Of a DNA stretch of 64,000 bases, positions 1-64,000 are shown piece by piece; the first letter of the stretch is position 1, and each line of letters opens with the position of its first letter. The stretch comes from Kineococcus mangrovi (GTDB taxonomy: Bacteria > Actinomycetota > Actinomycetes > Actinomycetales > Kineococcaceae): the NCBI RefSeq assembly GCF_041320705.1, contig NZ_JBGGTQ010000005.1:1-64000 (forward strand). The letters are read 5' to 3'. The position numbers and the translations under genes were made by a program. Below the pieces are notes generated by a model. It searched no databases and had not been told where the DNA came from. It worked only from the letters and a program-made list of their open reading frames with translations.

Positions 1-113
1 TGCCCCTTTGGGGTGGGAGGCTCCCTGGAGATGACGGGGTTGATAGGCCGGGTGTGGAAGCAGCGACTAGCGAGTTGTGGAGCTGACCGGTACTAATAGG
101 CCGATCGCTTGTC
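1..113 (+). rRNA. 23S ribosomal RNA, 3' end (partial)
   Basis: The first about 113 bases are the 3' tail of a large-subunit rRNA: the universally conserved GACCGGTACTAATAGGCCGA stretch lies at about 84-104. The 5' part is outside the window. The exact mature end cannot be fixed by eye; it should lie near 110-115. It is followed by a spacer and 5S rRNA in the usual 16S-23S-5S order. Confidence 0.95.
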
Positions 114-255
114 TACTACGCACCAGCCGGCATCACAGTTGTGGTGGCGATGGCGGGTGTGTGCGGCGAGTGCACGAGCATGAACGAACAGATCTACTGA
201 TCGGGTGACTGATCAGACGATGACACCTACTGCTGGTGTTTCGCGTCCATTGTGT

Positions 256-273
256 GGTTCTCGGGAGAGAACC
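256..273 (+). other. hairpin in the 23S-5S spacer
   Basis: In the about 217-base spacer between 23S and 5S, GGTTCTC (256-262) pairs perfectly with GAGAACC (267-273) around a GGGA tetraloop. A stem here is expected as a processing element or RNase landing site in the polycistronic rRNA precursor. I see no tRNA and no coding sequence in the spacer; short reading frames across it are noise. Confidence 0.5.
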
Positions 274-330
274 TGCGCAGTCTCGGTTGCTTCGGTGACG
301 GGGGTTGTGTGTGTCGATCCTGGCCTTCGT

Positions 331-448
331 GGTCCGGTGGTCATAGCGGTGGGGAAACGCCCGGTCTCATTCCGAACCCGGAAGCTAAGCCCGCCAGCGC
401 TGATGGTACTGCTCGGGAGACTGGGTGGGAGAGTAGGACACCGCCGGC
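331..448 (+). rRNA. 5S ribosomal RNA
   Basis: About 118 nt. GGTCCGGTGG at the start pairs with CCGCCGGCC at the end, and the conserved internal segments CGGTGGGGAAACGCCCGGT and CCGAACCCGGAAGCTAAG are present. It follows the 23S tail on the same strand. Confidence 0.95.
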
Positions 449-478
449 CACTCATCTTTGGTGAGTGAGTACGTGGTT

Positions 479-518
479 GAGGGGAGTGGCACCGCCTGCG
501 GGTGGTGCTGCTCCCCTC
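479..518 (+). terminator. hairpin terminator of the rRNA operon
   Basis: GAGGGGAG (479-486) pairs with CTCCCCTC (511-518), and the inner arms GGCACCGCC and GGTGGTGCT continue the stem almost without interruption around a TGCG loop. It lies between the 5S gene and the convergent DUF1015 gene, so it can serve both. There is no clear U tract, which is common in such GC-rich genomes. Confidence 0.8.
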
Positions 519-557
519 ATCTGCGTTCCCCCACCGATCCACAGCAGGCGCCTGCAC

Positions 558-1775
558 TCACCGCAGGCGCAACACGGTCCCGGCGAGCGGTTTGGGTCGG
601 AAGGACGTCGTCTTGCGTCCCATGAGCCGGCTGCCCTGCACGAGTCGCGTGAGCCCGGGCACGGTCGGGTGCGGTAGCAGCACCGCGGCGGCGCCTCCCA
701 CGGCATCGAGCGCGGCATCGAGATCGGCCTGGTAGCGGACGGCCTCGGCGGGGGTTCCCCCGGCACGGACGAGTGCGTCCACCCAGGCGCCCGCCCCGGT
801 GGTGCCGTCCCCGACCCCGGCGCTCTCGACCACGTGCGCACCCGTGGGCAGGACGACGATCGCCTGTTCTGCTCCGAGGGCCTTCTGAGCCCGGTGCAAC
901 GCCGAGGCGGAAGCGTCCGCCAGTGCCCGCCGTCGCTGTGCTCCCTCGAGCACCGCGACGGCGGCGGGCACGGGCAGGACCCGGTGCAGCGCGCGGAGGT
1001 CGACCGGCTCGGTGCTGTCGTCCGCGACGGCGACGAGCAGGTCCGCGGGCCGGCCCTGCGCCCTCGCCGCCGTCACCGCGGCCGCGTACCGGTGGTGACC
1101 GTCCGCGATGAGGAGCCGGTGCGTCCGTGACGCCTCCACCAGGCTGGCCACGACGTCCGGAGCGCGGATCCGCCAGACGTCGACGCCGGCTTCCTGGGAC
1201 CGCGCCACGAGGTCCCCGAGACCCTCGGGCTGCGTCCAGGCGACGGGCCACGGGTCGCTGTCGACGACGAGCACGGGCTCGGAGTCGACCCGCGTCGCCT
1301 CCAGGCGCTGCAGACGAGCGGTGACCGCCAGGTCGAACACCCCCTCGTGGGGCTGGACGCGCGCATCGCCGGGGGTGACGGTCAGCCTCGCGAGGAGGAA
1401 GTGCCGGACGCTGAGGGCGTCCCGTTGTCGCACGACGTAGAGGGAGCTCGGGTCCTGCACGAGCACCCCGCGGTCCAACCAGTCGAGCACGAGGGGAGCG
1501 GTCGAGCCCGTCCCCTGCTCGGGTCGTTCGAGGTGGGTGACGACGTACGGTGAAGAAGCCAGGAACGCGGTGCGCCGGGCCTTGTCGAGCTCCGTGTGCG
1601 GTGGCGCCAGCAAACGCCCCAGCGGTCCGGCGACGTCCGGGTCGTAACGCAACCCGGGGAACGGGCTCAGGAGCGCTCCACCGGTCTGCCGGGCGACGTC
1701 CTCGAGGTGATCGCGTGCGGTGAGGTCCTGCAGCCCACCCGCTGGGGCGCGCGCCCCCGTGCGTGCTGGGTCCAC
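558..1775 (-). CDS. DUF1015 family protein
   Basis: 405 aa, the normal size for DUF1015. The family hallmark is visible near the middle as LLIADGHHRYAAA. Function of the family is not established. The GTG at 1775 is preferred as start: TAGGAT (1788-1783) lies 7 nt before it, making a leaderless transcript, while an ATG at 1784 would fall inside that -10 box. A much longer reading frame upstream overlaps the divergent TPR gene and is not credible. It converges on the rRNA operon, with the terminator at 479-518 between them. Confidence 0.85.
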   Translation of the reverse strand: MDPARTGARAPAGGLQDLTARDHLEDVARQTGGALLSPFPGLRYDPDVAGPLGRLLAPPHTELDKARRTAFLASSPYVVTHLERPEQGTGSTAPLVLDWLDRGVLVQDPSSLYVVRQRDALSVRHFLLARLTVTPGDARVQPHEGVFDLAVTARLQRLEATRVDSEPVLVVDSDPWPVAWTQPEGLGDLVARSQEAGVDVWRIRAPDVVASLVEASRTHRLLIADGHHRYAAAVTAARAQGRPADLLVAVADDSTEPVDLRALHRVLPVPAAVAVLEGAQRRRALADASASALHRAQKALGAEQAIVVLPTGAHVVESAGVGDGTTGAGAWVDALVRAGGTPAEAVRYQADLDAALDAVGGAAAVLLPHPTVPGLTRLVQGSRLMGRKTTSFRPKPLAGTVLRLR

Positions 1776-1782
1776 CCGTCGC

Positions 1783-1792
1783 ATCCTACGGT
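1783..1792. promoter_or_regulatory. overlapping divergent -10 boxes for the DUF1015 and TPR genes
   Basis: The ten bases ATCCTACGGT hold a minus-strand TAGGAT (1788-1783), 7 nt before the DUF1015 GTG, and a plus-strand TACGGT (1787-1792), about 60 nt before the TPR gene. The two boxes share the central TA. No convincing -35 boxes are visible. Confidence 0.5.
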
Positions 1793-1853
1793 CGGGAGGA
1801 CCGGCGGCCCGACCGCCTGTCGCCCCCCGACCCCGACCCCGCGAGGAGGCACC

Positions 1854-2270
1854 GTGCCCGGCCCGGAAGAGCCCGGCCGACCATCCGGAGGACCCTACGA
1901 GTGGCTCCAGCGCGGTCTGTCGCTGCTCGCCGCTGGGGAGGCGGCCGCGGCGGCCACGCTCCTGGCGCGAGCCCACGCCGAGGAACCGGCGTCCACCGTC
2001 GTGCTGGAGGCCCTCGCCCGGGCCCGGTACGACTCGGGCGACATCCCGGGAGCGGCGGAGTCCTTCCGGGAGCTCGCGGGCGCTCGTCCGGCCGACGACT
2101 ACGCTCACTTCGGTCTGGGGCTCAGCCTCAGCCGCCTCGGACGGTTCGGGCTGGCGGCCGAGCACCTGGCCATGGCCCACGCCATGCGCCCGGACCGGCC
2201 GGAGTACGCCGACCGCCTGCGACAGGTCCGCGCCACCATCCGGGCGCGGCAGAGCCCGGAGACCTCGTGA
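1854..2270 (+). CDS. tetratricopeptide-repeat protein
   Basis: 138 aa, mostly helical, with tandem TPR-like units between about residues 12 and 115 (alternating small and aromatic residues, for example around YDSGDIPGAAESFRELAG). It presumably acts as a protein-protein scaffold; the partner is unknown. GTG at 1854 is chosen because GAGGAGG lies 5 nt upstream. It heads the conserved actinobacterial run TPR-HAD-tlyA-nadK-recN, as Rv1691 does in M. tuberculosis. Its stop overlaps the next start in GTGA, so translation is probably coupled. Confidence 0.8.
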   Translation: MPGPEEPGRPSGGPYEWLQRGLSLLAAGEAAAAATLLARAHAEEPASTVVLEALARARYDSGDIPGAAESFRELAGARPADDYAHFGLGLSLSRLGRFGLAAEHLAMAHAMRPDRPEYADRLRQVRATIRARQSPETS

Positions 2271-3337
2271 CCGCCCCCCAGACCGCCCACCTCCACGCGA
2301 GCACGGGAACGCTGCTGGAGGACCACGACGTCCTCCTGCTCGACCTCGACGGCGTCGTCTACGTGGGGCCCGACGCGGTGCCGCACGCCCCGGAGGCCCT
2401 GCGGGGGGCCGTCGACGCCGGGCACCGCCTCGGTTTCATCACGAACAACGCCTCCCGCCCGCCTGCGACGGTGGCGGCGCACCTGCGCGACCTCGGCGTC
2501 CCCGCGGCCGACGAGGACGTCGTGAACTCGGCCCAGGCCGCCGCGGACCACCTCGCGCGCGAGCTGCCGGCGGGGTCACCCGTCCTCCTCGTCGGCACCA
2601 CCGGGCTGCGCGAGGCGCTGACCGGAGCGGGGCTGCGTCCGACGGAGGACCGCCACGAGGCGGTCGCCGTCGTCCAGGGGTTCTCCCCCGACCTCGGCTG
2701 GCAGCAGCTCGCCGAGGCCACGCACGCCGTGCGTTCCGGCGTGCCGTGGGTGGCCACGAACCTCGACGCCACCGTGCCCACACCGGGCGGCCCGGCGCCC
2801 GGGAACGGTCTGCTCGTCGATCTCGTCGCGCGTGCCGCGGGCCGCGGGCCCGACGTCGTGTGCGGCAAGCCGGAACGTGCTCTCTTCGACGCCGCCGTCG
2901 CGCGCCTGGGGGCCCGCCGGGCGCTCGTCGTGGGTGACCGCCTCGACACCGACCTGCAGGGGGCCCGCACCGCCGGGCTCGACGGCCTGCTCGTCCTGAC
3001 CGGGGTGACCGGCGTGCGGGAGCTGCTGGCCGCTGCGGCGCACGAGCGGCCGACGCACGTCGGACGCGACCTGCGGTCGCTCGGTGACGTCCACCCGGCG
3101 GTGGAGGTGACCGTCCAGGGGGGCACCGCAGGTGAGGAGGTGGTGGCCACGTGCCGCGACGCCGTCGTGCGCGTCCAGGACGGCCGGCTCGGCACCGGGG
3201 CGTGCGGCGCGGGACCCGACGGCCTGGACGTGCTGCGGGCGGCGGCCTCGGCGGTCTGGGCCGCCGCCGACGCGGGTGCTGCGCTGACCGGGGACGCGCT
3301 GGCCGACGCGGTCACCTCGCTCACCGCCGCCGGCTGA
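2267..3337 (+). CDS. HAD-superfamily phosphatase, NagD/PGP type
   Basis: 356 aa. Motif I DLDGVVY carries the nucleophile pair D26 and D28; motif II is the ITNNAS segment; the K of CGKPE and the motif IV GDRLDTDLQG complete the active site. The C2-type cap in the middle places it with NagD, 4-nitrophenylphosphatase and phosphoglycolate phosphatase enzymes. The last about 80 residues after the HAD fold form an Ala/Gly-rich extension. The substrate cannot be told from sequence. Start GTG overlaps the TPR stop; a longer upstream frame is out of context. Confidence 0.85.
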   Translation: MTAPQTAHLHASTGTLLEDHDVLLLDLDGVVYVGPDAVPHAPEALRGAVDAGHRLGFITNNASRPPATVAAHLRDLGVPAADEDVVNSAQAAADHLARELPAGSPVLLVGTTGLREALTGAGLRPTEDRHEAVAVVQGFSPDLGWQQLAEATHAVRSGVPWVATNLDATVPTPGGPAPGNGLLVDLVARAAGRGPDVVCGKPERALFDAAVARLGARRALVVGDRLDTDLQGARTAGLDGLLVLTGVTGVRELLAAAAHERPTHVGRDLRSLGDVHPAVEVTVQGGTAGEEVVATCRDAVVRVQDGRLGTGACGAGPDGLDVLRAAASAVWAAADAGAALTGDALADAVTSLTAAG

Positions 3338-3430
3338 GGACCCACCCGCTGGCGAGGCGGGCACCGGCCGGACCGGGGACCGGACGCGGGTGGTGTGGAC
3401 GGCCTGCCGGGCGATGTCGGGGACGGCTTG

Positions 3431-3436
3431 TACCGT
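3431..3436 (+). promoter_or_regulatory. TACCGT -10 box, leaderless start at 3444
   Basis: TACCGT ends 7 nt before GTG 3444, the spacing seen at many leaderless genes in this window. Confidence 0.45.
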
Positions 3437-3443
3437 GACGCCC

Positions 3444-3665
3444 GTGACTGAACCCGTGGGCCAGAGGAGTCCCGTGCCCACCCCTCCCCGCGTCCCCGGC
3501 GCGGTCCGGTCCGAGGGTGGCACCGCCCCGGAGCACGACCGCGCGCTGCAGGACGTCCTCACCCGTCTCGACGGGTTGGACGGCCTGGCCGTCCACGACC
3601 ACGTCGAGGTCTACGCCGCCGTCGACCGCGCCCTGCGGGAACGACTGGCCGGCGCGGAGGCCTGA
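3444..3665 (+). CDS. small conserved hypothetical protein before tlyA
   Basis: 73 aa. The last 40 residues are acidic and amphipathic (LQDVLTRLDGLDGLAVHDH, ending VDRALRERLAG) and look like a two-helix unit; the first 25 are disordered. Small genes occur at the same place before tlyA in other actinobacteria (Rv1693-like position). Two starts are possible: GTG 3444 behind the TACCGT box (leaderless), or GTG 3474 (63 aa) behind AGAGGAG. It ends 1 nt before the tlyA start, so it is co-transcribed. No function can be assigned. Confidence 0.65.
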   Translation: MTEPVGQRSPVPTPPRVPGAVRSEGGTAPEHDRALQDVLTRLDGLDGLAVHDHVEVYAAVDRALRERLAGAEA

Positions 3666-3666
3666 C

Positions 3667-4479
3667 GTGGCCGTCCGCAGGCTCCGGCTCGACGCCGAGC
3701 TGGTCCGACGAGGGCTGGCCCGGTCCCGCGAGCACGCCGGGGAACTGGTGGGCGCCGGCCGCGTGCGCGTCGGCGGGGCCAAGGCGGCGAAGCCGGCCAC
3801 CCAGGTCGACCTCGCGGCCGCCATCGTCGTCGAGGACGTCGGCGAGGCGGACGAGTACGTCTCGCGCGGGGCGCACAAGCTCGTCGGAGCGCTCGACGCG
3901 TTCGGCGTCGACGTCGCGGGCCGTCGCTGCCTGGACGCCGGTGCCAGCACGGGAGGCTTCACCGACGTCCTCCTGCGCCGCGGCGCGGGGCACGTCGTCG
4001 CCGTCGACGTCGGCTACGGGCAGATCGCCTGGTCGCTGCGCACGGACGACCGGGTGACCGTCCTCGAGCGGACGAACGTCCGGACGCTGGCCCCGCAGGT
4101 CGTGGCCCCGGCGCCGTCGCTGGTGGTCGCCGACCTCTCCTTCATCTCCCTCACGCTCGTCCTGCCGGCGCTGACCGGGTGCGCGGCACCCGACGCGGAG
4201 CACGTCCTCATGGTCAAACCCCAGTTCGAGGTCGGGCGCGAGGCGCTGGGTGCGGGCGGTGTCGTCCGCGACGCCGCGCTGCGCGCCGACGCCGTCCGCC
4301 AGGTCGCCGCGGCCGCCCTCGACGGGGGGCTCGGCGTGCGAGGGGTCACGGCCAGCCCGCTGCCCGGCCCCAGCGGCAACGTCGAGTACTTCCTGCACCT
4401 CGCTGCGGGAGCACCCCCGCTGCAGGAGGAGCTGCTGACCGCGGCCATCGCCGAGGGTCCGCAGGCGGGGCTGGCGTGA
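3667..4479 (+). CDS. tlyA: TlyA, 16S/23S rRNA 2'-O-methyltransferase
   Basis: 270 aa. An N-terminal S4 RNA-binding domain (about residues 5-62) is followed by a FtsJ-like Rossmann methyltransferase with the SAM motif LDAGASTGGF (89-98). The catalytic tetrad of the family is present as K71, D156 (ADLSF), K184 (VKPQFE) and E240 (GNVEYF), shifted by two from the M. tuberculosis numbers. The known role is 2'-O-methylation of cytidines in both rRNAs, which confers capreomycin sensitivity. Start GTG 3667 directly follows the previous stop; the end overlaps nadK by GTGA. Confidence 0.95.
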   Translation: MAVRRLRLDAELVRRGLARSREHAGELVGAGRVRVGGAKAAKPATQVDLAAAIVVEDVGEADEYVSRGAHKLVGALDAFGVDVAGRRCLDAGASTGGFTDVLLRRGAGHVVAVDVGYGQIAWSLRTDDRVTVLERTNVRTLAPQVVAPAPSLVVADLSFISLTLVLPALTGCAAPDAEHVLMVKPQFEVGREALGAGGVVRDAALRADAVRQVAAAALDGGLGVRGVTASPLPGPSGNVEYFLHLAAGAPPLQEELLTAAIAEGPQAGLA

Positions 4480-5444
4480 GCGCCGACCAGGCGGCCGCGG
4501 ACGTGCCCGCGGCCGCGCGCAGCGTCCTCGTCCTGGCGCACACCGGCCGGCCCGAAGCCGTGAGCGCCCTGACGGAGGTCGTCCACCGCTTCGAAGAGGC
4601 CGGCATCCGGACCGTCATGACCCCGGACGAGGCCTCGGCGCTCACGCGGGCCGACAGGGACCTCGTCGTGCAGTGCGAGCTCGAGGGTGCGGTCGACACG
4701 GCTGAGCTCGTCATCGTGCTCGGCGGCGACGGGACGATCCTGCGGGCGGCGGAGATCGTCCGGGGCAGCGACACCCCGCTGCTCGGTGTGAACCTGGGGC
4801 ACGTCGGCTTCCTCGCCGAGGCCGAGCGCGAGGAGGTCGTCGGGACGGTCGCCCGCGTGGCGGCCGGCGACTACCGGGTCGAGGAGCGCATGACGCTGGA
4901 CGTGCGGGTCGTGCACGACGGCACCGTCCTCGCGTCGTCCTGGGCCGTCAACGAGGTGTCGGTCGAGAAGGCGAACCGCGAGCGCATGCTCGAACTCGTC
5001 GTCGACGTCGACGGGCGGCCCCTGAGCAGTTTCGGCGGGGACGGCGTCATCGCCGCCACCCCGACCGGCTCGACCGCCTACGCCTTCTCCGCCGGCGGGC
5101 CGGTGGTCTGGCCCGAGGTCGAGGCGCTGCTCGTCGTGCCGATCAGCGCCCACGCGCTCTTCGCCCGCCCCCTGGTCATCGCCCCCACGTCGGTCGTCGG
5201 CGTCGAGGTGCTGCCCGGGGTGGGCGACGGGGGCGTGCTGTGGTGCGACGGCCGCCGCACGTTCACCGCTCCCGCGGGGGCTCGCGTCGAGGTCCGGCGC
5301 TCGGAGCAGACCATCCGGCTGGCGCGGTTGAGCACCGGCATCTTCACCGACCGGCTCGTGGCCAAGTTCGGCCTGCCGGTCACGGGGTGGCGGGGCCCGC
5401 GGGAACCGCAGGGTCCGCGCGGGTCCGGGGGAGGGCGGCCGTGA
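4476..5444 (+). CDS. nadK: NAD kinase
   Basis: 322 aa. The GGDG motif is at residues 83-86 (VLGGDGTILRAAE), and the conserved NE/D and TPTGSTAYAFSAGGP segments of the ATP-NAD kinase family follow. It phosphorylates NAD to NADP in the cytosol. GTG 4476 overlaps the tlyA stop, and its own stop overlaps recN, so the tlyA-nadK-recN trio is translationally coupled as in other actinobacteria. A short Gly/Pro/Arg-rich tail follows the fold. Confidence 0.95.
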   Translation: MSADQAAADVPAAARSVLVLAHTGRPEAVSALTEVVHRFEEAGIRTVMTPDEASALTRADRDLVVQCELEGAVDTAELVIVLGGDGTILRAAEIVRGSDTPLLGVNLGHVGFLAEAEREEVVGTVARVAAGDYRVEERMTLDVRVVHDGTVLASSWAVNEVSVEKANRERMLELVVDVDGRPLSSFGGDGVIAATPTGSTAYAFSAGGPVVWPEVEALLVVPISAHALFARPLVIAPTSVVGVEVLPGVGDGGVLWCDGRRTFTAPAGARVEVRRSEQTIRLARLSTGIFTDRLVAKFGLPVTGWRGPREPQGPRGSGGGRP

Positions 5445-7276
5445 TCGAGGAGATGCGCATCCGCTCGCTCGGGGTCATCCGGGACGCGCGGTTGCCGCTG
5501 GGGCCCGGGCTCACCGTCATCACCGGTGAGACCGGTGCCGGCAAGACGATGGTGGTGACCGGCCTCGGCCTCCTCATGGGGGAGCGCGCCGACGCCGGGG
5601 CGGTCCGTGCCGGCGAGGAGTCCGCCGTCGTCGAAGGCCGCCTGCAGGTGGCCGAGGGCGGGCCGGTCGCGGCGCGCACCCGGGAGGCCGGCGGCGAGGT
5701 CGACCAGGGCGAGCTGCTGCTCGCGCGCACCCTGTCCACGGCCGGGCGCAGCCGGGCGCACGTCGGTGGCCGCAGCGCGCCCGTGGGGGTGCTGGCCGAG
5801 ATCTCCGAGCACCTCATCGCCGTGCACGGGCAGACCGACCAGCTCCGGCTGCGGTCCGGCGTGCAGCAGCTGCGGGTGCTCGACGCCTTCGCCGGTCCGG
5901 TCGTCGCCGCCGATCTCGCCACCTACCAGCGCGTGCACGACCGGTGGCGGGCCGTCAGTGCCGAGCACGACCACGTGGCCGGCCACTCCGCCGAACGTGC
6001 CCGCGAGGCCGAGCTCCTGCGGTTGGGCCTGGACGAGGTCGAACGGGTGGACCCGCAGCCGGAGGAGGACACCGCGCTGCGCGAGGAGTCCGAGCGCCTG
6101 GCCCACGTGGAGGTGCTGCGCGCGGCAGCGGCGGCGGCTCACGAGGCGATCACCGGCCAGGGGGCGGGCGAGGTCGGTGTGGGTGAGGGCGGCGCGGACA
6201 CCCGCGTCGACGCGGCCCGCCGTGCTCTCGAGCAGGCGGGTGAGCACGACGCCACCCTGGCGGACCTGGCCGCGCGGGCCGCGGAGGTCTCCTACCTGCT
6301 CGCCGACCTCGGCACCGACGTCGCGGCGTACGGGGGGTCGTTGGAGGCCGACCCGGTGCGGCTGCAGGTGGTCCAGGAGCGGCGCGCGCAGCTCGTCGCG
6401 CTGGTGCGCCGGCACGCCGACGATCCCGGGGCCGGTGTGGCGGGCGTGCTCGCCTGGGCCCGGAGGGCCTCGGAGCGGTTGCTCGACCTCGACGACGACG
6501 GCCGGCTGCAGGCCCTGGCCGGGGAGCGCGACGGGCTGGAGGACGAGCTGCGCCGGCTCGCGGCGCGCCTGAGCGCCGCCCGTCGCGCCGCGGCCGCCGA
6601 CCTGCAGGAGCGCGTCGCGACCGAGCTGGCCGCCCTGGCGATGCCCAGCGCCCGGCTCGAGGTGGCCGTCCACACCGGCCACGAGCTGGGCCCCCGGGGG
6701 TGCGACGGCGTCGAGCTCCTCCTCGCCGCCCACTCCGGTGCCGCGCCGCGCCCGTTGGCGCGCGGGGCCTCCGGCGGCGAGCTCTCCCGCGTCATGCTGG
6801 CCCTGGAGGTGGTGCTCGCCGGGGCGGACCCGGTGCCCACGATGGTCTTCGACGAGGTGGACGCCGGTGTCGGGGGCCGCGCGGCCGTGGAGATCGGCCG
6901 CCGCCTGGCCCGGCTGGCGCGCACCACCCAGGTCGTCGTCGTGACGCACCTCGCCCAGGTGGCCGCCTTCGCCGACACCCACCTGACGGTCGTCAAGACC
7001 GACGACGGCAGCGTGACCGAGTCCGGGGTCGTCCGCCTCGACGACGACGGCCGGGTGGGGGAGCTGGCCCGGATGCTGTCCGGCCGCGGGTCCGGGACGG
7101 AGCGCGCGCACGCCGAGGAGCTCCTGCGGTCGAGCCGTGAGGAGGTCGTGGCCGAGCCGTCGACGACTCGTGGTGGGCGTGCCCGTCCGGCGCGTGCGGC
7201 GCGGGGCAGTGCCGCTCGCGTGGGACGATCGACGTCCGCCCCGGGCTCCGGCGGGGCACGACGAGCGCGGAGCTGA
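5441..7276 (+). CDS. recN: DNA repair protein RecN
   Basis: 611 aa SMC-like ATPase of double-strand-break repair. Walker A GETGAGKT is at 29-36. The long middle part (about 150-370) is the coiled-coil arm pair. The ABC signature GASGGELSRVMLAL, Walker B TMVFDEVDAG and the H-loop VTHLAQVAAF follow near the C terminus. The last about 50 residues are a basic, Ser/Gly/Arg-rich tail beyond the usual end. Start GTG overlaps nadK. Confidence 0.95.
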   Translation: MIEEMRIRSLGVIRDARLPLGPGLTVITGETGAGKTMVVTGLGLLMGERADAGAVRAGEESAVVEGRLQVAEGGPVAARTREAGGEVDQGELLLARTLSTAGRSRAHVGGRSAPVGVLAEISEHLIAVHGQTDQLRLRSGVQQLRVLDAFAGPVVAADLATYQRVHDRWRAVSAEHDHVAGHSAERAREAELLRLGLDEVERVDPQPEEDTALREESERLAHVEVLRAAAAAAHEAITGQGAGEVGVGEGGADTRVDAARRALEQAGEHDATLADLAARAAEVSYLLADLGTDVAAYGGSLEADPVRLQVVQERRAQLVALVRRHADDPGAGVAGVLAWARRASERLLDLDDDGRLQALAGERDGLEDELRRLAARLSAARRAAAADLQERVATELAALAMPSARLEVAVHTGHELGPRGCDGVELLLAAHSGAAPRPLARGASGGELSRVMLALEVVLAGADPVPTMVFDEVDAGVGGRAAVEIGRRLARLARTTQVVVVTHLAQVAAFADTHLTVVKTDDGSVTESGVVRLDDDGRVGELARMLSGRGSGTERAHAEELLRSSREEVVAEPSTTRGGRARPARAARGSAARVGRSTSAPGSGGARRARS

Positions 7277-7319
7277 CGGGCAGGGAGCTGACCGGCAGGA
7301 AGCTGAGGGGAACGGGCGA

Positions 7320-8537
7320 GTGGTGAAGCGTCGACGCGACCGAGGCGTCAGCGCGCCCGGGTCCACCGGCGGCCCGCTCGGCACCGACGTCGTCCGCGGG
7401 ACGGTGCGCGTCGACCGGCGCACCAAGCGCCTGACGAAGCGGCTCAAACCGGGTGACATCGCCGTCATCGACCACCTCGACCTCGACCGCGTGTCGGCGG
7501 AGGCGCTCGTGGCGTGCGCGCCCGCCGCCGTCGTCAACGCCTCCCGCAGCACCTCGGGCCGCTACCCGAACCTCGGTCCGGGCATCCTCGTCGACGCCGG
7601 CATCCCCGTCCTGGACGACGTCGGCACCGAGCTGATGACGGAGCTGACCGAGGGGACGGCGGCAGCGCTGGTCGGGGACCGCCTGCAGGTCGGCGGCGCC
7701 GACGTCGCCACCGGGCGGCGGCTCAGCGCGGACGCCGTGGCGGCGGACATGGAGGTCGCCCGCGCCGGGCTGTCCCTGCAGCTGGAGGCGTTCGCGGCCA
7801 ACACCATGGAGTACCTGCGGCGCGAGCGGGAGCTGCTGCTCGACGGCGTCGGCGTCCCCGACATCCGCACCGACCTCGACGGCCGGCACGTCCTCATCGT
7901 GGTGCGCGGGTACCACTACAAGGAGGACCTCGTCACGCTGCGTCCGTACGTGCGCGAGTACAAGCCCGTGCTCATCGGTGTCGACGGCGGGGCGGACGCG
8001 ATCCTCGAGGCGGGCTGGAAGCCGGACCTCATCGTCGGGGACATGGACTCGGTCTCGGACTCGGCCCTGCGCAGCGGGGCCGAGATCGTCGTGCACGCCT
8101 ACCGCGACGGTCGCGCCCCCGGGCTCGAACGGGTCCGTTCCCTCGGCATCGACGCGGTCGTCTTCCCCGCGACCGGCACGAGCGAGGACGTCGCGATGCT
8201 CCTGGCCGACGACAAGGGCGCCACGCTCATCGCGGCCGTCGGCACCCACGTCACCCTCGTGGAGTTCCTCGACAAGGGCCGGGCCGGCATGGCCAGCACC
8301 TTCCTGACCCGCCTGCGGGTCGGGGGCAAGCTCGTCGACGCCAAGGGCGTCTCCCGGCTGTACCGCTCGCGCGTGTCCGACGTGCAGGTCCTCGTCCTGG
8401 TCCTCGCGGGGGTCCTCGCCCTCGTCGCCGCGCTGCTCGTCACCCCCACCGGCCAGGCGATCCTCGCCGTCACCGGGGCACGGATCGAGGACGCGTGGGC
8501 GGCCGTCGTGGGCCTCCTGCCCGGCGACGGGCCGTGA
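7320..8537 (+). CDS. steA: SteA-like cytokinetic-ring protein
   Basis: 405 aa. The N-terminal and central parts resemble the thiamin pyrophosphokinase-like fold (DLIVGDMDSVSD, IGVDGGADAI), and a single membrane helix lies near the C terminus (about 352-375). In Corynebacterium glutamicum SteA with SteB works at the division septum; the homologue Rv1697 has the same neighbours, recN and mctB. GAGGGG lies about 9 nt before GTG 7320; GTG 7323 is an equal alternative. The next gene fills the SteB-like position. Confidence 0.85.
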   Translation: MVKRRRDRGVSAPGSTGGPLGTDVVRGTVRVDRRTKRLTKRLKPGDIAVIDHLDLDRVSAEALVACAPAAVVNASRSTSGRYPNLGPGILVDAGIPVLDDVGTELMTELTEGTAAALVGDRLQVGGADVATGRRLSADAVAADMEVARAGLSLQLEAFAANTMEYLRRERELLLDGVGVPDIRTDLDGRHVLIVVRGYHYKEDLVTLRPYVREYKPVLIGVDGGADAILEAGWKPDLIVGDMDSVSDSALRSGAEIVVHAYRDGRAPGLERVRSLGIDAVVFPATGTSEDVAMLLADDKGATLIAAVGTHVTLVEFLDKGRAGMASTFLTRLRVGGKLVDAKGVSRLYRSRVSDVQVLVLVLAGVLALVAALLVTPTGQAILAVTGARIEDAWAAVVGLLPGDGP

Positions 8538-8583
8538 CCGGCGCGACCGCCCCCGCCCGCACCAGCGAACGACAGGATGAGCA

Positions 8584-9564
8584 GTGATCGACTTCCGGTA
8601 CCACGTGGTCTCGCTGGTGTCGGTGTTCCTCGCCCTCGCGGTCGGCATCGTCCTCGGTGCCGGGCCGCTCAACGAGGGCATCTCCACGGGCATCACCGAC
8701 CAGGTCCGGCAGCTGACGACCGAGAAGAACGCGCTGCGTGCCGAACGGGACGAGGCGCTCGCGACGGTCGATGCCCAGGACGCCTGGGCCGAGGCCGTCG
8801 GCCCGGCCCTCGTGGCGCGCCAGCTCGGTGGACGCAGCGTGGCCGTCGTGCTGCTGCCGGGAGCCGACTCCAGCCAGGTCGACGCGACCGTCGGTCAGCT
8901 GCAGGCGGCCGGGGCGACCGTCGCCTCGGAGGTCACGTTGCAGGAGGAGTGGTTCGCCGGCAGCCAGACCGCCGCGGCCGACCGCCAGCGGGTCGCGGCC
9001 GCGCTGGCCGACCAGCTCCCCACCGCCCCGGACGCCGACGCCGGCACCGAGGACCTCCTCGCCGCCGCGCTCGCCGGCGCCCTCGTGACGACCGAACTGG
9101 CCCAGGCCGAGGAGGCCGACGACCAGGGGGGGACGGTGCTCACCACGCTGTCGGACGCGGGCCTGCTCGAGGTGCAGGGCGGGGCGGGCACCGCCCCCAC
9201 CCGGGCGACCCTCGCGCTCGTCGTGGGCGGAGCGGGGGACACCGACGCCACCGACGCGGTGCGCAGCTCGACCGCGGACGCCTGGACGGCCCTGCTGCGC
9301 GAGCTGGACGCCGCGAGCGCCGGAGCGGTCCTCGCCGGGCCGGAGGAGTCCGCGGCGCAGGCAGGACCGGTCGCGGTCCTGCGCTCCGACGACGACCTGG
9401 CCGGCAGCGTCAGCGGCGTCGACGACCTGGACTCGCCCATCGGCCGCGTCAACGTCGTCCTGGCCCTGCGCCAGCAGCTCACCGGTGGTGCCGGCCAGTA
9501 CGGCACGGCCGACTCGGCCACCGGGGTCAGTCCTCCGCTGCCCGCCACGCCGAGCGCGTCGTGA
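8584..9564 (+). CDS. mctB: MctB/SteB-like membrane-anchored protein (copper transporter family, DUF3186)
   Basis: 326 aa. It starts with the family signature MIDFRYHVVSLVSVF and a membrane helix at about 10-28, then a short coiled coil (about 38-65), then a large extracytoplasmic Ala/Asp-rich domain. The M. tuberculosis homologue Rv1698 (MctB) was linked to copper resistance, and the corynebacterial one (SteB) to division with SteA. Adjacency to steA favours the division role; copper transport is uncertain since no metal motif is visible. The stop overlaps the next start. Confidence 0.8.
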   Translation: MIDFRYHVVSLVSVFLALAVGIVLGAGPLNEGISTGITDQVRQLTTEKNALRAERDEALATVDAQDAWAEAVGPALVARQLGGRSVAVVLLPGADSSQVDATVGQLQAAGATVASEVTLQEEWFAGSQTAAADRQRVAAALADQLPTAPDADAGTEDLLAAALAGALVTTELAQAEEADDQGGTVLTTLSDAGLLEVQGGAGTAPTRATLALVVGGAGDTDATDAVRSSTADAWTALLRELDAASAGAVLAGPEESAAQAGPVAVLRSDDDLAGSVSGVDDLDSPIGRVNVVLALRQQLTGGAGQYGTADSATGVSPPLPATPSAS

Positions 9565-10415
9565 CGGCGCCGCTGCGGTCCGCGGTCGCCGTCGGGGGAG
9601 CGGTCGCGGCCGGGGCCCGTGCCGGGGACCTGCTGCGCCGCAACCCCCCGGGTGGGGCCGACCGCTGGGAACGGACCAACCACGCCGGGCGTCCGCTGAC
9701 CCTGCTGGAAGGCCCCACGGCGGCGCTGGCCGTGGCCGTGGGCTGTCTGGCCGCCCGTCCCGGCCGGCGCGCCGCGGGCGTGCTGGCCGCCGCCGGGGCC
9801 GCCGGTCTCGGTGCGCTCGACGACCTCGTCGAACGTCCCGAGGACCGCTCGGGCGGGGCCCGCGGCCTGCGGGGGCACCTCGCGGCGCTGCAGCGGGGCC
9901 GGCTCACGACGGGGGCCTGGAAGGTGCTCGGCATCGGGGCGACCGGGCTCGCGGCCGCCGCCGTCGCCGACGGGCCCCGCACGAGCGGGCGCGGCCCGGC
10001 CCGTGCGCTCGACGTCCTCGTCGGTGGTGCGCTCGTCGCCGGGGCCGCCAACCTCGTCAACCTCTTCGACCTGCGGCCCGGGCGGGCCGCGAAGGTCGCC
10101 GCGGTCGCCGCGCTGTCCCTGTCCGCCGGCCCGGGCGCCGCGGACGCCCGGCCGCTGGCCGGCGCCGTCGCGGGGGCCTGCGCCGTCGTCCTGCGGGACG
10201 ACCTCGCCGGCCGCAGCATGCTCGGGGACACGGGCGCGAACGCCCTGGGCGCCGTCCTCGGGGTCGCCGCCCTGGCGCGGTGGGGACGCACCGGGCGCGC
10301 CGTGGCCCTCGGTGCCGTCGTGGCCCTGACGCTGGCCTCGGAGAAGGTGAGCTTCAGCCGGCTCATCGAGGCGCAGCCGCTGCTGCGCGAGCTGGACCGG
10401 CTCGGCCGTCCGTGA
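9561..10415 (+). CDS. polyprenyl-phosphate sugar-1-phosphate transferase-like membrane protein (MraY/WecA superfamily, divergent)
   Basis: 284 aa, largely hydrophobic. Degenerate PNPT landmarks can be seen in order: a DD pair (GALDDLVE), an NLVNLFDLRPGRA segment where WecA/MraY have NxxNxxDGxDGLA, and SMLGDTGANALGAVLG where they have FxGDxGxxxLG. The second DG is lost, so activity may be altered. It may load a sugar phosphate on undecaprenyl phosphate. Position between mctB and a MurJ-type flippase, with a GT4 after it, suggests one envelope glycan pathway. Confidence 0.65.
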   Translation: MTAPLRSAVAVGGAVAAGARAGDLLRRNPPGGADRWERTNHAGRPLTLLEGPTAALAVAVGCLAARPGRRAAGVLAAAGAAGLGALDDLVERPEDRSGGARGLRGHLAALQRGRLTTGAWKVLGIGATGLAAAAVADGPRTSGRGPARALDVLVGGALVAGAANLVNLFDLRPGRAAKVAAVAALSLSAGPGAADARPLAGAVAGACAVVLRDDLAGRSMLGDTGANALGAVLGVAALARWGRTGRAVALGAVVALTLASEKVSFSRLIEAQPLLRELDRLGRP

Positions 10416-10422
10416 GGCGCGG

Positions 10423-12048
10423 GTGACCCCCCGCGGGGGCGGCGCCCGGTCCGTCGCGGCGGCGGCCGCCTCCGTCGCGCTCCTGACCGCCCTCGCCCGG
10501 ATCGCCGGGTTCGGACGCATCCTCGCCTTCAGCCAGACCGTCGGGGACAACTGCCTCGGCACGGCGTACACGACGGCCAACCAGGTGCCGAACGTCCTGT
10601 TCGAGGTCGTCGCCGGTGGCGCTCTCGCGGGTGTCCTCGTGCCCCTGCTGTCCACGCGCCTGGCCTCCGAGGACCCCGCCGAACGCGCCGCGGCGTCCCG
10701 GACGGCATCGGCCGCCCTGACCCTCAGCGTCCTGGCGCTCGTCGTGGTCGGTGCCGTCACGGCGCTGGCCGCCCGCCCCGTCATGGCCCTGCTGCTGGCC
10801 GACGGCTCCGACGCGCAGTGCGGCGGGTCGCTGCTGCGGCTGGCCACGGTGATGCTCTGGGTGTTCCTGCCGCAGGTCCCGCTCTACGCGGTCGCCGTCG
10901 TCCTCGCCGGCGTCCTGCAGGCCCAGCAGCGGTTCACCGCCCCGGCGGCCGCCCCGCTCGTCTCCAGCCTGGTCGTCGGGGCGACCTACCTGCTGTTCGG
11001 CGCCCTGGTCCCACCCGCCGTCGTCGAGGGTGACCTGGCCGGCGTCCCGGCCTCGGGCACCGCCGTCCTGGCCGGCGGCACGACCCTCGGGGTGCTGGCT
11101 CTCGCGCTGACCCACCTGCCCGCGCTGCGCGGCCCGGTGCGCTGGCGCCCGGCCCTGCGCCCGGCCGCCGGCGACGGCGCCCGGTTGCGCTCCCTGGCCC
11201 TGTCCGGCCTGGCGGTGCTCCTGGCCCAGCAGGTCGTCACGGTGGCCGTCACCGCCACCTCCAACGACGCCTCGGCCGGTGCGGTGAACCGCTGGAGCTA
11301 CGCGTGGGCGCTGTTCCTGCTGCCGTACGCCGTGCTCGCGGTCCCGGTGGCGACGGCCGTCTTCCCGCGCCTGGCCCGGGCGGCCGACGCCGGCCGCGGC
11401 GAGCTCGCCGGCGTCCTCGCCCCCGCCGTCCGGGCGGTCCTGCTCGTCAGCTCCCTCGGCGGGGCCGTCCTGGCGGCCGTCGCGGTACCGGTGGCCGTCG
11501 TCTTCGTCCACGGCCGGGTCGGGTCCGGTCGCTCGGGCGACCTGGGCCTGGCCCTGGTCCTGTTCGCGCCCGGGCTGCTCGGGTACGGCCTGGTGGCGCT
11601 GCTCACCCGCGCCCTCTACGCGATCGGCGCCGGCCGCAGCGCGGCGGTCTCGACGGTCACCGGCTGGGTCGTGGTCCTGGCCGGCGTGCTGCTCCTGCCG
11701 CACGCGGTGCCCGCCGACCACGTGGTCTCGGCGCTGGCGCTCGCCCACGCCGCGGGGCTCACGGTCGCCGGGGGGCTGCTGCTGCGGCAGGTGCGCGGGC
11801 ACGCCCCCGGCGCCCTCGACGGGCTGCCCCGCGTCGCGGTCGCCGCCGTGCTCGCGGCCCTCGCCGGGGGAGCGGCCGGCGCCCTCGTCGGCCTGGTCTG
11901 GCGGACGACGCACGTGGCGCTCGCCGTCGGTCAGGGGGTCCTGCTGGCCGCGCTCGCCGGGGCCGTCTGGCTCGTCGTCGCGCGCCTGGCGGCCCCCACC
12001 GACCTGCGCGCGCTGACCGGTACCGCCCGGCGGGTGGTCCGCCGGTGA
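10423..12048 (+). CDS. murJ: MurJ/MviN-type lipid-linked precursor flippase
   Basis: 541 aa with about 14 predicted membrane helices and the MOP-superfamily MviN pattern (FGRILAFSQTVG near the start, ANQVPNVLFEVVAGGALAGV, NRWSYAWALFLLPYAVLAVPVATAVFPRLA). It lacks the C-terminal kinase-like part of mycobacterial MviN. Such proteins move lipid II, or other polyprenyl-linked units, across the membrane. Actinobacteria often carry another mviN near oriC, so this copy may serve a different lipid-linked glycan. GTG 10423 follows the upstream gene by 7 nt. Confidence 0.85.
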   Translation: MTPRGGGARSVAAAAASVALLTALARIAGFGRILAFSQTVGDNCLGTAYTTANQVPNVLFEVVAGGALAGVLVPLLSTRLASEDPAERAAASRTASAALTLSVLALVVVGAVTALAARPVMALLLADGSDAQCGGSLLRLATVMLWVFLPQVPLYAVAVVLAGVLQAQQRFTAPAAAPLVSSLVVGATYLLFGALVPPAVVEGDLAGVPASGTAVLAGGTTLGVLALALTHLPALRGPVRWRPALRPAAGDGARLRSLALSGLAVLLAQQVVTVAVTATSNDASAGAVNRWSYAWALFLLPYAVLAVPVATAVFPRLARAADAGRGELAGVLAPAVRAVLLVSSLGGAVLAAVAVPVAVVFVHGRVGSGRSGDLGLALVLFAPGLLGYGLVALLTRALYAIGAGRSAAVSTVTGWVVVLAGVLLLPHAVPADHVVSALALAHAAGLTVAGGLLLRQVRGHAPGALDGLPRVAVAAVLAALAGGAAGALVGLVWRTTHVALAVGQGVLLAALAGAVWLVVARLAAPTDLRALTGTARRVVRR

Positions 12049-12062
12049 CCCGAGGAGGAGAC

Positions 12063-13139
12063 GTGACCCCTGCGGCGCCCGAGGGCCCCGTCCTGTTCGT
12101 CCTGGGCAGCAGCGCCGGGGGCGTCGTCCGCCACGTCGGCGCGCTGGCCGCCCGGCTGCACGCCGACGGGGTCGACGTCCGCGTCGCCGGACCCGCCGGG
12201 ACCCTGGCCCGCCTGCAGGCCCCCGTGCCCACGACGACCGTCGAGATCGGGGCCTCCCTCGACCCCGTGCGCGACCTGCGGGCCGCCGCCGCCCTGCGGC
12301 GCGCGCTCTCCCGCGTCCCGGGGGTCCTCGTGCACGCCCACGGGGTCCGGGCCGGCTTCGTCGCCGCCCTCGCCCTGGGCGGCACCGGCCGGCGGGTGCC
12401 CCTGGTCGTCACCCTGCACAACGCCGTCCTCGGGTCGGGCCCCCGGGCACGGCTGGGCACCGCCGTGCTCGGTGTCGTGTGCCGGCGGGCGGACGTGGTC
12501 CTGGGCGTCTGCGGGGACCTCGTCGCCCAGGCCCACCGCCTCGGCGCCGCCGTCGCCGACCGGGCGCTCGTGCCCGCCCCCGCGCTGCCCCCGGGGGACC
12601 CCGTCCGGGGCCGGGAGGCCCTGGGACCCGGGCCGGTCGTCCTGGCGGTGGCCCGGCTGGCGCCGCAGAAGGGGCTGGGCACGCTGCTCGAGGCCGCCGC
12701 CGGCACGGGCGCGCGCGTGGTGGTCGCGGGGGACGGCCCGCTGCGCGCCGAGCTGGCGGACAGGATCCGGGGCGGGGGCCTGCCCGTGCGCCTGCTCGGC
12801 CGTCGCGACGACGTGGCCGACCTGCTCGCCGCCGCCGACGTCGCCCTCAGCACGAGCGTCTGGGAGGGCCAGCCCGTGTTCGTGCAGGAGGCGCTGCGGG
12901 CCGGGGTGCCGCTCGTCGCCACCGACGCCGGCGGGACCCGCGAGGTGACGGGGGAGGCCGCCGTGCTCCTGCCCGTCGGGGACGCGGCCGGGCTCGCGGC
13001 CGCCGTGCGCCGGCTCGTGCAGGACCGCACCGAGCGCGAGGTGCGGGCCGAGCGCTCGCGCCAGCGCGCGGCGGGCCTGCCGACGCAGGAGGACGCGGTC
13101 GCCCAGGTCCGCCGGGTCCACCGGGCCGCGCGGGGCTGA
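12063..13139 (+). CDS. glycosyltransferase, family 4 type
   Basis: 358 aa GT-B enzyme. The N-terminal half has the [11 protein letters not shown] loop, and the C-terminal half has [19 protein letters not shown], the R/K nucleotide-binding region, and the EX7E-like site in [25 protein letters not shown]. It adds a sugar from a nucleotide donor to an acceptor that cannot be named. GAGGAGGAGA lies just before GTG 12063; GTG 12045, overlapping the flippase stop, is a weaker alternative. It is last in the PNPT-flippase-GT4 trio. Confidence 0.85.
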
Positions 13140-13186
13140 GGGGCTCGCCGGGCAGCACGCCCCCCCCGGACCCTCCCGACGTCCGG

Positions 13187-13192
13187 TACGAT
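13187..13192 (+). promoter_or_regulatory. pyrG -10 box (leaderless)
   Basis: TACGAT ends 8 nt before GTG 13201; no Shine-Dalgarno precedes the start. Confidence 0.6.
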
Positions 13193-13200
13193 CGAACCCC

Positions 13201-14943
13201 GTGGCGAACCGCAGCACCCCCGAGTCCCAGACCCAGCACGTCTTCGTCACCGGGGGGGTGGCCAGCTCCCTCGGGAAGGGTCTGACGGCCTCCAGCCTCG
13301 GTCGTCTGCTCCGGGCGCGCGGTCTGCGCGTGGCGATGCAGAAGCTCGACCCGTACCTCAACGTCGACCCCGGGACGATGAACCCGTTCCAGCACGGTGA
13401 GGTGTTCGTCACCGACGACGGCGCCGAGACCGACCTCGACATCGGCCACTACGAGCGCTTCCTCGACGTCCGCTTCGACGCCTCGGCGAACGTCACCACC
13501 GGTCAGGTGTACTCCGCGGTCATCGCCAAGGAGCGGCGCGGGGAGTACCTCGGCGACACCGTCCAGGTCATCCCGCACATCACCAACGAGATCGTCGACC
13601 GGATGCGCGCGCAGGCCCGCGACGACATCGACGTCATCATCACCGAGGTCGGCGGCACCGTCGGCGACATCGAGTCGCTGCCGTTCCTGGAGGCCGCCCG
13701 CCAGGTCCGCCAGCGCCTGGGTCGCGACAACGTGTTCTTCGTCCACGTCTCGCTCGTGCCGTACATCGGCCCCAGCGGTGAGCTGAAGACCAAGCCGACG
13801 CAGCACTCCGTCGCCCAGCTGCGCAACATCGGCATCCAGCCCGACGCCATCGTCTGCCGCGCCGACCGGGAGATCCCCGAGGGCGTCAAGCGCAAGATCG
13901 CCTCGATGTGCGACGTGGACGACGAGGCCGTGGTCGCCGCGATCGACGCCCCCTCGATCTACGACATCCCGAAGGTGCTCCACCGCGAGGGCCTGGACGC
14001 CTACCTCGTGCGGAAGCTGAACCTCAGCTTCCGCGACGTGGACTGGTCCACGTGGGACGACCTGCTGCGCCGCGTGCACAACCCGCGTCGCCGCGTCGAG
14101 ATCGCCCTCGTGGGCAAGTACATCGACCTCCCCGACGCCTACCTGTCGGTGACCGAGGCGTTGCGCGCCGGGGGGTTCGCCGAAGACGCCAAGGTCGACG
14201 TCCGCTGGGTCGCCTCCGACGAGTGCGCCACCCCCGAAGGGGCGCAGAAGCAGCTGCACGGGGTGGACGCGGTCTGCGTCCCGGGTGGTTTCGGCGTGCG
14301 CGGCATCGAGGGCAAGCTCGGCGCCCTGCGCTGGACGCGGGAGAACGGCGTGCCGACCCTGGGGCTGTGCCTGGGCCTGCAGTGCATGGTCATCGAGTAC
14401 GCCCGCAACGTGGCCGGTCTGGCCGACGCGAGCTCCACGGAGTTCGAACCCGACGCGCAGCACCCCGTCATCGCCACGATGGCCGAGCAGCGCGAGATCG
14501 TCTCCGGCGAGGGCGACATGGGCGGCACGATGCGCCTGGGGTCCTACGAGGCCGTCCTGCAGAGCGGTTCGGTCGTGGCCGCCACGTACGGCAGCGAACG
14601 CATCTCCGAACGCCACCGGCACCGTTACGAGGTGAACAACACCTACCGCGAGCAGCTGACGGCGCAGGGCCTGGTGTTCTCCGGCACGTCCCCGGACCGC
14701 GAACTCGTCGAGTTCGTCGAGCTGCCCGCCGACGTGCACCCGTACTACGTGGGCACCCAGGCCCACCCGGAGTTCAAGTCCCGTCCCACGCGCTCGCACC
14801 CGTTGTTCTCCGGCCTCGTCGCCGCCGCCCTGCGCCGCCAGCGCGAGGAGCAGCTCATCGACGTCGACCCCGAACCGGCCGACGTGGCCGGTGACGTGGC
14901 CGACGACGTGACGGGTGAGGAACTCTCGGACGTGACCTCGTGA
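13201..14943 (+). CDS. pyrG: CTP synthase
   Basis: 580 aa. The N-terminal amidoligase domain has [18 protein letters not shown] with the P-loop and the conserved [15 protein letters not shown] segment. The C-terminal class-I glutamine amidotransferase domain has the nucleophile Cys in [13 protein letters not shown] and the His/Glu in AHPEFKSRP. It makes CTP from UTP, glutamine and ATP. The C terminus carries a 40-residue acidic, Val/Asp-rich tail. Start GTG 13201 is leaderless by its -10 box. The stop overlaps the NUDIX gene. Confidence 0.97.
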
Positions 14944-15614
14944 GCTTCCCCGAGGAGCTCGGTGTCCCCGTCCTCGACGGGGCGGACCTCGCCGACGCCC
15001 CCGTGCAGCGGACGGTGTCCGAGAGCGAGACCGTCTTCCACGGCCGGGTCTGGGACGTCGTGCGCGAGCGGGTGGAGCTGCCGGACGGCGGGACCGTCGT
15101 GCGCGACCTGCAGCGCCACCCCGGCGCGGTGACCGTCCTGGCCCTCGACGAGGACGAGAACGTCCTGTTCGTCCGCCAGTACCGGCACCCCGTGCGCCGG
15201 GAGCTGTGGGAACTGCCGGCCGGTCTGCTCGACGTGGCGGGGGAGGAGCCCCTGCTCGCGGCGCAGCGGGAACTGGCCGAGGAGGCCGACCTGGTCGCCG
15301 CCGACTGGGCCGTCGTGGCGGACTGGTTCAACTCCCCGGGCGGCTCGAGCGAGGCCAACCGCATCTACCTGGCGCGCGGGCTGTCCGCGGTCCCCGAGGT
15401 CGAGCGGCACGTGCGCGAGGACGAGGAGAAGGACCTGGTGCCGGTGCGGGTCCCGCTCGCGCAGGCGGTCCGGGCCGTGCTGGAGGGCCGGCTGGCCAAC
15501 CCGGGCAGCGTCATCGGCGTGCTCGCCCTGCAGGCCGCGAAGGCGGGCGGCTGGGCGGACCTGCGCCCGGCCGGCGCACCCTGGCCGACCGGGCTGGGCA
15601 GGTCCCGGGACTGA
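14940..15614 (+). CDS. NUDIX hydrolase, ADP-ribose pyrophosphatase type
   Basis: 224 aa. The NUDIX box is visible as [20 protein letters not shown], matching Gx5Ex7REUxEExGU from the preceding LPAGLLD. The neighbouring [14 protein letters not shown] is typical of ADP-ribose pyrophosphatases. It hydrolyses ADP-ribose to AMP and ribose-5-phosphate. Its place after pyrG and before xerD matches Rv1700. Start GTG overlaps the pyrG stop. It converges with the MCP gene, with only 7 bases between the two stops. Confidence 0.9.
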
Positions 15615-15625
15615 CCCGGGGTCAG
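15611..15625. other. perfect dyad holding both convergent stop codons
   Basis: CTGACCC (15611-15617) and GGGTCAG (15619-15625) are exact reverse complements around one G. The NUDIX stop TGA and the MCP stop (TGA on the minus strand) lie in the two arms. Flanking GGTCC and GGACC extend it imperfectly. It may be a minimal bidirectional terminator, but the one-base loop is too tight for a normal hairpin. Confidence 0.35.
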
Positions 15626-16548
15626 GACCCGCGGACGGTGGCGACGAAGCCGGTCACCTGCTGCTGCAGGAGACCGGCGACCTCCGACAGGCCGACGGAG
15701 CCGTAGCCGCCGGACACGGCGTCGGAGATGGCACCGACCTCGGCGTCCATCCCCTCGATGCGCCGGGCGACGCCCTCGATGACGGCCACGGCCTCCTCGG
15801 TGGCCTGCATGCTCGCCGCCACCTGCGCCGCGATGACGGCGTTGGACTGGGCGGCCTGCTCGGCCAGGCTCTTGACCTCCTCGGCCACGACCGCGAACCC
15901 GCGGCCGGCCTGCCCGGCGCGCTCGGCCTCGATGGTGGCGTTGAGGGACAGCAGCCGCGTCTGGGCGGCGACCTTCTCGATGAGCTGGACGGCTTCCTCG
16001 ATGCGGGCCGAGGCGGTGCGCAGCGACTCGACGCTGGCGACGGCGCGCTGGACCTCCGTGACGGCGTCGCGCGCGGTCCGCGCCAGTTCCGCGGCGCTCG
16101 AGCCCGCGCTCGTGGCGCCGGCGGACACCTGTTCCGAGGCCGACAGCACGGTGCTCTCGAGCTCGTCGGCCAGTGCCAGCCGTGCGGTGGTCGCCCGGTC
16201 CAGCTCGGTCCCGGCGGCGGCGCTGGCCCGGCGGGCGGCGTCGATGACCCCGGCCCCGTGGCGGAACGCGCCCCGCGTGCCCCCCAGCAGGAAGCGGCGG
16301 TGGAAGCGGCCCTCGCTGGCCGACTCCAGGGTCGCGGAGGCGTCGCGGACGAAGGCGTCGGTCATGTCGAGCTGGTGGTTGAAGGCGCGCCGCAGGTCGA
16401 CGAGCAGGTCGTCGTCGCCCAGGTGCGGCACGCGCGCCTCCAGGTCGCCGGCCGCGGCGCGGCTGGCGACGTCGACGAGGGCCCGCAGGACCTCGTGGTG
16501 GTCGGGCCCCGTGGTCCTGGGGGCGCGGCGCAGGGCGCGGAGGTTCAC
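15622..16548 (-). CDS. soluble methyl-accepting chemotaxis-type signalling protein
   Basis: 308 aa, without signal peptide or membrane helix. The C-terminal half is the MCP coiled-coil hairpin with the highly conserved tip [20 protein letters not shown], followed by [14 protein letters not shown], which contacts CheA and CheW. The N-terminal about 110 residues are helical, without a recognisable ligand domain. GTG 16548 is chosen for AAGGAG 7 nt upstream and because it overlaps the stop of the PAS gene. With that gene it looks like an aerotaxis receptor split in two. Confidence 0.85.
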
Positions 16549-17090
16549 GCGGCGGCTCCTTCGGGGGTCAGCGACCACACGAACTCCTCGTAGGTCTGGC
16601 CCGCGGCCGCGAGCCGGTCGGCCAGCGCGGCGCGGGAGGCCCGGACCGCGTCGGCGGGCCGGGAGTGCTGGGCCTCCACGGCCAGGAGGTCGTCGTACAG
16701 GCGCCGCACCGCGGCCACGGCGGCCGGGTCGGGGACGCGGCGGTTGGAGTGGTAGCCGAGCAGCTTGCCCTGCGCGTCGACGCTGGGCGTGACGTGCGCC
16801 AGGACCCAGTAGTGCGCACCGTCGGCGGCGAGGTTGACGACGTAGGCGAACATCTCGCTGCCGCTGCGCAGGGTCTCCCAGAGCAGGTCGAAGACACCGC
16901 GGGGCATCCCCGGGTGCCGGATGACGTTGTGCGGCTGCCCGACCACCTCGGCCTCGGTCAGTGCCGACACCCGCAGGAAGACCTCGTTGGCGTAAGTGAT
17001 GACACCCCGCGAGTCCGTCTTGGTGACGATGAGCTCGTCGTCACCGAAACGGCGCTCGACACCCGTGGGTGTGGTTCTGGATGCGCGCAT
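16545..17090 (-). CDS. PAS-domain protein, Aer-like
   Basis: 181 aa. Residues about 15-115 form a PAS domain of the Aer type: [20 protein letters not shown], then [17 protein letters not shown] and ANYW-like [10 protein letters not shown]. In Aer this PAS binds FAD and senses redox state. The C-terminal 60 residues are helical. No MCP module is attached; it is supplied by the next gene, whose start overlaps this stop (GTGA). ATG 17090 has no strong ribosome-binding site; longer upstream frames would run into the xerD promoter area. Confidence 0.8.
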
Positions 17091-17192
17091 GGAGTTCTCA
17101 TCGGCCGCACGAGGGACGTGCTTGAGCCGAGCGTGACGACGACGGCACCCGCTGCTCCGCGTGGGTGCCACCGTCCGGACCCCGCGGTCCCC

Positions 17193-17198
17193 TAGGGT
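17193..17198 (+). promoter_or_regulatory. xerD -10 box (leaderless)
   Basis: TAGGGT ends 7 nt before GTG 17206, with no ribosome-binding site between. Confidence 0.6.
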
Positions 17199-17205
17199 CG
17201 AGCCC

Positions 17206-18276
17206 GTGTCCGCCGCTCCCCCCGACGCGCGGCCGGTCCCGCCCGCCGGGCAGGAGCCGGCCGCCCTGCAGCGCGCGGTGCGCGACTACCTCGGGCACCT
17301 GCACGTCGAGCGGGGTCTGTCGGAGAACACCGTGGGCGCCTACCGGCGCGACCTGGCCCGCTACGTCCGGTTCCTGGCCGCCCGCGGCCTCCTCGAGCCC
17401 GGGGAGGTCGACGAGGCCACCGTCAGCGCCTTCGTCGTCGCGCTGCGCTCGGGGGAGGACGGCGGCGCCGCCCTCACGGCCAGCTCCGCGGCGCGGACCG
17501 CCTCGGCCGTGCGGGGCTGGCACCGCTTCCTGCACGCCGAGGGACGCAGCCTCGCCGACCCCGCCGTCCTGGTCCGCCCGCCGACCCCGCCGCGGCGGCT
17601 GCCGGCGGCCCTGACCGTGGAGGAGGTGGAGCGGTTGCTGGAGACCGCCGGTCTCGGTGGGGACGGACCGCAGGCCGCCGTCCCGCTGCGCGACCGGGCC
17701 CTCCTGGAGCTGCTGTACGGCTGCGGGGCCCGCATCAGCGAGGCCGTGGGCCTGGACGTCGACGACGTCTCCCCGCAGGTGCTGGGGGAGACGGGGGTGG
17801 TGCGGTTGCGCGGCAAGGGTTCCAAGGAGCGGATCGTCCCCGTGGGCTCGTACGCGCAGGCCGCGCTGGAACGCTACGTCGTCCGCTCCCGCCCGCACCT
17901 GGCCGCCCAGGGGCGCGGCACCCCGGCGCTGTTCCTCAACACCCGCGGCGGCCGGCTGTCCCGGCAGAGCGCCTGGGCGGTCCTGCGGTCCGCGGCCGGG
18001 CGGGCCGGGATCACGCGCGCCGTCTCGCCGCACACGTTGCGGCACTCCTTCGCCACGCACCTGCTGCGCGGCGGGGCCGACGTCCGCGTCGTGCAGGAGC
18101 TGCTGGGCCACGCCTCGGTGGCCACGACGCAGGTCTACACCCTGGTGACGGCGGACGACCTGCGCGAGGTCCACGCCGAGTCCCACCCGCGCGCCCTGCT
18201 CACCGGCCCCCGCAGCGGCCCGGCGGAGCCGGACGGCACCGACCCGTCGCCACCACCGGTGCGCGACGGCGACTAA
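17206..18276 (+). CDS. xerD: tyrosine recombinase XerD
   Basis: 356 aa, slightly long owing to a 20-residue N-terminal extension. The SAM-like core-binding domain is at about 20-115. Catalytic residues in place: R176 (GARISEA), K204 or K207, H276, R279 (HTLRH), H302 (LGHAS) and the nucleophile Y311 (TTQVYT). It resolves chromosome dimers at dif with XerC at the septum. Its position before parA-scpAB in a chromosome-segregation group is conserved. The stop TAA forms part of the next -10 box. Confidence 0.93.
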
Positions 18277-18279
18277 GGT
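18274..18279 (+). promoter_or_regulatory. -10 box for parA overlapping the xerD stop
   Basis: TAAGGT begins with the xerD stop codon TAA. Transcription would start near 18286, giving an about 47-nt leader before parA. Confidence 0.4.
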
Positions 18280-18332
18280 CGCGCCAGACCGACCGCCCCG
18301 TCCCTCCGACCGCCCGAGGAAGTGCCCGTCCC

Positions 18333-19382
18333 GTGACCAGCGAGTTCCCGCCGTCCGCCCCCGCCACGCCGCCCGCGCCCGGACCCTCCGTCTTCGGTCC
18401 CGGCGTCGACGCGTTCCGCGAGCGAGCGCAGCGGTCGGAGCCGCCGACGGACCGGCCCGCGCCCGGCGACCCGGCTCCCGGGCCGCAGCCCGACCGGGAG
18501 CCGGGACCGCGGGTGGGGCAGGCGGAGGTCGACCTCGGACCCTTGAACGGCCCCACGGGCCGCCCCGTCCCGGCCTTCCCCGTGCCGGCCCCCCTGGACC
18601 ACCACGGCCCGGCCCGCGTCATCTCGATGTGCAACCAGAAGGGCGGCGTCGGCAAGACGACGACGACCATCAACCTCGGCGCGGCGCTCGCGGAGTACGG
18701 CCGGCGGGTGCTGCTCGTGGACTTCGACCCGCAGGGTGCGCTGTCCGCCGGGTTGGGCATCAACCCCCACGAGCTCGACAAGACGGTCTACCAGCTCCTC
18801 ATGGAGCGCGGGACCGACGTGCGCGAGGTCATCCGCGAGACGGCGGTCGAGGGGCTCGACCTGCTGCCGGCCAACATCGACCTGTCCGCGGCCGAGGTCC
18901 AGCTCGTCGGGGAGGTGGCGCGCGAGAGCGTCCTGGCGCGCGCGCTGCGGCCGGCGCTGAGCGACTACGACGTCGTCCTCATCGACTGCCAGCCGTCGCT
19001 GGGCCTGCTGACGGTCAACGCGCTCACCGCCTCCCACGGCGTCCTGATCCCGCTGGAGTGCGAGTTCTTCGCCCTGCGCGGGGTGGCGCTGCTGGTGGAG
19101 ACCATCGAGAAGGTGCAGGAGCGGCTCAACCCGGGGCTGGAGATCGACGGCATCCTCGCGACGATGTACGACGGCCGCACCCTGCACAGCCGCGAGGTGG
19201 TGACGCGCGTCGTGGACGCCTTCGGCGACGACGTGTTCCACACCGTGATCGGTCGGACGGTGAAGTTCCCGGACGCCACCGTCGCGGCCGAACCCATCAC
19301 GTCCTACGCCGGCAACCACCCCGGTGCCGAGGCCTACCGCCAGCTCGCCCGCGAGCTCGTGGCCCGCGGGGACGCGGCCTGA
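18333..19382 (+). CDS. parA: ParA/Soj family ATPase, SMC-associated
   Basis: 349 aa. The deviant Walker A KGGVGKTT is at 103-110, followed by VDFDPQGALSAGLG and IDCQPSLGLLTVNAL (Walker B region). The first about 92 residues are Pro/Gly-rich and disordered, absent from canonical ParA. This is the scpA-linked ParA (Rv1708 type), not the oriC parAB copy. It probably positions DNA or partition complexes. GAGGAAG precedes GTG 18333. In other actinobacteria scpA follows directly; here about 12 kb intervene. Confidence 0.88.
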   Translation: MTSEFPPSAPATPPAPGPSVFGPGVDAFRERAQRSEPPTDRPAPGDPAPGPQPDREPGPRVGQAEVDLGPLNGPTGRPVPAFPVPAPLDHHGPARVISMCNQKGGVGKTTTTINLGAALAEYGRRVLLVDFDPQGALSAGLGINPHELDKTVYQLLMERGTDVREVIRETAVEGLDLLPANIDLSAAEVQLVGEVARESVLARALRPALSDYDVVLIDCQPSLGLLTVNALTASHGVLIPLECEFFALRGVALLVETIEKVQERLNPGLEIDGILATMYDGRTLHSREVVTRVVDAFGDDVFHTVIGRTVKFPDATVAAEPITSYAGNHPGAEAYRQLARELVARGDAA

Positions 19383-19523
19383 CACCCCGCCGCACAACGT
19401 TTCCCGCGTCCCGGAATGACGCCGGGTGAGGTGCGCAGGACGGGCCGTGACGATTCTCCGTCGGCGTGGAGCAGACGTCCCCGGGACCGCGCGGGGAGCC
19501 CTGCCCCGGGGGTGAGGACGGTC

Positions 19524-19529
19524 TAGGGT
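19524..19529 (+). promoter_or_regulatory. -10 box upstream of the NRPS-like gene
   Basis: TAGGGT in the 195-base gap after parA; transcription would start near 19536, about 42 nt before GTG 19578. No -35 match is evident. Confidence 0.4.
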
Positions 19530-19577
19530 GCGGCTCGCGTGGCCGCTCGCCGAGCCGGCCCGGGGAGGGGCTGACCC

Positions 19578-22187
19578 GTGGGGGAACAGGCAGGGACGGA
19601 CGTCGTGGGCGCGGGGTTCACGAGGTTCTCCGAGGAGCACGCGCAGGGGCAGCTGATCCCCCGCATCGTCGACGTCGCCCTGGCGCGCGCCGACGAGGTC
19701 GTGGTGGCCGACCCCGGCACGCGGCTGACCGGGGCCGGTCTCCTGCAGCGCGCGGACCTCGTGCGTGCGGCGGTGCTCGCGCACCACCGCGCCGAGGACC
19801 GGGACCCGCAGCAGGTGCCCGTCGCCGTCCTGCGCGGTCACGACGCGGGCGCCGTCGCGGCCGTCGTGGGCGTCATCGCCGCCGGTCACCCCGTCGTGGT
19901 CCTGGACCCCACGACCCCGGCCGTCCGCCTGCGCCACCACGTCGAGGCGGCGGGGGCCACGCTCGTCGTCAGCGACACCGAGCGGCGCGGTGCGGCGGCC
20001 CAGGTCGCGACGACCGTCGTGGACCCCGACTCCCACCTCGGGGCGGGTGACGGCTCCGACCACCTCACCGCCGCCTCGGCCCTGTCGGGGCGGACGGCCG
20101 CCCCCGACGACGTCGCCGTGATCGTCTACACCTCCGGGTCGACCGGCGAGCCCAAGGGCGTCGCCTGCGACCACCGCTCGATCCTGCACGACACCTGGGT
20201 CAACGCCGAGGCCACCGGCGCCTACCCCGCGGGCAGCGTCGTGGCCCACCTGCTGCCCATGGCCTTCAGCGCGGGCACGACGCCCACCCTGGCCGGTCTG
20301 CTCGCCGGCTCGCGCCTGGAGCTGTTCGACCCCCGTCGCCGGTCGGTGACCGAGCTGGGCCCCTTCCTGCGCGAGGTCGGGGCCGACGTCCTGCTGGCCT
20401 CCCCGGCCGTCCTGCGCGGTGTCGTGATGGCCCTGGGGCCGCAGGGCCGGCTCACCGGGCTGAGGACCGTCACGATGGCGGGGGAGACGGTGCACGGCGC
20501 CGAGCTCGCCGCCGTCCGGCGCGCCGTCGGTCCCGACTGCGTGCTGCGCAACCGCTACGGCTCCACCGAGACGTGGCTCATGAGCGAGTACGCGATCGGC
20601 GGGGACGACGAGGCGCCCGAGGGGGCGACGCCGGTCGGCTGGGCGGTCCCGGGCGCGCGCCTGCAGGTCGAGCGGTCGGACGGTTCGCTCGCCGACACCG
20701 GCACGGGCCGGGTCGTGCTGACCTCCCGCTGGCTGGGCGGGCGCTACTGGCGGGACCCGGTCAGGACCGCGGAGGTCTTCTGCGACAACCCCGACGGTTC
20801 GCGGACGTTCCGCACGAGCGACGTCGGCACGCTGGGCCCGGACGGGTGCCTGCGGCTGCTGGGCCGCAGCGACCACAGCGTGAAGGTCCGTGGCCTGCTC
20901 GTCGAACCCGGCGAGGTCGACGCCCTGCTGTTCGCCCAGCCCGACGTGCGCGAGGCGGTGGTCGTGGGGCGCCCGAACCCCCGGACCGGGCGGACGGGTC
21001 TCGTGGCCTACGTCGTGCCCGAGGGGCCGCGGCCGCAGGCGTCCGCCGTGCGTGCGGTCGTGCGCGAGAACCTGCCCTCGCACATGGTCCCCGAGCACGT
21101 CGTGTTTCTCCAGGCCCTGCCCCGCACCGAGCGCGGCAAGCTCGACCGCTCGCAGCTGCCGGAACCGCCGCGCAGCAGCGCGCCGTTCGAGGTGCCGCGC
21201 TCGGGCTGGGAGGACGTCGTCCACGAGCAGTTCTGCGCGGTCCTCGAACTCGAGGACCTCTCCGTCCACGACGACTTCTTCGAACTCGGCGGGGACTCCC
21301 TGGCGGCCGAGGCCCTCGTGAGCCGCGTGGCGGCCCTCGGAGCCGACGGGGTCGACACCACCGGCGGCACCTCCACCGTCGCCGCCGCGCCCACCGTGGC
21401 CTCCTTCGCCGCGGCGGTGCGCTCGCAGACCCGCAGCGCCCGGCCGACCCTCGTGCCCCTGCGGATCGGGGGGCGGGGGCGGCCGCTGTTCGTCGTCGCC
21501 GGCGCCGGCGGGGCCGCCCTCGCCCTGCGCACCCTCGCCCAGCGGCTGGTCCCCGGGTTCCCCGTCCTGGGGTTGCAGGCCAACGGGTTGGAGAACCGCG
21601 CCCTGCCGGACTGGTCGGTCGAACGGATGGCGCGCCGGAACGTGACCACGGTGCGCGAACAGCAACCGCAGGGGCCCTACCGGCTCGCCGGGCACTCCCT
21701 GGGCGCCCTGATCGCCCTGGAGATGGCCCAGCAGCTGCGGCGCTCGGGCGAGGACGTCGAACTCCTCGCGGTCCTCGACTCCTTCCCCCCCGACCCCGAC
21801 CTCATGCCCGTCCCGCAGTTCCCCGGCCCGTACGCCAAGGTGAAGGAAACCCTGTCGCTGGCCCTCACCGGCATCAAGGCGCACCCCGGCCTCGGGCACT
21901 ACGTGCGCTTCTTCCGGCAGGGGAACTTCCTGCAGCGCAGGTACACCACCGAGGCCTACCCCGGCCGCACCCTCGTCGTCGTGGCCGCCGACGACGTCGA
22001 CGCGCCCGCGCGGACGCAGTGGGCGCCGCACCTGTCCGGCAGCTTCGACGTCGTCCCCGTGCCCGGGGAGCACATGTCGATCCTGCGCGACCCCCGGGTC
22101 CAGGCCGTCGCCGAGGCCCTCTCGCGCGAGATCGCCGCGGAGCGGGCGGACGTGCCCACGGGGCCGGGGGAACTCGCCGACCGCTGA
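19578..22187 (+). CDS. single-module NRPS-like enzyme (adenylation - carrier - thioesterase)
   Basis: 869 aa. The adenylation domain spans about 20-520, with core motifs YTSGSTGEPKG (184-194), NRYGSTETW, RTSDVGTLGPDG and RTERGKLDRSQL. The carrier domain is about 535-620, with phosphopantetheine Ser574 in ELGGDSL. The thioesterase is about 640-860, with nucleophile Ser707 in GHSLGA. There is no condensation, ketoreductase or epimerase domain and no partner module nearby. It should activate one carboxylic or amino acid and release, dimerise or cyclise it. The substrate is unknown. GAGGGG precedes GTG 19578. Confidence 0.88.
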   Translation: MGEQAGTDVVGAGFTRFSEEHAQGQLIPRIVDVALARADEVVVADPGTRLTGAGLLQRADLVRAAVLAHHRAEDRDPQQVPVAVLRGHDAGAVAAVVGVIAAGHPVVVLDPTTPAVRLRHHVEAAGATLVVSDTERRGAAAQVATTVVDPDSHLGAGDGSDHLTAASALSGRTAAPDDVAVIVYTSGSTGEPKGVACDHRSILHDTWVNAEATGAYPAGSVVAHLLPMAFSAGTTPTLAGLLAGSRLELFDPRRRSVTELGPFLREVGADVLLASPAVLRGVVMALGPQGRLTGLRTVTMAGETVHGAELAAVRRAVGPDCVLRNRYGSTETWLMSEYAIGGDDEAPEGATPVGWAVPGARLQVERSDGSLADTGTGRVVLTSRWLGGRYWRDPVRTAEVFCDNPDGSRTFRTSDVGTLGPDGCLRLLGRSDHSVKVRGLLVEPGEVDALLFAQPDVREAVVVGRPNPRTGRTGLVAYVVPEGPRPQASAVRAVVRENLPSHMVPEHVVFLQALPRTERGKLDRSQLPEPPRSSAPFEVPRSGWEDVVHEQFCAVLELEDLSVHDDFFELGGDSLAAEALVSRVAALGADGVDTTGGTSTVAAAPTVASFAAAVRSQTRSARPTLVPLRIGGRGRPLFVVAGAGGAALALRTLAQRLVPGFPVLGLQANGLENRALPDWSVERMARRNVTTVREQQPQGPYRLAGHSLGALIALEMAQQLRRSGEDVELLAVLDSFPPDPDLMPVPQFPGPYAKVKETLSLALTGIKAHPGLGHYVRFFRQGNFLQRRYTTEAYPGRTLVVVAADDVDAPARTQWAPHLSGSFDVVPVPGEHMSILRDPRVQAVAEALSREIAAERADVPTGPGELADR

Positions 22188-22257
22188 GCGGACGCCGGGG
22201 GCTCACCCGAACCGCACACGGCGTCCCCACCGGTTCCGCTGCCCGGGTGAACGGGGT

Positions 22258-22274
22258 GTTCCGGATGGCGGAAC
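22258..22274. promoter_or_regulatory. inverted repeat upstream of the Tad operon
   Basis: GTTCCG (22258-22263) and CGGAAC (22269-22274) are perfect arms around GATGG, 52 nt before the first Tad gene. CGGTTCCG at 22231-22238 is a related half. It may be an operator. No clear -10 is visible in the 138-base gap. Confidence 0.3.
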
Positions 22275-22325
22275 CGATCGCCGAACGTCACCTGGACCGC
22301 GTGACCGGCTGGCACCGTCGACGCC

Positions 22326-23087
22326 ATGCCCACCACCTCCCCGTCGCTCCCGCACGCCCGGGTGCCCCTCGTCCCCGGGGGTTCCGCGACCGGTTCTCCG
22401 GCCGGGTCCCGCCTGCCGGGCCCAGTCCGGGAGCGCCGCCCGGTGCTCACCGCCCTCGGCCTCGTCCTCGTCGTGGCCGGCGCGCTGGGCAGCGCCCTGG
22501 TGGTCCACCGCACCGGCGAGCGGGTCGACGTCCTGGTCGCGCGCCACGACATCGCCCCCGGCCAGCTCGTCACGGCCGCGGACCTGCGCACCGCCCGCGT
22601 CGCCGCCGACGGGGCCGCGGTCGTCCCCGCCGGCGCGCTGGGCGGCTTCGTCGGCACCCACGCCACGACCCGCATCCCCGCCGACACCCTCGTCAACCGG
22701 ACGATGTTCCTCGCCGGCGGCACGGTCCCCACCGGGGCGGCCGTCGTCGGTGTCGTGGTGCGCCCCGAGCAGCGGCCCACGGCACCGCTCGTGGCCGGTG
22801 ACGTCGTCCGCGCCTACCTCGTCGCCGCCGACGGGGTGAGCACCGTCAGCGGCCAGCCCGCCGGGACGGTCCTGCTCGACGCCGCCCGCGTCGTCGGCGG
22901 CGGCATGTCCGGCGACCCGGCGCCCGGCGCGCCGGACGTGACGGCCACCTCGAGCGCCGGGGACGTCTCGCTGCTGGTCCCCGAGACCGACGCCGCCTCC
23001 GTCGTGGCGGCCGCCGCGGCCGGTCAGGTCGCCCTCGTCCGCCTCGCCGGGGCCAGCGTCCCGTCCGTCGACCTGGCCGGGAGCTGA
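22326..23087 (+). CDS. cpaB: CpaB/RcpC-like SAF-domain pilus protein
   Basis: 253 aa. A cytoplasmic N terminus (about 35 aa) leads to one membrane helix (about 38-60), then a SAF domain beginning VLVARHDIAPGQLVTAADLR, as in CpaB/RcpC and FlgA. CpaB proteins act at the Tad secretin or envelope channel; Gram-positive versions have no secretin to work with and perhaps guide the pilus through the wall. First gene of the Tad operon. Confidence 0.8.
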   Translation: MPTTSPSLPHARVPLVPGGSATGSPAGSRLPGPVRERRPVLTALGLVLVVAGALGSALVVHRTGERVDVLVARHDIAPGQLVTAADLRTARVAADGAAVVPAGALGGFVGTHATTRIPADTLVNRTMFLAGGTVPTGAAVVGVVVRPEQRPTAPLVAGDVVRAYLVAADGVSTVSGQPAGTVLLDAARVVGGGMSGDPAPGAPDVTATSSAGDVSLLVPETDAASVVAAAAAGQVALVRLAGASVPSVDLAGS

Positions 23088-23090
23088 CCC

Positions 23091-23900
23091 GTGGGCGTCG
23101 TGACCTTCCTGTCCGCCAAGGGGTCCCCGGGCGTGACGACGACCGCGCTGCTCGCGGCCGCGCTGTGGCCGCGCCCCGCGCTCCTGCTGGAGGCCGACCC
23201 CGCCGGGGGAGACGTCGCGGCCCGCGTCTCGGCCCCCGGCGGCGGGCTCCCGGACACCTCCCGCGGACTCCTCCCGCTGCTCTCGGCCGCCCGCCGCGGG
23301 CTGGACACCGCCGCCGTCCTGGACCAGGCGCAGCCGGTCGCCGGCGGCAGCCGCGTCGTCCTCGGCCTGACCGGCCCGGAGCAGGCGAGCGCCGCCGGCC
23401 GGGGGTGGACCGCCCTCGCCGCCGCCGTCGGCGGGTTCTGCGGCGGGTCGGCGCCGGGGGCGAGCGACGTCCTCGTCGACGCCGGCCGCGTCGGCGCCGC
23501 CCCCGTCCACCTGGACCTGCTGCGCACCAGCGACCTCGTCGTCCTCCTCGTCCGCGCCGACGCCGCGGCGGTCCTGCACGCGCGGGATCGGCTGCGCCTG
23601 CTCGGGACCGCCCTGCGCCGTCCCGACGGGCCGGCGCCCCGCACCGGCGTCGTCGTCGTCGGCGGCCCGGGCCGCAGCGCCCGCGACGAGGCCTGCACCC
23701 TCGACGTGCTGCGCGCCGCGGGGACCCGGGTCCAGGACCTGGGCCGCCTCCCGCACGACCCCGCCGGTGCGGGGGTGTTCGCCGGGGCGCCCGTGGCCCG
23801 TCCGGAGCGGACGGCGCTCGTCCGCGCCGGCCGCACCCTCGTGGCCCGTCTCGCCGCCGACCTGGTGAGCGACCTGCCCACCGGGCGGAGCGCCGCGTGA
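23091..23900 (+). CDS. CpaE/TadZ-like MinD-fold protein with degenerate P-loop
   Basis: 269 aa. It begins VVTFLSAKGSPGVTTTALLA, the place of the deviant Walker A KGGVGKTT. The signature Lys10 is kept, but the phosphate-contacting Lys is Val15. LLEADPAGGDVAARV corresponds to the switch I region and DVLVDAGRV to Walker B. CpaE/TadZ localises the Tad machine; several homologues are known to be poor ATPases. Start GTG 23091 lies 3 nt after the cpaB stop, and the end overlaps cpaF (GTGA). Confidence 0.75.
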   Translation: MGVVTFLSAKGSPGVTTTALLAAALWPRPALLLEADPAGGDVAARVSAPGGGLPDTSRGLLPLLSAARRGLDTAAVLDQAQPVAGGSRVVLGLTGPEQASAAGRGWTALAAAVGGFCGGSAPGASDVLVDAGRVGAAPVHLDLLRTSDLVVLLVRADAAAVLHARDRLRLLGTALRRPDGPAPRTGVVVVGGPGRSARDEACTLDVLRAAGTRVQDLGRLPHDPAGAGVFAGAPVARPERTALVRAGRTLVARLAADLVSDLPTGRSAA

Positions 23901-25219
23901 GCACTCCCCACCGCCTGGACCACGACCTCGTCCGCCACGTCCGGCAGGCCGTCGCCGACCGGCTCACCGCGTTCCGCCGCGGTGAGCACGCCGCCGGCCG
24001 CCCGCCGCTGTCGGCCGCCGACGAACGGCAGTTCGCCCGCTCCCTCGTCGTGCAGGTCCTGGAGGACCACGCCCGCGCCGAGCTCGCCGCCGGCCGCGAA
24101 CCCCTCACGCCCGCCGGGGAGGAGGCCGTGGCCGCCGCCGTCGGCGCCGCGCTGTTCGGCGTGGGCCGCCTCCAGCCGCTGCTGGAGGACCCCGACGTGG
24201 AGAACGTGGACGTCAACGGGTGCGACCGCGTCTTCGTCAGCTACGCCGACGGCCGCGAGGAGGTGCACGACCCCGTCGCCGAGTCCGACGAGGACCTCGT
24301 CGAGCTCGTCCAGGTCCTGGCCGGGACCGTGGGCCTGGCCAGCCGGCCCTTCGACGCGGCGAACCCGCAGCTGGACCTGCGCCTGCCCGACGGGTCGCGC
24401 CTGTCGGCCGTCATGGGCGTGTGCCGCCGGCCCGCCCTCAGCATCCGTCGCGCGCGGCTGGCGAGCGCCACCCTCACCGACCTCGTGGCCTCCGGGACGA
24501 TGACCGACGACCTCGCGCAGTTCCTGCGCGCCGCCGTCCGCGCCCGCAAGAACATCATGATCGCCGGGTCGACGAACTCGGGGAAGACGACCCTGCTGCG
24601 GGCGCTCGCGGCCGAGATCGGCCCGCACGAACGGCTCATCACCGTCGAGCGCGCCCTGGAACTCGGCCTCGACGCCCAGCCCGGGCACCCCAACGCCGTC
24701 GCCCTCGAGGAGCGGTTGCCCAACTCCGAGGGGCAGGGGGCGGTGAGCATGGCCGACCTCGTCCGCCGGTCCCTGCGCATGAACCCCAGCCGCGTCATCG
24801 TCGGCGAGGTCCTCGGCGACGAGATCGTCACCATGCTCAACGCCATGAGCCAGGGCAACGACGGCTCGCTGTCGACGATCCACGCCAACTCCTCCGCCGA
24901 GGTGTTCAACCGGATCGCGACCTACGCGCTGCAGGCGTCCGAGCGCCTGCCCGTGGAGGCCACCCACCTGCTCGTCGCGGGCGCCGTCGACTTCGTCGTC
25001 TTCCTGCACAAGCAGAACACCCACCACCTCGGCGGCGGGCTGCGCCGCGTCGTGGCGAGCGTGCGCGAGGTGACCGGGGTCGACGGCCGCGTGCTCAGTT
25101 CCGAGGTGTTCCTCGCCGGGGCGGACGGGACCGCCCGCGCGCACGCACCCCTGCAGCGCGCCGACGACCTCGCCGCCGCCGGTTACGTCGCTCCGGTCCT
25201 CGAGGGGTGGGCCTCGTGA
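23897..25219 (+). CDS. cpaF: CpaF/TadA secretion ATPase
   Basis: 440 aa type II/IV secretion ATPase. Walker A GSTNSGKT is at 224-231 (K230), Asp box and Walker B in MNPSRVIVGEVLGDE, and the His box in STIHANSS. The N-terminal about 90-residue helical domain is typical of CpaF. It powers Flp pilus assembly from the cytosolic face. Start GTG overlaps cpaE, and its stop overlaps tadB. Confidence 0.95.
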   Translation: MSTPHRLDHDLVRHVRQAVADRLTAFRRGEHAAGRPPLSAADERQFARSLVVQVLEDHARAELAAGREPLTPAGEEAVAAAVGAALFGVGRLQPLLEDPDVENVDVNGCDRVFVSYADGREEVHDPVAESDEDLVELVQVLAGTVGLASRPFDAANPQLDLRLPDGSRLSAVMGVCRRPALSIRRARLASATLTDLVASGTMTDDLAQFLRAAVRARKNIMIAGSTNSGKTTLLRALAAEIGPHERLITVERALELGLDAQPGHPNAVALEERLPNSEGQGAVSMADLVRRSLRMNPSRVIVGEVLGDEIVTMLNAMSQGNDGSLSTIHANSSAEVFNRIATYALQASERLPVEATHLLVAGAVDFVVFLHKQNTHHLGGGLRRVVASVREVTGVDGRVLSSEVFLAGADGTARAHAPLQRADDLAAAGYVAPVLEGWAS

Positions 25220-26085
25220 GCGGGCTGCCCGCGACGGGGCTGCCCGCGCCCGAACTGCTCGTCGCCCTCACCGCGACCCTCGCCGGCGCCGGTGTCCTGC
25301 TCACCGTCCTGGGCCTGCGCGGTCGGGTCGGCGGTCCCAGCTCCCGGCCCGCCCGCCGGTGGGGGACCTCCGGGCGACAGGTGCTCCTCGCCGTCGGTGC
25401 CGGCCTCCTCACCCTCGTCCTGACGCGCTGGGTCGTCGCGGGCCTCGGTGTGGGGTTCCTCGTGGCCGGCTGGCACCGACTCCTCGGCGGCAGCGCGGCC
25501 GAGCAGCGCGGCACGGCCCGCATCGAGGCCCTCGCCACCTGGACGGAGTCGTTGCGCGACACCATCGCCGGCGCGATCGGCCTGGAGCAGGCGATCCCGG
25601 CCACCGCCGCCACGTCGGCCCCGGCGCTGCGCCCGGCGCTGAACCTGCTGGTCGACCGGCTCCGCGTCCGCGAACCCCTCCCGGAGGCGCTGCTGCGCTT
25701 CGCCGACGACGTCGAGGACCCCAGCGCCGACGTCGTCGTCGCCGCGCTCGTCCTCAACGCGCGCCTGCGCGGTCCGGGCCTGCGCGACGTGCTGAGCGCG
25801 CTCGCGGCCTCCACGCGCGAGGAGCTCGACGTCCGCCGCCGCATCGAGGCCAGCCGGCGCAGCATCCGCCGCAGCGTCCAGGTCGTGCTGCTCATCGTGC
25901 TCGGCGTCATGGGGCTGCTCGCGGTGTTCAACCGGGACTACGTCGCCCCCTACGGCTCGGTCGGCGGCCAGTTCGCGCTCCTGCTCGTGGCGGGTCTGCT
26001 CGTGGCCGGTCTGGCGTGGTTGCGCCGGCTCGCCCGCGTCGACCCGCACGACCGGTTCCTCGCCGTCCGCGCGGTGAGCCGGTGA
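25216..26085 (+). CDS. tadB: TadB-like inner-membrane platform protein
   Basis: 289 aa. Membrane helices lie near 10-30, 55-85, 215-240 and 250-275; the central cytosolic T2SSF domain (about 100-215) includes WTESLRDTIAGAIGLEQAI. With TadC it forms the pilus assembly platform driven by CpaF. Both ends overlap neighbours by GTGA, so the operon is tightly coupled. Confidence 0.88.
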   Translation: MSGLPATGLPAPELLVALTATLAGAGVLLTVLGLRGRVGGPSSRPARRWGTSGRQVLLAVGAGLLTLVLTRWVVAGLGVGFLVAGWHRLLGGSAAEQRGTARIEALATWTESLRDTIAGAIGLEQAIPATAATSAPALRPALNLLVDRLRVREPLPEALLRFADDVEDPSADVVVAALVLNARLRGPGLRDVLSALAASTREELDVRRRIEASRRSIRRSVQVVLLIVLGVMGLLAVFNRDYVAPYGSVGGQFALLLVAGLLVAGLAWLRRLARVDPHDRFLAVRAVSR

Positions 26086-27044
26086 GCGAGTTCCAGACCG
26101 CGCTGGTGACGGGGGCCCTCACCGCGACCGGTCTCGTCGTCCTGACCGCGGCCCTCGTCCCCAGGCGCGAATCCGTCGGTGCCCGGGTCGCGCGGTGGGA
26201 CGACGCCCACCGCTCGGCCCACCGCCGGGTGCTGTCCGACGCCGAGGCCGCCGCCTCGACCGCACCCGACCGCGGGGTCTTCGGCCTCTCGGCCGTCCTG
26301 GGACGGTCGGTGGCGCGGCTGGGCGACCGCCTCGAGGTGGTGGCCGCCGACCGCGGCTGGCGGTTGCGTCGCACGCGCGCCGACCTCGCCGTCCTCGGCC
26401 GCGGCACGGGGGAGTTCCTGGCCACGAAGCTCCTCGCCGGGCTGCTCCTGCTGCTGCTCGTCCCGGTGTGCTGGGTCGTCCTGCGCGCCTGGGGGGTCCC
26501 GCTGCCGGGCGGGGTCCCGCTCGCCCTCGCGCTGCTGCTCGGGGCGGGCGGGTTCTGCGTGCCCGACCTGGCCCTGCGCGGTGAGGCGGCCCGCCGTCGC
26601 CGGGACTTCCGCCGCGTCGTCGGGGTGTTCTCCGACCTCGTCGCCATGAACCTCGCCGGGGGTCGCGGGTTGCCGGAGGCGCTGCTCGGTTCCGCGTCCG
26701 TCAGCGACTACTGGGCCCTCGTCCGGATCCGCCAGGCCCTCACCGGCGCCAGGCTCGCCGGCGGCACCCCGTGGCAGGCGCTGGGTGACCTCGGGAGCGA
26801 ACTCGCCGTCCCCGAGCTCGTCGACCTCGCCGGGGCGCTGACCCTCGCCGCGGACGACGGCGCGACGATCCGCGGTTCCCTGTCCGCGCGAGCGGCGACC
26901 TTGCGGCGCAAGGACATGGCCGAGGTCGAGGGCGAGGCGGGGGAGAAGTCGCAGTCGATGCTGGTCGCCCAGCTCGTCCTGTGCACCGCGTTCATGGTGT
27001 TCCTCGCCTTCCCGGCCGTGCACAACCTGCTGGCCACCGCGTGA
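26082..27044 (+). CDS. tadC: TadC-like inner-membrane platform protein
   Basis: 320 aa. Helices are near 8-26, 110-135, 140-160 and 295-315; the T2SSF-like domain in between has FSDLVAMNLAGGRGLPEAL. The cytosolic stretch at 30-100 is Arg-rich. It pairs with TadB. Start overlaps the tadB stop. Confidence 0.87.
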   Translation: MSEFQTALVTGALTATGLVVLTAALVPRRESVGARVARWDDAHRSAHRRVLSDAEAAASTAPDRGVFGLSAVLGRSVARLGDRLEVVAADRGWRLRRTRADLAVLGRGTGEFLATKLLAGLLLLLLVPVCWVVLRAWGVPLPGGVPLALALLLGAGGFCVPDLALRGEAARRRRDFRRVVGVFSDLVAMNLAGGRGLPEALLGSASVSDYWALVRIRQALTGARLAGGTPWQALGDLGSELAVPELVDLAGALTLAADDGATIRGSLSARAATLRRKDMAEVEGEAGEKSQSMLVAQLVLCTAFMVFLAFPAVHNLLATA

Positions 27045-27098
27045 GCGCGGCCCGGTTCCGACCCGACCCGACCACCCCGAACCCCGGAGGAGAAACCC

Positions 27099-27353
27099 AT
27101 GTCCCGCAGCACCCCGCACCCCACGGCGCGGTGGGCGCCCGCACCGTTGACAGCTCTGCTGGCCCGTGCGCGGCGCGCCGCCGCGGCCGGTCGCGACGCG
27201 GGGGCCTCGGCGCTGGAGTGGGCCGTCATCGCGGCCGTCGTCGTGGTGGCCGCCTCCCTCATCGGGGGCGCGGTCTACAAGATCGTGCAGGACAAGAGCC
27301 GGGAACTGCAGACGTGCGCGACCGTCGCGGTCGGCGGTTCGTGCAGCACGTGA
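27099..27353 (+). CDS. flp: Flp-type major prepilin
   Basis: 84 aa. An unusually long basic leader of 35 residues precedes a cleavage site G35/A36, with the pilin Glu at mature position +5 (ASALEW) and a hydrophobic helix (about 41-62). Classical Flp pilins have Glu-Tyr at this place; here it is Glu-Trp. GGAGGAGAAA precedes the ATG. It is the only Flp-like gene in the operon. The prepilin peptidase that should process it is not in the window. The stop overlaps the next ATG. Confidence 0.88.
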   Translation: MSRSTPHPTARWAPAPLTALLARARRAAAAGRDAGASALEWAVIAAVVVVAASLIGGAVYKIVQDKSRELQTCATVAVGGSCST

Positions 27354-27766
27354 TGGACCGCGCCGGTGCGCGGGGGGACCGCGACCGCGGGTCGGCCGCG
27401 CTGGAGATGGCGTTCATCGCCCCCGTGTTCCTGCTCCTGGTGTTCTCCGGGATCCAGATCGGGTTGTGGGCCTACGGCCGGTCGGTGGCGCTGGCGGCCG
27501 CCCGCGAGGGCGTGGCCCAGCTGCGGGTCCTGCCCGACGAGCAGTTCGCCGCCGCAGCCGACCCGGTCGTGCGCGCCCACGTCGAGCAGTTCGCCGTCAC
27601 CGTGGGCCGGGAGTCGCTGCTGGAGCCCCGCGCCACGACGGTCCGGACCCGCGACCGCGTCAGCGTCGCGGTCAGCGGACGCGTCGTGAGCCTCGTCCCC
27701 GGGCTGGACCTGCGCACGACCCAGCGCGCGTCCGGGACGGTCGAACGTTTCGCGGGTGCCCGGTGA
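27353..27766 (+). CDS. TadE-like minor pseudopilin
   Basis: 137 aa. GSAALEMAFIAPVFLLLVF near residue 13 is a TadE motif with Glu at +5, followed by the membrane helix and an extracellular domain. ATG 27353 overlaps the flp stop (TGATG); GTG 27350 directly before it is in the same frame. The family is needed for pilus assembly. The end overlaps the next gene. Confidence 0.85.
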   Translation: MDRAGARGDRDRGSAALEMAFIAPVFLLLVFSGIQIGLWAYGRSVALAAAREGVAQLRVLPDEQFAAAADPVVRAHVEQFAVTVGRESLLEPRATTVRTRDRVSVAVSGRVVSLVPGLDLRTTQRASGTVERFAGAR

Positions 27767-28179
27767 CCGGGCCCCGCCGCACGCGGGAGGACGGGTCGAT
27801 CGCGCTGGAGTTCACCCTCCTCGCCCCCGCCCTGCTGCTCCTGCTCGCCTTCCTGCTGGCCTGCGCCCGCTACACCTCGGCCGGCGCGACCCTCGACGCC
27901 GGCGTCCGCGACGCGGCCCGCACGGCCACGACCTCCCGGTCGGCGGCCGAAGCCCAGCAGCGCGCCGCCGCGGTCGTGCACGCCGCGCTCGCCCCGGGAG
28001 CCTGCGCGGACTCCCTCGTCGTGGACCCGCTGCCGGAGTTCGTCGCGGGCCGGGCGGTGACGGTCACGGCACGCTGCACCGTGCCGGTGGGCGACCTCGG
28101 CCTTCCCGGGGTGCCCGGACACCTGAGCGTCACCAGCGCGTTCTCCTCCCCGCTGGACCCCAACCGGGAGCTGTCGTGA
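27763..28179 (+). CDS. TadE/TadF-like minor pseudopilin
   Basis: 138 aa. GSIALEFTLLAPALLLLLAF starts near residue 11, again with Glu at +5; the extracellular part has two Cys, possibly a disulfide. A second TadE-type gene is normal for actinobacterial Tad loci. Overlaps both neighbours by four bases. Confidence 0.83.
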   Translation: MTGPRRTREDGSIALEFTLLAPALLLLLAFLLACARYTSAGATLDAGVRDAARTATTSRSAAEAQQRAAAVVHAALAPGACADSLVVDPLPEFVAGRAVTVTARCTVPVGDLGLPGVPGHLSVTSAFSSPLDPNRELS

Positions 28180-28652
28180 GGTGGTGGCGCGGGGACCTCC
28201 GGGGCGACCGCGGGTCGATCGCCCCGGCCGTGCCCGTCCTCGCCCTCGTCCTGCTGCTCCTGGCCGGGCTCGTCGTCGACGCGGGCCGACAGCTCGGCGC
28301 CCGGGCCCGGGCCGTCGCCTACGCCGAGGAGGCCGCGCGGGCCGGGGCTGCGGCCGTCGACCTCGACGCCCCCGACCTGCGGCTGCTGCCGGAGGACCAG
28401 GTGGCCGCGCGGGTCACGGCCTACTGCACCGCGGTGGCCGCCTCGGGCGCACCCGTCGTCGACGCCTCGTCCTGCTTCCGCGGCACGACGTCGGCCGGGG
28501 ACCCCGCCGGGCGCCGGACGGTCGTGCGCACCCACGTCGACCTCGTCGTGCCCGCCTCGCTGCTGGGGATCGTCGGCGTCCGCGAACTGCGGGCCTCCGG
28601 CGACGGCAGCGCCCGCCCCTTCGAAGGAACCCGAGAGGAGGACGCCCGGTGA
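28176..28652 (+). CDS. TadG-like pilus protein (N-terminal pseudopilin-like helix)
   Basis: 158 aa. DRGSIAPAVPVLALVLLLLAGL near residue 11 resembles the pseudopilin start, but +5 is Ala instead of Glu, as in helicase/secretion-neighbourhood TadE-like proteins. The next 100 residues are extracellular with two Cys. It may cap the pilus or act only as a membrane-anchored accessory. Overlapping starts and stops on both sides. Confidence 0.75.
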   Translation: MRWWRGDLRGDRGSIAPAVPVLALVLLLLAGLVVDAGRQLGARARAVAYAEEAARAGAAAVDLDAPDLRLLPEDQVAARVTAYCTAVAASGAPVVDASSCFRGTTSAGDPAGRRTVVRTHVDLVVPASLLGIVGVRELRASGDGSARPFEGTREEDAR

Positions 28653-29290
28653 ACCGCGTCCGACCCGACAGGCCCGGCGCGAGGACCCGGCCGGCCCCGC
28701 TGGTGCTCCCGGCGCTCGTCCTGGCCGCGCTCGTCCTGGCCGGGTGCGGGCAGCCCACCGACCTCGCCCCGCCCGCGGCCCCGGAGCCGGTGGCCCCGTC
28801 GAGTGCGTCCACCTCGTCCACCCTGTCGACCCCGTCGACCCCGTCGAGCCCGTCGACCCCACCGGCCACCACCCCACCCGGCGGGCCCGTCGAGGCGGTG
28901 CGCGAGCACCTGCGCCAGCAGGCCCTGGCCGTCAACGCCGGCACCGCCGATCCCGCGCAGGTCCCCGCGTTCGCGGCGACGCTCACCCCCGCCGCGCGGT
29001 CGTGGGCGCTGCCGCTGCTCGCGGCGAACCTCGGTGACCGGATGCCCGGCCCGTACCCCTCCGGCGTGCTCGGACAGCAGCCCGCCGGGCCCGACCGCGT
29101 CGACCTGCGCCTGTGCCTGCAGGACCGCGGCTGGCAGGTCGAGGCCGCCACCGGGACCCCGGTGAACGCCCCGCACTTCGGCACCGCGACGGCCGTCGTC
29201 GTCCGCGGCGACGGGCGCTGGCTCGTCGACGACCTCACGGCCGACGGCGGCACCTGCTCGGCCGACGACGTCACCGTGGAGCGGTTCTGA
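28649..29290 (+). CDS. putative lipoprotein of the Tad locus
   Basis: 213 aa. The signal peptide ends in a lipobox LVLAGC (Cys about 36). A 35-residue Ser/Thr/Pro linker follows, coded by an imperfect 9-base tandem repeat built on GTCGACCCC (about 28805-28860). The remaining about 125 residues form a compact domain with two Cys. Likely exposed on the outer face of the membrane. I do not recognise the domain. The start overlaps the TadG-like stop; the stop overlaps the next ATG. Confidence 0.8.
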   Translation: MNRVRPDRPGARTRPAPLVLPALVLAALVLAGCGQPTDLAPPAAPEPVAPSSASTSSTLSTPSTPSSPSTPPATTPPGGPVEAVREHLRQQALAVNAGTADPAQVPAFAATLTPAARSWALPLLAANLGDRMPGPYPSGVLGQQPAGPDRVDLRLCLQDRGWQVEAATGTPVNAPHFGTATAVVVRGDGRWLVDDLTADGGTCSADDVTVERF

Positions 29291-30438
29291 TGCGCCTGCG
29301 CGCGCTCGTCGTGCCCCTCCTGGTGCTCGTCACGGCCCTGGCCGCACCGGAGGGGGCCAGGGCGGCCGAGGCGGGTGCGGCCCGACCGCGCTCGGCCGGG
29401 GGCGACGTCCACGGCACCGCCGGGTCGTGCGCGCTGTGGTCGAGCGCCGCGGGTGCGTACGGCATGCGCTGCGCCGGCGGCGGGACCGCCCGCAGCTACG
29501 CCGAGCTCCTCGCCGGGGCGCCGGTGCCCACGTGCTGGTTGCTGCCCGCCGGTGGCGAGCACGACCTCACCCCGGCCGACGCCCGTCCCGCGGACCTGGG
29601 GCCCGTCCCGACCGTGCAGCCTCCTGCGGTCCCCGCCCCACCCCCGGCACCGGAACCGCCCGCACCCCCCGTGGACGACCCCGCGGGAAGTCCCACCGGG
29701 AGTCCCGAGGGTGCCCCCACACCGCCGCCGGGGGTGGCGCCGACGGCGGTCCCCGCGGTGGAACCCCCGCCGCCCGTCGACCTGCCCGAGCAGTTCCTGC
29801 GCGTGTGCCTCAGCCCCGCACCCGACGCGCGGACCCTGGCCCCCGCCTGGGACACGACCCTGCTCACCTCGACCGTGACCCTGCTGCGCCGCGACCCGCG
29901 GCGGCCGCCGTTCTGGTGGGAGCTCACGACCGGGCAGCGGCGGTACCTGACCCGCGCCGAGGCCCGCGGCGGCATCGTCGAGGGGACCCTCGTGACCACG
30001 CCCTCGCGCACCCCGCGCATCGGCCAGACCGTCGCGTTCTCCGCCGCGGCCGCGACGGCCCCGACGATCGCGTTGGGCCGTAGCCGGATGCGGGGGGTCC
30101 TCACCTCCCTGGAGGTGCGGCCCGGTGAACCCGGACGGCGTCCGGTCACGTGCGCCGGGCCCGGGCGGGAACTGCGAGCGGGGGAGGGCGGGCGCACCGG
30201 GCCGGACGTCTGCTCGTTCCGCTACGGACGCACGTCGGCGGCCGGGACGGGGCAGACCCCGGACACCTACGCCGTCACCGGCACCGAGACGTGGCGCATC
30301 GAGGCCAGCGCCGACGACGGCGCGACGTGGGAGGTCCTGCGGGAGGTCACCCGCCCGGTGCGCGTCGACCTGCGCGTCACCGAGGTCCAGACCCTCGTCG
30401 TTCCCCTCAGCCCCGCCCGACCGGAGGGAACCCCGTGA
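29290..30438 (+). CDS. secreted Pro-rich protein of the Tad locus
   Basis: 382 aa. A signal peptide (about 1-26, cleavage after ARA) leads to a small Cys-containing domain, a Pro-rich linker (about 105-180) and a C-terminal domain of about 200 residues with two further Cys pairs, apparently beta-rich (DTYAVTGTETWRIEASADDG). No membrane anchor or sorting signal is seen. Function unknown; the operon suggests a surface role with the pilus. ATG 29290 overlaps the lipoprotein stop (TGATG). Confidence 0.75.
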   Translation: MRLRALVVPLLVLVTALAAPEGARAAEAGAARPRSAGGDVHGTAGSCALWSSAAGAYGMRCAGGGTARSYAELLAGAPVPTCWLLPAGGEHDLTPADARPADLGPVPTVQPPAVPAPPPAPEPPAPPVDDPAGSPTGSPEGAPTPPPGVAPTAVPAVEPPPPVDLPEQFLRVCLSPAPDARTLAPAWDTTLLTSTVTLLRRDPRRPPFWWELTTGQRRYLTRAEARGGIVEGTLVTTPSRTPRIGQTVAFSAAAATAPTIALGRSRMRGVLTSLEVRPGEPGRRPVTCAGPGRELRAGEGGRTGPDVCSFRYGRTSAAGTGQTPDTYAVTGTETWRIEASADDGATWEVLREVTRPVRVDLRVTEVQTLVVPLSPARPEGTP

Positions 30439-31337
30439 CCTCGACCACCCCCGTGCCCGGACGCGTGCCCGGACGCGTGTCCCGGCCCGTCGACCGGTTG
30501 CCGCGCGCCGCGCTCAGCCGCCGCGCCCGCGCCGGCGAACTGCTCCGCGGGACCGGCGCCCTCGCCGTCCTCCTGGCCGTCCTGGCCGGTGTGCCGTGGG
30601 CTCTCGTCGCCCTCGTCGGGAACCCGCTGCCCACCAGCGCGCCGCAGCGCAGCTGGCTGGACGCGGAACTGTCGACGACGGCCCTGCTCGACGTCCTCGC
30701 CGTCGTGCTCTGGCTGCTGTGGCTCCACTTCGGGGTCCGCGTCCTGCTCGAGCTGCACGCCTGGGCCACGGGGGCACCCGCCGCGCGGCGGGTCCCGCCG
30801 GGACCGACGTCGCTGCTCGCCCGGCGCCTGGTCGCCTCCGCCCTGCTCGTCGCCGCGGGTGGAGCGCCGGTCGCGGCACCGGCCGTGGCGCTCGAGCCGG
30901 TCCCCGTCCCCGCGGCGACCGCCAGCCCCGACCCCGGCTGGGCCGGTGGGCACGAGGCCGGCGCCGCACGGCCGGCCCCGGAAGTCACCGGCGGGCCGGA
31001 GGTGGCCGGGTCGGTGGACCCCGCGTGGCCGGCCGTCCCGGCCGGCGTGGTCGACGGGCAGCCGGACCCGGACGAGGCGGGCGCGGGGGACCGCGAGGCG
31101 GGACTCGTCACCTACGTCGTCCAGCCGCCCCGCGGCGGTCACCACGACTGCCTGTGGGACATCGCCGAGCGGACCCTCGGCGACCCGCTGCGCCACCGCG
31201 AGGTCTTCGAGCTCAACCGCGACCGCGTGCAGGCCGACGGGTCGCGCCTGGTGGACGCCGACCTCGTCCGCCCCGGCTGGACGCTGCTCCTGCCCGCCGA
31301 CGCCGTGGTCGGCGCCCCGTCCCCGCCCGGCGCGTGA
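30435..31337 (+). CDS. membrane protein with C-terminal LysM-like domain
   Basis: 300 aa. Two membrane helices (about 38-62 and 78-102) are followed by a third hydrophobic segment (about 132-155), a Pro/Gly-rich linker, and a LysM-like module: TYVVQPP, then DCLWDIAERTLGD, RHREVFELNRDR, RPGWTLLLP. LysM binds peptidoglycan, so it may fix the pilus base to the wall. It is the last gene of the uninterrupted Tad operon; its start overlaps the previous stop. Confidence 0.75.
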   Translation: MTSTTPVPGRVPGRVSRPVDRLPRAALSRRARAGELLRGTGALAVLLAVLAGVPWALVALVGNPLPTSAPQRSWLDAELSTTALLDVLAVVLWLLWLHFGVRVLLELHAWATGAPAARRVPPGPTSLLARRLVASALLVAAGGAPVAAPAVALEPVPVPAATASPDPGWAGGHEAGAARPAPEVTGGPEVAGSVDPAWPAVPAGVVDGQPDPDEAGAGDREAGLVTYVVQPPRGGHHDCLWDIAERTLGDPLRHREVFELNRDRVQADGSRLVDADLVRPGWTLLLPADAVVGAPSPPGA

Positions 31338-31360
31338 GGGACGCCCCCGCCGGTGGTCGC

Positions 31361-31366
31361 TACCGT
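31361..31366 (+). promoter_or_regulatory. scpA -10 box (leaderless)
   Basis: TACCGT ends 6 nt before GTG 31373. It separates scpA expression from the Tad operon. Confidence 0.55.
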
Positions 31367-31372
31367 GTGCGC

Positions 31373-32278
31373 GTGAGCGCTCCCGTCCCGACCCCCGCGG
31401 CGGACGTGAACCCGCTGACCGGCCGTCGGGGGTTCACGGTCTCGCTGCCGAACTTCTCCGGCCCCTTCGACCTGCTGCTCGGCCTCATCACCAAGCACCA
31501 GCTCGACGTCACCGAGGTCGCGCTGGCGACGGTGACCGACGAGTTCATCGCCCACATCCGCGCCGCCCGGCGCGCCGCGCAGGACGGCGGCGAGGACTGG
31601 GACCTGGACGAGGCCAGCGAGTTCCTGCTCGTGGCCGCGACCCTGCTCGACCTCAAGGCGGCCCGGCTGCTGCCGGCGGCCGAGGTGGAGGACGCCGAGG
31701 ACCTCGCGCTGCTGGAGGCGCGGGACCTGCTGTTCGCGCGGTTGCTGCAGTACCGCGCCTACAAGCAGGTGGCGGCGCTGCTGGGCGACCGGTTCGCGCA
31801 GGCCTCCCGTCGGGTACCGCGGGCCGTGGCGCTCGAACCGCACTTCGAGAAGCTGCTGCCCGAACTCGTCCTCACCGTCAGCCCCGAGCAGTTCGCCGCC
31901 GTCGCGGCCCGGGCGCTCACGCCCAAACCCGTTCCCGTCGTCGGGCTCGACCACCTGCACACCAGCGCGGTGAGCATCCGCGAGCAAGCCGTCCTCATGG
32001 TGGACCGCTTGCGGCGCAACGGTACCGTCACGTTCGCCGAACTGGTGGCCGACGCCGGCGAGGGTGAGCTGGGGACCCTCGTGATCGTCGCGCGGTTCCT
32101 CGCGGTGCTGGAACTGTTCCGCGAGCGCCGGGTGCGGCTGGAACAACCCGAGGCGCTGGGGACGCTGACGGTGCGGTGGGACGCCGGCGCCGAGGCGAAC
32201 CGGGGGGTGGGAGCGGCGTCCGCGCCGTCCGGTCTGGACGAGTTCGAGGGAACGGGTCAGGAGGGGAGCGCGTCGTGA
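31373..32278 (+). CDS. scpA: segregation and condensation protein ScpA
   Basis: 301 aa kleisin. The typical N terminus FSGPFDLLLGLITKHQLDV, then EFLLVAATLLDLKAARLLP, binds the SMC neck; the C-terminal winged helix (about 195-265) binds the SMC head. A 30-residue disordered tail follows. It forms the condensin core with SMC and ScpB. Start GTG 31373 is leaderless; the stop overlaps scpB. Confidence 0.93.
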   Translation: MSAPVPTPAADVNPLTGRRGFTVSLPNFSGPFDLLLGLITKHQLDVTEVALATVTDEFIAHIRAARRAAQDGGEDWDLDEASEFLLVAATLLDLKAARLLPAAEVEDAEDLALLEARDLLFARLLQYRAYKQVAALLGDRFAQASRRVPRAVALEPHFEKLLPELVLTVSPEQFAAVAARALTPKPVPVVGLDHLHTSAVSIREQAVLMVDRLRRNGTVTFAELVADAGEGELGTLVIVARFLAVLELFRERRVRLEQPEALGTLTVRWDAGAEANRGVGAASAPSGLDEFEGTGQEGSAS

Positions 32279-33084
32279 CCGACGTCACGCAGGAGACCGG
32301 CGAGAGCACGCTCGAGGACGGGAGCGCCGTCGAGGAGGACGCCGGTCGCCGGGTGCGGGCCGCGATCGAGGCCGTGCTCATGGTGGCCGACGAGCCCGTC
32401 GCCGTCCCCGCGCTGGCGCGGGCGACCGGTGAGCAGCCCGACGAGGTGGACCTGCTGATGCGCGAGCTGGCGGGGGAGTACGCCGAGCAGGGCCGGGGTT
32501 TCGAGCTGCGCGAGGTCACCGGCGGCTGGCGGATGTACTCCCGGGCCGAGCACGCCGACGTCGTGGAGGCCTTCCTGCTCGACGGGCAGACCGCCAAGCT
32601 CACCCAGGCCGCGCTGGAGACCCTCGCGATCGTCGCCTACCGCCAGCCCGTCAGCCGCGCCCGCGTCTCGGCCGTCCGCGGGGTGAGCGTCGACGGCGTC
32701 ATGCGCACGCTGCTCACCCGCGGCCTCGTCAGCGAGGCCGGTGTCGAGGCGACCTCCGGGGCGACGCTGTACCGGACCACCGGGGAGTTCCTGCAGCGGA
32801 TGGGGCTCGACAGCCTCGACGACCTGCCCCCGCTGGCGCCGTTCCTGCCCGAGGAGGTCTCGCCGGACGACCTCGAACCCGCCGAGGTGCTCGCCGAGCC
32901 CCTCGCCGAGCCCCTCGCCCAGCCCCTCGCCCAGCCCGTGCCCGGACCCGCGGCCGAGCCCGAGCGGGTGGTCGAACCCGTCGCCGCGGTGGGGGATGAT
33001 GGAGGGTCGGCGGACGCAGCGTCCAGCCGCTCAGCAGGGCAGCACGCAGACACCGGACCCCGGCAGCAGGAGGAGCAGTCATGA
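32275..33084 (+). CDS. scpB: segregation and condensation protein ScpB
   Basis: 269 aa. Two winged-helix domains lie at about 25-180, with VRAAIEAVLMVADEPV and QAALETLAIVAYRQPVSRA as landmarks. The tail (about 195-269) is low complexity; its EPLAEPLAQPLAQP run comes from 12-base tandem repeats at about 32893-32940. ScpB dimers bind ScpA. Start overlaps scpA; the stop overlaps rluB (ATGA). Confidence 0.92.
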   Translation: MTDVTQETGESTLEDGSAVEEDAGRRVRAAIEAVLMVADEPVAVPALARATGEQPDEVDLLMRELAGEYAEQGRGFELREVTGGWRMYSRAEHADVVEAFLLDGQTAKLTQAALETLAIVAYRQPVSRARVSAVRGVSVDGVMRTLLTRGLVSEAGVEATSGATLYRTTGEFLQRMGLDSLDDLPPLAPFLPEEVSPDDLEPAEVLAEPLAEPLAQPLAQPVPGPAAEPERVVEPVAAVGDDGGSADAASSRSAGQHADTGPRQQEEQS

Positions 33085-34088
33085 GCCCGCAGGGACCCCG
33101 CGGCGGCCGAGGGCAGGGCCGCCCCCAGCGACCCGCGACGGGTCGCGGCAAGGGGCCCCAGCCCGGCGGCAAGGCCGGTGGCAAGGCCGGTGGCAAGACC
33201 GGTGGCAAGACCGGTGGCGCCCAGGGCGGCAAGCCGCGCACCGGTGGTGCCGTCAACCGCCGCGGGGCCGCGCAGCGCATGACGGACAGGATCGCGCCCG
33301 CGCCGCAGCCCCCGCGCCGCGGCCCGGCGCCCGTCCGGCGTCCGGGGGCCGACGTCCACGACCCCGAGGGCGTGCGCCTGCAGAAGGTGCTCGCCCAGGC
33401 CGGTGCCGGTTCCCGGCGCGCGTGCGAGGAGATGATCGCGGCCGGCCGGGTCACCGTCGACGGCGAGGTCGTCACCGAGCTCGGCGTCCGCATCGACCCC
33501 GCGCGCCAGGTCGTGCACGTCGACGGGATGCGCTTCAGCATCGACGACGAGCTCGTCTACATCATGGTCAACAAGCCCAAGGGCGTCGTGTCGACCATGT
33601 ACGACGAGCAGGACCGGCTGAACCTGGCCGACATGGTCGGCCCGCGCGAGCAGCGCCTCTTCCACGTCGGCCGGCTCGACCTCGACACCGAGGGCCTCAT
33701 CCTGCTGACGAACGACGGGGCGCTCACGCACCGCCTGCAGCACCCGTCGTTCGGCGTGCAGAAGACCTACCTCGCCGAGGTCCGCGGGCCGGTCAAGCGC
33801 GACCTGGGCCGCAACCTGCGCGCCGGGGTCGAGCTGGAGGACGGCCCCGTCTCGGTCGACTCCTTCAAGCTCGTGGACTCCAAGCCCGGGTACGCGCTCG
33901 TCGAGGTCGTGCTGCACGAGGGCCGCAAGCACGTCGTGCGCCGCCTCCTGGAGGCCGAGGGGTACCCCGTCCTCAAGCTCGTCCGCGTGCAGATGGGGCC
34001 GATCGTCCTGGGCGACCTCAAACCCGGCAAGAACCGCCGCCTGACGCGGGGCGAGGTCCAGCAGCTCATGTCGGTCGCGGGGCTGTGA
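33081..34088 (+). CDS. rluB: rRNA pseudouridine synthase RluB type
   Basis: 335 aa. An S4 domain (about 92-150, GVRLQKVLAQAGAGSRRACEE) is followed by the RsuA/RluB catalytic core with the Asp in GRLDLDTEGL. The first 85 residues are basic and disordered, with a (GGKA/T)n run coded by four 12-base repeats at 33165-33212. It isomerises a uridine in 23S rRNA. Coupled to scpB as in many bacteria. Confidence 0.92.
   Translation: MSPQGPRGGRGQGRPQRPATGRGKGPQPGGKAGGKAGGKTGGKTGGAQGGKPRTGGAVNRRGAAQRMTDRIAPAPQPPRRGPAPVRRPGADVHDPEGVRLQKVLAQAGAGSRRACEEMIAAGRVTVDGEVVTELGVRIDPARQVVHVDGMRFSIDDELVYIMVNKPKGVVSTMYDEQDRLNLADMVGPREQRLFHVGRLDLDTEGLILLTNDGALTHRLQHPSFGVQKTYLAEVRGPVKRDLGRNLRAGVELEDGPVSVDSFKLVDSKPGYALVEVVLHEGRKHVVRRLLEAEGYPVLKLVRVQMGPIVLGDLKPGKNRRLTRGEVQQLMSVAGL
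33165..33212 (+). repeat. 12-bp tandem repeat in rluB
   Basis: Four copies of GGyGGCAAGrCC in frame, coding Gly-Gly-Lys-Ala/Thr. A likely site of length variation that keeps the frame. Confidence 0.8.
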
Positions 34089-34122
34089 GCACCGGGGCGA
34101 ACGGGGAGCCGCCCGCGGTGGG

Positions 34123-34128
34123 TACCCT
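34123..34128 (+). promoter_or_regulatory. chorismate mutase -10 box (leaderless)
   Basis: TACCCT ends 7 nt before GTG 34136. Confidence 0.5.
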
Positions 34129-34135
34129 GCCGCGG

Positions 34136-34498
34136 GTGTCGGTGAGGGCGGTTCGCGGAGCGGTGCAGGTCGACGTCGACGAGCGCGAGGAGGTGCTGGC
34201 GCGCACCCGGGACCTCGTCTCGGAGGTCATCAGCGCGAACGAGCTGACCCTCGACGACTTCATCAGCGTGATCTTCACCTCCACGGCCGACCTCGTCTCG
34301 GAGTTCCCCGCGGTCGCGGCGCGCGAGCTCGGCATGGGTGACGTGCCGCTGATGTGCGCGCGGGAGCTGGAGATCGAGGGGTCCATGCCGCGGGTGATCC
34401 GCCTCATGGCCCACGTCGAGACCTCCCGCACGCGGGCGCAGGTCAAGCACGTCTACCTCAACGGGGCGCAGGCCCTGCGCCGCGACATCGCGCAGTAG
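34136..34498 (+). CDS. aroH: monofunctional chorismate mutase, AroH type
   Basis: 120 aa, the size of Bacillus AroH. Landmarks: VRGAVQVDVDEREEV (active-site Arg), ISVIFTSTADLVSEFPAVAARELG, MCARELEIEGSMPRVIRLM. It turns chorismate into prephenate in the cytosol, directly feeding the next gene tyrA. Start GTG 34136 is leaderless; an alternative GTG 34085 overlapping the rluB stop would add 17 unconserved residues. Confidence 0.9.
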   Translation: MSVRAVRGAVQVDVDEREEVLARTRDLVSEVISANELTLDDFISVIFTSTADLVSEFPAVAARELGMGDVPLMCARELEIEGSMPRVIRLMAHVETSRTRAQVKHVYLNGAQALRRDIAQ

Positions 34499-34519
34499 TC
34501 CTCGACGGGACCCCGACCA

Positions 34520-35632
34520 GTGACCCTCGACGCGGCGGCCCCCGCCCGCACGACCGGCACCGTCCGCGTCGTGGGGACGGGGCTGCTCGGCACGTCCGCG
34601 GCCCTGGCGCTGACCCTGCGCCGCGTCGACGTCGTCCTCGCCGACCCCTCCCCGACGGCGGTGGCGCTCGCCCGCGACCTGGGGGCCGGTCGTCTCGCCG
34701 GGCCGGACGACGACCCCGCCCTGGTGCTCGTGGCCTGCCCGCCGGACGTCGTCGCCGACGTGGTGGCCGACGAGCTCGCGCGCTTCCCCCGCGCCGTCGT
34801 CACCGACGTCGCCAGCGTCAAGGGCGGACCGCTCGCCACGTTGCGCGCCCGGGGGGCGGACCTGACCCGCTACGTCGGCTCCCACCCCATGGCCGGCCGC
34901 GAGCGCTCGGGGGCCGTGGCCGCCCGCACCGACCTCTTCGCGGGCCGGCCCTGGGTCATCGCCGCCACCGAGGTGACGGGACCGGCTGCGCTGCAGGCGG
35001 TCCGTGACCTCGCTGCCGACTGCGGCGGGGCCCCCGTGACGATGGCGGCCCGCGAGCACGACGAGGCCGTCGCCCTCGTCTCGCACGCCCCGCAGGTCGC
35101 CGCGAGCCTGGTCGCCGCGCGGTTGCGGGACGCGGCGGAACCGGCCGTGGCCCTGGCCGGTCAGGGCCTGCGCGACGTGACCCGCATCGCGGCCAGCGAC
35201 CCCGCCCTGTGGGCGCAGATCCTCGCCGGCAACGCCGCACCGGTCGCCGACGTCCTCGAGGCCCTGCGCACCGACCTCGACGAGGTGATCACCGCGCTGC
35301 GCTCCCTGGCCGCCGACCCCGTCGCCCCCGGTGCCCGCGCGCGCCTGGCCCGCGCCATCGCCGACGGCGGCGTCGGCCGGGACCGCATCCCCGGCAAGCA
35401 CGGCAGCGCCCCGACGCTGTACCGCACGGTCGTGGTCGTCGTCCCGGACCGTCCCGGCGCGCTGGGGCGGCTCCTGACCGACGTGGGGGAGGCCGGGGTG
35501 AACCTGGAGGACCTGCGCCTGGAGCACTCCGAGGGGCAGGCCGTGGCGCTGGCGAGCATCGACGTCGTGCCCGCGTCGGGCGAACCGCTCGTGGACGCGC
35601 TGCGGGTCCGCGGCTGGACGGTCCCGGGCTGA
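34520..35632 (+). CDS. tyrA: prephenate dehydrogenase with C-terminal ACT domain
   Basis: 370 aa. NAD-binding GTGLLGTSAALAL is at about 18-30; the catalytic region has GSHPMAGRERSG. The last about 75 residues form an ACT domain (VVVVVPDRPGALGRLLTDVG), the usual tyrosine feedback site. It converts prephenate to 4-hydroxyphenylpyruvate. It lies 21 nt after the chorismate mutase, making a two-step tyrosine unit. Confidence 0.92.
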   Translation: MTLDAAAPARTTGTVRVVGTGLLGTSAALALTLRRVDVVLADPSPTAVALARDLGAGRLAGPDDDPALVLVACPPDVVADVVADELARFPRAVVTDVASVKGGPLATLRARGADLTRYVGSHPMAGRERSGAVAARTDLFAGRPWVIAATEVTGPAALQAVRDLAADCGGAPVTMAAREHDEAVALVSHAPQVAASLVAARLRDAAEPAVALAGQGLRDVTRIAASDPALWAQILAGNAAPVADVLEALRTDLDEVITALRSLAADPVAPGARARLARAIADGGVGRDRIPGKHGSAPTLYRTVVVVVPDRPGALGRLLTDVGEAGVNLEDLRLEHSEGQAVALASIDVVPASGEPLVDALRVRGWTVPG

Positions 35633-35664
35633 GCTCCGGTGCGGGGCGGGGGTGCTGCGTCGAC

Positions 35665-35670
35665 TAACCT
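35665..35670 (+). promoter_or_regulatory. cmk -10 box (leaderless)
   Basis: TAACCT ends 6 nt before GTG 35677. Confidence 0.55.
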
Positions 35671-35676
35671 CGTCCG

Positions 35677-36471
35677 GTGTCCTCCACCCCCGCCGCCCGT
35701 GGTCCCGTCGCGCCCCCGACCGCCGACCGGGAGGTGCCCGTGGTGACCACCGCGCTCGTCGTCGCCGTCGACGGCCCCTCCGGCAGCGGGAAGTCCAGCG
35801 TGAGCCGGGCGACCGCCGCGTCGCTGGGCCTCGCCTTCCTGGACACCGGGGCCATGTACCGCGCCGTCACCTGGGCCGTGCTCGAGGCCGGGGTGGACCT
35901 CAGCGACGCCGCGGCCGTCGCCGCGCACGTGCGGACCGTGGCGCTCGTGGTGGGGACCGACCCGCAGGCGCCGACCGTCGCGACCGTCGTCGACGGCGCC
36001 GAGGTCGACCTCACCGACGCGGTCCGCACGCCGCGCGTGACGGCGAACGTCAGCGCGGTGGCGGCCGTCCCGGCGGTCCGGCAGGACCTCGTGCTGCGCC
36101 AGCGGGCCCTCATCGAGGCGGCCTGCCTCGCGCCCGGACCGGGCCGCGAGCCCGGGGTCGTGGCCGAGGGCCGGGACATCACGACCGTCGTCGCGCCCGA
36201 CGCCGACGTGCGGGTCCTGCTGACGGCCGAGGAGTCCGTCCGGCTGGCCCGCCGCGCCCGCCAGGACCTCGGCACCGCGGACACCGAGGCGCTGGAGGCC
36301 ACCCGCCGCGGGGTCGTCGAGCGCGACCGCCTCGACGCGCGGACCACGGCCTTCACGACGGCGGCCGACGGGGTCGTGACGGTGGACTCCACGACGCTGG
36401 ACTTCGACGGGACGGTCGCGGCCGTGCTCGAGGTCGTCGGGCGCCGGGTGCGCGCGGGAGGTCACGCGTGA
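35677..36471 (+). CDS. cmk: cytidylate kinase
   Basis: 264 aa. The P-loop VDGPSGSGKSSVSRA follows a 28-residue extension; DTGAMYRA, the CMP-binding loop (EGRDITTVV) and the lid RLARRARQDLG are all present. It phosphorylates CMP and dCMP. An internal GTG near residue 23 would give the usual length and remains possible, but the leaderless -10 box supports 35677. The stop overlaps the acyltransferase. Confidence 0.92.
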   Translation: MSSTPAARGPVAPPTADREVPVVTTALVVAVDGPSGSGKSSVSRATAASLGLAFLDTGAMYRAVTWAVLEAGVDLSDAAAVAAHVRTVALVVGTDPQAPTVATVVDGAEVDLTDAVRTPRVTANVSAVAAVPAVRQDLVLRQRALIEAACLAPGPGREPGVVAEGRDITTVVAPDADVRVLLTAEESVRLARRARQDLGTADTEALEATRRGVVERDRLDARTTAFTTAADGVVTVDSTTLDFDGTVAAVLEVVGRRVRAGGHA

Positions 36472-37232
36472 GGTTCCGCCCCCACTCCGCCCCCTCCGGC
36501 GGTTCGCTGCCGGGGGAGCCGTTCGCCTGGACCCGCGGGCTCGGCAAGCTCCTCGCGCACGGCGTCTGGAACTCCCGGGTGCTCGGCGCGCAGAACGTGC
36601 CGACGACCGGCCCGGTCCTCTTCGCCGCCAACCACGCCTCGATCATGGACGGGCCGCTGCTGTTCGGCGTCACCCCGCGACCGGCGCACTTCCTCGTCAA
36701 GAGCGAGATGTTCGCCGGGTCCCTGCCCAACCGCGTGGTGGGCTGGTCGCTGCTGCAGGCCGGGCAGATCCCCATCGACCGCACCCGCGGCGACCGCGAC
36801 GCGCTGCAGTCGGTCCTCGCCGTCCTCGCGGCCGGCGGCGCCGCGGGCGTCTTCCCCGAGGGCACCCGCGGGCGGGGCGACGCGGCGAGCGTGCGCTCCG
36901 GCATCGCGTGGATCGCGCTGCAGTCCGGTGCCCCCGTGGTGCCCGTCGCGTGCCTCGGCGCGCACCTGCCCGGCGAACCCCGCCGGTCGGTGCCGCCGGT
37001 GCGGCGCCGGCTGACGTTCTGCTTCGGCGAACCCTTCACGGTGGTCAAGGAACCCGGTGTCCCCGGCCGGGTGGCGCTGGCCGCCGCCGTCGAGCAGGTC
37101 CGCGTCAAGCTGTCCGGTCACGTGCTGGACTCCTTGCAGCGCACCGGTGTCCAACTTCCCGATGACGACGCCGCCGACGAGCTCGGGCTCGGCGAGATGG
37201 CGTCCGACGACGTGCCAGGAGGCACCCGGTGA
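36468..37232 (+). CDS. 1-acyl-glycerol-3-phosphate acyltransferase (PlsC-like)
   Basis: 254 aa. The acyltransferase motif NHASIMD (HX4D) and the downstream FPEGTRG are intact; GQIPIDR is motif II. It should acylate lysophosphatidic acid at the membrane face. No long membrane helix is visible. The C-terminal 50 residues are acidic. Coupled to cmk and der by overlapping stop-start pairs, an order kept in many actinobacteria. Confidence 0.88.
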
Positions 37233-38731
37233 CCCCCACCGACGACCAGCCAGAACCCTTCGAGACCACGACCGACGACACCGTGGAGGACTCCGGGGAG
37301 AACGTCGGGCAGGCGCTGCGCGTCGGCCTCGACGAGTACGACCTGTCCGAGGAGGACGTCGCCCTCCTCGACGCCGACGGCCTGCCGCTGGAGGACGAGA
37401 CCCCGGACGGGCCGCTGCCCGTGCTGGCCGTCGTGGGCCGCCCGAACGTCGGCAAGTCGACGCTCGTGAACCGCATCATCGGCCGCCGCGAAGCCGTGGT
37501 GGAGGACGTCCCCGGCGTCACGCGCGACCGGGTGGCGTACCCGGCGAACTGGGCCGGGCGCGACTTCACCCTCGTCGACACCGGGGGCTGGGAGGCCAAG
37601 GCCGAGGGGCTGAACCTCGCCGTGGCCGACCAGGCCGAGCTGGCCATCGAGTTGGCCGACGCCGTGATGTTCGTCGTCGACGCGACCGTCGGCGCCACTG
37701 CCAGCGACGAGCAGGTCGTCCGGCTGCTGCGCCGGTCGGGGCGTCCGGTCGTGCTGGTCGCCAACAAGGTCGACGGCCCGCGCCAGGAGGCCGACGCCAC
37801 CGAGCTGTGGTCCCTCGGCCTGGGGGAGCCGTTCCCCGTCTCGGCCCTGCACGGGCGCGGCACCGGTGACGTCCTCGACGCCGCGGTGGAGGTCCTGCCC
37901 GTGGTCTCGGCCGTCGGCGGCGGTTACGCCCAGCAGGGCGGCCCGCGCCGCGTGGCACTGCTGGGGCGGCCCAACGTCGGCAAGAGCTCGATGCTCAACA
38001 AGCTCGCCGGCTCCGAACGGGTGGTCGTGCACCCCACGGCCGGGACGACGCGCGACCCGGTCGACGAGCTCATCGAGCTCGGCGGCCGCACCTGGCGCTT
38101 CGTGGACACCGCCGGCATCCGTCGCCGCGTCCACCTCACCAAGGGCGCGGACTTCTACGCCTCGCTGCGCACGCAGACGGCGCTGGAGAAGGCCGAGGTC
38201 GCCGTGGTGCTCGTGGACGCCAGCGTCCCGATCGCCGAGCAGGACATCCGCATCATCTCCACCGTCGTGGAGTCCGGTCGCGCCCTCGTGGTGGCCTACA
38301 ACAAGTGGGACCTCACCGACGAGGAGCGCCGGCACTACCTCGAGCGCGAGATCGAGAAGGAGCTCGTCCAGATCCCCTGGGCCCCGCGGGTCAACGTGTC
38401 GGCGCAGACGGGCCGGCACATGGACAAGCTCGTCCCGGCGATCGACACGGCGCTGGAGTCCTGGGAGACGCGCATCCCCACCGGCCGCCTCAACGCGTTC
38501 CTCGGCTCGATCGTCGCCGCGCACCCGCACCCGGTGCGCGGGGGCAAGCAGCCGCGCATCCTCTTCGGCACCCAGGCCTCCACCCGGCCGCCGCGCTTCG
38601 TCGTCTTCGCCAGCGGGTTCCTCGAGGCCGGGTACCGCCGGTTCATCGAGCGCCGACTGCGCGAGGAGTTCGGCTTCGTGGGCTCGCCGATCGAGCTGAG
38701 CGTGCGGGTGCGGGAGAAGCGCAAGCGATGA
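37229..38731 (+). CDS. der: ribosome-assembly GTPase Der (EngA)
   Basis: 500 aa. Two GTPase domains each have a P-loop GRPNVGKS (about residues 70 and 248), DTGGW/DTAGI switch regions and NKVD/NKWD specificity motifs; the KH-like C-terminal domain ends basic. The N-terminal 58 residues are an acidic extension common in actinobacteria. Der acts in 50S maturation. Last gene of the conserved block before the tRNA. Confidence 0.96.
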
Positions 38732-38733
38732 GG

Positions 38734-38739
38734 TAGGGT
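38734..38739 (+). promoter_or_regulatory. probable -10 box of tRNA-Pro
   Basis: TAGGGT 35 nt before the mature tRNA 5' end, in the short gap after der. Confidence 0.45.
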
Positions 38740-38773
38740 TCTACCCGGCTCGCTCGTTGAGGGCGGGTCGATT

Positions 38774-38847
<74 letters not shown>

Positions 38848-38923
38848 CCGGATCGCAGAGCGGGTGTCCACCGACAGGTGGGCACCCGCTCCGTCGTTCC
38901 CACGGGCCCCGCGTCCGCGGGCC

Positions 38924-38937
38924 GGGACCTAGGGCCC
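38924..38937 (+). promoter_or_regulatory. DosR-like box before the first flavin-barrel gene
   Basis: GGGACCTAGGGCCC, a 14-bp near-dyad close to the DosR consensus GGGACTTnnGGCCC. Its centre is 42.5 bp before ATG 38973. CAACCT (38961-38966) lies 6 nt before that ATG as a possible -10, so the box would overlap the -35 position of a leaderless promoter. Confidence 0.65.
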
Positions 38938-38972
38938 TGTCCCGGGGGCGCCGACCGGGTCAACCTCGGGGC

Positions 38973-39413
38973 ATGCACTGCTCGAGCGCGCTGCCGCCGC
39001 GGGACTGCCGCCGGCTGCTGGGGTCGTCCGGGAACGGCAGAGCCGTCTTCACGGAGGCCGCGCTGCCCGCCGTCCTGCCCACGGAGTACGTCGTCTGGGG
39101 CGACAGGGTCTGGTTCCCCGTGCCGGTGGGCAGCTCGCTGCGCCACCACGTCGACGGCGCGGTCCTGGCGTACCACGTCGACCACGTCGAGCCGTCGGAA
39201 CGGTCCGGGTGGAGCGTCACCGTGGTGGGCCCCTGCCGCACCGTGCCCCGGCCGCACAGCCCCACCGCGGCGTGCCGGCTGGTGGAGGGGACCGACCACC
39301 GGTTGCTGGCGCTGGACATGGCGCACTTCACGGGCCGGGAGCTGGGACGGGCGGAGCTGCCCGGCCCCGCCCGCGCCCCCGGGGACCCCCTGGACGCGCT
39401 GCGGCCCGCCTGA
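38973..39413 (+). CDS. pyridoxamine-5'-phosphate-oxidase-like flavin-barrel protein
   Basis: 146 aa. The pattern of small split-barrel FMN proteins is seen: LPPRDCRRLLGSSGNGRAVFT, then PAVLPTEYVVWGDRVWFPV, and an H-rich VDGAVLAYHVDHVE strand. Members bind FMN, F420 or haem; substrate unknown. A proteins of this fold belongs to the M. tuberculosis DosR regulon (Rv0080). A DosR-like box lies upstream. It is a distant paralogue of the gene at 39644. Confidence 0.75.
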   Translation: MHCSSALPPRDCRRLLGSSGNGRAVFTEAALPAVLPTEYVVWGDRVWFPVPVGSSLRHHVDGAVLAYHVDHVEPSERSGWSVTVVGPCRTVPRPHSPTAACRLVEGTDHRLLALDMAHFTGRELGRAELPGPARAPGDPLDALRPA

Positions 39414-39422
39414 GGGCGGACG

Positions 39423-39510
39423 CACCCGACGACCCCACGACCCCACGACCCCACGACCCCACGACCCCACGACCCCACGACCCCACGACCCCACGACCCG
39501 ACGACCCGAC
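39423..39510 (+). repeat. 8-bp tandem repeat (VNTR candidate)
   Basis: Eight exact copies of GACCCCAC at 39431-39494, preceded by one CACCCGAC and followed by two GACCCGAC. It begins 9 bases after the stop of the first flavin-barrel gene and ends just before the Shine-Dalgarno of the small ORF at 39531. The period is not a multiple of three. Confidence 0.92.
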
Positions 39511-39530
39511 GACCCACGCAGGAGGAGCAC

Positions 39531-39647
39531 GTGCAGGAGGACCGGTTCGGGCGAGGGGCGCTCCGCGCGCAGGTGCGGGGGCTGGCACCGTGGTGGGCCG
39601 GTCCTGGCCCGGCCCACCGGGCACCGGCCGCGTCGTGGTGGGGGTGA
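39531..39647 (+). CDS. possible 38-aa small protein coupled to the second flavin-barrel gene
   Basis: GTG 39531 follows GGAGGAG by 3-5 nt, among the best ribosome-binding sites in the window. The product is basic and Trp-rich (two WW pairs: LAPWWAGP and ASWWG). Its TGA overlaps GTG 39644 in GTGA, the coupling used throughout this genome. It may be a real micropeptide or a leader that drives translation of the next gene. No homologue is known to me. Confidence 0.45.
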   Translation: MQEDRFGRGALRAQVRGLAPWWAGPGPAHRAPAASWWG

Positions 39648-40093
39648 GCGCGGTGCCGGTGCCGCCGGACCCGCAGCGGCTCGACGCCGGCCGGTGCCGG
39701 CACCTGCTCGGCCCCGGCGGTGTGGGGCGCGTGGTCTTCACCGCCGGCTCCCTGCCGGCCGTGGCGACCACGAACTACGCCGTCCACGGCGGCCGCCTGT
39801 GGTTCCGCACGGCGGCGGGCACCGCGCTGGCGCGGTCGGTGACGAACGCGGTCGTCGCCGTCAACGTCGACGCGTCGGGTCCCGCGTCGGGGGAGGCGGG
39901 CGCGCTCGCGGACGGCGGGGGGTGGACGGTCACGGTCACGGGCCGGTGCCGGGCGCTGGACGACCCGCCGGAGGCGGTCCGCGGCGCGCTCGACGCCTGG
40001 GCGCCCGGGGTCCGGGAGCAGTTCTTCTGCGTCGACCTCGCCCTGCTGAGCGGGCAGCGCACGCCCGCGCGAGCGCCTGCGCCGCCCTTCTGA
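39644..40093 (+). CDS. pyridoxamine-5'-phosphate-oxidase-like flavin-barrel protein (second copy)
   Basis: 149 aa. CRHLLGPGGVGRVVFTAGSLP and ATTNYAVHGGRLWFRT repeat the layout of the gene at 38973 with low identity. GTG 39644 is chosen because it overlaps the stop of the small ORF; GTG 39635, 39638 and 39653 are in the same frame. I could not find a convincing DosR-like box directly before it. Role probably flavin- or F420-linked redox chemistry in low oxygen. Confidence 0.72.
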   Translation: MSAVPVPPDPQRLDAGRCRHLLGPGGVGRVVFTAGSLPAVATTNYAVHGGRLWFRTAAGTALARSVTNAVVAVNVDASGPASGEAGALADGGGWTVTVTGRCRALDDPPEAVRGALDAWAPGVREQFFCVDLALLSGQRTPARAPAPPF

Positions 40094-40136
40094 GGCCCCT
40101 GCGGCCGGCCGGCCGCCGCCGCGTCCGCCCCGGGCC

Positions 40137-40142
40137 TAGGCT
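40137..40142 (+). promoter_or_regulatory. -10 box of the response-regulator gene
   Basis: TAGGCT about 33 nt before ATG 40175, giving an about 26-nt leader with GGAGGGAC as ribosome-binding site. Confidence 0.45.
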
Positions 40143-40174
40143 GCCGGGGGCACCGATCGGAGGGACCCACCGCC

Positions 40175-40813
40175 ATGACCACCGTCAGGGTGTTCCTGCT
40201 CGACGACCACGCCGTGGTCCGGGCGGGGTTGCGCGCCGTCCTGGAGGCCGACCCCGGGCTGGAGGTCGTGGGGGAGGCGGGGACCGTGGCCGCGGCGGTG
40301 GAGGGGATCACCCGGACGCGACCCGACGTCGCGGTCCTGGACGGCCGGTTGCCGGACGGTTCCGGCATCGACGTCTGCCGCCGGGTCCACCTGCTCTCCC
40401 CGGGGACGCGCACGCTCGTCCTGACCTCCTACGACGACGACGAGGCCCTGCTGGCGGCCGCCCTCGCCGGAGCGTCGGGGTACCTGCTCAAGGAGATCGG
40501 GACGACCGACCTGGTGGGCTCGGTGCGCGCCGTGCACGCCGGTGCCAGCCTGCTCGACCCGGCGGTCGTGGAAGCGGTCCGACGGCGGGTGGAGGACCCG
40601 TTGGCGGCCGACCCGCGGCTGGCCGGTCTCACCCCGCAGGAGCGGCGGGTGCTGAAGCTGCTGAGCGAGGGGTGGACCAACCGCCGGATCGGGGCGGAAC
40701 TGCACCTGGCCGAGAAGACCGTCAAGAACTACGTGTCCAACGTCCTGGCGAAGCTGCAGCTCAGCAGCCGGACGCAGGCCGCGCTGTTCACCACCGCCCA
40801 CGGACGGGGTTGA
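40175..40813 (+). CDS. devR: DosR/DevR-type response regulator (NarL/LuxR family)
   Basis: 212 aa. The receiver domain (1-120) has acidic DD at 10-11, phospho-acceptor D56 (VAVLDGRLPDG), T84-like TSYDDD and Lys in LLKEIG. The LuxR helix-turn-helix (about 147-205) reads LTPQERRVLKLLSEGWTNRRI, then LAEKTVKNYVSNVLAKL, almost the DosR recognition helix (EKTVKNYVS). It should bind the GGGAC-type boxes nearby. The probable partner kinase is at 46029. Confidence 0.88.
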   Translation: MTTVRVFLLDDHAVVRAGLRAVLEADPGLEVVGEAGTVAAAVEGITRTRPDVAVLDGRLPDGSGIDVCRRVHLLSPGTRTLVLTSYDDDEALLAAALAGASGYLLKEIGTTDLVGSVRAVHAGASLLDPAVVEAVRRRVEDPLAADPRLAGLTPQERRVLKLLSEGWTNRRIGAELHLAEKTVKNYVSNVLAKLQLSSRTQAALFTTAHGRG

Positions 40814-40847
40814 CGTGCCGGCCGCCGCCCGTCCGGGCCGGCCGGCC

Positions 40848-40861
40848 GGGACGTTGGACCC
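40848..40861 (+). promoter_or_regulatory. DosR-like box before phosphoketolase
   Basis: GGGACGTTGGACCC, centre 43.5 bp before GTG 40898. CAGGTT (40885-40890) ends 7 nt before that GTG, the same arrangement as at cydA. Confidence 0.68.
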
Positions 40862-40897
40862 TGGTGCGCGCGGGCTCCCCCCGGCAGGTTGACGCGG

Positions 40898-43393
40898 GTG
40901 AGACCGCCGCAACCCGGGGACCTCCCCGTCAGCACCACGTCGACCGCCTCCACCTCCCGGGCCACCCCCTGGCCCGACCCCGGGGACGTCCACCCCCCGA
41001 CCACCGACGACGCCCTGGCACCGGGGGGTCTGCCCGAGGACGAGCTGGCGGCGCTGGACGCCTGGTGGCGCGCCGCGAACTACCTGACGATCGGCCAGAT
41101 CTACCTGCAGGACAACCCCTTGCTGCGCCGGCCGTTGCGGGCCGAGGACGTCAAGCCCCGGCTGCTGGGTCACTGGGGGACGAGCACCGGCCTGTCCTTC
41201 GTCTACGCCCACCTGTCCCGGCTGGTCCGGCGGACGGGGCAGCAGGCGGTGTACCTGGCCGGCCCGGGCCACGGGGGTCCCGCGCTGGTGGCGGCGAGCT
41301 GGCTGGAGGGCACGTACGACCGGTTCTTCCCCGCCGTCACCCAGGACGCCGAGGGGATGCGGCGGTTGTTCCGGCAGTTCTCCTCCCCGGGCGGCATCCC
41401 CTCCCACGCCTCGGTCACGACCCCGGGGTCGCTGCACGAGGGCGGGGAACTGGGGTACGTCCTCGTCCACGCCTTCGGCGCGGTCATGGACAACCCCGAC
41501 CTGCTGGCCCTGGCCGTCGTGGGCGACGGCGAGGCCGAGACCGCCCCGCTGGAGGGGGCGTGGAAGGGGATCTCCTTCCTCAACCCCGCGCGCGACGGGG
41601 CGGTCCTGCCCGTGCTGGACCTCAACGGCTGGAAGATCTCCGGGCCCACGGTCCTGGCCCGCAAGGACCCCGCGCTCGTGCGCTCGCTGCTGCAGGGGCA
41701 CGGCTACCACGTCCTGGAGGTCACCGGTGAGGACCTGCCCGGGATGCACCACCGGTTCGCCGGTGCCCTCGCCGAGGCCCACCACCGGATCCGCGCCATC
41801 CAGCACGCCGCCCGCACGGGGCAGGCCCCCGACGGCGTGCCCGCCTGGCCGGTCGTCGTGCTGCGGTCGCCGAAGGGCTGGACGGGACCGCGCACGGTCG
41901 ACGGGGTCCAGGTCGAAGGGACCTGGCGGGCCCACCAGGTCCCGTTGTCCGGGGTGAAGGAGAACCCCGCGCACCTGCGGCTGCTGGAGGAGTGGATGCG
42001 GTCCTACCGCCCGGAGGAGCTCTTCGACGCCGACGGCCGGCCCACGGCGCTCGTGCGGGCCAACGACCCGCAGGAGGCGCTGCGGGTGTCGGCGAGCCCG
42101 CACGCCAACGGTGGGCTCCTCGCCCGTGACCTCGTGCTGCCGCCGACGGGGGACTACGCCGTGGAGGTCCCGCGGCCGGGCGCCGTCCGCGCCGAGTCCA
42201 CCCGGCGGCTGGGGGAGTACCTGCGCGACGTCTACCGCGCCAACCCGACGACCTTCCGCCTGTTCTGCCCCGACGAGACGGGCAGCAACCGCCTCGGTGC
42301 GGTGTTCGAGGCGAGCGACCGCACCTGGATGGAGCAGACCGTCCCCGGCGACGTCGCGCTGTCGCCGTCGGGGCGGGTGGTGGAGGTCCTGTCCGAGCAC
42401 AACTGCCACGGTTGGCTGGAGGGGTACACCCTGACCGGCCGGCACGGGGTGTTCGCCACCTACGAGGCGTTCGCCATGGTCAGCGCCTCCCAGACCGTCC
42501 AGCACGGCAAGTGGCTGGAGGAGGCCGAGAAGCTGCCGTGGCGGGCGCCGGTCCCGAGCCTGAACGTCCTGCTCACGTCCACGGCCTGGCGCAACGACCA
42601 CAACGGCTTCAGCCACCAGGGACCGGGTCTCATCCAGACGGCCCTCACGCAGCGCGCCGGGGTCTCCCGCGTCTACCTGCCACCGGACGCGAACTGCCTG
42701 CTCGAGGTCGCCGACCACTGCCTGCGCACCCGGTCGCGGATCAACCTCGTCGTCATCGACAAGCAGCCCCAGCTGCAGTACCTCTCGGCGTCCGAGGCAG
42801 CCGAGCACGTCTCCCGTGGAGCCGGTGCCTGGGACTGGGCCGGGACCGACGACGGGTCGGCCGACCCCGACGTGGTGCTGGCGTGCGCCGGGGACGTGGT
42901 GACGATGGAGACCGTCGCCGCTGCGCAGATCCTCGCCGAGCGGTTGCCCCGGCTGCGGGTGCGGGTCGTGAACGTGGTCGACCTCATGCGGCTGCACCGC
43001 CCCGTCGACCACCCGCACGGGATGGACGAGTTCACCTTCCGGGAACTCTTCACCGACCACGTCGACGTGGTGTTCGCGTTCCACGGTTTTCCCGGGGCGA
43101 TCCACCAGATCGTGCACGGTCGTCCCGCGGCCGGGCGGTTCCACGTCCGGGGTTTCGTGGAGGAGGGCACGACCACCACGCCCTTCGACATGGTCGTCCT
43201 CAACCGTGCATCCCGTTACCACCTCGTCCTGGACGCGTTGAACAACGCGTCCAGGGCGCCTGCGGGCGCCGACGACCTGCGTCGCTGGTGCCTGGCCCAG
43301 CTCGAACGGCACGAGACCCACGTCGTGGAGCACCTCGAGGACCTCCCCGAGGTGCGGGACTGGACGGTGCCGCTGCGCGGCAACGCCTCCTGA
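40898..43393 (+). CDS. xfp: xylulose-5-phosphate/fructose-6-phosphate phosphoketolase
   Basis: 831 aa, normal length. The N-terminal thiamine-diphosphate half has GPGHGGPA and the TPP motif GDGEAET starting at G209; conserved SHASVTTPGS, NGWKISGPT and HNGFSHQGPG follow. It cleaves xylulose-5-phosphate or fructose-6-phosphate to acetyl phosphate, giving ATP without oxygen. GTG 40898 is preferred since box, -10 and start then match cydA exactly; the N-terminal 30 residues are variable. Confidence 0.95.
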   Translation: MRPPQPGDLPVSTTSTASTSRATPWPDPGDVHPPTTDDALAPGGLPEDELAALDAWWRAANYLTIGQIYLQDNPLLRRPLRAEDVKPRLLGHWGTSTGLSFVYAHLSRLVRRTGQQAVYLAGPGHGGPALVAASWLEGTYDRFFPAVTQDAEGMRRLFRQFSSPGGIPSHASVTTPGSLHEGGELGYVLVHAFGAVMDNPDLLALAVVGDGEAETAPLEGAWKGISFLNPARDGAVLPVLDLNGWKISGPTVLARKDPALVRSLLQGHGYHVLEVTGEDLPGMHHRFAGALAEAHHRIRAIQHAARTGQAPDGVPAWPVVVLRSPKGWTGPRTVDGVQVEGTWRAHQVPLSGVKENPAHLRLLEEWMRSYRPEELFDADGRPTALVRANDPQEALRVSASPHANGGLLARDLVLPPTGDYAVEVPRPGAVRAESTRRLGEYLRDVYRANPTTFRLFCPDETGSNRLGAVFEASDRTWMEQTVPGDVALSPSGRVVEVLSEHNCHGWLEGYTLTGRHGVFATYEAFAMVSASQTVQHGKWLEEAEKLPWRAPVPSLNVLLTSTAWRNDHNGFSHQGPGLIQTALTQRAGVSRVYLPPDANCLLEVADHCLRTRSRINLVVIDKQPQLQYLSASEAAEHVSRGAGAWDWAGTDDGSADPDVVLACAGDVVTMETVAAAQILAERLPRLRVRVVNVVDLMRLHRPVDHPHGMDEFTFRELFTDHVDVVFAFHGFPGAIHQIVHGRPAAGRFHVRGFVEEGTTTTPFDMVVLNRASRYHLVLDALNNASRAPAGADDLRRWCLAQLERHETHVVEHLEDLPEVRDWTVPLRGNAS

Positions 43394-43400
43394 GAACCCG

Positions 43401-43414
43401 GGGACCTTGGTCCC
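43401..43414 (+). promoter_or_regulatory. DosR-like box before cydA (perfect dyad)
   Basis: GGGACCTTGGTCCC, a perfect 14-bp palindrome-like dyad apart from its centre, centre 43.5 bp before GTG 43451. CAGGGT (43438-43443) ends 7 nt before that GTG. Confidence 0.72.
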
Positions 43415-43450
43415 TGGGCTCGCCGGCTGCGGTCGGGCAGGGTCGAGGAC

Positions 43451-44890
43451 GTGGACGCCCTCACCTTCGCCCGGCTGCAGTTCGGGACCCTCACCCTGTA
43501 CCACTTCTTCTTCGTCCCGCTGACGATGGGGCTGGTGCCGCTCGTGGCGGGTTTCCAGAGCGCCTGGCACCGCAGCGGCGACGAGAAGTGGCTGCGGTTG
43601 ACCAAGCACTTCGGCAAGCTCTTCCTCATCACCTTCACGGTCGGCCTGGTGACCGGCATCGTGCAGGAGTTCCAGTTCGGCATGAACTGGAGCGAGTACT
43701 CCCGGTTCGTCGGTGACGTCTTCGGCGCACCCCTGGCCATCGAGGGCATGGCCGCGTTCTTCGTGGAGTCCACGTTCCTGGGGCTGTGGGTCTTCGGCTG
43801 GGACCGGCTGCCCCGTCCGGTGCACCTCGCGTGCATCTGGGTGGTCGCGTTGGGCACGTGGGCCTCGGCGTACTTCATCCTGGCCGCGAACTCCTTCATG
43901 CAGCACCCGGTCGGGGTGACCTACGACGCCACGAGGGGCCGGGCCCAGCTCACCGACATCGTCGCCCTGCTGACGAACTCCACGACGCTGGCGGCGTTCC
44001 CGCACGTCGTCACCGGCGCGCTCGTCCTGGCCTCGACGGCCGTCGCCGCGCTCGGGCTGTGGTCGGCGGCCCGGGCGCGGCGGCGGGCCGACGACCGGGA
44101 GGCACAGGCCTTCCGGTCCGCCGCCCGGGTCGCGATGGTCGTGCTGCTGGTCTCCGGCGTCGGGGTCGCGGTCTCCGGCGACGCCCAGGCGCGCCTGATG
44201 TTCCAGCAGCAGCCGATGAAGATGGCGGCCGCGGAAGCCCTGTGCGAGAGCGAGGACGGTGCCGGGTTCAGCCTCTTCGCCGTCGGCGACGTGGCGAACT
44301 CCTGCGACGTCAAGCAGGTGACGGTCCCCGGGCTGACGGCGTTCCTGGCGACGAACTCCTTCTCGGGGCACCTCGAGGGGGTGAACGACCTCCAGCGCAG
44401 CTACGCCGAGCGCTACGGCGCGGGCGACTACGTGCCGGTGCTGCCGGTGACCTACTGGTCGTTCCGCCTGATGATCGGGTTCGGCGCGTTCAGCGCGGTG
44501 CTGGCGGTCCTCGGGTTGTGGGCCACCCGGGCAGGGCGGGTCCCGCTGTCGCGTCGCGGGGCCCGGCTGGCGCTGCTGACCGTCCCGATGCCGTTCCTGG
44601 CGAACTCGTTCGGCTGGATCTTCACCGAGATGGGGCGCCAGCCGTGGGTCGTGGCGCCCAACCCGACAGGACTGGACGCGGTCCGGATGCTGACCCGTGA
44701 CGGGGTGTCCCCGGTCGGGACGGCGACGGTCCTCACCTCGCTGACCGTGTTCACGCTCCTGTACGGCGTGCTGGCCGTCGTGTGGTTCACGCTGGTCCGC
44801 CGGTACGCCGCGCTGCCCCTGCCCGACGTCGACGCCGCCGCCATCGGCCCGGCCGCCGACGACGACGCCCCGCTCGCCTTCACCTACTGA
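43451..44890 (+). CDS. cydA: cytochrome bd quinol oxidase subunit I
   Basis: 479 aa with about nine membrane helices. LQFGTLTLYHFFFVPLTMG holds the haem-ligand His near residue 19; the GWIFTEMGRQPW signature and the short Q loop of the non-enterobacterial type are present. It reduces O2 to water with high affinity at the membrane. It starts 57 nt after phosphoketolase behind a DosR-like box. cydCD assembly genes are not in the window. Confidence 0.96.
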   Translation: MDALTFARLQFGTLTLYHFFFVPLTMGLVPLVAGFQSAWHRSGDEKWLRLTKHFGKLFLITFTVGLVTGIVQEFQFGMNWSEYSRFVGDVFGAPLAIEGMAAFFVESTFLGLWVFGWDRLPRPVHLACIWVVALGTWASAYFILAANSFMQHPVGVTYDATRGRAQLTDIVALLTNSTTLAAFPHVVTGALVLASTAVAALGLWSAARARRRADDREAQAFRSAARVAMVVLLVSGVGVAVSGDAQARLMFQQQPMKMAAAEALCESEDGAGFSLFAVGDVANSCDVKQVTVPGLTAFLATNSFSGHLEGVNDLQRSYAERYGAGDYVPVLPVTYWSFRLMIGFGAFSAVLAVLGLWATRAGRVPLSRRGARLALLTVPMPFLANSFGWIFTEMGRQPWVVAPNPTGLDAVRMLTRDGVSPVGTATVLTSLTVFTLLYGVLAVVWFTLVRRYAALPLPDVDAAAIGPAADDDAPLAFTY

Positions 44891-44906
44891 TCACGGAGCC
44901 CGTCTC

Positions 44907-45941
44907 GTGGAACTCACCACCGTCTGGTTCATCCTCATCGCCGTCCTGTGGACCGGGTACCTGGTCCTGGAGGGTTTCGACTTCGGCGTCGGCATGCTCC
45001 TGGCGCCGCTGTCGCGCGACGACACCGAACGCCGGACCCTGCTGGCCACGATCGGGCCGGTGTGGGACGGCAACGAGGTCTGGCTGCTGGTCGCCGGCGG
45101 CGCGACCTTCGCCGCGTTCCCGGAGTGGTACGCCTCGATGTTCTCCGGCTTCTACCTCGCCCTGCTGCTCGTCCTCGTCGCGCTCATCCTTCGCGCGGTG
45201 GCCTTCGAGTTCCGCGGCAAGGTCGACGACCCGGTGTGGCGGGCCCGCTGGGACCGGTGCATCGCGGTCGGCTCCTGGGTGCCGTCCCTGATCTGGGGGG
45301 TCGCCTTCGCGAACCTCGTGCAGGGCGTGCCGATGGACGCCGAGCACCGGTTCACCGGGACGCTGCTGACCCTGCTGAACCCCTACGCCCTCCTCGGCGG
45401 GCTCGCCCTGCTCACGGTGTTCCTGGCCCACGGGGCGAGCTTCCTCGCGCTGCGGACGCTGGGGCAGGTGCGCGAGCGCGCCGCCCGGGCCGGGGACGTG
45501 CTCACGCCGGTGGCGCTGCTCGTGGCCGGCTCGTGGGCGGTGCTGACGCAGCTGCTGCACGGCCGGACCTGGACGTGGGCCGCGGTGGCCGTCGCCGCCG
45601 GCGCGCTGGCCGGTGCGGTGGTGGCGGGGCGCCGCCGGGCGGAGGGTCGCGCCTTCGCGGCAACCGCCGTCGCGATCGTCGCCGTCGTCGTGCTGGTCTT
45701 CGGCAGCCTCTTCCCGGACGTGATGCCGGCCAGCACCGACCCGGCGCACGGCCTGACGGTGACGAACGCGAGCTCCGGGCACTACACCCTGGTGGTCATG
45801 ACCTGGGTAGCGGCCGTCCTGACCCCCCTGGTCCTGCTGTACCAGGGCTGGACGTACTGGGTCTTCCGCCGCCGGATCGGCGTGCACCACGTCCCGGCGT
45901 CGACCGGGCTGCCCGCGGCGCGGGCGACGAGCGGTCGCTGA
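44907..45941 (+). CDS. cydB: cytochrome bd quinol oxidase subunit II
   Basis: 344 aa, about eight helices. Starts with the family signature WFILIAVLWTGYLVLEGFDFG and continues with IGPVWDGNEVWLL and the FEFRGK segment. Pairs with CydA. Lies 16 nt after cydA with GGAG upstream, so it is co-transcribed. The stop is followed 87 nt later by the sensor kinase on the same strand. Confidence 0.96.
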   Translation: MELTTVWFILIAVLWTGYLVLEGFDFGVGMLLAPLSRDDTERRTLLATIGPVWDGNEVWLLVAGGATFAAFPEWYASMFSGFYLALLLVLVALILRAVAFEFRGKVDDPVWRARWDRCIAVGSWVPSLIWGVAFANLVQGVPMDAEHRFTGTLLTLLNPYALLGGLALLTVFLAHGASFLALRTLGQVRERAARAGDVLTPVALLVAGSWAVLTQLLHGRTWTWAAVAVAAGALAGAVVAGRRRAEGRAFAATAVAIVAVVVLVFGSLFPDVMPASTDPAHGLTVTNASSGHYTLVVMTWVAAVLTPLVLLYQGWTYWVFRRRIGVHHVPASTGLPAARATSGR

Positions 45942-46028
45942 GGTCCCGCCCCACCGCGGGGCCAGACCCCGGTGTGCTTCGATGCGCCTGTCGAGCACCC
46001 GGCAGGGGCCCGGGGCCGAGGGGACGGG

Positions 46029-47807
46029 ATGACTTCGAAGACACCGCAGACACCGCAGACGCCGCGGACTCCGCAGGACCGCCGCACCGGGGGCGAGCAG
46101 ACCGTGACGTTCCCGCAGGTGGCGCGGCTCGAGCTCGACGACCTGCTGCAGCAGCTCATCGACCGCGCGCAGGACGTCCTGGCCACCCAGGGGCGCTTGC
46201 AGGGGCTGCTGGCCGCGACCCGCGCGATCAGCTCCGACCTGGACCTGCCCACCCTGCTGCGGCGCATCACCCAGGCCGCGTGCGAGCTGCTCGGAGCCCG
46301 CTACGGCGCCCTGGGGGTGGTGGGTGAGGACGGGGGGCTGAGCCGGTTCATCACCGTCGGGGTCGAGGAGGAGACCGCCCGCGGCATCGGCCGCCTCCCC
46401 CGGGGCGAGGGGGTGCTCGGCGAACTGGTCCGCCACCCCGAGCCGCTGCGGCTGCCGGACCTGTCCCAGCACCCCGCGGCGGCGGGCCTGCCGCCGGGGC
46501 ACCCGCCCATGCGGTCCTTCCTCGGGGTGCCCGTCCGCGTGCGCGACGCGGTCTTCGGCAACCTCTACCTGAGCGAGAAGACCGCCGGGGGGCAGGCAGG
46601 GGGGCAGCGCGCCGACTTCACGGCCGAGGACGAGGAGCTGCTGGTCGCGCTGGCCTCGGCGGCGGGCGTCGCGATCGAGAACGCGCGGCTGTTCGACGTC
46701 GCCGAGCGCCGGCAGCGGTGGCTGAGCGCGTCGGCGGACATCGTCCGCGACCTGGTGGGGGAGGACGTCTCCCCCCTGCACGCCGTCGCCGCGCGCGCGG
46801 CCGCCGCGGCCGAGGCGGACCTGGCGGTGGTGGTGCAGACGGACGCCCGGGACGACCTGCGCGTGGTCGCGGCGGTGGGCGCCGGCGGCGAGGCGCTGCG
46901 CGGGGCCCGGTGGGTGGTCCCGGACGGCCCGGCCGCCGCGGTCCTGTCCGGGTGCGAGGACGGCGTCGTCGCCGAGGCCGCCGTCGCGGGCCTGGGCGCC
47001 ACGACGCCCGGCGTGCCCGACGGCACGGCGCTCGTGGTCCGTGTCGCCCCCGGCGCCGGGGTGGACCGGCGCTTCCTGTGCCTGTCCCGCGGCCGCGGCG
47101 GCCGGGCGTTCGACGGGCAGGACCTGGCGATGGCCGCCGACTTCGCGATCCACGTGGGGCTCGCGGTGGAACTGGGGCGGGCCCAGGCGGACCGTCGCCG
47201 GGTGAGCATGCTGGACGACCGCGACCGCATCGCGCGCGACCTGCACGACCAGGTCATCCAGCAGCTGTTCGCCGGGGGCCTGCGCATGTCGGCGCTGGCG
47301 GCCCGCACCCGGGAGCCGGGGACGGCCGCGGCGCTGCGCGAGCTCATCGACGACGGCGACGACACGATCCGGACGATCCGCGGGACGATCTTCCAGCTGA
47401 AGGACTCCGAGCAGGACACGGACGCCTGCGTGCTCCTGCGCGACCTGGCGCTGGAGTTCTCCGACGTCCTCGGTCTGGAGCCCGTCCTCACCCACGACGG
47501 GCTCCGGCCCCTGCCGGTCCCGCACGAGGTCGCCGACCACCTGGGCGCGGCGCTGCGCGAGGTCCTGTCGAACTGCGCCCGCCACGCGGCGGCCGACCGG
47601 GTCCGGATCCACTCCGCGGTCCGCGCCGGGGAGCTGTCGGTGACGGTGACCGACGACGGCGTCGGCATCGGTCCGACCACGAGGCGCAGCGGCCTGGAGA
47701 ACCTGCGCGTGCGCGCCGAGGACCTCGGGGGCCGCTGCGTCGTGACGTCCCCCGCCGGGGACGGGCGGGGCACCAGCGTCGAGTGGGTCGTGCCCCTGCC
47801 GGGGTGA
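46029..47807 (+). CDS. devS: DosS/DevS-type GAF-GAF histidine kinase, probable haem sensor
   Basis: 592 aa. GAF-A (about 65-215) keeps GHPPMRSFLGVPVRVRD; H158 aligns with the proximal haem ligand H149 of M. tuberculosis DosS. GAF-B follows (about 245-385). The HisKA_3 dimerisation site is DRIARDLHDQVIQQL with phospho-acceptor H406; the ATPase domain has EVLSNCARHA and TDDGVGIG. It should sense O2, NO or redox and phosphorylate the regulator at 40175. ATG 46029 starts a TPQ-repeat leader coded by 9-base repeats. Confidence 0.88.
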   Translation: MTSKTPQTPQTPRTPQDRRTGGEQTVTFPQVARLELDDLLQQLIDRAQDVLATQGRLQGLLAATRAISSDLDLPTLLRRITQAACELLGARYGALGVVGEDGGLSRFITVGVEEETARGIGRLPRGEGVLGELVRHPEPLRLPDLSQHPAAAGLPPGHPPMRSFLGVPVRVRDAVFGNLYLSEKTAGGQAGGQRADFTAEDEELLVALASAAGVAIENARLFDVAERRQRWLSASADIVRDLVGEDVSPLHAVAARAAAAAEADLAVVVQTDARDDLRVVAAVGAGGEALRGARWVVPDGPAAAVLSGCEDGVVAEAAVAGLGATTPGVPDGTALVVRVAPGAGVDRRFLCLSRGRGGRAFDGQDLAMAADFAIHVGLAVELGRAQADRRRVSMLDDRDRIARDLHDQVIQQLFAGGLRMSALAARTREPGTAAALRELIDDGDDTIRTIRGTIFQLKDSEQDTDACVLLRDLALEFSDVLGLEPVLTHDGLRPLPVPHEVADHLGAALREVLSNCARHAAADRVRIHSAVRAGELSVTVTDDGVGIGPTTRRSGLENLRVRAEDLGGRCVVTSPAGDGRGTSVEWVVPLPG

Positions 47808-47850
47808 GGGGGCCGGCGCCGCGAACTCGGGGACCCGGGGGCGGTTCCCG

Positions 47851-48438
47851 TCACGTCGGGGTCCCGCCGCCTCCGCCGGCGACGCGCAGCGGCCACCAGG
47901 ACGGGGCCAGCTGGGCGCAGGAGGTCAGGAAGGAGTCGAGGTCGCGCTGCTCGTGCGCCAGCCACACGGACAGCGCGCCCACGGTCCCCTCCGCGACGTA
48001 CCGGGCCACGAGCTGCGGGTCGGTGACGGGGGAGGGGACGGCGCCCCGTTCGAGCAGCAGCAGGACCGACGCCGCGAAGTGGTCGGCCAGGAGCGTGCGC
48101 AACGTCCCGTCGGCGGGGCTGGCCAGGCTGCGCAGGTACACGGACCGGTGCCGTTCCAGGTGCTCCAGGACCTCCCGCGTCGTCGCGCCCACGGCGGCCG
48201 TCCAGTCCCGTGCGGCCGGGCCACCGAGGTGCCGTTCGCGGGCGTCGTCGAGCTCGTCGCGCAGGACGGAGCGCAACAGCGCCGAGGGGGAGTCGCTGTG
48301 CTCGTAGAACGTGGAGCGGTGGACACCCGCGCAGCGGGCGACCTCGCTGACCGAGAGGGTTTCCGGTGCGTTGTCCGCCGCCAGCTCCAGCACCGCTGCC
48401 GAGAGGCGTTCGAGGCTCCGTCGCGCCCTCGCGTCCAT
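47851..48438 (-). CDS. TetR-family regulator
   Basis: 195 aa. The helix-turn-helix is LSVSEVARCAGVHRSTFYEHS (about 28-48); the rest is a helical ligand domain. It is divergent from the ABC importer genes, which it probably controls; in E. coli the pyrimidine-degradation regulator RutR is also TetR type. ATG 48438 is leaderless: TAGGGT (48450-48445) lies 6 nt before it. Confidence 0.87.
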   Translation of the reverse strand: MDARARRSLERLSAAVLELAADNAPETLSVSEVARCAGVHRSTFYEHSDSPSALLRSVLRDELDDARERHLGGPAARDWTAAVGATTREVLEHLERHRSVYLRSLASPADGTLRTLLADHFAASVLLLLERGAVPSPVTDPQLVARYVAEGTVGALSVWLAHEQRDLDSFLTSCAQLAPSWWPLRVAGGGGGTPT

Positions 48439-48444
48439 GTCCGG

Positions 48445-48530
48445 ACCCTACCGCCGGCACGGACGGGTCCCGGCCGTTCGGCCGCGGCGGTCCCCACCCC
48501 GGTCCCCGGGCCGTGGGCGCTGAGTAGGGT
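48445..48530. promoter_or_regulatory. divergent promoter region with a possible TetR operator
   Basis: TAGGGT on the minus strand (48450-48445) and TAGGGT on the plus strand (48525-48530) each lie 6 nt before leaderless ATGs. Between them CGGCCG-TT-CGGCCG (48471-48484) and the pair GGACCC/GGGTCC (48443-48448, 48466-48471) are candidate operators. Confidence 0.45.
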
Positions 48531-48536
48531 CACCGC

Positions 48537-49385
48537 ATGCCCAGCGCGCCGCCGCCCGACGGTCCCTTCGTGGCCGTCGACGACGCCTGCAAGACGTACG
48601 GCACGGGCCCGGACGCCGTCCGGGCGCTCGCCCACGTCGACCTGCAGGTGCCCCGCGGGCGGTTCGTGAGCGTCATCGGGCCCTCCGGCTGCGGCAAGTC
48701 GACCCTGCTGCGCCTCATCGCCGGGCTCGAGGCGCCCGACGCGGGCCAGGTCCGGATCTGCGGCCGGACCACGGCGCAGGCCCGGGCGCGCAAGACGATC
48801 GGCTTCGTCCCGCAGGTCCCGGCCCTGCTGCCCTGGCTCGACGTGCTCGGCAACGTCCGCGTCCTGGAGAAGGTGAACCGCGGCGCCGGGCGCCGCAGGG
48901 CGCAGCGGGGTCTGGCGTCCGACCCCGTCGAGCTGCTGACCCGGCTGGGCCTGGGCGACGTGCTGACCCGCCGGCCCGGGCAGCTCTCGGGCGGGATGCA
49001 GCAGCGCACGGCGCTGGCCCGGGCCTTCGCCCTCGAACCGGACGTGCTCCTCATGGACGAGCCGTTCTCCGCGCTCGACGAGTTCACCCGCGAGTCCGCC
49101 CAGCTGCAGCTGCTCGACGTGTGGCAGGAGCTGCGGACGACGGTCGTGTTCGTCACGCACTCCATCGCCGAGGCGGTCCTGCTGTCGGACACCGTCGTCG
49201 TCATGGCCGCGGCCCCGGGGCGCGTCGCGGGGGCGGTGGACGTCGACCTGGACCGGCCCCGCCACCACGGCCAGCTCGACACGGCCGCGATGCACGAGCA
49301 CGAGCACCGCGTCCGGGCGCTGCTGGAGACGGCCTGGGACCCGGTGTCCGGGGCCCCCACCCCCGCGGGCCGGGGGGTGGCGTGA
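48537..49385 (+). CDS. ABC importer ATPase, SsuB/TauB/ThiZ type
   Basis: 282 aa. Walker A GPSGCGKST, Q-loop FVPQVPALLPW, signature LSGGMQQR, Walker B VLLMDEPF and H-loop VTHS are intact. Members energise uptake of nitrate, sulfonates, taurine or pyrimidines. Leaderless ATG; the stop overlaps the permease start. Confidence 0.93.
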   Translation: MPSAPPPDGPFVAVDDACKTYGTGPDAVRALAHVDLQVPRGRFVSVIGPSGCGKSTLLRLIAGLEAPDAGQVRICGRTTAQARARKTIGFVPQVPALLPWLDVLGNVRVLEKVNRGAGRRRAQRGLASDPVELLTRLGLGDVLTRRPGQLSGGMQQRTALARAFALEPDVLLMDEPFSALDEFTRESAQLQLLDVWQELRTTVVFVTHSIAEAVLLSDTVVVMAAAPGRVAGAVDVDLDRPRHHGQLDTAAMHEHEHRVRALLETAWDPVSGAPTPAGRGVA

Positions 49386-50155
49386 GGCGGTTGGCCGCGA
49401 CCGTGCACCCCCGGACCTGGCTGCCCACGGTCCTGGCGGTCGTCGTGGTCGGGGCGCTGTGGACGTGGGTCGCGCGCGAGAACCCCTACGTGCTGCCGAC
49501 GGTGTCCAGCGTCGGCCGGCAGTTCCTCGACCAGCCGGACCTCTACGTCTCCAACGCGTGGACGACGCTGCAGGAGGCGCTGCTCGGGTTGGCGGCCGGC
49601 GGGGTCCCGGCCGTCCTGCTGGCGGTGCTCGTGGGGGAGTTCGCCCTCGTGCGCCGGGCCGTCACCCCGCTGGCCGTCGTCCTCACCGTCACCCCGGTCG
49701 TGGCCATCGCGCCCGCGCTGGTCGTCGCCTTCGGGTTCGGCCTGACCCCGAAAGTCGTCGTGACCGGGCTCATCACGTTCTTCCCCGTCCTCATGAACAC
49801 CGCCACCGGGTTGCGCTCGGTCGACCGGCACGTCCTGCAGGTGTTCCGCACCGTGGACGCCTCCCGCCTCGACGTGCTCGTGCGGTTGCGGTTCCCCAGC
49901 GCCCTGCCCTACGTGTTCTCCGCGCTGCGCGTCGTGTTCCCGCTGTCCCTCGTCGGCGCCGTCGTCGCGGAGTTCGCGGCCGCCGGGGCCCGGTCGGGGC
50001 TGGGGACGCTCATCAGCGTCGCCAGCTCGAACTCCCAGCTCGACCGCGTGTTCGCCGCCATCGCGTGCCTGGCCCTCATGGGGTCGCTCCTGCTGCTGGT
50101 CGTCACCGCCGTCGAACGCCGGGTCCTGTCCTGGCACGAGTCCCAGAACCGCTGA
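49382..50155 (+). CDS. ABC importer permease, SsuC/TauC type
   Basis: 257 aa with about six membrane helices (first at about 13-32). The BPD_transp_1 coupling loop is seen around FRTVDASRLDVLVRLRFPSALPYVFSAL. Start overlaps the ATPase stop, and the lipoprotein gene follows after 26 nt. Confidence 0.92.
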   Translation: MRRLAATVHPRTWLPTVLAVVVVGALWTWVARENPYVLPTVSSVGRQFLDQPDLYVSNAWTTLQEALLGLAAGGVPAVLLAVLVGEFALVRRAVTPLAVVLTVTPVVAIAPALVVAFGFGLTPKVVVTGLITFFPVLMNTATGLRSVDRHVLQVFRTVDASRLDVLVRLRFPSALPYVFSALRVVFPLSLVGAVVAEFAAAGARSGLGTLISVASSNSQLDRVFAAIACLALMGSLLLLVVTAVERRVLSWHESQNR

Positions 50156-50181
50156 CCCCCAGACACCGCCCAGGAGCCGCC

Positions 50182-51276
50182 GTGAACACCACCCGCACCG
50201 CCCTCGCCGTCGGCGCGGCCGCCGCCCTCCTCCTCGCCGGGTGCGGTGGACCGGAGGAGGGACCCGCGGGTGGTTCCACCCCCACGGGCAGCCGGGGCTC
50301 GGCCGTCACGCCCGAACGCTGCCGGCAGAACGAGGCGGCGGGGAAGGTCACCTACGTCACGGGGTTCCAGTACCAGGCCTCGGCGAGCATCCTCGACCCG
50401 ATCGCGGCGAAGGCCCTCGGGTACTTCGACGACGTCTGCCTCGACGTGGAGATCCAGCCGGGCACCGGGGAGACCGCGCAGAACGCGCAACTCGTCGCCG
50501 CCGGCACCGCGCAGCTGTCCTCCATCGCCGGCAACGGCGACGTCCTCGTCAACGTCGCCAACGGCCTCGACGTGCAGGCCGTCGCGATGTTCGGCCACGT
50601 CCCGGTCGCCACGCTCATGACGGAGCCGGGCATCACCGACCTCACGCAGCTCGAGGGCAAGACGCTGGGGCACAAGGGCGCGCTGCCCGTCACGATCGAG
50701 GCCATGCTCCGCGCGGCGGGCGTGGACGTCGCGAAGATCGACCAGGTGAAGGTCGGGTACGACCCGACCGTCCTCGTGCGCGGGCAGGTGCAGGCGCTCA
50801 CGGGGTACAAGTCCAACGAACCCCTCACCCTGGCGGCCGAGGGTGAGGAGATCACCGAGTGGAACCCCGAGGACTACGGGGTCCCCGGGTCCATGGCCAC
50901 GACGATCGTCGACCCGGAGTTCCTCTCCGGGCACCGCAGCGCCGTCGAGGACTTCCTGCGTGCCCAGCTGCGCGCCTACACCCACTGCGAGCAGCACGCC
51001 GACGAGTGCGTCGCCGACGCCGCGGAGCTGTCCCAGGCCGGGTACGACAGCGAGCACAACGCCCAGGTGTGGCGGACGGAGACGGAGCTCGTCGACTCCT
51101 CCCTGCCGGACGGGCAGGTGCTGGGTCGGATCGACGACGCCGCGGTCCGCACCGAGGGGGAGTTCCTCGTGCAGATGGGCCAGATCCCCGCCGTCCCGGA
51201 CCTGTCGCAGGTCGTCGTCCCGGACCTGGTCCCCTCGCTGTACTCGGGCGGGCAGCTCGTCTGGCCGGTCCCGTGA
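50182..51276 (+). CDS. NMT1/THI5-like substrate-binding lipoprotein
   Basis: 364 aa. Lipobox LLLAGC ends the signal (Cys about 21). The mature part begins VTYVTGFQYQASASILDPIAAKALGYF, typical of NMT1-type binders of pyrimidine and related compounds; EGKTLGHKGALPVTIEAM is the hinge region. Two Cys pairs late in the chain may bridge. GGAGCC precedes GTG 50182. Its partner monooxygenase suggests a nitrogen heterocycle as ligand; sulfonates remain possible. Confidence 0.88.
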   Translation: MNTTRTALAVGAAAALLLAGCGGPEEGPAGGSTPTGSRGSAVTPERCRQNEAAGKVTYVTGFQYQASASILDPIAAKALGYFDDVCLDVEIQPGTGETAQNAQLVAAGTAQLSSIAGNGDVLVNVANGLDVQAVAMFGHVPVATLMTEPGITDLTQLEGKTLGHKGALPVTIEAMLRAAGVDVAKIDQVKVGYDPTVLVRGQVQALTGYKSNEPLTLAAEGEEITEWNPEDYGVPGSMATTIVDPEFLSGHRSAVEDFLRAQLRAYTHCEQHADECVADAAELSQAGYDSEHNAQVWRTETELVDSSLPDGQVLGRIDDAAVRTEGEFLVQMGQIPAVPDLSQVVVPDLVPSLYSGGQLVWPVP

Positions 51277-52319
51277 GCAAGGAGTTCGGCACGTTCCTGC
51301 CCATCGGCAACGGCGGCTGGATCATGTCCGAGACCGCCCCCCACCCGCAGGCCACCTACGCGGACAACCGGCAGGCGGCGCTCGCCGCCGAGCGCGTCGG
51401 CCTGGACTTCGTCATGTCGATGGCCAAGTGGCGCGGGTACGGCGGCCGCACCGACCACTGGGGCCAGACCCTGGAGTCGATGACCATGACGGCCGCGCTC
51501 GCCGAGGCCACCGAGCGCGTGCAGGTGTGGGCCACGGTGCACACGAACCTGTTCCACCCCGCGCTGGTGGCGAAGATGTTCGCGACGCTGGACCAGGTCT
51601 CCGGCGGGCGGTGCGGCATGAACGTCGTCGTGGGCGCCTACGAGCACGAGTTCTCCCAGATGGGGCAGTGGCGCGAGGACTTCACCCACGACGACCGCTA
51701 CCGGTACACCGAGGAGTGGATCCGGCTCGTCGACCGGCTCTGGACGCAGGACTCGGTCACCCACCGCGGGGAGTTCTTCACCCTCGACGACTGCCAGTCC
51801 CGGCCGCACCCCTCGCGCCGCCCGACCCTCATCGCCGCCGGCAGTTCCCCGGCGGGGCTGCGGTTCCAGGCCGCCCACTGCGACGGCTCCTTCCTCACCG
51901 CCCCGGACCTGGCCGGGCTGCGCCGCGCCAACGACGAGGTCAAGGCGCTGGCCGCCGACCAGGGCCGCAGCCTGCGCACGTACGCCATGCTGACCGTCGT
52001 CCTGGAGGAGACCGACGCGGCGGCCCACGCCGCCTTCGCCGAGTACGGCCGCGGGTACGACCGCGAGGCGATCACCGCCATGAAGCTGTCCTGGGGCCTG
52101 CCGCTGGAACGGGCGATGTCCATGACGGCCGGTGACGAGGCCCACGAGGCGTTCCAGACGGCCGTCGTCGTCGGCGGGCCCGACAGCGTCACCGAGCAGG
52201 TCCTCGAGCACGTCGGGCAGACCGGGCTCGACGGGGTCATGCTCGTCTTCCCGGACTACCTGCGCGACCTGCCCGTCTTCGGCGAGCTCGTCCTGCCGCG
52301 GCTGCGGGCGCAGACGTGA
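51273..52319 (+). CDS. RutA-like flavin-dependent (LLM class) monooxygenase
   Basis: 348 aa TIM-barrel luciferase-like enzyme. FGTFLPIGNGGWIMSETAP and LDFVMSMAKWRGYGGRT closely follow the RutA pattern (FIPIGNNGW, FALSMIKLRGFGG). RutA opens the uracil ring with FMNH2 and O2; dimethyl-sulfone and other C-S or C-N monooxygenases share this clade. Start overlaps the lipoprotein stop, so uptake and attack are coupled. RutB to RutF are absent from the window. Confidence 0.85.
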   Translation: MSKEFGTFLPIGNGGWIMSETAPHPQATYADNRQAALAAERVGLDFVMSMAKWRGYGGRTDHWGQTLESMTMTAALAEATERVQVWATVHTNLFHPALVAKMFATLDQVSGGRCGMNVVVGAYEHEFSQMGQWREDFTHDDRYRYTEEWIRLVDRLWTQDSVTHRGEFFTLDDCQSRPHPSRRPTLIAAGSSPAGLRFQAAHCDGSFLTAPDLAGLRRANDEVKALAADQGRSLRTYAMLTVVLEETDAAAHAAFAEYGRGYDREAITAMKLSWGLPLERAMSMTAGDEAHEAFQTAVVVGGPDSVTEQVLEHVGQTGLDGVMLVFPDYLRDLPVFGELVLPRLRAQT

Positions 52320-52459
52320 GCGACCCGCGACGCGTTCGCGGGGGATGTCCCCGGCCGGACGGACCCGGCCCCCGGCGCGGGTGGCGCTCGCGGACCCGAC
52401 CGGCGACCGCTGCGGGCCCGGCGCGCGAATCCCGGGGGCGGGCGGGCCCGGGCCGGACC

Positions 52460-52465
52460 TAGAAT
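52460..52465 (+). promoter_or_regulatory. hrpA -10 box
   Basis: TAGAAT ends 9 nt before ATG 52475, so the transcript is leaderless or nearly so. The 140 bases before it show no other clear signal. Confidence 0.5.
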
Positions 52466-52474
52466 CGGCGGGTC

Positions 52475-55400
52475 ATGTCCCGCACCCCGCAGCGTTCCCG
52501 CAGCTCCTCCCGCTCGTCCTCCTCCCGCGGGCGCTCCGGTCGTCCCGGCGGAGGCCGTCCCGGTCCGCAGGCCCGGGCCCTGCCGGACGACCCCCGCGCG
52601 CGGGCGCTGGCCGAACGGCTGGGGGGCGTCTCGCTGCGCGACGAGGACCGGCTGCGGCGCCGGCTCGCGGCGCTGGCCCGTCGTCCCCCCGAGGCGTTCG
52701 CCGCCGACCTGGACCAGCTGGAGGCGCTGACCACGGCCGCCGAGGCGCGCACGGCGCGACGGGCGGCGTCCGTGCCGGCGCTGGAGTACCCCGAGCAGCT
52801 GCCCGTCAGCCAGGCCAAGGACGACATCGCCCGCGCCCTCGCCGAGCACCAGGTGATCGTGGTGGCGGGGGAGACCGGGTCGGGCAAGACCACCCAGCTC
52901 CCGAAGATCGCCCTGGAGGTCGGGCGGGGAGTCCGCGGCCGGATCGGGCACACCCAGCCGCGCCGCATCGCCGCCCGGGCCGTCGCCGAGCGCGTCGCCG
53001 AGGAACTGCGCACCGAGCTCGGCGGCACCGTCGGGTACGCCGTGCGGTTCACCGACACGGTCGGCGAGGACAGCCTCGTCAAGGTCATGACGGACGGGAT
53101 CCTGCTGGCGGAGATCCAGCGCGACCCCGAACTCCTGCAGTACGACACCCTCATCGTCGACGAGGCGCACGAGCGCAGCCTCACCATCGACTTCCTCCTG
53201 GGCTACCTGGCCCAGCTCCTGCCGCGCCGCCCCGACCTCAAGCTCGTCATCACCTCGGCGACCATCGACCCGCAGCGGTTCTCCCGGCACTTCGGCGGGG
53301 CGCCGGTCCTGGAGGTCTCCGGCCGCACCTACCCGGTGCAGGTCCGCTACCGGCCGCTGCTGGCCGCGGAACTGGCCGAGGAACTCCTCGGGGACCTCGG
53401 GAGCGAGGACGAGGGGGACGGCGACTCCCTCGACGACCGGGACGACCTGACCGCCCTCGTCGGCGACGACCGCGACCAGACCGAGGGCATCCTCGACGCC
53501 GTCCGGGAACTGGCCGCCGAGGGGCCCGGTGACGTCCTCGTGTTCCTGCCCGGGGAGCGGGAGATCCGGGACACCGCCGACGCCCTCGCCGACCTGGTGA
53601 AGACCCGGGAGCTGCGCGGGACGGAGATCCTGCCGCTGTTCGCGCGGTTGTCCGCCGAGGAGCAGCACCGGGTGTTCCGTACGAGCGGGAACCGCCGGAT
53701 CGTGCTGGCCACCAACGTGGCCGAGACCTCGCTGACGGTGCCCGGGATCCGGTACGTCGTGGACGCCGGGACCGCGCGCATCTCCCGGTACAGCCACCGC
53801 ACGAAGGTGCAGCGCCTGCCGGTCGAACGCATCTCGCAGGCCTCGGCGAACCAGCGCGCCGGCCGGTGCGGGCGCGTCGCCGACGGCATCTGCATCCGGC
53901 TGTACTCCCAGGCCGACTACGAGTCCCGACCGGAGTTCACGGACCCGGAGATCCTGCGCACCAACCTCGCCGCCGTCATCCTGCAGATGACCTCCCTGGG
54001 CCTGGGCGACATCGCGCGCTTCCCGTTCGTCGAACCCCCCGAGCCGCGCGCCGTCGCCGACGGCCTCGCGCTGCTGGCCGAACTCGGGGCGCTGGAACCG
54101 GCGCGGCCCGCCGACCGCGGGGTGCCCCGGCTGACGCGCACGGGCCGCGACCTCGCCCGGCTGCCGATCGACCCGCGGCTGGGCCGCATGGTGCTGGAGG
54201 GGCAGCGCAACGGCTGCCTGCGCGACGTCCTCGTCGTCGTCGCGGCGCTGTCGGTGCAGGACCCGCGCGAACGCCCGCTGGAGCAGCGTGAGCGGGCCGC
54301 GCAGCTGCACGCGCGCTTCCGGGACGAGACCTCCGACTTCCTCACCTACCTGAACCTGTGGTCCTACCTGCAGCACCTGCAGCGAGAGCTGTCCAGCTCG
54401 GCGTTCCGCCGCCGGGTGAAGGCCGAGCTGCTGCACTTCCTGCGCCTGCGGGAGTGGCAGGACACGTTCTCCCAGCTGCGCCGGGTGGTGCGGGACCTGC
54501 AGTTCGAGGTCGAACGGCCCGCACCGGCCGAGCTCGCCGAGGGCGAGGTGTTCCCCGACCCCGGGTACGACGCCGACGCCGTGCACCGCTCGCTGCTGGC
54601 GGGGCTGCTCGGCAACGTCGGGCTCAAGGACGTCCGTGAGGACAAGGGCGGGCGCCGCGATCAGCGGCGGACGCAGACGGAGTACTCGGGTGCCCGGGGG
54701 GCGAAGTTCGCGCTCTCCCCGGGATCGGCCCTGGGCCGCAAGAACCCCGACTGGGTCGTCGCCGCCGAACTCGTCGAGACGTCGCGGTTGTGGGCGCGCG
54801 TCGTGGGGGGCATCGACCCGCGGTGGATCGAACCGCTGGCCGAGCACGTCGTCAAGCGCACGTACTCCGAGCCCCGGTGGTCCCGCAAGCGCGCGGCCGT
54901 CGTCGCCACGGAACGCGTGACCCTCTACGGCGTGCCCGTCGTCGCGGGCCGCACCGTCGCCTACGGCGGGATCGACCCGGAACTGTCGCGGGACCTCTTC
55001 CTGCGGCACGCCCTCGTCGAGGGGGACTTCGAGACGCGGCACGCCTTCTTCCACCGCAACCGGGAACTCCTCGCCGAGGCCGAGGAGCTGGAGCACCGCG
55101 CGCGGCGGCGCGACATCGTCGTCGACGACGAGGTGCTGTTCACGTTCTACGACGCGCGGGTGCCCGCCGACGTCGTCTCCGGCCGCCACTTCGACGCCTG
55201 GTGGAAGCAGGCGCGGCGCGAGGACCCCGAGCTGCTGACGTTCGACCCGGCGATGCTCGTCACCGAGGACGACGCGGTGAGCGAGGAGCAGTTCCCGCTG
55301 ACCTGGCGCCAGGGCGACCTGGACCTGGTGCTGGACTACGTCTTCGACCCCGGCTCGGCGGCCGACGGGCTGACCGTCGAGGTGCCCGTCGAGGTCGTCA

Positions 55401-56665
55401 ACCGCTTCGACGACCGCGACCTGCTGTGGCAGGTGCCGGGGTTCCGGCACGACCTCGTGACGGCGATGATCCGCTCGCTGCCCAAGGAGCTGCGCCGCAA
55501 CCTCGCCCCGGCGCCGGACAAGGCCACCCGGTTCCTGGAACGGGTCAGCCCGCGGCGGGAGGAGTTCTGGGCGGCCTTCGAGCGGGAACTGCCCGCGCTC
55601 GGCGACGGCACGGAGATCTACGAGCAGGACGTGGACTGGACCAGGGTGCCCGCGCACCTGCGGCCCACGTTCCGCGTGCGCGGGGCGGACGGGTCGGTCA
55701 TCGCGGCCGGTGCGGACTTCCCCCGGCTGCGGGCGCAGCTGGAGGAGACCGTCGCCCAGACGCTGACGGCGGCCGCCGACGACGTGCAGCGCACGGGCGC
55801 GACGTCGTGGGACGACCTGCCCGACCCGGTGCCGGCCACGCACACGAGCGTCGTGCGCGGCACCGACGTCACGTCCTTCCCGGCCCTCGTCGACGAGGGG
55901 GGGACCGTCGCGCTGCGGACGTTCCCGACGCAGGCCGCTGCGCGGACGGCCCACCGCGACGGGGTCCTGCGGCTGCTGCTGCTAGCCCTGCCCTCGCCCG
56001 CGCGCGCCGTGCAGGACGGGCTCGCCAACGACGCCAGGCTGCTGCTGGCCCGTGCCCCGCACGGGGACGCGAACGCCGTCGTGGCCGACGCCGCGCACGC
56101 CGCGGCGGCGCAGCTGCTCGAGGAGGCGCACGGGACGGACGTGCGGACGCGGGAGGCGTTCGCGGCGCTCGTCGCGACCGCGCGCCCCCGCTTCACCGGG
56201 CTGACCGCCACGACGGTGGACCGGACCCTGCGCGTGCTGCGGACGGCGGCCGCGGTCGAGCGGAACATCTCGCGCACGAGCAGCCTGGCCCTCGTGCCGT
56301 CGCTGGCCGACGTCCGCGAGCAGTTCACGGAGCTCGTCCACGCGGGGTTCGTGGCGCAGACGGGCCTGGACCGGCTGCCGGACCTGCTGCGGTACCTGCA
56401 GGGCATCGACCGGCGCCTGGCGACCATGCCGGACAACCCCCAGCGCGACCGCGTGCGGATGGCGGAGTTCACCCGCGTGCGCGACCAGTGGCGCGCCGCC
56501 GTCCGGCGCAGCGGGGAACGCTCCGGCGGGCAGGTCCCGCCCGAGCTCGCGCGGCTGCGCTGGACCCTGGAGGAACTGCGCCTGCAGAAGTTCGCCCAAG
56601 GGGTCCCGACGGCCCACCCGGTGAGCGACGAGCGCGTCCTCAAGGCCCTCGCGGAGTTCGGCTAG
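52475..56665 (+). CDS. hrpA: ATP-dependent RNA helicase HrpA
   Basis: 1396 aa, typical of full-length HrpA. Walker A GETGSGKT is at 132-139, the DEAH box at 229-232, QRAGRCGR (motif VI) near 460; HA2, OB-fold and the long HrpA-specific C-terminal region follow. The first 45 residues are a Ser/Arg-rich basic tail. HrpA rescues stalled or collided ribosomes on mRNA in E. coli. Stands alone as a transcription unit. Confidence 0.95.
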   Translation: MSRTPQRSRSSSRSSSSRGRSGRPGGGRPGPQARALPDDPRARALAERLGGVSLRDEDRLRRRLAALARRPPEAFAADLDQLEALTTAAEARTARRAASVPALEYPEQLPVSQAKDDIARALAEHQVIVVAGETGSGKTTQLPKIALEVGRGVRGRIGHTQPRRIAARAVAERVAEELRTELGGTVGYAVRFTDTVGEDSLVKVMTDGILLAEIQRDPELLQYDTLIVDEAHERSLTIDFLLGYLAQLLPRRPDLKLVITSATIDPQRFSRHFGGAPVLEVSGRTYPVQVRYRPLLAAELAEELLGDLGSEDEGDGDSLDDRDDLTALVGDDRDQTEGILDAVRELAAEGPGDVLVFLPGEREIRDTADALADLVKTRELRGTEILPLFARLSAEEQHRVFRTSGNRRIVLATNVAETSLTVPGIRYVVDAGTARISRYSHRTKVQRLPVERISQASANQRAGRCGRVADGICIRLYSQADYESRPEFTDPEILRTNLAAVILQMTSLGLGDIARFPFVEPPEPRAVADGLALLAELGALEPARPADRGVPRLTRTGRDLARLPIDPRLGRMVLEGQRNGCLRDVLVVVAALSVQDPRERPLEQRERAAQLHARFRDETSDFLTYLNLWSYLQHLQRELSSSAFRRRVKAELLHFLRLREWQDTFSQLRRVVRDLQFEVERPAPAELAEGEVFPDPGYDADAVHRSLLAGLLGNVGLKDVREDKGGRRDQRRTQTEYSGARGAKFALSPGSALGRKNPDWVVAAELVETSRLWARVVGGIDPRWIEPLAEHVVKRTYSEPRWSRKRAAVVATERVTLYGVPVVAGRTVAYGGIDPELSRDLFLRHALVEGDFETRHAFFHRNRELLAEAEELEHRARRRDIVVDDEVLFTFYDARVPADVVSGRHFDAWWKQARREDPELLTFDPAMLVTEDDAVSEEQFPLTWRQGDLDLVLDYVFDPGSAADGLTVEVPVEVVNRFDDRDLLWQVPGFRHDLVTAMIRSLPKELRRNLAPAPDKATRFLERVSPRREEFWAAFERELPALGDGTEIYEQDVDWTRVPAHLRPTFRVRGADGSVIAAGADFPRLRAQLEETVAQTLTAAADDVQRTGATSWDDLPDPVPATHTSVVRGTDVTSFPALVDEGGTVALRTFPTQAAARTAHRDGVLRLLLLALPSPARAVQDGLANDARLLLARAPHGDANAVVADAAHAAAAQLLEEAHGTDVRTREAFAALVATARPRFTGLTATTVDRTLRVLRTAAAVERNISRTSSLALVPSLADVREQFTELVHAGFVAQTGLDRLPDLLRYLQGIDRRLATMPDNPQRDRVRMAEFTRVRDQWRAAVRRSGERSGGQVPPELARLRWTLEELRLQKFAQGVPTAHPVSDERVLKALAEFG

Positions 56666-56667
56666 GC

Positions 56668-56684
56668 CCCGCACCGAGCGCGGG
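56668..56684 (+). terminator. weak hairpin after hrpA
   Basis: CCCGC (56668-56672) pairs with GCGGG (56680-56684) around a 7-base loop, 3 nt after the hrpA stop. No U tract; weak evidence. Confidence 0.3.
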
Positions 56685-56732
56685 CAGCGCTGCAGCACCG
56701 CCACCGGGACCGACCCGCCGGCTGGGGGGCCG

Positions 56733-56738
56733 TAGGCT
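56733..56738 (+). promoter_or_regulatory. -10 box before the CDP-alcohol transferase
   Basis: TAGGCT, giving a leader of about 47 nt before GTG 56792. Confidence 0.4.
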
Positions 56739-56791
56739 GCAGGTCCCCGTCGGGGGCAGGGAACAGCGGGTGATCGAGGGGCGGGGTCGGC

Positions 56792-57376
56792 GTGGCGACG
56801 GCGCAGGGTCAGGTCGTCAGCAACCGCGTCCTCACCGTCCCGAACGCGCTGAGCTTCCTGCGGCTCCTCCTGGTCCCGGTCTTCGCGGTGCTCATCGTGC
56901 AGCGCCAGGACGGGTGGGCGCTGCTCGTCCTGGCGGTCAGCGGAGCCAGCGACTACCTCGACGGCCACCTGGCCCGGCGCTGGAACCAGGTCACGCGCCT
57001 GGGGCAGGTGCTGGACCCCTTCGCCGACCGCCTCTACATCCTCACCACGCTGCTGGGCCTGGCCTACCGCGGGCTCGTCCCCTGGTGGCTCGTCGTCGTC
57101 CTCGTCGCCCGCGACCTGACGATGGTCGCGACGCTGCCCGTGCTGGCCCGGCTCGGCCACAGCGCGCTGCCGGTCCACTTCCTCGGCAAGGCCGGCACGT
57201 TCTGCCTGCTCTACGCCTTCCCCCTCCTGCTGCTCGAGCAGGTGTCCACCACGCTGTCCCTGCCCGCCGGTGCCCTGGGCTGGGCCTTCGCGCTGTGGGG
57301 GACCGGCCTGTACTGGTGGGCGGGCATCCTCTACGTCCAGCAGGTCGTGCAGCTGTGGCGGGCCGAGCACCGGTGA
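56792..57376 (+). CDS. CDP-alcohol phosphatidyltransferase (PgsA2-like)
   Basis: 194 aa, about five to six membrane helices. The catalytic signature DX2DGX2ARX8-9GX3DX3D is read as DYLDGHLARRWNQV followed by GQVLDPFAD. It joins a CDP-diacylglycerol lipid to an alcohol phosphate; the exact head group (glycerol phosphate or other) cannot be told. Rv1822 (pgsA2) holds the same place before DUF881-sbp-DUF881. The stop overlaps the next start. Confidence 0.9.
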   Translation: MATAQGQVVSNRVLTVPNALSFLRLLLVPVFAVLIVQRQDGWALLVLAVSGASDYLDGHLARRWNQVTRLGQVLDPFADRLYILTTLLGLAYRGLVPWWLVVVLVARDLTMVATLPVLARLGHSALPVHFLGKAGTFCLLYAFPLLLLEQVSTTLSLPAGALGWAFALWGTGLYWWAGILYVQQVVQLWRAEHR

Positions 57377-58248
57377 CCCCCCTGCGTCCCCTGGTGCGCT
57401 CGCTGCTGCGCCCGGCGCCGCGACCGGTCGACCCGCACCGCGACCCCGCGGCCAGCACCCGCCTGCTCACCGAGGTGATGGAGCGCCCGCTCGACCCGGG
57501 GTACGCGGCCGCGGCCCGCCGGCGCGCCGGGACCGGCCGTCCCCCGACCCGCGCGACGCGCACCGCCACGGTCCTGGCCCTGCTCGCCGTCGGGGTCCTG
57601 CTCGCCGTCGCGGGCTCGCGCGCCGCCGGACCCGCCGCCGACCGCGGCCGCACCCAGCTCGTGGAGCGCATCGAGGACGGCACCGCCCGCGCCGACGACC
57701 TCGCCGACCGCGCCGCCGCGCTGCAGGACGGCAACGCCCGGCTCGCCGCCTCCCTCGGCGGTGCGCCGGCCGCCTCCGCCGACGCCGCGGCCTCCGCGCT
57801 CGAGGTCGCCGCCGCCGCGACCCCGGTGACCGGTCCCGGGCTGCGCGTCGTCCTCGACGACGCCCCGACCCCCGAGGCCGGCGCGGGCGCGACGTCGGGC
57901 CGCGTCGTCGACCGCGACGTCCAGCTCGTCGTCAACGGCCTGTGGGCGGCCGGGGCCGAGGCCGTGGCCGTCAACGGGCAGCGCCTGGGGGCGCTGTCGT
58001 CCGTCCGGGCCGCGGGGGAGGCGATCCTCGTCGACTACCGCCCCCTGACCCCGCCGTACACCGTCTCCGCCGTCGGGGACCCGGCCGCGCTGCAGACGGC
58101 GTTCGCCGCCTCCGTGGCCGGGCGCTACCTGCAGGTGCTGCGCGACAACTACGGCGTGCGCACCGAGGTCGGCACGGCCGACGCGCTCGAGCTGCCCGCC
58201 GCGCGGCTGGACCTGCGCTCCGCCCGGGCCGGCGCGGTGGGCCAGTAG
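57373..58248 (+). CDS. DUF881 family membrane-anchored protein
   Basis: 291 aa. A 60-residue cytoplasmic N terminus, one membrane helix (about 65-85), a short coiled coil, then the DUF881 domain (TGPGLRVVLDDAP, LVVNGLWAAGAEAVAVNGQRL, YTVSAVGDP). Function unknown; the domain occurs next to sbp and division genes in Gram-positives (YlxW/YlxX in Bacillus). Its stop TAG is part of the next gene's -10 box. Confidence 0.88.
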   Translation: MTPLRPLVRSLLRPAPRPVDPHRDPAASTRLLTEVMERPLDPGYAAAARRRAGTGRPPTRATRTATVLALLAVGVLLAVAGSRAAGPAADRGRTQLVERIEDGTARADDLADRAAALQDGNARLAASLGGAPAASADAAASALEVAAAATPVTGPGLRVVLDDAPTPEAGAGATSGRVVDRDVQLVVNGLWAAGAEAVAVNGQRLGALSSVRAAGEAILVDYRPLTPPYTVSAVGDPAALQTAFAASVAGRYLQVLRDNYGVRTEVGTADALELPAARLDLRSARAGAVGQ

Positions 58249-58251
58249 GGT
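58246..58251 (+). promoter_or_regulatory. sbp -10 box overlapping the DUF881 stop
   Basis: TAGGGT begins with the upstream stop codon TAG and ends 8 nt before GTG 58260 (leaderless). Confidence 0.5.
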
Positions 58252-58259
58252 TGCGCCAC

Positions 58260-58592
58260 GTGATCGCAGCGGTCGGACTCGTCGTCGGCGTCGTCCTGGG
58301 GGTGCTCCTGCACCCCGAGGTCCCCGTCGCCCTGCAGCCCTACCTGCCGATCGCCGTCGTCGCCGCGCTCGACGCCGTCTTCGGCGGTCTGCGCGCCGTG
58401 CTCGACGGCATCTTCGACGACAAGGTCTTCGTCGTGTCCTTCCTGTCCAACGCCGTCGTCGCGGCGCTCGTCGTCTACCTCGGCGACCAGCTCGGCGTCG
58501 GGTCCCAGCTGTCCACCGGGGTCGTCGTCGTGCTCGGCGTCCGGATCTTCTCCAACGTCGCCGCCATCCGCCGGCACCTGTTCAACGCCTGA
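58260..58592 (+). CDS. sbp: small basic protein family (DUF1290, Sbp)
   Basis: 110 aa with three membrane helices (about 3-20, 30-45, 62-80). The family hallmark is LPIAVVAALDAVFGGLRAVL followed by SFLSNAVVAALVVYLGDQLG. Membrane protein of unknown function conserved beside DUF881 genes across Gram-positives. The stop overlaps the following ATG (TGATG). Confidence 0.9.
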   Translation: MIAAVGLVVGVVLGVLLHPEVPVALQPYLPIAVVAALDAVFGGLRAVLDGIFDDKVFVVSFLSNAVVAALVVYLGDQLGVGSQLSTGVVVVLGVRIFSNVAAIRRHLFNA

Positions 58593-59353
58593 TGAGCGAA
58601 CGCCCGACGAGCGCGACCCCCGTCCCCGGCCCCTGGCGCCGGTTGCGGCGGGCCGCCGCCCCGCGGGCCACCCGCGCTCAGGTGCTGGCCGGGGTGCTCT
58701 GCGCCGCCCTGGGCTTCGGGGTCGTGGTGCAGGTCCGCCAGACGGACACCTCGGGCCTGGCGGACCTGCGCGAGAGCGACCTCGTCCGCATCCTCGACGA
58801 CACGACCGAGCGCGGGGACCGGCTCGCCGCGGAGGTCCAGGAGCTGGAGGCCACCCGGCGGGAGCTGACCGAGGGTTCCGACCGCGCGGCCGCCGCCGAG
58901 CAGGCCGCGGCCGCCCGGGCCCGGGAGTACGGCCTGCTCGCCGGCACGCTGCCGGCCCACGGCCCCGGCATCGTCGCGACGATCACCGACCCCGGGTCGG
59001 CGCTGCGCTCCACGAACCTCATCCAGCTCGTGCAGGAGCTGCGCGACTCCGGGGCCGAGGGCATCCAGGTCGGGGGAACCCGCGTCGTCGCCCAGACGGC
59101 CTTCGCCGACGGCTCCGGGGGCGTCCTCGTCGACGGCCGCCCGGAGCGGTCCCCGTACGTCGTGACGGTCATCGGCGACCCCTCCACGCTCGCCACCGCG
59201 CTGGACATCCCCGGCGGGGTGCGCGAGACGCTGCGCTCGGCCGGGGCCGACCTGGACGTGCAGCAGCGGCCGGGGGAGGACGGCGTGTCGCTGACCGCCT
59301 TGCACGCCGTCTCGGCGCCTCAGTACGCTCGCCCGGCGTCGCCGCAGCAGTGA
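58592..59353 (+). CDS. DUF881 family membrane-anchored protein (second copy)
   Basis: 253 aa. One membrane helix (about 31-48), a coiled coil (about 60-105, rich in Glu/Arg/Ala), then DUF881 with GPGIVATITDPG, LVQELRDSGAEGIQVGG and YVVTVIGDP. The pair flanking sbp suggests a membrane complex of the three. Function unknown. Confidence 0.88.
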   Translation: MSERPTSATPVPGPWRRLRRAAAPRATRAQVLAGVLCAALGFGVVVQVRQTDTSGLADLRESDLVRILDDTTERGDRLAAEVQELEATRRELTEGSDRAAAAEQAAAARAREYGLLAGTLPAHGPGIVATITDPGSALRSTNLIQLVQELRDSGAEGIQVGGTRVVAQTAFADGSGGVLVDGRPERSPYVVTVIGDPSTLATALDIPGGVRETLRSAGADLDVQQRPGEDGVSLTALHAVSAPQYARPASPQQ

Positions 59354-59394
59354 CCCGCGGACGCACCACCGCCCCGTGAGGAGTCCCGCGACCC

Positions 59395-59778
59395 ATGTCG
59401 AACGTCCCCGCCGACCTGCGCTACACCAGCGAGCACGAGTGGGTGCGCGTGGAGGCCGACGGCTCCGTCCGCGTCGGGATCACCGACCACGCCCAGGACC
59501 AGCTCGGGGACGTCGTCTACGTCTCCCTGCCCGCCGAGGGCGAGCAGGTGAGCGCCGGTGGCGCGGTCGGCGAGGTGGAGTCGACCAAGAGCGTCAGCGA
59601 GATCACCGCACCGGTCTCGGGCACGGTGTCGGGCCACAACCCGGGTCTGGAGACGCGTCCGGACCTCGTCAACACCGACCCCTACGGCGAGGGCTGGATG
59701 TTCACCATCACCCCCGCCGACCCGTCGGAGGTCGGCGGGCTGCTCGACGCGGAGGCGTACACCGCCCACGCCGGCTGA
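59395..59778 (+). CDS. gcvH: glycine cleavage system H protein
   Basis: 127 aa lipoyl carrier. The lipoylation Lys is K65 in VESTKSVSEI; GDVVYVSLP and GWMFTI are typical. It carries the aminomethyl group between P and T proteins, whose genes are not here. GAGGAG lies upstream of the ATG. Adjacency to garA is conserved (Rv1826-Rv1827). Confidence 0.95.
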   Translation: MSNVPADLRYTSEHEWVRVEADGSVRVGITDHAQDQLGDVVYVSLPAEGEQVSAGGAVGEVESTKSVSEITAPVSGTVSGHNPGLETRPDLVNTDPYGEGWMFTITPADPSEVGGLLDAEAYTAHAG

Positions 59779-59864
59779 CCGGCCCCTCCGGCCCCGGGAC
59801 CACCCCGTCCACCCGGTCGCCGGAACGGGCCGACACGCGGGCTGACCTGCGGGTCGGTCCCGGC

Positions 59865-59870
59865 TACTGT
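59865..59870 (+). promoter_or_regulatory. garA -10 box
   Basis: TACTGT about 75 nt before ATG 59946, implying a leader near 69 nt. Confidence 0.4.
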
Positions 59871-59945
59871 GGTTCCCGAAGATCCGAGCGTGACCGTCCG
59901 CCTGCACCCGGTGGTCACGTGCTCTGCCAGCGAGAGGTGGTGTCG

Positions 59946-60461
59946 ATGTCCGCGCCGGGCTCTGAGCCGACCAACGAGCCGACGGGTTCGGAGGAGGGGG
60001 CCCCTCCCGGACGTCCGGGGCAGGAGCGGCCCGTGGACTCCACGATGTCCTTCGCCGGGCTCGCCGTCCCGGAGGTCCACGAGAGCGCCGAGCGCGGGCT
60101 CACGGCCGACGACACCGAGGCCATCGACGCCCTCCCCGCCGGCTCGGCGCTCCTCGTCGTGCGCCGGGGCCCGAACGCCGGCTCGCGGTTCTTGCTCGAC
60201 GCCGAGCGCACCTCCGCCGGCCGGCACCAGACGAGCGACATCTTCCTCGACGACGTCACGGTCTCCCGCCGGCACGCCGAGTTCCTCCGGGCCCCGGACC
60301 CGGTGACGGGCCCGGGCTTCCGGGTCCGCGACGTCGGCAGCCTCAACGGCACCTACGTCAACCGGGAGCGGATCGACGACGTGCTGCTCGCCGTCGGCGA
60401 CGAGGTCCAGATCGGCAAGTACCGCCTCGAGTACCACTCGAGCCCGCAGGTGCGTCCGTGA
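59946..60461 (+). CDS. garA: FHA-domain metabolic regulator GarA/OdhI
   Basis: 171 aa. The FHA domain (about 70-165) has GRHQTSDIFLDD, SRRHAEF and GSLNGTYVN, the phosphothreonine pocket. The N-terminal tail has DSTMSF (T33) where mycobacterial GarA has the ETTS kinase site. Unphosphorylated GarA/OdhI inhibits 2-oxoglutarate dehydrogenase and glutamate enzymes. GAGAGG precedes the ATG. The stop overlaps the MerR gene. Confidence 0.9.
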   Translation: MSAPGSEPTNEPTGSEEGAPPGRPGQERPVDSTMSFAGLAVPEVHESAERGLTADDTEAIDALPAGSALLVVRRGPNAGSRFLLDAERTSAGRHQTSDIFLDDVTVSRRHAEFLRAPDPVTGPGFRVRDVGSLNGTYVNRERIDDVLLAVGDEVQIGKYRLEYHSSPQVRP

Positions 60462-61186
60462 GCGCTGCGGGAGCGCGGTCGCTCGACCCGAGCCAACCCC
60501 GGATGACCATCGGGGAGGTCATGGCGATCCTGTCGCCGGACTTCTCCGACCTGACGATCTCGAAGATCCGCTTCCTCGAGGAGCAGGGCCTCGTCGAACC
60601 CGGGCGCACCCCGTCCGGGTACCGGAAGTTCTCCTCCGACGACGTGGACCGGTTGCGGTACGTGCTGTCGGCCCAGCGGGACCACTACCTGCCGCTGAAG
60701 GTCATCCGCGAGCACCTCGAGGCCGTGGACCGCGGCCTGGAGCTCCCCGACCCCTCCGACCCCTCCCCGCGGGTCCCGGGCACCGAGCCGCCCGCCACGA
60801 CGGGGGTCGAGCGCTTCGACGGCCGCGCCGCGGGTCTGCGGCTCACGCGCGGTGAGCTGCTGCGCGAGTCCGGCGTCGAGCCCGAGCTGCTCGACGCGCT
60901 GGAGGGGTTCGGGGTCCTGTCCCCGGCCCCGGGTGGTCCCTGGTACGACGGCGAGGCCCTCGAGGTGCTGCGCGCCGCGGCCGCGCTCGCCGCGCACGGC
61001 ATCGAGGCCCGGCACCTGCGGGTGTTCCGCACCGCGGCCGACCGCGAGGTCGCCCTGGCCGACCAGGTCGCGGCGCCGCGGCAGCGGACCGGCCAGCGCG
61101 ATCAGGTGGCGCGCGAGGTCGCCGCGGCCTGCCTGCGGCTGCACACGGCCCTCGTCGCGGGTGCCCTCGGGCGCACCGTCCGCTGA
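60458..61186 (+). CDS. ftsR: MerR-family regulator, FtsR type
   Basis: 242 aa. The winged HTH (about 15-85) reads MTIGEVMAILSPDFSDLTIS, then RFLEEQGLVEPGRTPSGYRKFS; the C-terminal half is helical without metal-binding Cys. In Corynebacterium glutamicum the homologue next to garA (FtsR) activates ftsZ; Rv1828 is the mycobacterial one. Overlaps garA by GTGA. Confidence 0.88.
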   Translation: MSAAGARSLDPSQPRMTIGEVMAILSPDFSDLTISKIRFLEEQGLVEPGRTPSGYRKFSSDDVDRLRYVLSAQRDHYLPLKVIREHLEAVDRGLELPDPSDPSPRVPGTEPPATTGVERFDGRAAGLRLTRGELLRESGVEPELLDALEGFGVLSPAPGGPWYDGEALEVLRAAAALAAHGIEARHLRVFRTAADREVALADQVAAPRQRTGQRDQVAREVAAACLRLHTALVAGALGRTVR

Positions 61187-61222
61187 GCGCGTTCCGGCGG
61201 GGTGCCGGACGCGTGCGGGGGG

Positions 61223-61228
61223 TACGGT
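61223..61228 (+). promoter_or_regulatory. bfn -10 box (leaderless)
   Basis: TACGGT ends 6 nt before GTG 61235. Confidence 0.55.
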
Positions 61229-61234
61229 GAAGGG

Positions 61235-61714
61235 GTGCGAGCGCTCGATGTCGTCGGTGTCAGGGTCGAGATGCCCTCCAACAACCCGATCGTCCTGCTG
61301 CGGGAACGCGACGGCGACCGGTACCTGCCGATTTGGATCGGTGCGCCCGAGGCCAGCGCCATCGCCTTCGCCCAGCAGGGCGTCGTCCCGCCCCGGCCGT
61401 TGACCCACGACCTGCTCAAGGACGTCATCGAGGCCGTCGGCCGCCGGGTCGAGGAGGTCCGGATCGTCGCGGTCAAGGACAACGTCTACTACGCCGAGCT
61501 GGCCTTCGACGGTGGGCTCACGGTCGGTTCGCGGACCTCCGACGCCATCGCGCTGGCGCTGCGCGTGGGGTGCCCGATCGTCGGCGACGACGGCGTGCTG
61601 GACTCCGGGGGCGTGCCCGTCCCCGACGAGGACGAGGACGAGGTGGAGAAGTTCCGCGAGTTCCTCGACCACATCACCCCCGAGGACTTCGAGTCCGGCT
61701 CGGAGGAGCGCTGA
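61235..61714 (+). CDS. bifunctional nuclease family protein (DUF151)
   Basis: 159 aa. LDVVGVRVEMPSNNPIVLLRE, then YLPIWIGAPEASAIAFAQQG and RTSDAIALALRVGCPI are the DUF151 landmarks. Plant BFN members are reported to have RNase and DNase activity; the bacterial role is unclear. Rv1829 has the same place between two MerR genes. Leaderless start. Confidence 0.9.
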   Translation: MRALDVVGVRVEMPSNNPIVLLRERDGDRYLPIWIGAPEASAIAFAQQGVVPPRPLTHDLLKDVIEAVGRRVEEVRIVAVKDNVYYAELAFDGGLTVGSRTSDAIALALRVGCPIVGDDGVLDSGGVPVPDEDEDEVEKFREFLDHITPEDFESGSEER

Positions 61715-61777
61715 CGGGTGCGCGTGGCCTGTCCCGGTCACAGAACGGTCACGGGACACGCCGCGCCGCGCGCCTCG

Positions 61778-61806
61778 TTGACGCTCCGGGGGTGCTCTTC
61801 TACGGT
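61778..61806 (+). promoter_or_regulatory. sigma-70-type promoter of the second merR gene
   Basis: TTGACG (61778-61783), a 17-nt spacer and TACGGT (61801-61806): the only complete -35/-10 pair I find in the window. It implies an about 53-nt leader. Confidence 0.75.
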
Positions 61807-61865
61807 CGGTGTGCAGAACGCTCCCGCACGAATCCTCGTCGGGTGGCGATGACGAGGAGGCTGGC

Positions 61866-62480
61866 GTGAGCAGTGGCGACGCAGTCGCGGGGTCGTCGCG
61901 GAAGGTGTCCCGACCCGTGCGTGCACAAGGTCTCCTCTTCGCCGAGGACCTGCCCGATCTCGACGACGAGGTCGGGTACCGCGGGCAGACGGCCTGCAAG
62001 GCCGCCGGCATCACCTACCGCCAGCTCGACTACTGGGCCCGCACCGGGCTCGTCGAACCCAGCGTCCGCGGGGCCTCCGGCTCCGGGTCCCAGCGCCTGT
62101 ACGGCTTCCGGGACATCCTGGTCCTCAAGGTCGTGAAGCGGCTCCTGGACACCGGCGTCTCGCTGCACCAGATCCGCGTCGCCGTGACCCACCTGCGCGA
62201 GCGCGGGGTCGACGACCTCGCGCAGATCACGCTCATGTCCGACGGCGCCAGCGTCTACGAGTGCACCTCGGCGGACGAGGTGATAGATCTCGTCCAGGGC
62301 GGGCAGGGTGTCTTCGGCATCGCCGTCGGCCGGGTGTGGCGCGAGGTGGAGGGTGAACTGGCCTCGCTGCCCAGCGAACGCCTCGCCGAGCACGACCAGC
62401 CCGGCACCGACGCACCCGACCCGTCCGTGGTCCTGGCCGACGAACTCTCGCGCCGGCGTTCCGCCCGCGAAGCCGGCTGA
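61866..62480 (+). CDS. MerR-family regulator (Rv1830 type)
   Basis: 204 aa. HTH GYRGQTACKAAGITYRQLDYW, then ARTGLVEPSV and SQRLYGFRDILVLKVVKRLL (about 37-90), followed by a helical domain. No effector Cys. Rv1830 homologues are linked to growth and stress control. GAGGAGG lies 7 nt before GTG 61866. Ends at the terminator 62491-62521. Confidence 0.87.
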   Translation: MSSGDAVAGSSRKVSRPVRAQGLLFAEDLPDLDDEVGYRGQTACKAAGITYRQLDYWARTGLVEPSVRGASGSGSQRLYGFRDILVLKVVKRLLDTGVSLHQIRVAVTHLRERGVDDLAQITLMSDGASVYECTSADEVIDLVQGGQGVFGIAVGRVWREVEGELASLPSERLAEHDQPGTDAPDPSVVLADELSRRRSAREAG

Positions 62481-62490
62481 CCCCAGCGCC

Positions 62491-62521
62491 CGTCACCACC
62501 CGCGGGGCGGGTGCGGTGACG
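62491..62521. terminator. bidirectional hairpin terminator
   Basis: CGTCACC pairs with GGTGACG and, inside, ACCCGC with GCGGGT around a GGG loop with a 2-nt bulge. It lies between the convergent merR and SMI1-like genes. Confidence 0.75.
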
Positions 62522-62559
62522 GAGGGCGGGGTCCTCGTCCTCCGGTCGGCCCCCGGCCC

Positions 62560-63243
62560 TCAGTCCAGCAGCTCGGCCCGCGGCAGCGCCTGCAGCGCGA
62601 AGGGGTCGGTCACCCAGTCGTGGGCGTCCGGCAACCAGATCACAGCGGCCAGCAGCGATCCCGCCCACGTGCTGAGCAGCTCGTCGAGCCCGACGCGCCA
62701 GGAGTGCTGGTAGCTCTCACCGTCCTCGACGAGGACGAGCTGTTCCACGACCGCGCGCCCGGAACCGAGGCGGACGGCGATGCACTCCTCGTCGCGGGCG
62801 AACATCGGCAGCAGGGCCGGCGGGGCCGCCAGCCCCGGCCCCTGACCGGTGGCGCGGGCGACGGCGTCCTCCAGGCGCAGCGGCACCCAGCCGCCGGGGC
62901 CGACGGTGGGGGAACTGGTCCGGAACGTCGTCCGGACGGGATCGACCCCGTCGACGGCTCGCCACCACGCCCGGGCGGCTCGCGGGACGAGCAGGCCCAG
63001 CTGGCGCTCGACCGCGTCGAGCTGGGCGTCGTCGACCCCCGGGCGCAGTCGCGTCGCGATGTCGGCGTCCGACCGGCTCCACCGGGTCCGCAGTTCCCCC
63101 ACCAGGGCGGTGATGCGCTCCACCTCGGGGTCGGCCGCGACGGTGCGGCGACCGGCCGGGGTCGCGGCGCGGACCGGTCGGACGACGCGCGCGGGAACGT
63201 CAGCGCGGGCGGACCCGGTCAGGGGGGTGTTGGACGACGTCAC
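62560..63243 (-). CDS. SMI1/KNR4 (SUKH)-like protein
   Basis: 227 aa. LRPGVDDAQLDAVERQLGLL, then PRAARAWWRAVDGVD and the WVPLRLEDAV, W-rich C-terminal strands fit the SMI1/KNR4 fold. SUKH proteins are often toxin immunity proteins, but many stand-alone actinobacterial members have other, unknown roles. The first 45 residues are disordered. AGGAGGT precedes GTG 63243. No toxin gene is adjacent. Confidence 0.7.
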   Translation of the reverse strand: MTSSNTPLTGSARADVPARVVRPVRAATPAGRRTVAADPEVERITALVGELRTRWSRSDADIATRLRPGVDDAQLDAVERQLGLLVPRAARAWWRAVDGVDPVRTTFRTSSPTVGPGGWVPLRLEDAVARATGQGPGLAAPPALLPMFARDEECIAVRLGSGRAVVEQLVLVEDGESYQHSWRVGLDELLSTWAGSLLAAVIWLPDAHDWVTDPFALQALPRAELLD

Positions 63244-63374
63244 GAGACCTCCTAGGACCCGCGGCGTGCACGGGGAGAGCGGCGGCGGCACCGATCGGGA
63301 CCATGGTGCGCACGACCTGATCACAGAAGATAGGCCCCGCGCACCCTCCCTGCACCTCGAGACGTCCCCGGGCC

Positions 63375-63400
63375 GGGTCAGGTTCCCGGGTCAGGTTCCC
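63375..63400 (+). repeat. 13-bp direct repeat downstream of the parA-like gene
   Basis: GGGTCAGGTTCCC occurs twice in tandem (63375-63387, 63388-63400), two bases after the parA-like gene ends on the minus strand. Meaning unknown. Confidence 0.6.
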
Positions 63401-63402
63401 CC

Positions 63403-64000
63403 TCAGGGGGTGAGCACCCGGTCGAGCAGGGTCTCGAACTGCGCGGCGAGCGCCTTGGCGGTCCGAGGCTTCAACGTGTGCAGCGCGACCCCCGCGCCCT
63501 GGGACTGCGGGACGGACACGCGGTCCGGCAGCGGGTCCAGCACGAGGTCGCCGAACAGCTCCCGCAGTTCCTCCAGGCGGAAGCGCTGCTCCCCCGAGCG
63601 CTGGGTGAAGCGGTTGACGACGATGCCGACGACCCGGGGCGCGGAGCGCAGCGACCGCACCTCGCGCAGCGTGCGGTCCACGGCGGCGACCGAGAAGCGG
63701 CTGGCGTCGGAGACCACGAGGACGGCGTCCGCGGCGCGCCACGCCGAGCGCGTGAGGCCGTTGAGCGAGGGTGGGGTGTCCAGGATCGCGAGGTCGTGGT
63801 CGTCGAGCTTGCGCAGCGCGCGCCGCAGGGCCTTGAGCTCCTCCTCGTCGGCGTCGGGGGTGTCCCGGCGCGCGGAGGAGGCGGACCCGCTGACGACGTC
63901 GAGCAGCCCCGGGTGGTCGTCGACCCAGCCGCTGGGTGCGACCGCGTCCTCGGCGACGCGGCGCTTGGGGGACTCCAGGACCGCGGCGAGGTCGTGGTCC
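63403..64000 (-). CDS. ParA/MinD-family ATPase, C-terminal part (runs off the window)
   Basis: About 199 codons to the window edge, no start inside. LAILDTPPSLNGLTRSAWRAAD is the Walker B region, followed by VLVVSDASRFS and VVGIVVNRF. The P-loop lies beyond base 64000. The family includes plasmid and chromosome partition and organelle-positioning ATPases; the type cannot be decided here. It is the third ParA-like gene in the window. Confidence 0.85.
   Translation of the reverse strand, partial: DHDLAAVLESPKRRVAEDAVAPSGWVDDHPGLLDVVSGSASSARRDTPDADEEELKALRRALRKLDDHDLAILDTPPSLNGLTRSAWRAADAVLVVSDASRFSVAAVDRTLREVRSLRSAPRVVGIVVNRFTQRSGEQRFRLEELRELFGDLVLDPLPDRVSVPQSQGAGVALHTLKPRTAKALAAQFETLLDRVLTP

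Follow-up and report, generated by a model that had tools for sequence, protein, structure and literature searches.

The response regulator DosR (DevR) is known chiefly from mycobacterial dormancy. In Mycobacterium tuberculosis, the DevR promoters that have been studied mostly contain at least two neighbouring sites, the promoter-proximal one lying over the -35 region, and a -10 element that deviates from TANNNT (PMC3029386, PMC5360333). The DrrS P2 promoter of the same species combines a single DosR site over -35 with a non-consensus -10 and is likened by its authors to class II CRP promoters (PMC5360333). Since only a possible weak second site, and no clear one, is described there, a second box is not universal for DosR-dependent promoters (PMC5360333). 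In Streptomyces coelicolor, the OsdR/OsdK system likewise consists of a DevR-like regulator with palindromic sites and a partner kinase, and its targets include the PNPOx gene SCO0214, with a site listed at -50, a nitroreductase and stress genes (PMC5069765).

Here we analyzed a 64,000-nucleotide stretch of the Kineococcus mangrovi genome (the window). It contains three promoters that are very probably DosR-activated, predicted to be leaderless, and serve a compact low-oxygen gene block.

A gene block with three predicted promoters

The gene families and block boundaries were computed as follows.

38774..38849, + strand, tRNA-Pro(GGG), conserved gene flanking the block on the left
38914..47868, no strand assigned, low-oxygen gene block, 8.95 kb (8,955 bp), seven genes
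38973..39413, + strand, PNPOx-1, PNPOx-like protein (Pyridox_ox_2, Pfam E 3.4e-15), predicted leaderless
39644..40093, + strand, second PNPOx-like gene; approximate start, as several GTG codons are candidates
40175..40813, + strand, DosR/DevR-type NarL-family response regulator (domain and structure-sequence matches)
40898..43393, + strand, phosphoketolase, xfp (domain match)
43451..44890, + strand, cydA, cytochrome bd subunit I; the genome has a second copy
44907..45941, + strand, cydB, cytochrome bd subunit II (domain match)
46029..47807, + strand, DosS/DosT-type sensor histidine kinase (GAF, HisKA_3, HATPase)

The start of PNPOx-1 agrees with its leaderless homologues. The second PNPOx-like gene was scanned as ORF 39209-40093, with the domain match in its 3' part, and the best box upstream of it has three mismatches. 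By eye, xfp has no other in-frame ATG, GTG or TTG between GTG 40898 and the conserved domain; an earlier start candidate, TTG 40889, overlaps the -10 hexamer. The ATG of the regulator gene is preceded by a Shine-Dalgarno-like GGAGGGA. Since the best box match within 200 bp upstream of dosR has three mismatches, the usual autoregulation through its own box seems to be missing or indirect.

The boxes, their spacing and the -10 hexamers are located as follows.

38924..38937, + strand, DosR-type box 1, GGGACCTAGGGCCC, centre at -42.5 from the PNPOx-1 ATG 38973
38961..38966, + strand, -10 hexamer CAACCT, 23 nt past box 1, 6 nt to ATG
40848..40861, + strand, DosR-type box 2, GGGACGTTGGACCC, centre at -43.5 from the xfp GTG 40898
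40885..40890, + strand, -10 hexamer CAGGTT, 23 nt past box 2, 7 nt to GTG
43401..43414, + strand, DosR-type box 3, GGGACCTTGGTCCC, centre at -43.5 from the cydA GTG 43451, 7 nt past the xfp stop
43438..43443, + strand, -10 hexamer CAGGGT, 23 nt past box 3, 7 nt to GTG

A preliminary description had placed the boxes 42.5, 43.5 and 43.5 bp before the starts and had the hexamers end 6, 7 and 7 nt before them; on re-reading of the sequence, both sets of positions are exact to the base. It did not contain the constant gap of 23 nt from box end to hexamer, which is found in all three promoters. The layout GGGACNNNNGNCCC-N22-24-YANNNT-N5-8-RTG matches only these three places on both strands of the 64 kb, and 100 dinucleotide shuffles of the window gave a mean of 0.04 and a maximum of 2 such matches, none reaching three.

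The boxes are palindromes of the GGGAC-n4-GTCCC type of DosR-dependent promoters, perfect in box 3 and with right arms GGCCC in box 1 and GACCC in box 2. Provided that the RNA starts at the start codon, the box centres near -42/-43 overlap -35. The preliminary description had taken this arrangement as an activator box over -35, in agreement with the published DevR architecture (PMC3029386, PMC5360333). Upstream of the three starts, no Shine-Dalgarno-like sequence was seen at the customary distance, and a -10 ending 6-7 nt upstream predicts, by its geometry, leaderless transcripts. The second adjacent box associated with cooperative binding is absent upstream of cydA, and PNPOx-1 and xfp have only weak candidates with two mismatches each, at -62.5 and -56.5.

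The promoters resemble those of M. tuberculosis DevR in box type, in the site over -35 and in the deviating -10; they differ in having one strong box, box centres CTAG, GTTG and CTTG instead of the T-rich M. tuberculosis type, and predicted leaderless starts (PMC3029386, PMC5360333). DrrS P2 differs from them in driving a small RNA, not a leaderless mRNA (PMC5360333). The OsdR consensus AGGGCCGATCGGCCCT has GGGCC arms in place of GGGAC, and 43 OsdR sites are predicted, compared with three boxes in the composite layout here; in the text of the OsdR paper, cydA, phosphoketolase and cytochrome have zero occurrences (PMC5069765).

The block in congeners

The block is missing at this site in all seven congeners examined (ten congeners in all). 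In congener G002, 9 nt separate tRNA-Pro from a TetR-type gene, compared with 8,955 bp here, which is the empty site in a relative that a mobile genomic island would leave. No integrase is present among the seven genes, and the repeat families examined contain no repeats joining the two block ends, tRNA-derived direct repeats included. Since both are lacking, a classical mobile island is not supported; the block may have been gained here or lost elsewhere.

Parts of the arrangement occur elsewhere in the genus. In one congener, the PNPOx orthologue (56%) lies at a different locus and is preceded by GGGACCAAGGACCC-N23-CACGCT-N6-GTG. Congener G001 has dosR beside xfp, and a PNPOx pair, at two other loci; one TGA was flagged in its PNPOx orthologue, which by coordinates lies at the match end and is probably the gene's own stop. 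In congener G008, a box-N23-GACCGT stands beside a PNPOx fragment without a leaderless start there, and a DosS-like kinase has a perfect box nearby; no DosR match above 47% is found in this congener among the matches listed.

Recurrence of the layout and the -10 element

The recurrence of the layout was computed across 296 genomes of the class, in which the box word occurs at 96 places, compared with 20 for the reversed control. Counted downstream of 95 GGGACCTTGGTCCC sites from elsewhere in the class, NAnnnT hexamers are most frequent at a gap of 23-24 nt (15 + 9 = 24; background per gap, mean about 2.2 and maximum 7). These 24 hexamers span 11 families, 10 of them coming from a single family (f27). 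The full leaderless geometry occurs 14 times at 23 nt, compared with a mean of 0.51 and a maximum of 6 over 84 other gaps; 9 of the 14 belong to f27, and this class-wide peak therefore leans on one family. The genes behind it encode PNPOx, DosR, DosS, CydA and nitroreductase-like proteins. Even with both sides counted, only 37 of the 95 box sites have an NAnnnT hexamer at a distance of 22-25 nt, and three of the 19 leaderless-like rows open short, spurious-looking frames of 33, 70 and 86 aa. Six leaderless-like rows at 20 nt were set aside as five near-identical sites of one family and one other. Genus g16, which we take to be Mycobacterium, has 26 GGGACTWNNGTCCC sites in 16 genomes, with 10 hexamers at 23-24 nt, one of them beginning with T. 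Given that this layout is found again elsewhere in the class, the three promoters would extend the known family of DosR promoters by three members of a single-box, predicted leaderless form.

The preliminary description had contrasted the first C of the three hexamers with a T at constitutive leaderless genes of the window. This contrast is only partly borne out: among 10 candidate starts preceded at 6-7 nt by NANNNT, three have T, four C and three G. Two of the four with C are xfp and cydA themselves, and the first PNPOx gene lies outside the count since it took only frames of at least 200 codons. CAnnnT hexamers occur at other window starts as well, and NAnnnT is loose as a motif. In the class-wide data, only 2 of the 24 hexamers at the peak begin with T, compared with about 58% in leaderless controls phase-matched for reading frame. 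On the opposite side of the same boxes, where there is no clear peak, five of nine begin with T; with both sides pooled, T is found in 7/33, or 4/14 by family (p about 0.03). In our own reading of the seven M. tuberculosis DosR-dependent -10 regions in Table 2 of PMC5360333, five begin with C, C, G, G or A in the xAnnnT register (CAGTAT of DrrS, CAGGGT of narK2, GATCGT, GATGAT and AACGAT), the narK2 hexamer being that of cydA in the window; the other two misfit xAnnnT at the usual distance. CAnnnT is also found at ordinary promoters, as in the YANNNT of M. marinum (PMC8022548). On balance, a weakened -10 is moderately supported, the peak hexamers and the M. tuberculosis regions arguing for it and the opposite-side hexamers and ordinary CAnnnT promoters against it.

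The same data bear on the possibility that the boxes are DosR sites whose transcripts are leadered, the CAnnnT hexamers being chance occurrences and the RNA starting elsewhere. This would fit the looseness of NAnnnT, the hexamers that also occur 45-46 nt from a box, at the place of a distal box, and Demequina loci in which a box of this type is located near -70 and the gene behind it has a Shine-Dalgarno-like AGGAGG. However, the three starts here lack such a sequence, and the 23-nt gap appears three times here, once in a congener and as the class-wide leaderless peak; we consider leadered transcripts unlikely.

The regulator and its boxes in the genome

The regulator encoded between promoters 1 and 2 consists of a receiver and a LuxR/GerE DNA-binding domain. 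Its best match among solved structures is M. tuberculosis DevR (PDB 3c3w, E 1.4e-59), followed by VraR (1.5e-35), and the recognition-helix string AEKTVKNYVS is identical in the two DevR-type proteins. The phospho-acceptor Asp 56 in VLDGRLP and the K..KN helix correspond to D54, K179, K182 and N183 of M. tuberculosis DevR. The kinase closing the block has the heme-type GAF, HisKA_3 and HATPase domains of DosS/DosT. Its GAF domain matches DosT best (2vzw, E 1.3e-46) and then four DevS chains, and His 158 and Tyr 180 show the 22-residue spacing of DosT. We take them to be the heme-contacting residues (proximal His and distal Tyr) of a putative heme pocket. In a plasmid search for close DosR relatives, all matches among 1193 records were below 60% identity.

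On its own, the box is not unusual: allowing one mismatch, the window holds 88 copies, below the expectation of 123, and GGGACNNNNGNCCC shows no genome-wide excess (104+92 matches, compared with 113+113 for the reversed control). With A/T at the two central positions, 11 matches at nine places remain in 4.36 Mb, compared with 1+1 for the control. Three of the nine places are the promoter boxes. The other six are located 137-476 codons into open frames that measure 219-735 codons from stop to stop and whose GC3 coding pattern is clear in three, moderate in two and weak in one. A wider regulon was not found in this genome with the plain box, the A/T-centred box, or the upstream regions of usp genes and the second cydA: the best boxes in the 250 bp preceding the three universal-stress-protein matches have at least two mismatches, as do those in the 350 bp before the native cydA on contig C7. 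Weak boxes may nevertheless occur elsewhere in the genome.

A different NarL-family regulator might read the boxes instead of the neighbouring DosR orthologue, as the regulator is itself one of 28 matches in this genome (E up to 0.001), and G008 has boxes without a close DosR orthologue among the matches listed. Yet the EKTVKN helix is confined to the block regulator when 12 of the 28 own-genome matches are compared; among 22 other loci (11 of the 27 other own-genome matches and 11 in congeners), it recurs only in one congener's 79%-identical copy. Moreover, the A/T-centred boxes adjoin the block regulator in three of nine cases and otherwise lie inside open frames, which makes another regulator very unlikely. 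DosR as the regulator of the boxes is strongly supported as a prediction, and the DosR reading of the preliminary description gains from the DevR-like regulator and the DosS/DosT-type kinase; as a whole, that interpretation, which proposed strict DosR dependence, is partly supported. That the dyads are RNA hairpins or terminators is hardly credible: the dyads do have 5-bp arms that form near-perfect inverted repeats, and box 3 follows the xfp stop closely, but no T-run follows them, the gap to hexamer and start is fixed before three unrelated genes, and box sites peak at 23-24 nt class-wide.

A proposed model of activation by DosR and its meaning

For the DosR-activated promoters, we infer signal, phosphorylation, binding, start point and dependence as follows. 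A drop in oxygen (or a rise in NO/CO) would lead the GAF kinase (46029) to phosphorylate the DosR orthologue (40175), which would bind the GGGAC-n4-GnCCC box standing in for a -35 element. Bound DosR may hold RNA polymerase over a CAnnnT -10 that is without its upstream T, and the transcript would begin no more than one nucleotide from the start codon. Produced under this control would be cytochrome bd oxidase for low-oxygen respiration, phosphoketolase for carbon metabolism, and PNPOx-like proteins. Since cydB and dosS lie close behind cydA, activation would also raise the kinase.

More tentatively, DosR promoters of many actinobacteria may be one composite element, box-N23/24-(C or G)AnnnT-N6/7-start, in which the missing -10 T and missing -35 impose DosR dependence. 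With the leaderless start, the control unit would measure only about 52 bp in all and be portable with any gene. Here three copies of it would be combined with a dedicated regulator and sensor into an autonomous hypoxia-respiration block that needs no other boxes in the genome.

The analysis offers a testable sequence rule for DosR promoters in other actinobacteria: a 23-24 nt gap, a -10 often without its first T, and a frequent leaderless start. A perfect DosR-type box precedes cydA in half of the non-Mycobacteriales loci examined (20/40, 0.1 expected) and in 1/40 Mycobacteriales loci; cydAB, a predicted target here, is reported to lie outside the M. smegmatis DevR regulon (PMC7739888). Bringing a regulator, a sensor and the promoters of three targets together within 9 kb, this locus would serve as a miniature model of an entire DosR regulon.

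Layout of the three promoters

The gene block at 38914–47868 (8.95 kb) and its left neighbor are arranged from left to right as follows.

up to 38913: flank with tRNA-Pro
38924: box 1, CAACCT hexamer, start at 38973
two PNPOx-like genes
response regulator gene (dosR)
40848: box 2, CAGGTT hexamer, start at 40898
phosphoketolase gene (xfp)
43401: box 3, CAGGGT hexamer, start at 43451
cydA
cydB
sensor kinase gene (dosS-type)

These places of the DosR-type boxes (GGGAC-n4-GnCCC), hexamers, and starts, claimed in the preliminary description, all agree with the sequence. The gap between box and hexamer is 23 nt at all three promoters. For the composite pattern, the window has three matches where 0.04 would be expected by chance; none of 100 shuffles reached three. 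Since the bare box is frequent in the GC-rich genome and is not enriched there, the signal lies in the layout, not in the dyad. Restricted to A/T at both central bases, the box occupies nine places in the 4.36 Mb genome (control, 1 + 1 hits): the three window boxes and six within open frames, of which three are clearly, two moderately, and one weakly coding by GC3.

Among solved structures, the block regulator matches Mycobacterium tuberculosis DevR first (E = 1.4e-59) and then VraR (1.5e-35). The GAF domain of the kinase matches those of DosT and DevS (E = 1.3e-46 to 7e-43) and conserves the His and Tyr of the heme pocket at the same mutual distance; we take these to be the proximal ligand and the distal residue, respectively. 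A tandem array of ACCCCACG (11.5 copies, 97% match) lies between the two PNPOx-like genes at 39424–39515.

The block is accessory DNA

The block is accessory. Congener G002 (Der protein 94% identical) has just 9 nt between its counterparts of the tRNA flank and of the TetR flank (starting at 47869), and tblastn (E up to 1e-8) detected no block genes beside der in any of the seven congener regions sampled (seven of ten congeners; G003, G006, and G007 lie outside the sample). The genome has two cydA copies, each of the ten congeners has one, and the copy on another contig (C7) shares 51% identity with the block copy. Only one of the ten congeners has a close DosR orthologue (79%), which adjoins a phosphoketolase at a different locus. 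Of 22 further regulator loci examined, this 79%-identical copy alone shares the regulator helix EKTVKN, and the best regulator matches in seven of the nine remaining congeners read ENTVKNHVRN. Judged from its sequence, the convergent gene right of the kinase appears to be of TetR type; an orthologue was found in three of the seven congener regions. Since about 2.3 kb of other DNA separates tRNA-Pro from the TetR-type gene in two congeners (L164, 1800–4140; L165, 7290–9690), the site is variable within the genus. GC content per kb is similar in the block (0.68–0.79) and its flanks (0.72–0.78), and neither an integrase among the block genes nor repeats joining the block ends were found.

Recurrence of the box-hexamer layout

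Across the class (296 genomes), GGGACCTTGGTCCC occurs at 96 places in 72 genomes and its reversed control at 20 places, both sums counted by hand. Around 95 of these places, the window's own left out, NAnnnT hexamers downstream of the box peak at gaps of 23 nt (15) and 24 nt (9); other gaps average 2.2, with none above 7. The 24 peak hexamers represent 11 families, ten coming from one family (f27), and the nine at 24 nt represent nine separate families. On the opposite side, the counts of 4 and 5 are within background (mean 2.5, maximum 12). Since only 37 of the 95 sites carry NAnnnT at 22–25 nt on either side, the 23–24-nt layout is one common form among others.

Hexamers with a start codon 6–7 nt on number 14 at 23 nt and four at 24 nt (mean 0.51, maximum 6 over 84 other gaps); nine of these 14 rows are PNPOx orthologues of f27. 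A lesser rise at 45–46 nt fits the distal box of two-box promoters. When the start codon is taken 5–8 nt past the hexamer, 19 rows from eight families are leaderless-like, 11 of them from f27. Ten of them precede PNPOx genes (Pfam calls for four, judged by eye for the other six); DosR-like genes follow two rows, nitroreductase-like genes another two (one frame below the Pfam cut-off), and a DosS-like gene and cydA one each. Three of the 19 rows look spurious. In the congener with the 79% DosR, a PNPOx orthologue (56%) at another locus has GGGACCAAGGACCC-N23-CACGCT-N6-GTG. Another genus (g16, 16 genomes), presumably Mycobacterium, has 26 GGGACTWNNGTCCC sites, with ten hexamers at 23–24 nt on either side and three in leaderless geometry.

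At loci L225, L230, L231, and L246, boxes precede genes that look by eye dosR-like and universal-stress-protein-like; the distance from box to −10 is 45 nt there, as expected for a distal second box. In the congener G008, the gene of a DosS-like kinase (46%) is followed after about 90 bp by a perfect GGGACCTTGGTCCC box (L305, 1988), and another locus has a PNPOx fragment with box-N23-GACCGT (L306, 1698), although the regulator matches listed for this genome reach at most 47%.

First base of the −10 hexamer

The initial C had been proposed to mark a weakened −10. T is rare in the downstream peak (2/24), in the g16 set (1/10), and at the window's promoters (0/3), compared with about 58% in control leaderless-geometry hexamers after phase-matched background (642 predicted window genes and 80 cydA loci). 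However, five of nine hexamers on the opposite side begin with T. The pooled 7/33 differs from 58% with a binomial p of 2e-5, but the sites are not independent of each other; when families are the unit, T leads or is tied in 4/14 (p about 0.03). A weakened −10 as a general feature is thus moderately supported. Recounting by both sides and by family also slightly lowered our confidence in the boldest reading, a hard-wired box-N23/24-(C or G)AnnnT-N6/7-start element across many actinobacteria, carried here in triplicate with its own regulator and sensor, which we consider possible but rather doubtful.

T is reported in 63% of ANNNT in M. smegmatis, where transcripts from TANNNT reach higher abundance than those from VANNNT (PMC6448022). 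In M. tuberculosis, 73% of primary starts have TANNNT (PMC3898074), and the motif in M. marinum is YANNNT (PMC8022548). Of seven DosR-dependent −10 regions of M. tuberculosis in Table 2 of PMC5360333, whose authors already suggested a possible divergence of DosR promoters from the SigA consensus, five fit our xAnnnT reading, with C, C, G, G, and A first. The promoter class is already known; the best matches in the open-licence literature contained no report of leaderless fixed-gap DosR promoters outside mycobacteria, DosR control of phosphoketolase, or a DosRS-cydAB block.

cydA and DosR across the class

Eighty cydA loci were sorted by genus name into Mycobacteriales and others, and expectations were taken from mononucleotide shuffles. 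A perfect box lies within 150 bp upstream of the cydA match in 20/40 non-Mycobacteriales and 1/40 Mycobacteriales loci (0.1 expected each); with up to one mismatch, the counts are 32/40 (3.1 expected) and 5/40 (1.7 expected). DosS-like matches (31–53%) lie near the cyd genes in 22/40 non-Mycobacteriales loci, several of which end at contig ends, and 17 of these 22 also have a DosR-like match (41–56%). In M. smegmatis, devR loss is stated to leave cydA induction unchanged, as data not shown (PMC7739888). The nearest relatives of the block cydA among the matches listed are from Quadrisphaera (65%) and Kineosporia (63%). One cydA locus (L028), which has DosRS-like genes and a box with one mismatch, is titled as a MAG of Proteobacteria; the contig is probably actinobacterial and wrongly binned.

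The region before the native cydA on C7 (L170) holds repeated CGTACTAC/GTCGTAG-like words resembling the CTACTACAN..TGTCGTAG palindromes that precede many mycobacterial cydA genes. A different regulator may be in charge of this copy.

Proposed mechanism

The M. tuberculosis DevR promoters studied follow a two-site rule (PMC3029386), whereas each block promoter has a single box, like a single-site promoter also described in M. tuberculosis (PMC5360333). Since dosR has an SD-like sequence and no box upstream, the regulator is likely at a steady basal level. The kinase would sense low oxygen, NO, or CO; DosR, once phosphorylated, would bind over the −35 and hold the polymerase at a −10 lacking the first-base T, and the mRNA would begin at the start codon. 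With dosS downstream of cydAB, the response may feed back on its own sensor.
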